Virus record (IMG/VR): IMGVR_UViG_3300042924_000431
Span: 1-20,375 of that record
Length of the DNA: 20,375 nucleotides
Strand: one strand, 5' to 3'
DNA from: a virus
Made by a program: the position numbers and the translations under genes. This document shows, one piece after another, positions 1 to 20,375 of the stretch (its first letter is position 1; each line of letters opens with the position of its first letter). The notes beneath the pieces were generated by a model. The model saw only the letters and a program-made list of their open reading frames with translations, ran no database searches and was not told the DNA's origin.

Positions 1-1
1 C

Positions 2-364
2 GAACGTGGTCTGCTGATCGCTGCCAAGCCCCGGAAACTGATCGTTCCGCCTTCACTGCAATTCGTTGCGACCCGTCTGCTGGAGACTGAACTCCGCGTG
101 GCGACCGCCGACAACGACATCAACGCGCTGAAGAACAACGGCTCGATCCCCGAGGGTTACACGATCAACCACTGGCTGACGGACACCAATGCTTGGTTCC
201 TCACCACGGACGTGCCCAACGGTCTGAAGCACTTCATCCGTACCCCGATGTCTACGTCCATGGACGGCGATTTCGATACGGGTAATGCCCGCTACAAGGC
301 CCGTGAGCGTTATTCGTTCGGTGTCTCGGATCCGCTGGGTATCTTCGGTTCGCCCGGAGCCTAA
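2..364 (+). CDS. Major capsid protein, C-terminal part (5' end outside the window)
   Basis: The frame is open from base 2, so the gene starts upstream; 120 C-terminal residues are visible. The end of the chain (KARERYSFGVSDPLGIFGSPGA region, with R-E-R-Y-S-F-G-V-S-D-P as its core) matches the closing strand I recognise from major capsid proteins of many uncultured aquatic phages, which are expected to have the HK97 fold and form the icosahedral shell. The stretch GLLIAAKPRKLIVPP, followed by a helix rich in L, E and R, fits the P-domain/A-domain part of that fold. A GTG at base 98 could be taken as a start, but it lies inside continuous coding sequence and is not a gene start. A strong terminator follows at once and decoration-like genes come next, which is the usual head-gene order. 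The family name is recognition, not a search. Confidence 0.8.
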   Translation, partial: ERGLLIAAKPRKLIVPPSLQFVATRLLETELRVATADNDINALKNNGSIPEGYTINHWLTDTNAWFLTTDVPNGLKHFIRTPMSTSMDGDFDTGNARYKARERYSFGVSDPLGIFGSPGA

Positions 365-376
365 GTGGTTCTACGG

Positions 377-406
377 AAAGGGGGCTTCGGCCCCCTTTTC
401 TTTTTC
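377..406 (+). terminator. Rho-independent terminator after the capsid gene
   Basis: A nine-pair stem (AAAGGGGGC with GCCCCCTTT) is closed by a UUCG tetraloop at 386-389 and followed by a T-rich tract (TTCTTTTTCT). It starts 12 bases after the capsid stop codon. The stem, ultra-stable loop and U-tract are all visible. It is the only such structure I found in the window. It probably ends or attenuates the very abundant capsid transcript. Confidence 0.92.
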
Positions 407-512
407 TCGCGGTGGGTGTATAAACTCGTTAGTCCCAAGATTTTCAACCTGCTTGCTGACCGACTTGGCGGACTGACCTCACAGACAGCAAGCGCAATTT
501 GAGGAATATGCG
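407..512 (+). promoter_or_regulatory. Leader region between terminator and next gene; possible promoter
   Basis: This is the longest non-coding stretch in the window and lies between a strong terminator and a long run of co-directional genes, so a promoter is expected here. TATAAA at 419-424 could be a -10 box, but the bases 17 upstream (TTTTCT) are a poor -35 and overlap the terminator tail. A good ribosome binding site, GAGGAA at 501-506, serves the gene starting at 513. The promoter call is mostly inference from position. Confidence 0.3.
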
Positions 513-797
513 ATGGCTCGCACTACCTTCTCCGGCCCGGTTGCGTCTGACAACGGCTTCATTGGCGCTCTCACGGGTAACGTCACGGGTAACGTCACGG
601 GTAACGTGACCGGTAACGTCACGGGTACCACCACCGGCATGCCCGTTCTCACGGCCTACACCACGACCACGCTGCCCACCGTTGTGGTTGGTGGTTTGAT
701 CTATGTCTCCAACGCCAACACCAACGCAGGTACCGTGTGCTTCGGCAAGGGTTCCAGTTGGATTGACATCAAGACCGGTCTGGCTGTTGTTGCCTAA
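513..797 (+). CDS. Probable capsid decoration or head-fibre protein with GNVTG repeats
   Basis: A 94-residue protein beginning MARTTFSGPVASDNGF, an opening I associate with small virion proteins encoded next to the capsid gene in uncultured marine and freshwater phages. Residues 21-36 are four tandem T-G-N-V units, followed by TGTTTG, a pattern that suits a thin trimeric fibre or linker. The C-terminal half has a beta pattern (GGLIYVSNANTNAGTVCF, then W-I-D) seen at the ends of phage fibre and decoration domains. There is one Cys, no signal peptide and no membrane segment. GAGGAA at 501-506 fixes the ATG at 513. Its position directly after the capsid gene supports a shell-attached role, but function is inferred. 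Confidence 0.7.
   Translation: MARTTFSGPVASDNGFIGALTGNVTGNVTGNVTGNVTGTTTGMPVLTAYTTTTLPTVVVGGLIYVSNANTNAGTVCFGKGSSWIDIKTGLAVVA
573..620 (+). repeat. Four tandem 12-base repeats coding TGNV
   Basis: Unit ACGGGTAACGTC, repeated four times; the third copy differs (GTG) and the fourth begins ACC. A further partial unit continues into ACGGGTACC. The repeat encodes the Gly-Asn-Val-Thr segment of the decoration-like protein and could change length by slippage without losing frame. Confidence 0.9.
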
Positions 798-821
798 TAG
801 GCCCGAAAGGAGCGCATCACC

Positions 822-1094
822 ATGATGCAAACCGACGTTAAAGGCGCAACCTGCCCCGCCAGTACTGCGACTACGATCTACAACGGTCGTACTCGTGTGA
901 AGAGTTTGGCGGTCAGCGCAGTTACAGCCGGTGCTACTGTGGCGGTGGCGGACGGGTCTACGACTCTGTTCACTTACACGGCTACGGCAGCAGGCCCCAT
1001 CAACATCCTCATCCCTGGTGAGGGTGTGCTGTGCCAAACAAGCGCAATCGTCACTTGCGCTGCCGGTGTAAGTGCGGTGGCGTTTTATGGCTAA
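822..1094 (+). CDS. Small beta-rich phage structural protein, function unknown
   Basis: A 90-residue protein with no charged clusters and a run of short beta-strand-like segments: GRTRVKSLAVSAVTAG, then ATVAVADGSTTLFTYTAT, then INILIPGEGVLC and a closing VSAVAFYG. This layout, including the P-G-E-G-V-L turn and the F-Y-G end, resembles small single-domain proteins encoded next to capsid genes in many environmental phages; they are usually left unnamed. A role as a second decoration protein is possible. AAAGGAG at 806-812 supports the ATG at 822; the second ATG at 825 is less well spaced. The last eight bases overlap the next gene. Confidence 0.65.
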   Translation: MMQTDVKGATCPASTATTIYNGRTRVKSLAVSAVTAGATVAVADGSTTLFTYTATAAGPINILIPGEGVLCQTSAIVTCAAGVSAVAFYG

Positions 1095-1341
1095 GACCCC
1101 GGCATGGCAGCGTTCGGAAGGAAAGAACCCCAAGGGCGGCTTGAACGCCAAGGGGCGAGCCTCCTACAACGCCGCGAATCCAGGGAAGCCGGGACTGAAA
1201 CCTCCTCAGCCGGAAGGCGGCTCACGCCGCGACTCTTTTTGCGCCCGTATGAAAGGGATGAAAAAGAAGTTGACGAGCGAAAAAACCGCAAACGATCCGA
1301 ATTCGAGGATTAACAAGAGTCTGCGGGCATGGAACTGCTGA
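1087..1341 (+). CDS. Conserved basic phage protein (DUF6321-like)
   Basis: An 84-residue strongly basic protein starting MAKTPAWQRSEGKNPKGGLN and ending NDPNSRINKSLRAWNC. The blocks W-Q-R-x-E-G-K-N-P-K-G-G-L-N, P-Q-P-E-G-G-S-R-R-D-S-F-C-A-R-M and A-N-D-P-N-S-R-I-N-K-S-L-R are a widely conserved phage signature that I remember as DUF6321; the number is from memory. No enzymatic motif is visible. ATG 1087 overlaps the previous stop codon by eight bases. An in-frame ATG at 1072 lies deeper inside the previous gene and is less likely. Arg/Lys richness and two conserved Cys residues suggest nucleic-acid or virion binding, but that is inference. Confidence 0.75.
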   Translation: MAKTPAWQRSEGKNPKGGLNAKGRASYNAANPGKPGLKPPQPEGGSRRDSFCARMKGMKKKLTSEKTANDPNSRINKSLRAWNC

Positions 1342-1577
1342 TATGGAACGTAATCCTCTCCTTCCTGTCGGCGATCATCCTCTGGGTGATCAAGACACAT
1401 GCGGAAGAGGTGCAGCGTATTCAGATTCTCCTCAACCGCACGCGGGAGGAGATTGCCAAGGAGTACGTCACGAAGTCGGACGTGCACGACGACATGAACC
1501 GGGTGATCGCTCGGTTGGATCGTCTTGAGGGTAAGTTGGATGCTTACATGAAGGAGCAACGCAGTGCCCTCAGTTAG
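1329..1577 (+). CDS. Small membrane protein with coiled-coil tail
   Basis: An 82-residue protein. Residues 3-22 (LLIWNVILSFLSAIILWVIK region) form one clear membrane helix. Residues 27-76 are a charged heptad-like helix (EEVQRIQILLNRTREEIAKEY, then ARLDRLEGKLDAYMKE) that should make a coiled coil. The shape, one N-terminal membrane anchor followed by a coiled coil, is like inner-membrane spanins or small holin-associated proteins, but the gene sits among head genes and not in the lysis cassette at 12828-14145, so a virion or membrane-docking role is equally possible. It overlaps both neighbours: its ATG lies inside the end of the previous gene and its stop inside the next start region. Confidence 0.7.
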   Translation: MELLIWNVILSFLSAIILWVIKTHAEEVQRIQILLNRTREEIAKEYVTKSDVHDDMNRVIARLDRLEGKLDAYMKEQRSALS

Positions 1578-1938
1578 CGGTAAGCAGCATAGGTTCATGG
1601 CGGCGGTGGCTAATAACCCCAAGTTCGCCAAGAAAGCGGGTGTCCCTCAGTCTGTGGGGGAAGAGTTCATCAAGGCCGACAAGGGCCGCAAATTTGCCGG
1701 AGGTGGCGAAATGGAATCCAAGAAGATGGTTAAAAAGGAACTCTCCTTCATGAAGAAGAAGGGTGCCCCCAAGTCCATGATCAAGCACGAAATGAAGGAA
1801 GCCGGGATGAAGAAGATGGCTTCTGGGGGTCTGTCCGCAGGCCACAAGGCCGCTGACGGCATCGCCAAGAAGGGCAAGACCCGTGGCATTGAAGTCAAGA
1901 TGGCCAAGGGTGGCAAGGCTATGGGCGGGAAGTGCTGA
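1564..1938 (+). CDS. Lysine/glycine-rich small virion-type protein with KGKTRG tail
   Basis: A 124-residue protein starting at GTG 1564, overlapping the previous stop by 14 bases. The N-terminus (S-G-K-Q-H-R-F-M-A-A-V-A-N-N-P-K-F-A-K-K) followed by V-P-Q-S-V-G-E-E-F is a common opening of small phage proteins and looks related to the DUF3008 type. The rest is a chain of Lys/Met-rich helices separated by glycine hinges (FAGGGEM, MASGGL, MAKGGK). Residues 95-108 carry KAADGIAKKGKTRG, the motif repeated in the next two genes. There are about 30 lysines, so it is probably DNA-, RNA- or capsid-binding. Function is unknown. Confidence 0.72.
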   Translation: MPSVSGKQHRFMAAVANNPKFAKKAGVPQSVGEEFIKADKGRKFAGGGEMESKKMVKKELSFMKKKGAPKSMIKHEMKEAGMKKMASGGLSAGHKAADGIAKKGKTRGIEVKMAKGGKAMGGKC

Positions 1939-1940
1939 TC

Positions 1941-2198
1941 ATGGCTGAAGCAGGAGCAGGACGGGGGTTGACTGTTCCCCCCACCGCCGCTGAGATGAAG
2001 CGGATGCAACAGCGTGCAGATCGTAACGTCTTCACTGAAGAGAAGATTGGTAAGGTCAAGACGCCCAAGGGTGAGCAATTGCCCCGCGACTTGATGCCCG
2101 GTGATCTTCCTTCTCCAAAGAAGATGGCGGCTGGTGGCTATACCAAGGCCGCTGACGGATGCTGCAAAAAGGGCAAGACCCGTGGAAAGATGGTGTAA
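1941..2198 (+). CDS. Small basic protein ending in the KGKTRG tail
   Basis: An 85-residue protein. ATG 1941 lies two bases after the previous stop; a GTG at 1932 is in frame but sits inside the upstream gene. Residues 10-50 contain a charged helix (PTAAEMKRMQQRADRNVF) and a KVKTPKGEQLPRDLMPGDLP stretch. The C-terminus is A-A-G-G-Y-T-K-A-A-D-G-C-C-K-K-G-K-T-R-G-K-M-V, nearly the same as the end of the following protein. The adjacent Cys-Cys in the tail is unusual for a cytoplasmic protein and could allow a disulfide or metal contact. I recognise no named family; similar tails occur in other environmental phages. Confidence 0.68.
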   Translation: MAEAGAGRGLTVPPTAAEMKRMQQRADRNVFTEEKIGKVKTPKGEQLPRDLMPGDLPSPKKMAAGGYTKAADGCCKKGKTRGKMV

Positions 2199-2203
2199 CC
2201 ATG
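2133..2203 (+). repeat. 71-base near-repeat, copy 1 (tail motif through next start codon)
   Basis: Starts at the GGT of the Gly-Gly-Tyr hinge and runs through the KGKTRG codons, the TAA stop and on to the ATG of the next gene. It matches bases 2471-2541 at 57 of 71 positions by hand count, with no gap. Most differences are synonymous third positions, and the last 17 bases (GATGGTGTAACCATG and flank) are almost identical. Confidence 0.85.
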
Positions 2204-2536
2204 GCAACTAAAAAACTCAGTGAGTTTGGACGTGCATTTGCTGATGCTCGCAAGAGCGGTGCAAAAGAGTTCACCTTCAAAGGCAAGCGGTATCACACCC
2301 GCACGGCTGACGAAGAGAAGCAGCCCGAAGCCCAGTTCATCGGTGACAAGAAACCCGTGCTTGGTGAGCAGGGTCCGCGCCGCCCCGAGTACAAGATCAC
2401 GGATGTTGATCGTCCGGGTACCCGCGTCAAGTACGAGAACGAGGATGCAGACATGCCCACGTTCCGTAAGGGTGGGTACGTCAAAGCCGCTGATGGTTGC
2501 GCCAAGAAGGGCAAGACTCGCGGGATGATGGTGTAA
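2201..2536 (+). CDS. Basic phage protein with FGxAFADARK motif and KGKTRG tail
   Basis: A 111-residue protein beginning at ATG 2201, two bases after the previous stop. Residues 7-30 (E-F-G-R-A-F-A-D-A-R-K-S-G-A-K-E-F-T-F-K-G-K-R-Y) are a short module found in many T4- and T7-like environmental phages, a helix followed by two strands. The middle is acidic and proline-rich (PGTRVKYENEDADMP). The end repeats the G-G-Y-V-K-A-A-D-G-C-A-K-K-G-K-T-R-G-M-M-V tail. In-frame ATG 2159 is inside the previous gene and is rejected. No catalytic motif is seen. Two end modules joined by a flexible linker suggest a small adaptor or internal virion protein, but this is inference. Confidence 0.7.
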   Translation: MATKKLSEFGRAFADARKSGAKEFTFKGKRYHTRTADEEKQPEAQFIGDKKPVLGEQGPRRPEYKITDVDRPGTRVKYENEDADMPTFRKGGYVKAADGCAKKGKTRGMMV

Positions 2537-2541
2537 CCATG
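2471..2541 (+). repeat. 71-base near-repeat, copy 2
   Basis: Second copy of the element at 2133-2203, ending again exactly on the next gene's ATG. Same length and phase; about 80 percent identical by hand count, mainly with synonymous changes. This suggests duplication of a gene end together with its intergenic junction, followed by selection on the protein tail. Confidence 0.85.
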
Positions 2542-2826
2542 CGTGCCTCCCGTGGAATGGGTTGTATCAACCCGGCCAAGATGCCCAAGGGTACTGTGAA
2601 GCAGCGCCGTGACAACACGGACTTCACGGAGTACGCCGAGGGTGGGCAGGCCAAGTCCAAGGTAAACGCGGCAGGCAACTACACCAAGCCCGGGATGCGC
2701 AAGTCGCTCTTTGAGTCAATCAAGGGGCAGGCTACGCAGGGCACTGCGGCAGGGCAGTGGTCGGCCCGCAAGGCTCAACTTCTGGCTAAAAAGTACAAGG
2801 AAAAGGGTGGCGGTTATCGTGACTAA
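2539..2826 (+). CDS. Conserved small phage protein with KPGMRKSLFESIK and WSARKAQLLAKKY motifs
   Basis: A 95-residue protein starting MRASRGMGCINPAKMPKGT, with the C-terminal block GQWSARKAQLLAKKYKEKGG. Both ends are signatures of a small basic protein common in environmental phages and also known from some large DNA viruses. A glycine hinge (YAEGGQAKSKVN) joins them. ATG 2539 is preceded by the TAACC spacer shared with the upstream gene; the in-frame ATG at 2497 is inside that gene. The last eight bases overlap the next gene. The W-S-A-R-K-A-Q helix followed by G-G-G-Y looks like a nucleic-acid or capsid-binding helix, but no function is established. Confidence 0.75.
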   Translation: MRASRGMGCINPAKMPKGTVKQRRDNTDFTEYAEGGQAKSKVNAAGNYTKPGMRKSLFESIKGQATQGTAAGQWSARKAQLLAKKYKEKGGGYRD

Positions 2827-3055
2827 GAAGCCGCAGCAATCCTTGAAGGACTGGACCGCTCAGAAATGGAGAACCAAAAGTGGTAAACGATCTTCTGACA
2901 CGGGTGAAAGGTATCTTCCAGAGGCTGCGATCAAAAGTCTTTCCCCCCAAGAATACGCAGCAACAACCCGAGCAAAACGAGCAGGCAAAGCCTCCGGCAA
3001 GCAGTTCGTAGCCCAACCCAAGGCCGTAGCCAAGAAAACTGCAAGGTTCCGCTAA
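2819..3055 (+). CDS. Conserved basic phage protein (DUF5872-like)
   Basis: A 78-residue protein of strongly basic character. GTG 2819 overlaps the previous stop by eight bases and starts VTKKPQQSLKDWTAQKW. The core S-L-K-D-W-T-x-Q-K-W-R-T-K-S-G-K, then T-G-E-R-Y-L-P-E-A-A-I-K-S-L and E-Y-A-A-T-T-R-A-K-R, is a family I remember as DUF5872 (number from memory), found in phages and some eukaryotic viruses. AAGGAAAAGGG at 2797-2807 is a plausible ribosome site. The longer in-frame ORF from 2711 is an overlap artefact in another gene. It directly abuts the adaptor gene, whose ATG follows the TAA with no gap. Role unknown; perhaps binding packaged DNA. Confidence 0.73.
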   Translation: MTKKPQQSLKDWTAQKWRTKSGKRSSDTGERYLPEAAIKSLSPQEYAATTRAKRAGKASGKQFVAQPKAVAKKTARFR

Positions 3056-3988
3056 ATGGCAACTTCAGGCACCGCTGTATTCAACCTCGATCTCTCTGAG
3101 GTCGTGGAAGAAGCCTTTGAGCGTTGTGGCTCAGAACTTCGCACGGGCTACGATCTTCGGACTGCCCGTCGCAGTCTGAACCTGCTCTTTGCCGACTGGG
3201 CAAACCGTGGCATCAACATGTGGACGATGGAGCAGGGGACGATCACCCTGACCTACAACCAGATGACGTATGCGCTGCCCAACGACACGGTGGACCTGCT
3301 TGAGCATCAGATTCGGACGCAGGCCAACAGCAGCAGTAATCAGGCCGACCTGAACATCACGCGGATCAGTATCTCTACGTACGCCACGATCCCGAACAAG
3401 TTGACCACCTCGCGCCCGATCCAGATTCTGGTACAGCGCAACAACGGGATGGACAGCCCTATCGGGGCAACTCTGCCGTCTACGATCACGGCAGCAGCCA
3501 CCACCATCACCTTGTCTTCTACTGCCGGTCTGCCCGCTCAAGGGTTCATCAAGATCGACAATGAAGTTATCGTGTATGGCTACATCACGGGCAACACGCT
3601 GTACAACTGCTTCCGTGGTCAACAAGGCACGACGGCGGCAATCCATACCTCGGGCACCACGGTGTACTGGGCGCAGGTTCCCTGTGTGACGGTATGGCCG
3701 GTGCCGGACAACTCGACCACCTACACCCTGGTGTACTGGAGACTGCGCCGGACGCAGGATGCCGGTCAGGGCGTGGATGTGGCTGATGTCCCGTTCCGGT
3801 TCATCCCCTGCATGGTGGCGGGGTTGTCGTACTACATGGGCATGAAGATTCCTGAAGCCTATGAGCGCCTGCAAGTGCTGAAGGCCCAGTACGAAGAAGC
3901 GTGGCAACTGGCCGCAGATGAGGATCGGGAGAAGGCTGCAATCCGGTTTGTGCCGCGTCAGCAGTTCATTGGCGGAGCGACTACCTAA
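3056..3988 (+). CDS. Head-tail adaptor, P22 gp4-like (packaged-DNA stabilisation)
   Basis: A 310-residue protein. The helical N-terminus (VVEEAFERCGSELRTGYDLR, then ARRSLNLLFADWANRGINMW) and the later block WPVPDNSTTYTLVYWRLRR, D-V-P-F-R-F-I-P-C-M-V-A-G-L-S-Y-Y-M and the closing helix E-E-A-W-Q-L-A-A-D-E-D-R-E-K-A are the pattern of adaptor proteins that dock under the portal in podoviruses (P22 gp4, T7 gp11 role). Such proteins ring the portal exit and hold packaged DNA while the tail assembles. Residues 134-206 are a beta-rich insertion (TITLSSTAGLP, IKIDNEVIVYGYITGN, CFRGQQGTTAA) not needed in shorter relatives. The ATG abuts the previous stop, and the next gene follows with no gap. Confidence 0.8.
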   Translation: MATSGTAVFNLDLSEVVEEAFERCGSELRTGYDLRTARRSLNLLFADWANRGINMWTMEQGTITLTYNQMTYALPNDTVDLLEHQIRTQANSSSNQADLNITRISISTYATIPNKLTTSRPIQILVQRNNGMDSPIGATLPSTITAAATTITLSSTAGLPAQGFIKIDNEVIVYGYITGNTLYNCFRGQQGTTAAIHTSGTTVYWAQVPCVTVWPVPDNSTTYTLVYWRLRRTQDAGQGVDVADVPFRFIPCMVAGLSYYMGMKIPEAYERLQVLKAQYEEAWQLAADEDREKAAIRFVPRQQFIGGATT

Positions 3989-4405
3989 ATGGGAAATCGC
4001 TTTGCATCAGGCAAGAAGTCCATTGCGATGTGTGATCGCTGTGGACAGCAGTTCAAACTGAAGCGCCTGAAGGAAGAAGTTATCAAGACCAAGCGGTTCA
4101 ATCTGCTTGTCTGTGATGAATGTTGGGATCCAGACCATCCGCAGTTGCAACTGGGTATGTACCCCGTTGATGACCCCCAGGCGGTTCGGAATCCCCGTAG
4201 AGACTCGACGTACCGGACTGCCGGAACGAACAGTCTGGAGATCAACATTGCAAACCCGGAGCAGGGATTCCCAACCGGTGGCTCCCGGGATATTCAATGG
4301 GGGTGGAACCCTGTTGGTGGGGCAAGAGCAAATGATGCGGGACTGACGCCAAACTACTTGGTGGCAACCACGTCTGTTGGTACAGTAACCATCCAAACGA
4401 CGTAA
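3989..4405 (+). CDS. Zinc-ribbon phage protein of the connector region
   Basis: A 138-residue protein. C15-x2-C18 and C42-x2-C45 (M-C-D-R-C-G-Q-Q-F and V-C-D-E-C-W-D-P-D-H-P-Q) form a four-cysteine zinc ribbon. Conserved basic residues (KLKRLKEEVIKTKR) lie between the pairs. After it comes D-D-P-Q-A-V-R-N-P-R-R-D, often seen in this family. The C-terminal half is loose and rich in Gly, Asn and Thr. Similar proteins occur between adaptor genes in many environmental short-tailed phages and are sometimes called structural. It is sandwiched between two adaptor-type genes, which supports a virion or assembly role; DNA binding through the ribbon is an alternative. ATG 3989 abuts the preceding stop. 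Confidence 0.75.
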   Translation: MGNRFASGKKSIAMCDRCGQQFKLKRLKEEVIKTKRFNLLVCDECWDPDHPQLQLGMYPVDDPQAVRNPRRDSTYRTAGTNSLEINIANPEQGFPTGGSRDIQWGWNPVGGARANDAGLTPNYLVATTSVGTVTIQTT

Positions 4406-4414
4406 GGAGTCGAA

Positions 4415-4600
4415 ATGGACGCGAAGAAAGCATTGAAGGCACACATGGCTAAGGGCCCTGGTGAGGCACATCCCGATTCCAACGTCAAGAAGTTGGCAAA
4501 GGGTGGCAAGACCAATCAGCAGATGCGCGAACTTGGTCGCGGTCTGGCAAAGGTTGCCAACCAGAAGAAGTCTTCGTTCACCTACAAGAAGGGTGGCTGA
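4415..4600 (+). CDS. Very small lysine-rich protein
   Basis: A 61-residue basic protein (15 lysines or so) with a glycine hinge LAKGGKTN and the ending ANQKKSSFTYKKGG. The M-R-E-L-G-R-G-L-A-K-V-A-N-Q helix is a recurring module in small phage proteins like those at 1564-3055. AAGGAG at 4404-4409, overlapping the previous stop, sets the ATG at 4415 with ideal spacing. This is good evidence that it is translated despite its size. It has no named family that I know, and its role is unknown. Confidence 0.68.
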   Translation: MDAKKALKAHMAKGPGEAHPDSNVKKLAKGGKTNQQMRELGRGLAKVANQKKSSFTYKKGG

Positions 4601-4601
4601 A

Positions 4602-4862
4602 ATGGCTAAGTTCAGCAAAAAGATGGGCGGCAAGGAAGTCGGAGATGCCTCCGTCTATGCCGAGCCCCACACGATGAAGGGCGGCAAGGTTGCCCTGGGT
4701 AACGGCACTCAGGCGGAGCCGACTGCGGCCAACCGGGTGAACATGTCTGTGGGCAACATCACCCGCGACGGTTACAACCCCGCCCCCAAGACCTCGGGTA
4801 TTAAAACCCGTGGTAATGGTTGTGCCACCAAGGGAACGATGGCTCGCGGCCCAATGGCTTGA
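4602..4862 (+). CDS. Small basic protein with ATKGTMARGPMA tail
   Basis: An 86-residue protein. ATG 4602 follows the previous stop by one base; an in-frame start at 4461 is inside the preceding gene. The N-terminus is KFSKKMGGKEVGDASVYAEP. The last 22 residues (GIKTRGNGCATKG then TMARGPMA) are a tail I recognise on many small phage proteins, and its K-T-R-G and C-A-x-K-G elements echo the tail in the 1564-2536 genes. No catalytic residues are seen. It sits between connector genes, so a minor virion component or assembly factor is a fair guess. Confidence 0.68.
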   Translation: MAKFSKKMGGKEVGDASVYAEPHTMKGGKVALGNGTQAEPTAANRVNMSVGNITRDGYNPAPKTSGIKTRGNGCATKGTMARGPMA

Positions 4863-4869
4863 GGTTCTT

Positions 4870-5535
4870 ATGAACTACACGGAGTTGAAGACTGCTGTTG
4901 AGGATTACACCGAGAACTCGTTCTCGGCGACTGACTTCGCCAACATGACAGAGTTGGCCGAGCAGAAAATCTACAACACGGTTCAACTTCCTGCGCTTCG
5001 TAAGAACGTTACCGGGTTTCTTACGGCCAACAACAAGTATCTCCAGTGCCCCTCAGATTTCCTGTCCGTCTTCTCGATGGCGGTAATCCTGGCAAATGGT
5101 TCGTATGAGTATCTGCTTGATAAGGATGTGAACTTCATCCGTCAGGCATACCCAACGCCCACGAGCACCGGCACTCCTCGGTACTACGCCATCTTTGGGC
5201 CTCGATCTGACAATCCAAATGAGTTGACGTTCATTGTTGGTCCGACCCCGAACGCTGGTTTGGAGGTAGAACTTCACTACTTTTACTACCCGGTCTCGAT
5301 GGCAGACACGGTGCTCAACCCCACGGGAACCTCTTGGCTTGGTGACAACTTTGACTCTGTGCTATTTAACGGCGTGATGGTCGAAGCCGCTCGGTTCATG
5401 AAAGAAGAGCCGGACGTGGTTGCCATGTACGAGCAACAGTTTGCTCAATCCCTGCTCCTGTTGAAGCAACTGGGTGATGGTAAGAACCGTCAGGATGCCT
5501 ACAGGAACGGGCAAGTTAGGGTGAAGGTCGGCTGA
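4870..5535 (+). CDS. Phage adaptor protein, SU10-adaptor type
   Basis: A 221-residue protein starting MNYTELKTAVEDYTEN, with F-A-N-M-T-E-L-A-E-Q-K-I-Y-N-T-V-Q-L-P-A-L-R-K close behind. This helical opening (an acidic helix, then a helix with I/R-Y-x-x-V-x-L-P-A-L-R) matches the adaptor family named after Escherichia phage SU10, which sits below the portal. The middle strands (YLQCPSDFLSVFSMAVI, ELTFIVGPTPNAG, VELHYFYYPVSM) and the last helices (MVEAARFMKEEPDVVAMYEQ) complete the fold. The start is ATG 4870 with TGAGG at 4860-4864; the in-frame ATG at 4810 lies in the previous gene. The stop overlaps the next ATG by one base. Two adaptor-type proteins suggest a two-ring neck. Confidence 0.78.
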   Translation: MNYTELKTAVEDYTENSFSATDFANMTELAEQKIYNTVQLPALRKNVTGFLTANNKYLQCPSDFLSVFSMAVILANGSYEYLLDKDVNFIRQAYPTPTSTGTPRYYAIFGPRSDNPNELTFIVGPTPNAGLEVELHYFYYPVSMADTVLNPTGTSWLGDNFDSVLFNGVMVEAARFMKEEPDVVAMYEQQFAQSLLLLKQLGDGKNRQDAYRNGQVRVKVG

Positions 5536-5954
5536 TGACAATCGTTCAAACGCAGACCACCTCCTTCAAGAAGGAGTTGTACCAGGGCATCCACGATCTC
5601 ACGACGGATGTTCTGAAGATTGCTTTGTACAACGGCAACGCAGACCTGAACGAAGATACCACCGTTTACACCACGACGGCAGAGATCACTGGGACTGGGT
5701 ATGTGTTGGGGGGCAAGACGCTGACCGGCACGACCATCAACAGTTCTGGGTACACAGCCTTCGTGGACTTTGACAATGTGGAGTGGAACCCCGGCGTGTT
5801 TACAGCGCGGTGTGCCCTGATCTACAACTCCAGTAAAGCCAACCGTTCCATCGCCGTGTTGGACTTCGGGTCAGACAAGACTTCGACGGCCACATTCACC
5901 ATCGTCATGCCGGTCAACGACGCCAACAGTGCCTTGATCCGGTCTTCCAACTAA
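5535..5954 (+). CDS. Conserved phage tail/virion protein of unknown function
   Basis: A 139-residue protein. Conserved elements are Y-Q-G-I-H-D-L-T-T-D-V-L-K-I-A-L-Y near the start, then T-G-T-G-Y-V-L-G-G-K-T-L-T, T-A-F-V-D-F-D-N-V-E-W and A-L-I-Y-N-S-S-K-A-N-R-S-I-A-V-L-D-F-G. I recognise these from small proteins in the tail regions of uncultured phages. Prediction by eye is a beta sandwich with a strand about every ten residues. It starts on a TGATG overlap with the adaptor gene, so the two are probably translationally coupled. It may be a tail or neck appendage; biochemical function is not known. Confidence 0.7.
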   Translation: MTIVQTQTTSFKKELYQGIHDLTTDVLKIALYNGNADLNEDTTVYTTTAEITGTGYVLGGKTLTGTTINSSGYTAFVDFDNVEWNPGVFTARCALIYNSSKANRSIAVLDFGSDKTSTATFTIVMPVNDANSALIRSSN

Positions 5955-5963
5955 GGAGTCATT

Positions 5964-6527
5964 ATGACCATTGACAAAATTACTGCGGTTGACAAAGTTG
6001 AGGCCGCATGCTCGTACAACACCCAGCCCGCTGATGAGATGGGCATCCACGGCACATACCATGCTGTGTGCCGCGATAAGGATGGCAACATCAAGTGGGA
6101 AGACGACATCAAGAACCTCGTGACGACGGTGGGCAAGAACCTGACGCTGGACACGATTCTTGGTAACTCTGCTGCGGGCGCAGTTGTTATGGGCCTCAAG
6201 GGCACTGGCACTCCGTCAGCGGGCGACACCCAGGCTTCGCACGGTACGTGGAACGAAGTTGGTCTGGCTAACGCCCCGACCTATTCGGGCAACCGCAAGA
6301 CGCCTTCGTTCAGCGCAGCATCGAGCGGCAGCAAGACCACTTCGTCTGCTGTGACGTTCAACATCACATCGTCTGGTACGGTCGCCGGTTGCTTCATCAA
6401 CATTGGTGGTAGCGCCACGATTGACAACACCACGGGAACGCTGTTCTCCGCAGGTGACTTCTCCAGTTCTAAGTCTGTGGTGAGCGGCGATACCATCGCT
6501 GTGACCTACACCGCTACTTTGACCTGA
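5964..6527 (+). CDS. Conserved phage tail-associated structural protein
   Basis: A 187-residue protein with AAGGAG at 5953-5958 before ATG 5964. The block M-G-I-H-G-T-Y-H-A-V-C-R-D-K-D-G-N-I-K-W-E-D, then N-L-V-T-T-V-G-K-N-L-T-L-D-T, is strongly conserved among environmental phages. The second half (NAPTYSGNRKTPSFSAASSG, then V-A-G-C-F-I-N-I-G-G-S-A-T) is a beta-rich Ser/Thr/Gly domain ending in a strand T-Y-T-A-T-L. No enzyme motif is present. It is best read as a virion protein, perhaps at the fibre base, because tail-fibre-like genes follow directly. Confidence 0.72.
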   Translation: MTIDKITAVDKVEAACSYNTQPADEMGIHGTYHAVCRDKDGNIKWEDDIKNLVTTVGKNLTLDTILGNSAAGAVVMGLKGTGTPSAGDTQASHGTWNEVGLANAPTYSGNRKTPSFSAASSGSKTTSSAVTFNITSSGTVAGCFINIGGSATIDNTTGTLFSAGDFSSSKSVVSGDTIAVTYTATLT

Positions 6528-6528
6528 C

Positions 6529-7581
6529 ATGGCCTTTGGGTGGGGTGACGGCGCTTGGAGCGAGAAAGGCTGGGGCGGTGTTACCGCCTTCAGTGACTCC
6601 GTCTCTGAGTCTGCCACCCTTTCTGAAACACAGTCTGTTGATGCAACCCTAACCGGAAGCGTCACAGAAACTGCTGCGCTTGCGGAAACGCAGACGGGCG
6701 CAGCCACCTTCCCTGTCTCCGTTACTGAAGCAGCGGCGGCTACGGAAGATCAATCGGTCAGCCTTGTTTACGCAGATACCGTTTCTGAAACGGCGGCGCT
6801 GACTGAGACGCAGACGGCCACGACTGACTACACAGAGTCGGTCACAGAATCCTCCGCCATCTCGGAGACAAACGCAGGTGGCGCCGTCTACCCGGTGTCC
6901 GTCACGGAAAACTTGGTCACGCAAGTAGCCTGGGGCGGCGGTGGTTGGGGCGTTTCTGCCTGGGGCGGTGCGGACACCATCTCCGAAACTCAGAGTGCCG
7001 CGCTGATTCTGAATGTCTCCGTCACGGAGACAGCAGCAGCGTCCGAGACGCAAGACGCGCTTGTTGACTACACGGCGTCTGTCACCGAGACGACGGCTGC
7101 AACAGAAACTCAGTCAGTCAACGTCGATTACGCAGTCAGTGCTTCTGACTCCGTGGCTATTACTGATGACCAGAGCGTGGCCACCACCTATGCGGTGAGC
7201 GTCACGGAGACTGCGGCGGCTACGGATGATGAGCAGGCGGGCCTGTTCTACGGTGAAACCGTTACCGAAACGGTAGCAACTTCGACTTCGGAATCTGCGG
7301 CAACAAGTTACACCGGGCTGTCGGTCACGGAAACCGCAGCCATCAGCAGCACAGAAGACGCCGCCACCACGTTTGTGGCGTCTGTAATCGAGAATGCGAC
7401 GATAGCCGCCCAGATCGCGGCCATCACAAACTACGGGGTATCCCGTACCGAAACCGCTGCCATCACCGAATCACAGACGGTGCGCTATTTCTGGGAAATC
7501 ATTGATGACACCCAGACCGCAAATTGGCAGAATATCAACAACGTGCAGTCGTCCGGGTGGACGCCCGTGCCGACGACATAG
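6529..7581 (+). CDS. Repeat protein of about thirteen 20-residue units with W/G modules, probable tail fibre
   Basis: A 350-residue acidic protein. Residues 1-23 are rich in W and G (FGWGDGAWSEKGWGG). From residue 24 to 324 it is built of 20-residue units of the form S-V-T-E-T-A-A-x-T-E-T-Q-S-x-x-x-x-Y-x-V. Five units are followed by a second W/G module (AWGGGGWGVSAWGG, residues 134-147), then eight more units, one of them 21 residues. The C-terminal 26 residues carry W-Q-N-I-N-N-V-Q-S-S-G-W-T-P, a common end of phage proteins. The strict 20-residue period and alternating hydrophobic residues suggest a beta solenoid or stacked fibre. It lies between tail-type genes. No family name is known to me. 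Confidence 0.75.
   Translation: MAFGWGDGAWSEKGWGGVTAFSDSVSESATLSETQSVDATLTGSVTETAALAETQTGAATFPVSVTEAAAATEDQSVSLVYADTVSETAALTETQTATTDYTESVTESSAISETNAGGAVYPVSVTENLVTQVAWGGGGWGVSAWGGADTISETQSAALILNVSVTETAAASETQDALVDYTASVTETTAATETQSVNVDYAVSASDSVAITDDQSVATTYAVSVTETAAATDDEQAGLFYGETVTETVATSTSESAATSYTGLSVTETAAISSTEDAATTFVASVIENATIAAQIAAITNYGVSRTETAAITESQTVRYFWEIIDDTQTANWQNINNVQSSGWTPVPTT
6598..7500 (+). repeat. Degenerate 60-base (20-codon) tandem repeat array
   Basis: About thirteen codon-phased units encode the SVTETAA...TETQ repeat. The array is interrupted at about 6925-6969 by the W/G module. Copies differ a good deal at DNA level but keep length and the protein pattern, so the array is old and selected at the protein level rather than freshly expanded. 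Confidence 0.85.
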
Positions 7582-7590
7582 GAGCCTTAG

Positions 7591-8757
7591 ATGCCCACCT
7601 CATACACCTCCCTTTTGGGCCTTGCCCTCCCGGTCACGGGTGAACTGTCCGGCACCTGGGGCGACACGGTAAACGACTACATCACCCAGTATGTAGACGC
7701 CGCTGCCGCAGGTACGCAGACCATCAGCGGTTCTCAGACGGCAGTAACCCTCACGGTTACCAACGGTTCTTCGCTGACGCAGGTCGGCTCTGGCTCTTCT
7801 GGCTCTGCCCAGTATGCGGTGATCAACTGCACGGGTAACCCGGCGGGCCTTCTGACGATCACTGCTCCGGCATCAAGCCGTCAGTACCTGATCATCAACG
7901 CAACCTCAACTTCACAGTCTGTAAAGATTGTCGGGGCAGGCCCGACGACTGGCGTGACCTTGGTGACTGGCGAGAGCGCCATCGTTGCCTGGAACGGCAG
8001 CGACTATGTGAAGGTGGCGTCTAGCACGGCTGATGGCGTGACGACCATCAGTTTTGGCAGCACGGGGCTGACACCTTCGACGGCGACGTCTGGTGCTGTG
8101 TCGGTTGCCGGAACACTTGCCACGACCAACGGCGGTACGGGGCTAACTACGTTTAATGCAAATGGGGCTGTTTATGCCTCCTCGTCCTCCGTGCTAACCA
8201 CTGGCACTCTGCCGGTTGGTTCTGGCGGCACGGGCCTGACTTCTGGCACCTCCGGCGGCATTCCGTATTACTCAGCCACCAACACTCTGGCGTCCTCCGG
8301 TGCGCTTACGGCTAATCAGTTTCTGATCGGTGGCGGTGCAGGTGCAGCCCCCTCGGCTTCTTCTTTGTTGCAAGTTGCCGCAGCGGTTACCACGGGTAAC
8401 TACGTCCGCGCAATCGGTTATGCCGACACGGTTACCGCCTTGGGTAACACCGGCACCGCCATCAACCTCGATGTCACTAGCGGTGGCGTGTTTACCGCCA
8501 CGTTAACCGGCAACGCCACAATTACACTGCGATACCCAGTCTCCACAGGCGCGTCTTCGTTCACGCTGATCTTGACGAACGATGGTACTGCCGGTAGAAC
8601 TGTGGCTTGGGCTGGCGGTAGTTTTGTTTTCCCTGGCGGGGCAGCATCCCTGTCTCGCACCACTACGGCGAACGCTGTTGACGTTTGGGTTTTCTTCACC
8701 CCGAACGGAGGCACGACGTACTATGGCAATATCGCCATGAAGAATATGACCGCTTAA
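7591..8757 (+). CDS. Tail fibre protein
   Basis: A 388-residue protein. The opening M-P-T-S-Y-T-S-L-L-G-L-A-L-P-V-T-G-E-L-S followed by G-T-W-G-D-T-V-N-D is a signature of tail-fibre proteins in many environmental phages; this segment probably anchors the fibre. Strand-rich domains follow (QYLIINATSTSQSVKIVGAG, VAWNGSDYVKVAS), then several G-G-T-G-L-T-T linkers (around residues 180-220) typical of trimeric fibre shafts, and a C-terminal domain ending V-D-V-W-V-F-F-T-P-N-G-G-T-T-Y-Y-G-N. TAGGAG at 7579-7584 precedes ATG 7591. It likely contacts the host surface. No chaperone, endosialidase or hydrolase motif is visible. Confidence 0.82.
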   Translation: MPTSYTSLLGLALPVTGELSGTWGDTVNDYITQYVDAAAAGTQTISGSQTAVTLTVTNGSSLTQVGSGSSGSAQYAVINCTGNPAGLLTITAPASSRQYLIINATSTSQSVKIVGAGPTTGVTLVTGESAIVAWNGSDYVKVASSTADGVTTISFGSTGLTPSTATSGAVSVAGTLATTNGGTGLTTFNANGAVYASSSSVLTTGTLPVGSGGTGLTSGTSGGIPYYSATNTLASSGALTANQFLIGGGAGAAPSASSLLQVAAAVTTGNYVRAIGYADTVTALGNTGTAINLDVTSGGVFTATLTGNATITLRYPVSTGASSFTLILTNDGTAGRTVAWAGGSFVFPGGAASLSRTTTANAVDVWVFFTPNGGTTYYGNIAMKNMTA

Positions 8758-8769
8758 TAGGAGCAAAAA

Positions 8770-8991
8770 ATGGCTTTGGATGCACAACAGCAATTCCAAC
8801 TCGACTTGGAAAACGCCCGCCACGCCAATCAAATGGCAGCGCAGGCCAAGCAGGCAAAACTGGAGGCCGTGCGTATGGCTAAGGAAACCCTCGTCGAGAA
8901 CGCCCGCAGCAAGCCTGTGGACGCTCGTGATGTGACGGCGGCTGACATCACCGCTTTTGCTGCCGCCCTTGAGTCGTATGTAAACGGCTGA
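8770..8991 (+). CDS. Small alpha-helical phage protein at the head of the oxygenase cluster
   Basis: A 73-residue protein, almost all helix: residues 1-45 (QQQFQLDLENARHANQMAAQ, then K-Q-A-K-L-E-A-V-R-M-A-K-E-T-L) make a Gln/Ala-rich amphipathic coil. The end (S-K-P-V-D-A-R-D-V-T-A-A-D-I-T-A-F-A) is a conserved block found in this short family. AGGAG at 8759-8763 precedes ATG 8770. Its stop overlaps the next ATG (TGATG), coupling it to the first oxygenase gene. It could be a fibre-assembly helper, but that is only positional inference; the family has no known function. Confidence 0.7.
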   Translation: MALDAQQQFQLDLENARHANQMAAQAKQAKLEAVRMAKETLVENARSKPVDARDVTAADITAFAAALESYVNG

Positions 8992-9584
8992 TGGAAGGTT
9001 TTGCCTACTTCCCGGCTATCGTCTACCGAGATGAACGGCCCGACTTGGCTGAAAAGGTTCTGCCGACATGCATCCAATACTTGGATCAAGTTCGCAAGCC
9101 CGAGTGGCCGATGTCCCAGTCCGCCCATCTCGCGCACGATCCTGCCTTCAGGGAAGTGGCAGACTACCTTCTGCTGTCGGTGGTAGACCTGCTTCGTGGT
9201 CAGGGCTACGCGGTAGACAAGTACGACTTCTACCTTTCCGGCCTTTGGGCGCAGGAGGTCAATCGAGGGGCGGGCACCAACGTGCATGTCCACAAGAACA
9301 GCCAGATGTGCGGTTGGTTCTTCCTCGAAACCCCACAGGGTGGTGCGTACCCGATCTACCACGACACCCGCATGAACAAGTCCATGATCGAACTGGACTT
9401 TGTGCAGGACTCAGAGGTCAGCAACGCCACCAACATCATCCATTTCAACAACATGGTGCCTGGGACCGTGATGTTTGCCAACTCGTGGATGCAGCATCAA
9501 CTGACTGGCAGCAACGCCGACACCCCAACGCGATGCATTCACTTCATCGTGTCTCACAAGGAGCGCCCGTGCAGCATGTGCTGA
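8991..9584 (+). CDS. 2-oxoglutarate/Fe(II)-dependent oxygenase, TIGR02466/2OG-FeII_Oxy_5-like
   Basis: A 197-residue protein. Residues 97-106 (N-V-H-V-H-K-N-S-Q-M) followed by C-G-W-F-F-L-E-T-P-Q-G-G-A-Y and, later, V-P-G-T-V-M-F-A-N-S-W-M-Q-H-Q-L and T-R-C-I-H-F are the double-stranded beta-helix pattern of the putative oxygenase family I know as TIGR02466. The likely iron ligands are H99 or H101 and H169; R181 probably binds 2-oxoglutarate. Such enzymes couple oxidation of 2-oxoglutarate to hydroxylation of a protein or small molecule; the substrate is unknown here. The gene starts on a TGATG overlap and its 3' end overlaps the next gene. The C-terminus ends in C-S-M-C, an odd cysteine pair. 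Confidence 0.75.
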   Translation: MEGFAYFPAIVYRDERPDLAEKVLPTCIQYLDQVRKPEWPMSQSAHLAHDPAFREVADYLLLSVVDLLRGQGYAVDKYDFYLSGLWAQEVNRGAGTNVHVHKNSQMCGWFFLETPQGGAYPIYHDTRMNKSMIELDFVQDSEVSNATNIIHFNNMVPGTVMFANSWMQHQLTGSNADTPTRCIHFIVSHKERPCSMC

Positions 9585-10156
9585 CGCCTTACGCCACAGC
9601 CATCGAACCGTTTGTTTGGTGGGAAGGTGGTTTTACGGAGCAGGAACTGAACTGGCTCCAAGATCGGGCTCAGAAGGCTGATCAGCAGGCGCAGGTTGGC
9701 GGTGATCCGCAGGGTGCGGAATTGGCAAAGGTTCGCCGGTCGCAGGTATCGTGGCTGAACAAAAACCAAGATACCGCTTGGGTGTTTGAAAAGTTGGGGC
9801 ACATCGCTTCTTCTCTCAATGCCCAATACTTCCGGTTCGATCTGACGGGGTTTGGTGAACCGTTGCAGTTGACGAACTACGATCAATCAGAACAGGGGAT
9901 GTACGGATGGCATCAGGATTACGGCGGGAAAAACAGCCCCAGTCGGAAACTCAGTCTGGTACTTCAGTTGACCGACCCGAGCCAGTACGAGGGGGGAAAC
10001 CTCCAGGTTATGACTGGTGGTCAGCCACAAACCGTTCGCAAACAGCGGGGTCTGGTGGCAGCATTCCCTTCGTATGTACTCCACCAAGTAACCCCCGTGA
10101 CAAGCGGTAACCGTCAATCTCTTGTGGCGTGGATTTCTGGGCCTGCATTCCGATGA
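9569..10156 (+). CDS. 2-oxoglutarate/Fe(II)-dependent oxygenase, PKHD-type hydroxylase
   Basis: A 195-residue protein. H115-x-D117 (Y-G-W-H-Q-D-Y-G), distal H172 (S-Y-V-L-H-Q-V-T-P-V) and R182 (G-N-R-Q-S-L-V-A-W) are the full iron and 2-oxoglutarate binding set. R-K-L-S-L-V-L-Q-L-T-D and Y-E-G-G-N-L are typical of PKHD-type (prolyl hydroxylase-like) enzymes. The best start is GTG 9569, five bases after AAGGAG at 9558-9563, overlapping the previous gene by 16 bases. The in-frame ORF extends to 9068, but that part is a shadow of the upstream gene. It is the clearest enzyme of the trio. Substrate is unknown; the next-but-one gene, glycine-rich and with some Pro and Asn, is a candidate. Confidence 0.85.
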   Translation: MQHVLTPYATAIEPFVWWEGGFTEQELNWLQDRAQKADQQAQVGGDPQGAELAKVRRSQVSWLNKNQDTAWVFEKLGHIASSLNAQYFRFDLTGFGEPLQLTNYDQSEQGMYGWHQDYGGKNSPSRKLSLVLQLTDPSQYEGGNLQVMTGGQPQTVRKQRGLVAAFPSYVLHQVTPVTSGNRQSLVAWISGPAFR

Positions 10157-10749
10157 ACGCCGAATACAAAGACTTCATCGCCATCTACCGGGATGTATAC
10201 CCGGAAGGATACTGCCAACACCTGATCAAAGAGTTTGATCGTCTGGTGGAATCTGGGGCCGGTGCTAACAGGCAGCGCAGCGAAGGCGCACTCAAGCATG
10301 CCAAAAATGACATGCAACTTGGCCTTAATTTTGCAGTTCAAAACGTAACCATATTTAATGGCACGAAAGTGTCTGATATATTCTTTGACGGCCTGCAAAA
10401 ATGCTACGATGATTATACTCAACACTATTCTGTTTTGAAAAACGACAGGATTATTGGTACGGCTATGAAAATGCAACGTACCGATCCCGGTGGTGGTTAC
10501 CATATTTGGCACAGTGAGCAAGGTAATGGAGTCCACGCAGATCGAGTGTTGGTGTATATGCTGTACCTTAATACACTAACCCAAGAAGAGGCCGGGGAAA
10601 CTGAGTTTTTATATCAGCAACGCAGAGTGCAACCAACTGAAAACACAATGGTTCTTTGGCCTGCTGCGTTTACGCACACCCATCGAGGGAATACAGTGTT
10701 TGGTGAGCGCAGCAAGTACATCGTGACTGGTTGGTTTTACTACGAGTGA
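10153..10749 (+). CDS. 2-oxoglutarate/Fe(II)-dependent oxygenase, prolyl 4-hydroxylase-like, HxE variant
   Basis: A 198-residue protein. ATG 10153 overlaps the previous stop (ATGA). The C-terminal half shows the P4H-like barrel: G-G-G-Y-H-I-W-H-S-E-Q, then V-L-V-Y-M-L-Y-L-N, G-E-T-E-F-L-Y, W-P-A-A-F-T-H-T-H-R-G-N and S-K-Y-I-V-T-G-W-F. H120-x-E122 replaces the classical HxD; the distal ligand is H175 or H177 and K188 may bind 2-oxoglutarate. It resembles P4H-like proteins of cyanophages and SAR11 phages. Codon use is richer in A/T than in the two upstream oxygenase genes, so it may have a different origin. Substrate unknown; the glycine-rich protein starts seven bases downstream. Confidence 0.8.
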   Translation: MNAEYKDFIAIYRDVYPEGYCQHLIKEFDRLVESGAGANRQRSEGALKHAKNDMQLGLNFAVQNVTIFNGTKVSDIFFDGLQKCYDDYTQHYSVLKNDRIIGTAMKMQRTDPGGGYHIWHSEQGNGVHADRVLVYMLYLNTLTQEEAGETEFLYQQRRVQPTENTMVLWPAAFTHTHRGNTVFGERSKYIVTGWFYYE

Positions 10750-10756
10750 GGAAAAA

Positions 10757-11769
<1,013 letters not shown>

Positions 11770-11773
<4 letters not shown>

Positions 11774-12279
11774 AAGAAAGCAGCGCCACCAAAAGCATGT
11801 TAAAGAAGCAGCATGAGGCTTCTTTGCAAGCGACGCTTAACCGTGCAAGATCGGTGACTGTTGGCACTTGTTTTGGTGGGACAGTAGAAATATCTATGCG
11901 CGGAAACGATGGCGTCGTTCTGTGGAGTCCACTACAGCCCGTTGAAGCGATTGAGTTGATCCATCAATTGGCCGCAAGTGTTGGGTGCCACATTCACATT
12001 CAACCCCGTCGAGATTTTTCTAGTTGGCGAGATTGGAAACATTCGGAAGAAGAATTGGATCGCTATCGTGGCATGCAAAATCTTCCTGGCGTTGGGCATC
12101 CGCCACACGCGAATAAAACAATTGAGCAGCAAATAAAAGGTCAGGTACTTCCTGCGCCCGAGCAGCAGCCCGGACTTCAACCCGCCTTAATGGCAAGGAG
12201 TAATGAAAATGAGCAAACTCTGGCAACTTCAAAAACTGTCGGACGGAAGCGCGCTAAGCGAGCCGCAGCCGCTGCCTGA
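11770..12279 (+). CDS. Conserved phage protein of unknown function
   Basis: A 169-residue protein starting on an ATGA overlap with the glycine-rich gene; a GTG at 11758 is in frame but lies within that gene. The conserved core is V-T-V-G-T-C-F-G-G-T-V-E-I-S-M-R-G-N-D-G followed by W-S-P-L-Q-P-V-E-A-I-E-L-I-H-Q-L-A and G-C-H-I-H-I-Q-P-R-R-D-F-S-S-W-R-D-W. The H-I-H pair and the Cys residues might bind metal. The C-terminus is basic (GRKRAKRAAAAA) and overlaps the next gene by 71 bases in another frame. I know relatives next to fibre genes in environmental phages but no function. Confidence 0.7.
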
Positions 12280-12598
12280 AAACTGGGGGCCGATCTTCGG
12301 CCTTCACGGCTTCATCGACCAGATCGGTGATCTGTCGTGGTTGGGTGAGTCCTATAACGATCAGGGGTGGTTTGAGGTGGGCGATGCGCCTCCTGGGCCT
12401 GTTACTTCGTCCGCTGCCGAACTCGCATGGGATCGTGCCAAGAAGATGTTGGCTGAGTCTGATTGGTCGATGCTGCCTGATGTGCCGATGACGGCGGGCA
12501 ACAAGGCGCTGTGGATTGAGTATCGCCGTGCGCTGCGCGAGATTCGTCTTCAGGCAGGCTTCCCCGACAACATTCAGTGGCCGAAAGCCCCTGAGTGA
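12209..12598 (+). CDS. Phage tail assembly chaperone (Phage_tail_APC-like)
   Basis: A 129-residue protein. Residues 74-129 (W-D-R-A-K-K-M-L-A-E-S-D-W-S-M-L-P-D-V-P, then N-K-A-L-W-I-E-Y-R-R-A-L-R and Q-A-G-F-P-D-N-I-Q-W-P) match the tail-assembly chaperone domain that I know as PF16778. The N-terminal half (L-W-Q-L-Q-K-L near the start, G-W-F-E-V near residue 54) is an aromatic-rich domain. Such proteins help fibre or tip proteins fold and trimerise, and here the gene follows the glycine-rich tip gene. ATG 12209 has AAGGAG at 12195-12200 at ideal distance, while ATG 12203 is too close. The first 71 bases overlap the upstream gene. Confidence 0.8.
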   Translation: MSKLWQLQKLSDGSALSEPQPLPENWGPIFGLHGFIDQIGDLSWLGESYNDQGWFEVGDAPPGPVTSSAAELAWDRAKKMLAESDWSMLPDVPMTAGNKALWIEYRRALREIRLQAGFPDNIQWPKAPE

Positions 12599-12825
12599 AC
12601 AAGTACACGATCCGGTTCAACAAGTCACGCGGACAACCGGGTCGTGGCTCCATGCTCCATGTTTGGCGCGTGTTTGAGGGCAGCAGGGAAATCCTTGCCA
12701 AGCACGTCAGGATTGAAACCCGGTCATGGACTGAGTTGGATGCCAACGGGCAGGACTACAACATCGCGTGCCGTGGGCGCATGATGTTCTTTGAGGACAC
12801 CGACACGGTGGTGATCACGGAGTAA
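12595..12825 (+). CDS. Small conserved phage protein
   Basis: A 76-residue protein starting GTG 12595 on a GTGA overlap with the chaperone gene. The motif N-K-Y-T-I-R-F-N-K-S-R-G-Q-P-G-R-G and later H-V-W-R-V-F-E-G, D-Y-N-I-A-C-R-G is a small family common in environmental phages, with several short strands and one helix. It always seems to lie near tail or lysis genes, but no function is known to me. The next gene follows two bases after the stop. Confidence 0.72.
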   Translation: MNKYTIRFNKSRGQPGRGSMLHVWRVFEGSREILAKHVRIETRSWTELDANGQDYNIACRGRMMFFEDTDTVVITE

Positions 12826-12827
12826 TC

Positions 12828-13193
12828 ATGGAAGAAACCAAACCCGCTGAGACAGCCAAAGAAGTTGCCGGTAAGTCAATCGGCAGGTTTGGTCTCTTCT
12901 ACATCACCCTGATCGTCTTGATCGGGGTGGGCTCCTCCTATTTCCTGTCTGACTCTGCCATCACGGCTGTGATGACGATGATCGGCGGCGCTCTGGTGGC
13001 CCTTATCAACATGATGAACGGCATCGCCGGGACGGCAGAGAAGCAGGAGAAGCCTGAGTTCAAGGTCATCCAGACCCTGATCGACAAGTTGGACCGCCTG
13101 GACAAGCCTGAGCAGCCTATGAAGGTGACTGTGCAGGGCGACAAGGTAACGGTCAGCAAGGGTGAGGATGTGGTTACGGCCACAAGGGAGTAA
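12828..13193 (+). CDS. Small two-helix membrane protein, holin candidate
   Basis: A 121-residue protein with two membrane helices, residues 21-40 (FGLFYITLIVLIGVGSSYFL) and about 44-68 (AITAVMTMIGGALVALINMM). Charged ends flank them: an acidic N-terminus and a lysine/glutamate-rich C-terminal helix plus strands (DKLDRLDKPEQPMKVTVQG). A hairpin of two helices with a soluble tail fits class II-type holins, which form pores in the inner membrane to release the endolysin. It lies two genes before the lysozyme. GGAG at 12819-12822 is the ribosome site. A membrane role is clear; the holin call is by context. Confidence 0.65.
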   Translation: MEETKPAETAKEVAGKSIGRFGLFYITLIVLIGVGSSYFLSDSAITAVMTMIGGALVALINMMNGIAGTAEKQEKPEFKVIQTLIDKLDRLDKPEQPMKVTVQGDKVTVSKGEDVVTATRE

Positions 13194-13195
13194 AC

Positions 13196-13678
13196 ATGTT
13201 TGAAATCCTTGGTGGTGGGCTGCTTGGCAGTCTCTTCGGTGGCCTGTTCCGGCTTGCCCCGGAAGTTCTGAAGTTCTTGGACAAGGGCAACGAGCGCAAG
13301 CATGAACTGTCGATGTTCACGCTCCAGACCGATCTGGAGAAGATGCGCGGCCAGTTCAAGATGGAAGAGCGGTACGTTGACTACAGCGTCAACCAACTGG
13401 ATGCCATCAAGGAAGCCTTTAAGGAGCAGGCCACCACCGCCAAGGAAGCCGGATGGTTTGTGGCGGCAGTCTCTGCCCTTGTTCGTCCCGGCATCACCTG
13501 GGCGCTGTTCTTTATGTACGCCACGGTCAAGGCGGCTGCGATCTACATGGCGTTCCAGACTGGCGGGCATTGGTCTGAGGTGATGACCCGTGTGTGGGAC
13601 GCAGATGACTTCGCCATGCTCAATATGTGCCTGACGTTCTGGTTCGTTGGAAGAAGCATTGAGAAGTACCAGAAGTGA
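13196..13678 (+). CDS. Membrane protein, GTA-type three-helix holin candidate
   Basis: A 160-residue protein. The N-terminus (LGGGLLGSLFGGLFRLAPEV) is hydrophobic and glycine-rich, residues 87-120 (GWFVAAVSALVRPGITWALF and on to Y-M-A-F) hold one or two membrane helices, and residues 138-153 make a last one. Residues 30-85 are a charged helix. V-R-P-G-I-T-W-A is the motif of the family I know as the three-helix holin for gene-transfer release (PF11351, from memory). Its stop overlaps the lysozyme GTG (GTGA), so holin and lysin are translationally coupled. AGGGAG at 13185-13190 supports the ATG. Confidence 0.72.
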   Translation: MFEILGGGLLGSLFGGLFRLAPEVLKFLDKGNERKHELSMFTLQTDLEKMRGQFKMEERYVDYSVNQLDAIKEAFKEQATTAKEAGWFVAAVSALVRPGITWALFFMYATVKAAAIYMAFQTGGHWSEVMTRVWDADDFAMLNMCLTFWFVGRSIEKYQK

Positions 13679-14145
13679 CCACGGAAGCCATCCGTATCGC
13701 ACGGGAGGCGCTGTGCAAGCCCTTTGAGGGTTACGCCAAGCGCCTGCCGAACGGTGACTGCAAAGCCTACCCCGATCCGGGCACGGGTGGGCATCCTTGG
13801 ACGATTGGCTACGGCAGCACTGGCCCCGAGGTGACGCCCGATACGGTCTGGACACTACAACAGGCCGAAGCCTCCCTGGACAGCCACCTGCTGCACTTCT
13901 CCGTTGGCGTCATCAAACTATCGCCAATACTGATCAAACAACCCGCTCGACGCCTTGCCGCCATCATCAGTTTCGCGTATAACTGCGGGCTAGGAAACTA
14001 CCGCATCTCCACGCTAAAGAAGCGGGTTGATGCCCAGGACTGGGCGGGTGCGTGCGAGGAAATCGTCAAGTGGAACAAGGCCGCAGGCCGCGTATTGAGG
14101 GGGCTAACCCTTAGACGTGAAGCCGAAGCGGCACTGCTGAGATAA
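13675..14145 (+). CDS. Endolysin, GH24 lysozyme (muramidase)
   Basis: A 156-residue soluble protein that should cleave the glycan strands of host peptidoglycan at lysis. The catalytic region F-E18-G, then A-Y-P-D34-P-G-T-G and W-T43-I-G-Y-G, matches the Glu-Asp-Thr triad of phage T4/P22-type lysozymes, with a short insertion (K-R-L-P-N-G-D) between Glu and Asp. Later family blocks are R-L-A-A-I-I-S-F-A-Y-N-C-G-L-G-N-Y, W-N-K-A-A-G-R-V-L-R-G-L-T-L-R-R-E-A-E. It lacks a signal peptide, so it depends on a holin. Its GTG start lies in a GTGA overlap with the candidate holin gene. A shorter start is unlikely as it would remove the catalytic Glu. Confidence 0.9.
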   Translation: MTTEAIRIAREALCKPFEGYAKRLPNGDCKAYPDPGTGGHPWTIGYGSTGPEVTPDTVWTLQQAEASLDSHLLHFSVGVIKLSPILIKQPARRLAAIISFAYNCGLGNYRISTLKKRVDAQDWAGACEEIVKWNKAAGRVLRGLTLRREAEAALLR

Positions 14146-14147
14146 CC

Positions 14148-16001
14148 ATGCCGCTGAAGAAACTCAAACTCAACCCCGGCGTAAACAAGGAAAACACCCG
14201 CTATACCAACGAGAACGGTTGGTATGAGTGCGACAAGGTGCGCTTCCGCCAGGGCACCCCCGAGAAGATTGGTGGATGGGCCCGCATCTCTGCCAATACT
14301 TTCCTTGGTGTCTGCCGCTCCCTGTGGAACTGGGTGACTCTGACCAACGAGAACTTGGTCGGCGTCGGTACGCATCTGAAGTTCTATATCGAGAACGGTG
14401 GGGCATACAACGACATCACGCCGATCCGTGCGACAACCACACTTGGTACTGACCCCTTCACGGGCAACGGCACCACGACGGTTACGGTGACTGCACCTTC
14501 TCACGGCGGCATCACGGGTGATTTTGTTACGTTCAGTGGAGTGACCGGGACTTACGCCTCGGTGCTGAACGCCGAGTTCCAAATCACCGTCGTCAACGTC
14601 AACTCCTACACCATCACCACTCCCTCAGTTGTTGCTGCGGGGGCCACAGGCGGTTCGGCAGTTTCTGCTGCCTATCAGATCAACGTCGGCCCTGAGATTG
14701 TTGTTCCGCTGACCGGTTGGGGCGCGGGAGCGTGGGGTGTAGGCGCTTGGGGCGTTGGTGTGCCGAGTACTACACAGACGGCCATCCGGCTGTGGAGCCA
14801 AGACAACTTTGGTGAAGACCTGATCTTTGGTCCTCGCAAGGGCGGTATCTATTATTGGGATGCCACTTCTGGTCTGGGCGCTCGGGGGGTGGCGTTGTCT
14901 TCGCTGTCCGGGGCGTCTGACGTGCCCACGGTTCAGAACTTCATCTACATCTCCGACATTAACCGGTTTGTGTTCTGCTTTGGTTGCAACGACTACGGCT
15001 CATCGACCATTGACCCCATGCTGATCCGATGGTCGGATCAGGAGAGCGCAGTCAACTGGACCCCTTCGGCCACCAATCAGGCAGGCAGTCTTCGACTGTC
15101 TCATGGCTCCGAGATCATTACGGCAGTCCAGGCCCGTCAGGAAATCGTGGTGTTCACGGATTCCGCCATCTATTCCATTCAATATCTTGGTGCTCAGGCG
15201 GGTGTCTGGGGCGCCCAACTCTTGGGTGACAACATCTCCATCGAAGGCCAAAACGCTGCGGTTATTGGATCGGGCGTGATCTACTGGATGGGCGTGGACA
15301 AGTTCTACCAGTACGATGGTCGCGTGCAAACGTTGCCCTGCGATTTGCGTCGGCATGTATTTAGCGACTTTAACCAATCGCAAGCGGCTCAGGTTTACGC
15401 CGGAACCAACGAGGGCTTCAATGAAGTCTGGTGGTTCTACCCATCTGCCAACTCCACGGTCAATGATCGGTACGTTGTCTACAACTACCTTGAGAAGATT
15501 TGGTACTACGGCACCCTGGGGCGCACGGCGTGGCTTGACTCTGGCCTGCTCGACTTCCCAATTGCGGCGACCTACAACCAGAACCTTGTCTTCCATGAAA
15601 ACGGTGTGGATGACAACGAGACTGCAACCCCGACCGCAATCAATGCTTACATCGAATCTGCCGAGTTTGACCTTGAAGACGGGCAGAACTTTGGTTTCGT
15701 CTGGCGCATGCTGCCTGATGTGACGTTTACAGGCTCGACCGCAAACAATCCGTCGTTGACCATGACCTTGATACCCATGAAGGGTTCGGGCTCTGGGTTT
15801 AACACGCCCCAATCCCTGGGCGGGTCGAGCAGTGCAGCGGTTACGCGTACGGCCACAGTGCCGATTGAGCAGTTCACCAACATCGTTTACATCCGAGTGC
15901 GCGGGCGGCAGTTGATTATGAAAGCCGAGTCCACTGCTCTTGGCGTGGCGTGGCAGTTGGGTTCCCCCCGTATCGACGTTCGGATGGATGGTCGCAGATG
16001 A
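14148..16001 (+). CDS. Tail nozzle / packaged-DNA stabilisation protein, P22 gp10-like
   Basis: A 617-residue protein. The N-terminus (P-G-V-N-K-E-N-T-R-Y-T-N-E-N-G-W-Y-E-C-D) and K-V-R-F-R-Q-G-T-P-E-K-I-G-G-W open the propeller-like hub of P22 gp10-type proteins. Core blocks are F-G-P-R-K-G-G-I-Y-Y-W-D, F-T-D-S-A-I-Y-S-I-Q-Y, V-I-Y-W-M-G-V-D-K-F-Y and the ending W-Q-L-G-S-P-R-I-D-V-R-M-D-G-R-R. Such proteins cap the tail tube and seal the DNA. Residues 97-180 are a beta-rich insertion (NGTTTVTVTAPSHGGITGDF type), followed by a W/G module at 14715-14759. ATG 14148 follows a TAACC junction. The stop overlaps the next ATG. Confidence 0.82.
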   Translation: MPLKKLKLNPGVNKENTRYTNENGWYECDKVRFRQGTPEKIGGWARISANTFLGVCRSLWNWVTLTNENLVGVGTHLKFYIENGGAYNDITPIRATTTLGTDPFTGNGTTTVTVTAPSHGGITGDFVTFSGVTGTYASVLNAEFQITVVNVNSYTITTPSVVAAGATGGSAVSAAYQINVGPEIVVPLTGWGAGAWGVGAWGVGVPSTTQTAIRLWSQDNFGEDLIFGPRKGGIYYWDATSGLGARGVALSSLSGASDVPTVQNFIYISDINRFVFCFGCNDYGSSTIDPMLIRWSDQESAVNWTPSATNQAGSLRLSHGSEIITAVQARQEIVVFTDSAIYSIQYLGAQAGVWGAQLLGDNISIEGQNAAVIGSGVIYWMGVDKFYQYDGRVQTLPCDLRRHVFSDFNQSQAAQVYAGTNEGFNEVWWFYPSANSTVNDRYVVYNYLEKIWYYGTLGRTAWLDSGLLDFPIAATYNQNLVFHENGVDDNETATPTAINAYIESAEFDLEDGQNFGFVWRMLPDVTFTGSTANNPSLTMTLIPMKGSGSGFNTPQSLGGSSSAAVTRTATVPIEQFTNIVYIRVRGRQLIMKAESTALGVAWQLGSPRIDVRMDGRR

Positions 16002-17365
16002 GCCTGCTCATTGAAGATGCAATTGTCCCGCCGCCACCTAATCTGCCCCTTGCGCCGGGCGGTTATGACTCACGCTATCAGGAGCAGTTCAACAACGTCC
16101 TGCGTCTGTACTTCAACCGCTTGGACGCAATACTGAGGCAGATCGTGGCAACGACATCCCCCATCCCAATCTCAATTGGTGGCACCAACACGGATGCCTT
16201 TGGGCGGCTGCGGGTCAGTCAGCCCTACACGCTCTTCGATAGCCAAAACCGCTACGCCGCAGACAATCAGTTTGATGTTTCCACAACCGGTACGGGCACG
16301 ACATCCTTCCTGTCTAATGAAGCGGCAGTGAAGATGGAAGTCACCGGGGCCGGTGTCGGCTCTGTCCTGCGGCAGTCCTATCGCTCCTTTCCATACCAAC
16401 CGGGTAAAGGGCTGTTGGTGCTTGCCACCTTTGTGATGGACAGCAGCATGAGCCTGAACCTCACGCAGCGTGTGGGGTACTACAACGATAGCAACGGAGT
16501 GTTCTTCCAACGCATCGACGGGGTTTACTCTTTTGTGCTGCGATCTTCGGTTACCGGCTCTCCGTCCGACGCCCGCACAGTAAATCAATCGGACTGGAAT
16601 GGCGACAAGTTGAATGGCACTGGAGAGTCCGGTTACACCCTGGACCCGTCCAAGGCTCAGATTCTGTGGATGGACTTTGAGTGGTTGGGTGTCGGCTCAG
16701 TCCGGTGCGGCTTCATCATCGACGGCCAGTACATCGTTTGCCACACGTTCAACAACGCCAACGAAATCACGAATGTCTACATGACCACGGCCATCCTGCC
16801 GGTGCGTTATGAGATTAAGACCGTGACCTCTGCCGTGGCGGCTTCGATGAAAGCCATCTGCTGCTCGGTTATCTCCGAGGGCGGGTTTGAACAGACATCT
16901 ATCGACCATGTGGCGCGTCGCACCGCAGTCCTGGGAACCATCGGCACGACCTTCCTGCCCGTGGTTTCGATCCGGCTTGCGTCTGGTCGTACAGGCGCAG
17001 TGGTGCTGCCAAACCGGGTTCAGGTTCTGCCCACGACCAGTCAGAACTATGAAGTGGCGTTGATCAAGAACCCCACCCTGACCGCCGCATCGTGGACGGC
17101 AGTGCCCAGTGATTCAAACGTGGAGTACGACGTGTCGGCCACGGCGACCACAGGCGGCACCATTGTGCAGACGGACTATGTGACCTCTTCTGGCTCAGGC
17201 GGGACGCAGGGTCTTAGTGCAGCCACGGGGTACAACTTTGACTTGCAACTGGGCGCAACGATCAGCGGCACTAGCGACATCTACACCGTCGCTGTCAGAA
17301 CCGTCTCTGGCGCGACCACGGGTGACGTGGTTGGATCGCTGTCCTTCTACGACCTGACTCAATAA
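15998..17365 (+). CDS. Conserved phage tail-fibre/virion protein
   Basis: A 455-residue protein starting on an ATGA overlap with the nozzle gene; the in-frame ATG at 15950 is inside that gene. A short Pro-rich opening (VPPPPNLPLAPGGYDSRY) leads into a helix (QFNNVLRLYFNRLDAILRQI) that I recognise as an attachment segment in tail proteins. The main domain carries A-F-G-R-L-R-V-S-Q-P-Y-T-L-F-D-S-Q-N-R-Y, F-P-Y-Q-P-G-K-G-L-L-V-L, R-V-G-Y-Y-N-D-S-N-G-V-F-F and M-D-F-E-W-L-G-V-G-S-V-R-C-G-F, blocks widely conserved in marine phages and cyanophages. A looser beta-rich tail of about 120 residues ends S-F-Y-D-L-T-Q. No catalytic site is seen. Fibre is the best guess. Confidence 0.75.
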   Translation: MSLLIEDAIVPPPPNLPLAPGGYDSRYQEQFNNVLRLYFNRLDAILRQIVATTSPIPISIGGTNTDAFGRLRVSQPYTLFDSQNRYAADNQFDVSTTGTGTTSFLSNEAAVKMEVTGAGVGSVLRQSYRSFPYQPGKGLLVLATFVMDSSMSLNLTQRVGYYNDSNGVFFQRIDGVYSFVLRSSVTGSPSDARTVNQSDWNGDKLNGTGESGYTLDPSKAQILWMDFEWLGVGSVRCGFIIDGQYIVCHTFNNANEITNVYMTTAILPVRYEIKTVTSAVAASMKAICCSVISEGGFEQTSIDHVARRTAVLGTIGTTFLPVVSIRLASGRTGAVVLPNRVQVLPTTSQNYEVALIKNPTLTAASWTAVPSDSNVEYDVSATATTGGTIVQTDYVTSSGSGGTQGLSAATGYNFDLQLGATISGTSDIYTVAVRTVSGATTGDVVGSLSFYDLTQ

Positions 17366-17369
17366 GATC

Positions 17370-20300
17370 ATGGCGCGACTGCTGTCCGAGCAAGAATTCC
17401 AGGATTCGTTCGATCAGAACGATCTGCTGAACATCGTCGGCGGAGGGACTACTCTTACCCCTACACCTACGCTCACCCCTACCGTTGCACCTACACCGGA
17501 CTACTCCGGCATCTTGACTGGGTATTATCGCGACATCTTGGGCCGTGCCCCGGATCAGGGTGGCTTTGACTTCTGGAACAACGCGCTTCAGTCAGGGAAC
17601 TACACGCCAGAATTTGTTAGGCAGCAGTTCCTTTCTTCACCAGAGTATCTTGCTCGGCAAACTCCTACGCCGACCGCCGCTGCACCGTTCAACTTCCGCG
17701 ACTACATGTACGCGGGCGGTGCAGATGACACCTTGGCAACTCAGCGCGGTCTTCAATACGCAGCGCAACAGGGATGGACCCCTGGTCAGACCGTATCGGA
17801 ATGGAACCAAGCCCTCGGCACCAACTTCACCCTGGATGACTACTACCGCGTGACGGGCACTCAGCCCCCTGCGGTTACTCCGACGCCGACTACTCCTACT
17901 CCGACGCCGACTACTCCTACTCCGACGCCGACTACTCCTACCCCGACGCCGACTACTCCTACTCCGACGCCGACTACTCCTACTCCGACGCCGGTTGATA
18001 CCACGTCGGTTGATACCACGCCGTCGCCAACTACTCCTACCCCAAGTCCGTCGCCTTCACCCACGCCGACACCTACGGCGGTTGCTCCCACGGCAACTAC
18101 CACTACGGCAAATACTCCGGGGGAGGCAGCGGCAGCATTTGCTACTAAGTTGGCAAATGTTTCTTCACCATACGACCTTACCGACGCTGATCTGAAGTTT
18201 GGCGATTACACCGTCAACTACGACGCGAGTTACGACACGTCCGGTAATTGGACTTACGGCAATATCACGGTTACTGCACCTGAAGCGCGTACTGACAAAA
18301 ATGTCCCTGCTCAGGCTCTATACGACTATGACAAAAACGGGAACCTTCTTGGGTTTCGTGTTGACTACAAAACCGGTAGCGATAGCGGCGTAGTAGTTAA
18401 TTACAACCTTGACGGTTCAATCAGAAGCCAAAATAAATACGACCGGTCTGAAGGTTGGCGTCCGTTTGTAGGGTCAGCCCTTGCACTCTTTGGGTCTGTT
18501 GCACTTCCCGGACTTGCAAATGTTCTGGGGGGCGGACTACTTGGAACCGCAGGGGCAGGTGCGATTCTTGGTGGCGCCGGTGCCGCCGTTGCTGGTGCTG
18601 AAGGCTCTGACATCATTCGCGCTGCCGCCACGGGCGCGGTTGGCGCTACCGCAGGGCAGTTGGCAAGTGGGCTTGCGGGTGATGTAAGCCAGTTGGTTGG
18701 CGGTGGCATCCCGGGCGATATTGCAGCAGGCTTCGTTCGCGGTGGCGTCCAAGCACTGCCCGGTGCAATTGCCACGGGCGATTTTTCCAATGTGTTCCAA
18801 CAAGCGGCGCTCGGGGGTATTACTTCTGGTGCTGCTTCCGCAATGTCGGGTGCACTACAAGGTTCTGGGTTTAACCCCAAACAAGTTCAAGGTGCGCTGA
18901 CAATTGCCACGCAGTTGGCGACTGGTAATGTTGATCCTCGTTCCCTCGCTTCTGCACTCGGTGATCTCAGTGGGCATCCTGATGCCGGTATCGCCGCTCG
19001 GGCGGTGCGGGTTGGTCTTGCCCTGAGTAATCTTGATTCTTCAAACCCGAGATCGTTGGCCGGTTTGATTGGTGAGATGGCCGGACTCGCCAAAGAGATT
19101 GACGACAAGGGTATCAAGCGGTTACCCGGCACTACCCAGGGTCCAACGACATCAGTTACTGGTGGGGATTTGCAGGCCACAGGGTTGAGCAACGTCGATG
19201 ATTTGCTCTCAACTCTGCCCGGCGTAACGGGGACGCTCCCATCAGTAACCGGTTCAGGCGCTGCTTCGGCAGATGAGATTGCAACTATCGTCGCCAACGC
19301 TACTGGGTTTGGTGCTACTACTCCAGGGTTGGAGATTGCACCCGAGACCGACGATGAACTTGAACGCTTCCTGGCCACGGGTCTGGAAGGTGCTACTACT
19401 CAGGTGGCAGGACTTCCGGCCCTTGCTATTCCTGCGGCCGTTGCCCGAGTCGCACCCGTAGCGGCTGAAGCCTTGATGCCTGCGGCCATGCGTTTTGCCG
19501 CAAATAACCCGCAGTTTGTAACCGCCCTTGCTCAGTCCTCTAATCCAATTGCACAGCGGTTGTTGGTGGGGTTGGCGTCAGCCGGGGTTATTACGCTGCC
19601 TGGAGATACCACAGCACCAGATACGGGTGATGAAACTCAACGCCTGTTTACTCGGTACCCCAGTCTTGGCAATATCTTACGCCTGCCGGGGGCTGTTACT
19701 GGGCCTCGCGTTACTGTCGGTCCTGATTTGCTCCCTGTCGGGGAACTTGATCTGGACGTATCAGACCTCTTGAACATTGTCGGGGGCGCTCTTCCAAAGC
19801 CTGCCGTAGTGCCTGATGACCAGCCCGAGCCGGGTACGGCACCTTCTCGCCCCACCACCCCCGTACCGGGTACTCCGGGTACTCCGGGTACTCCTGATCA
19901 ACCGGATCCTAATGCGCCACGCCCATCTGTAATTCCGGTGCCGGGTACACCGATTGATCCGACCACCCCCCAGATCAATCCTGATGATCCTCTCACGTGG
20001 CCTGACCGTGAAGTCTGGCCTAATTTTGATCCTAAGCGTCCTGAGACATGGCCGAAGGTCGTGCCTCCGCAGCCTACAGTAACACCGCCACGCCCGAGCC
20101 CCTCACCGAGCCCGAGCCCCTCACCGAGCCCGAGCCCCTCACCGAGCCCCTCGCCATCGCCATCGCCTTCACCTTCTCCTAGCCCGAGCCCCTCACCGAG
20201 CCCGAGCCCCTCGCCATCGCCGTCGCCATCTCCAAGCCCGAGCCCCTCACCGAGCCCGAGCCCTTCGCCATCGCCGTCGCCTTCACCTTCTCCTAGCCCG

Positions 20301-20375
20301 AGCCCCTCACCGAGCCCGAGCCCCTCGCCATCGCCGTCGCCATCTCCAAGCCCGAGCCCCTCACCGAGCCCGAGC
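17370..20375 (+). CDS. Giant multi-domain protein (DUF4214, TP- and SP-linkers, Gly/Ala-rich core), 3' end beyond the window
   Basis: An open frame of 1002 codons with no stop from ATG 17370 to the window end. Residues 46-96 (Y-Y-R-D-I-L-G-R-A-P-D, then F-D-F-W, F-L-S-S-P-E-Y-L-A-R) are a DUF4214 domain, common in surface-associated proteins. Residues 170-208 are T-P-T-P-T-P-T repeats. Residues 369-493 are Gly/Ala-rich and hydrophobic (A-L-A-L-F-G-S-V-A-L-P-G-L-A near the start), possibly membrane-inserting. From about 908 the chain is Ser-Pro repeats. D-L-L-N-I-V-G-G occurs at residues 18-25 and 799-806. It may be an ejected or host-contact virion protein; that is inference. A strong ribosome site is not evident. 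Confidence 0.8.
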   Translation, partial: MARLLSEQEFQDSFDQNDLLNIVGGGTTLTPTPTLTPTVAPTPDYSGILTGYYRDILGRAPDQGGFDFWNNALQSGNYTPEFVRQQFLSSPEYLARQTPTPTAAAPFNFRDYMYAGGADDTLATQRGLQYAAQQGWTPGQTVSEWNQALGTNFTLDDYYRVTGTQPPAVTPTPTTPTPTPTTPTPTPTTPTPTPTTPTPTPTTPTPTPVDTTSVDTTPSPTTPTPSPSPSPTPTPTAVAPTATTTTANTPGEAAAAFATKLANVSSPYDLTDADLKFGDYTVNYDASYDTSGNWTYGNITVTAPEARTDKNVPAQALYDYDKNGNLLGFRVDYKTGSDSGVVVNYNLDGSIRSQNKYDRSEGWRPFVGSALALFGSVALPGLANVLGGGLLGTAGAGAILGGAGAAVAGAEGSDIIRAAATGAVGATAGQLASGLAGDVSQLVGGGIPGDIAAGFVRGGVQALPGAIATGDFSNVFQQAALGGITSGAASAMSGALQGSGFNPKQVQGALTIATQLATGNVDPRSLASALGDLSGHPDAGIAARAVRVGLALSNLDSSNPRSLAGLIGEMAGLAKEIDDKGIKRLPGTTQGPTTSVTGGDLQATGLSNVDDLLSTLPGVTGTLPSVTGSGAASADEIATIVANATGFGATTPGLEIAPETDDELERFLATGLEGATTQVAGLPALAIPAAVARVAPVAAEALMPAAMRFAANNPQFVTALAQSSNPIAQRLLVGLASAGVITLPGDTTAPDTGDETQRLFTRYPSLGNILRLPGAVTGPRVTVGPDLLPVGELDLDVSDLLNIVGGALPKPAVVPDDQPEPGTAPSRPTTPVPGTPGTPGTPDQPDPNAPRPSVIPVPGTPIDPTTPQINPDDPLTWPDREVWPNFDPKRPETWPKVVPPQPTVTPPRPSPSPSPSPSPSPSPSPSPSPSPSPSPSPSPSPSPSPSPSPSPSPSPSPSPSPSPSPSPSPSPSPSPSPSPSPSPSPSPSPSPSPSPSPSPSPS
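17877..17993 (+). repeat. 21-base tandem repeat coding TPTPTTP
   Basis: Unit ACTCCGACGCCGACTACTCCT repeated five full times plus a 12-base partial, in the coding frame. One copy has CCC for CCT/CCG. The copies are nearly identical, so the array is young or kept uniform. It forms a Thr/Pro-rich linker after the DUF4214 region. (The unit as printed is 21 bases; its first 20 are ACTCCGACGCCGACTACTCC.). Confidence 0.95.
20091..20375 (+). repeat. Ser-Pro coding repeat array with 18-base and 114-base periods, open at the window edge
   Basis: The tract encodes alternating Pro-Ser for about 95 codons to the window end. Short units of about 18 bases (CCGAGCCCCTCACCGAGC) are nested in a longer period of 114 bases (38 codons): markers such as ACCTTCTCCT (20171 and 20285) and CATCTCCAAG (20227 and 20341) recur exactly 114 bases apart. 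The array may continue past the window. It makes an extended, stiff linker. Confidence 0.9.

Follow-up and report, generated by a model that had tools for sequence, protein, structure and literature searches.

Overlapping 2OG-Fe(II) oxygenase genes linked to a probable glycine-rich tail adhesin in aquatic phages

The window, which is the whole stretch of DNA analysed here and a single virus record of 20,375 bases, encodes three unlike Fe(II)/2-oxoglutarate (2OG) oxygenases, OX1, OX2 and OX3, directly ahead of a glycine-rich protein, GLY, that is probably a tail-fibre tip or adhesin (Table 1). We suggest, with a probability of about 0.6, that the enzymes hydroxylate this neighbouring adhesin and that the genes form a tail-adhesin finishing module. 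The broader proposal is that adhesin maturation by three to four dedicated 2OG oxygenases, which would hydroxylate a hypervariable Gly-rich receptor-binding protein, is widespread among phages; we regard it as evenly balanced. The catalysis, the substrate, the modified residue and the benefit of such a module are what we infer; gene order, conservation and linkage are described below.

Table 1. Features of the window in and around the oxygenase genes
Feature	Coordinates	Strand	Basis or remark
Fibre-like protein, 388 aa	7591..8757	+	Homologues in nearly all relatives, same place, widely varying score
Small conserved 73-aa protein	8770..8991	+	Found at same place in relatives
OX1, TIGR02466-like / 2OG-FeII_Oxy_5, H99-x-H101...H169...R181	8991..9584	+	PF13759, AlphaFold2 model
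OX2, PKHD/PiuC-like 2OG-Fe(II) oxygenase, H115-x-D117...H172...R182	9569..10156	+	PF13640, phrog_61
OX3, prolyl-4-hydroxylase-like 2OG-Fe(II) oxygenase, H120-x-E122...H175/H177...K188	10153..10749	+	PF13640, phrog_61
7-nt gap, OX3 to GLY	10750..10756	.	Site of fourth gene (FC type) in 26/61 relatives
GLY, Gly-rich (40% G), probable tail-fibre tip	10757..11773	+	Gly-rich ORF at same place in 61 loci
Conserved protein after GLY	11758..12279	+	In nearly all relatives
Tail fibre assembly chaperone-like protein, start approximate	12203..12598	+	PF16778 Phage_tail_APC, 57.5 bits; phrog_4912 tail fibre assembly

The 73-aa gene is translationally coupled to OX1 through TGATG, in which the upstream TGA and the ATG share their A. 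OX2 starts with GTG at 9569 and overlaps OX1 by 16 nt, and OX3 starts on ATGA at 10153. The preliminary description had proposed three distinct, overlapping oxygenase genes with these starts, and this is confirmed by the coordinates, by Pfam scores above cut-off and by the conservation of the starts. No family match was found for the 73-aa protein and no Pfam match for the protein that follows GLY. Elsewhere in the window, successive small proteins (1564-2536 and 4602-4862) share a C-terminal tag of the type KAADGCAKKGKTRGxMV, and a long open-ended protein (17370-20375) with a DUF4214 match and (TPTP)n repeats carries a Ser-Pro repeat run that reaches the contig end, where the assembly may have broken.

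All three enzymes score above the Pfam cut-off of 27 bits (OX1 against PF13759, 37.2; OX2 and OX3 against PF13640, 55.7 and 46.3, respectively). OX1 scores 37.8 bits against TIGR02466, below the NCBIfam cut-off of 62.5, and the best score of OX2 against the PKHD-type hydroxylase equivalogs NF003972-NF003975 is 68.3 bits, below every one of their cut-offs (143-399); the TIGR02466 and PKHD names therefore denote resemblance and not membership. By profile, OX1 aligns to the solved structures 3bvc and 2rg4. Its AlphaFold2 model (pLDDT 86), compared with the PDB by Foldseek, gave these two as the best folds, together with PHD2 and other 2OG oxygenases, with E below 1e-4. OX2 matches 3dkq and the PiuC structures by sequence; it has the domain and iron site of the PiuC and YbiX PKHD-type hydroxylases but differs from them in falling under the NCBIfam cut-offs and in its gene context. 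The profile match of OX3 is a prolyl 4-hydroxylase structure, 5c5t. Profile searches, which the preliminary description had recommended together with structure prediction, lead to 2OG oxygenase families, and the model of OX1 leads to the 2OG oxygenase fold. Profile-profile comparison of the four families (OX1, OX2, OX3 and the FC family described below) gave nothing usable because family diversity is low.

Conservation of the ligand residues was counted over 59-63 relatives per enzyme. H115, D117, H172 and R182 of OX2 (n = 62) and H120, E122, H175, H177 and K188 of OX3 (n = 63) are all invariant, so that, judged by sequence, both iron sites are complete in all relatives compared. In OX1, H99, H101 and H169 are invariant and position 181 is Arg in 50, Lys in 8 and another residue in 2 (58/60 Arg or Lys). 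The enzyme has no acidic ligand at the usual second place and presents a non-canonical three-His arrangement, H99-x-H101...H169. The aligned 3bvc and 2rg4 also carry the His-x-His, which therefore characterises that group; even so, OX1 is the one of the three for which catalysis is least certain on the basis of its residues. The signatures first proposed stand in that the residues are invariant or nearly so, with one correction: the 2OG-binding residue of OX3 is likely to be K188, the P4H-type lysine, and OX1 has His-x-His and not His-x-Asp/Glu. An incomplete iron site in two of the three enzymes, which had been named as evidence against the idea, was not found. In one relative, the OX1 gene falls into two ORFs (L046:340-933), by sequencing error or because the gene is broken.

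Scanning viral contigs with each of the three enzymes yielded 65 dereplicated loci. The order OX1-OX2-OX3 is kept wherever the contig is long enough, with the sole exception of L164, in which a distant OX1 is shifted downstream. The aligned start codon of OX2 is GTG, ATG or TTG in 61/62 relatives and that of OX3 is ATG or GTG in 58/63, so the overlaps are conserved as well. The enzymes are under strong purifying selection (median dN/dS: OX1 0.07, OX2 0.11, OX3 0.06), and the same neighbours recur around them: the fibre-like and 73-aa genes ahead of the oxygenases and, behind them, GLY, a conserved unknown and a tail-fibre assembly chaperone. The grouping is genuine and not due to chance. In L110, three Gly-rich genes take the place of one downstream of the trio. 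Among cellular genomes, no relatives of OX1 were found in the contigs searched, and OX2 has relatives in a few MAGs and strains only, which do not point to a host for the phage; an alphaproteobacterial MAG contig (L439:3-1746) carries three tandem OX2-type (PKHD-like) genes and no Gly-rich partner.

The relatives of GLY score 41-158 bits (self, 612 bits), and all contain 29-40% Gly. Conserved ends enclose a hypervariable middle of GXX repeats with G-N-P-G motifs, and invariant Gly columns fall at every third residue. The AlphaFold2 model of GLY (pLDDT 82, pTM 0.72) is mainly a non-helical coil between short terminal strands. Its best match in the PDB is the Pam3 fibre 7ypx (E 0.18, not significant); its matches among predicted viral proteins have low TM-scores and are tail fibre proteins and proteins with a Gly-rich domain. 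Gly_rich_2 (PF21722, gathering score 24.3 bits) gave no match for GLY of the window and three relatives, and the pelagiphage Gly-rich proteins do match it. GLY resembles the T-even gp38 and Pam3 gp24 tips in its Gly-rich repeats, conserved ends, variable middle, Pro before Gly and nearby chaperone. Compared with these tips, the GLY family is richer in Pro (8%) and its GXY runs are longer; neither by sequence nor by fold in the PDB was a significant match obtained. The layout of gp24-gp25 in Pam3 (PMC9608196) resembles that of the window, with its fibre-like gene, Gly-rich protein and chaperone two genes downstream of GLY.

Proline is favoured before glycine in 61/61 GLY proteins, with totals of 445 GxPG and 35 GPxG, where 170±12 and 171 would be expected with the Gly positions fixed. 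The collagens of phages, viruses and bacteria have no preference for Pro in the Y position, which has been attributed to a missing prolyl hydroxylase (PMC3368898). We considered the bias as proof or signature of prolyl hydroxylation and demoted it because the T-even gp38 controls share it: the gp38-type adhesins of nine T-even-like phages go in the same direction (GxPG 10, GPxG 0), which makes it a trait of Gly-rich adhesins and not diagnostic. What remains of the proline signal is the higher density of X-Pro-Gly in GLY than in gp38, which is suggestive. Unlike the GLY loci, the gp38 regions examined have no adjacent oxygenases, and these phages are not known to encode such enzymes. There is a parallel with the collagen prolyl 4-hydroxylase system, in that OX3 is P4H-like (5c5t) and GLY, with its Gly-X-Pro-Gly triplets, is a candidate substrate. 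GLY is unlike collagen in the shortness of its GXY runs (mean 5.7 triplets) and probably forms no long triple helix.

FC is a fourth overlapping gene, located between OX3 and GLY in 26/61 loci. The family has an invariant H-x-D-R...H-W-R motif, with H99-x-D101...H151 invariant in 12 members. All 12 members scanned match phrog_2954, which is named 'ferrochelatase' in PHROGs, and none of the members matches the ferrochelatase Pfam models at E<1. Weak matches to PF13532 (2OG-FeII_Oxy_2, AlkB-like) were obtained for 5/12 members, with a best E of 3.9e-05; the single score shown, 21.7 bits, is under the gathering score of 31.2. The invariant H-x-D...H and the weak AlkB-type matches suggest that FC is another 2OG oxygenase. 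The 'ferrochelatase' label of phrog_2954, which has been used for ecological inferences on iron and haem, would then be wrong, and published ecology relies on the co-occurrence of 2OG oxygenase and ferrochelatase (PMC9599517, PMC11561400).

The association with Gly-rich genes recurs in a separate clade. The cultured pelagiphages HTVC023P and HTVC033P have homologues of OX2, OX1 and FC side by side near Gly-rich genes, in an order (Gly-rich, OX2, OX1, FC) unlike that of the lake phages; HTVC023P also has a gene similar to the fibre-like gene of the window, with a Gly-rich neighbour. A scan with OX1 of HTVC033P alone retrieved loci in which OX2-OX1-FC directly follow Gly-rich genes. When only OX1 loci with 2.5 kb on both sides were evaluated, a Gly-rich ORF was present within 2.5 kb of OX1 in 37/37 loci of the lake clade and 15/15 of the pelagiphage clade (52/52); among tail-module relatives with a length of 9 kb or more, the background rate of such an ORF is 7/34 and 1/27. 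In relatives the trio is linked to tail genes, contrary to the absence of linkage that the preliminary description had named as a refutation. A Flavobacteriaceae MAG contig combines a Gly-rich gene with OX5 and OX2. HTVC008M (L170:6872-9745) lines up five oxygenase-type genes (OX2, two PhyH-like, OX3, FC), and a Gly-rich gene follows about 1 kb further on, on the opposite strand. HTVC023P-type pelagiphages have been described (PMC9599517) as carrying several nonorthologous 2OG oxygenases and a phrog_2954-type partner, and these include the OX1, OX2 and FC homologues. That account differs from ours: it regards the genes as auxiliary metabolic, as 'not adjacent' and as partnered by a ferrochelatase, whereas we find them overlapping and linked to Gly-rich tail genes, with an oxygenase-like partner.

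A general rule that an oxygenase implies a Gly-rich gene was ruled out by the HTVC027P-type pelagiphages. Their tail-module oxygenases (OX3-like, FC, weak OX2, OX5) mostly lack an accompanying Gly-rich gene, and both OX1 and a strong OX2 are absent; the clusters lie on the opposite strand of the tail region, beside tail collar genes. In L271, L273, L294, L322 and other loci of this type, the minus-strand clusters adjoin a tail stabilisation gene, their order is variable and there is no Gly-rich gene. Gly-rich genes with no oxygenase found nearby exist as well, as in L188, L204 and L219; freshwater relatives include such cases.

The presence of FC tracks the alleles of GLY and the downstream gene better than those of OX3. 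It changes 3 times on the tree of the GLY N-terminus, 6-7 times on those of the GLY middle and C-terminus and 5 times on that of the next gene, compared with 9-11 changes on the OX3 tree, 14-16 on OX1/OX2 and about 18 in shuffles. Plain distance does not explain this, since OX3 and GLY are equally close to FC, but block exchange downstream could. An association of FC with a C-terminal PGG (Fisher p 1e-10) was set aside, as it depends on phylogeny; well-supported branches hold only 3 independent pairs.

Three other explanations were weighed. The oxygenases may serve auxiliary metabolism, with host metabolites or iron/haem physiology as their target, and merely be located in the tail region, which is the published reading for HTVC023P-type pelagiphages (PMC9599517) and seasonal marine viruses (PMC11561400) and agrees with the HTVC027P set and with the bacterial homologues of OX2. 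We consider this unlikely: the linkage to a hypervariable tail gene is fixed despite different gene orders, FC follows Gly-rich alleles better than OX3 alleles, and the supposed ferrochelatase matches no ferrochelatase Pfam model and resembles a 2OG oxygenase. It is less likely still that the target is another virion protein (the fibre-like or the 73-aa protein) or a virion or host-surface sugar. Both genes are likewise conserved neighbours and the HTVC027P clusters do adjoin tail collar genes, but the pelagiphage enzymes come directly behind Gly-rich genes, and FC, placed between OX3 and GLY, follows the alleles of GLY. Co-inheritance alone, in which whole tail blocks are exchanged and enzyme and substrate are unrelated, would predict the FC signal common to the GLY N-terminus and the next gene; we give it very little weight, as the association persists though the order differs between lake and pelagiphage clades and OX3, for all its proximity, follows FC less well.

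Hydroxylation of GLY is thus the reading that we prefer. It is suggested by the retained order of trio and GLY in the 65 loci, by purifying selection on the enzymes next to a hypervariable GLY, by two clades with different order and by FC-GLY co-segregation. Against it are the HTVC027P set, the Gly-rich proteins without oxygenases, the non-significant fold match of GLY and the MAG with three OX2-type genes but no GLY. The dedicated tail-protein modification module of the preliminary description is supported in part, in that three families are conserved as a unit and tied to tail genes and a Gly-rich probable tip; the HTVC027P clusters and the proline bias common to gp38 count against taking it strictly.

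In the mechanism that we propose, the three oxygenases (four in some relatives) would be co-produced with the Gly-rich tip protein and its assembly chaperone and would hydroxylate side chains of the tip protein ahead of virion assembly. A candidate target of OX3 would be Pro in the repeated G-N-P-G / G-X-P-G triplets of GLY, and the likely effect a stiffer Gly-X-X scaffold or an altered receptor-contacting surface. Phage 2OG oxygenases, co-located ones included, are already known; a literature search, with most subscription journals outside its coverage, found no account that links Gly-rich tail proteins to a conserved module of several oxygenases. Few unexplained genes are as common in aquatic phages as those for 2OG oxygenases, which usually go under the name of auxiliary metabolic genes. 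The constant association, in two clades, with a hypervariable Gly-rich tail protein offers a concrete, testable substrate for them, and a finishing module predicts hydroxylated amino acids within phage receptor-binding proteins. If this is true, adhesin maturation has long been filed as auxiliary metabolism and 'ferrochelatase'.
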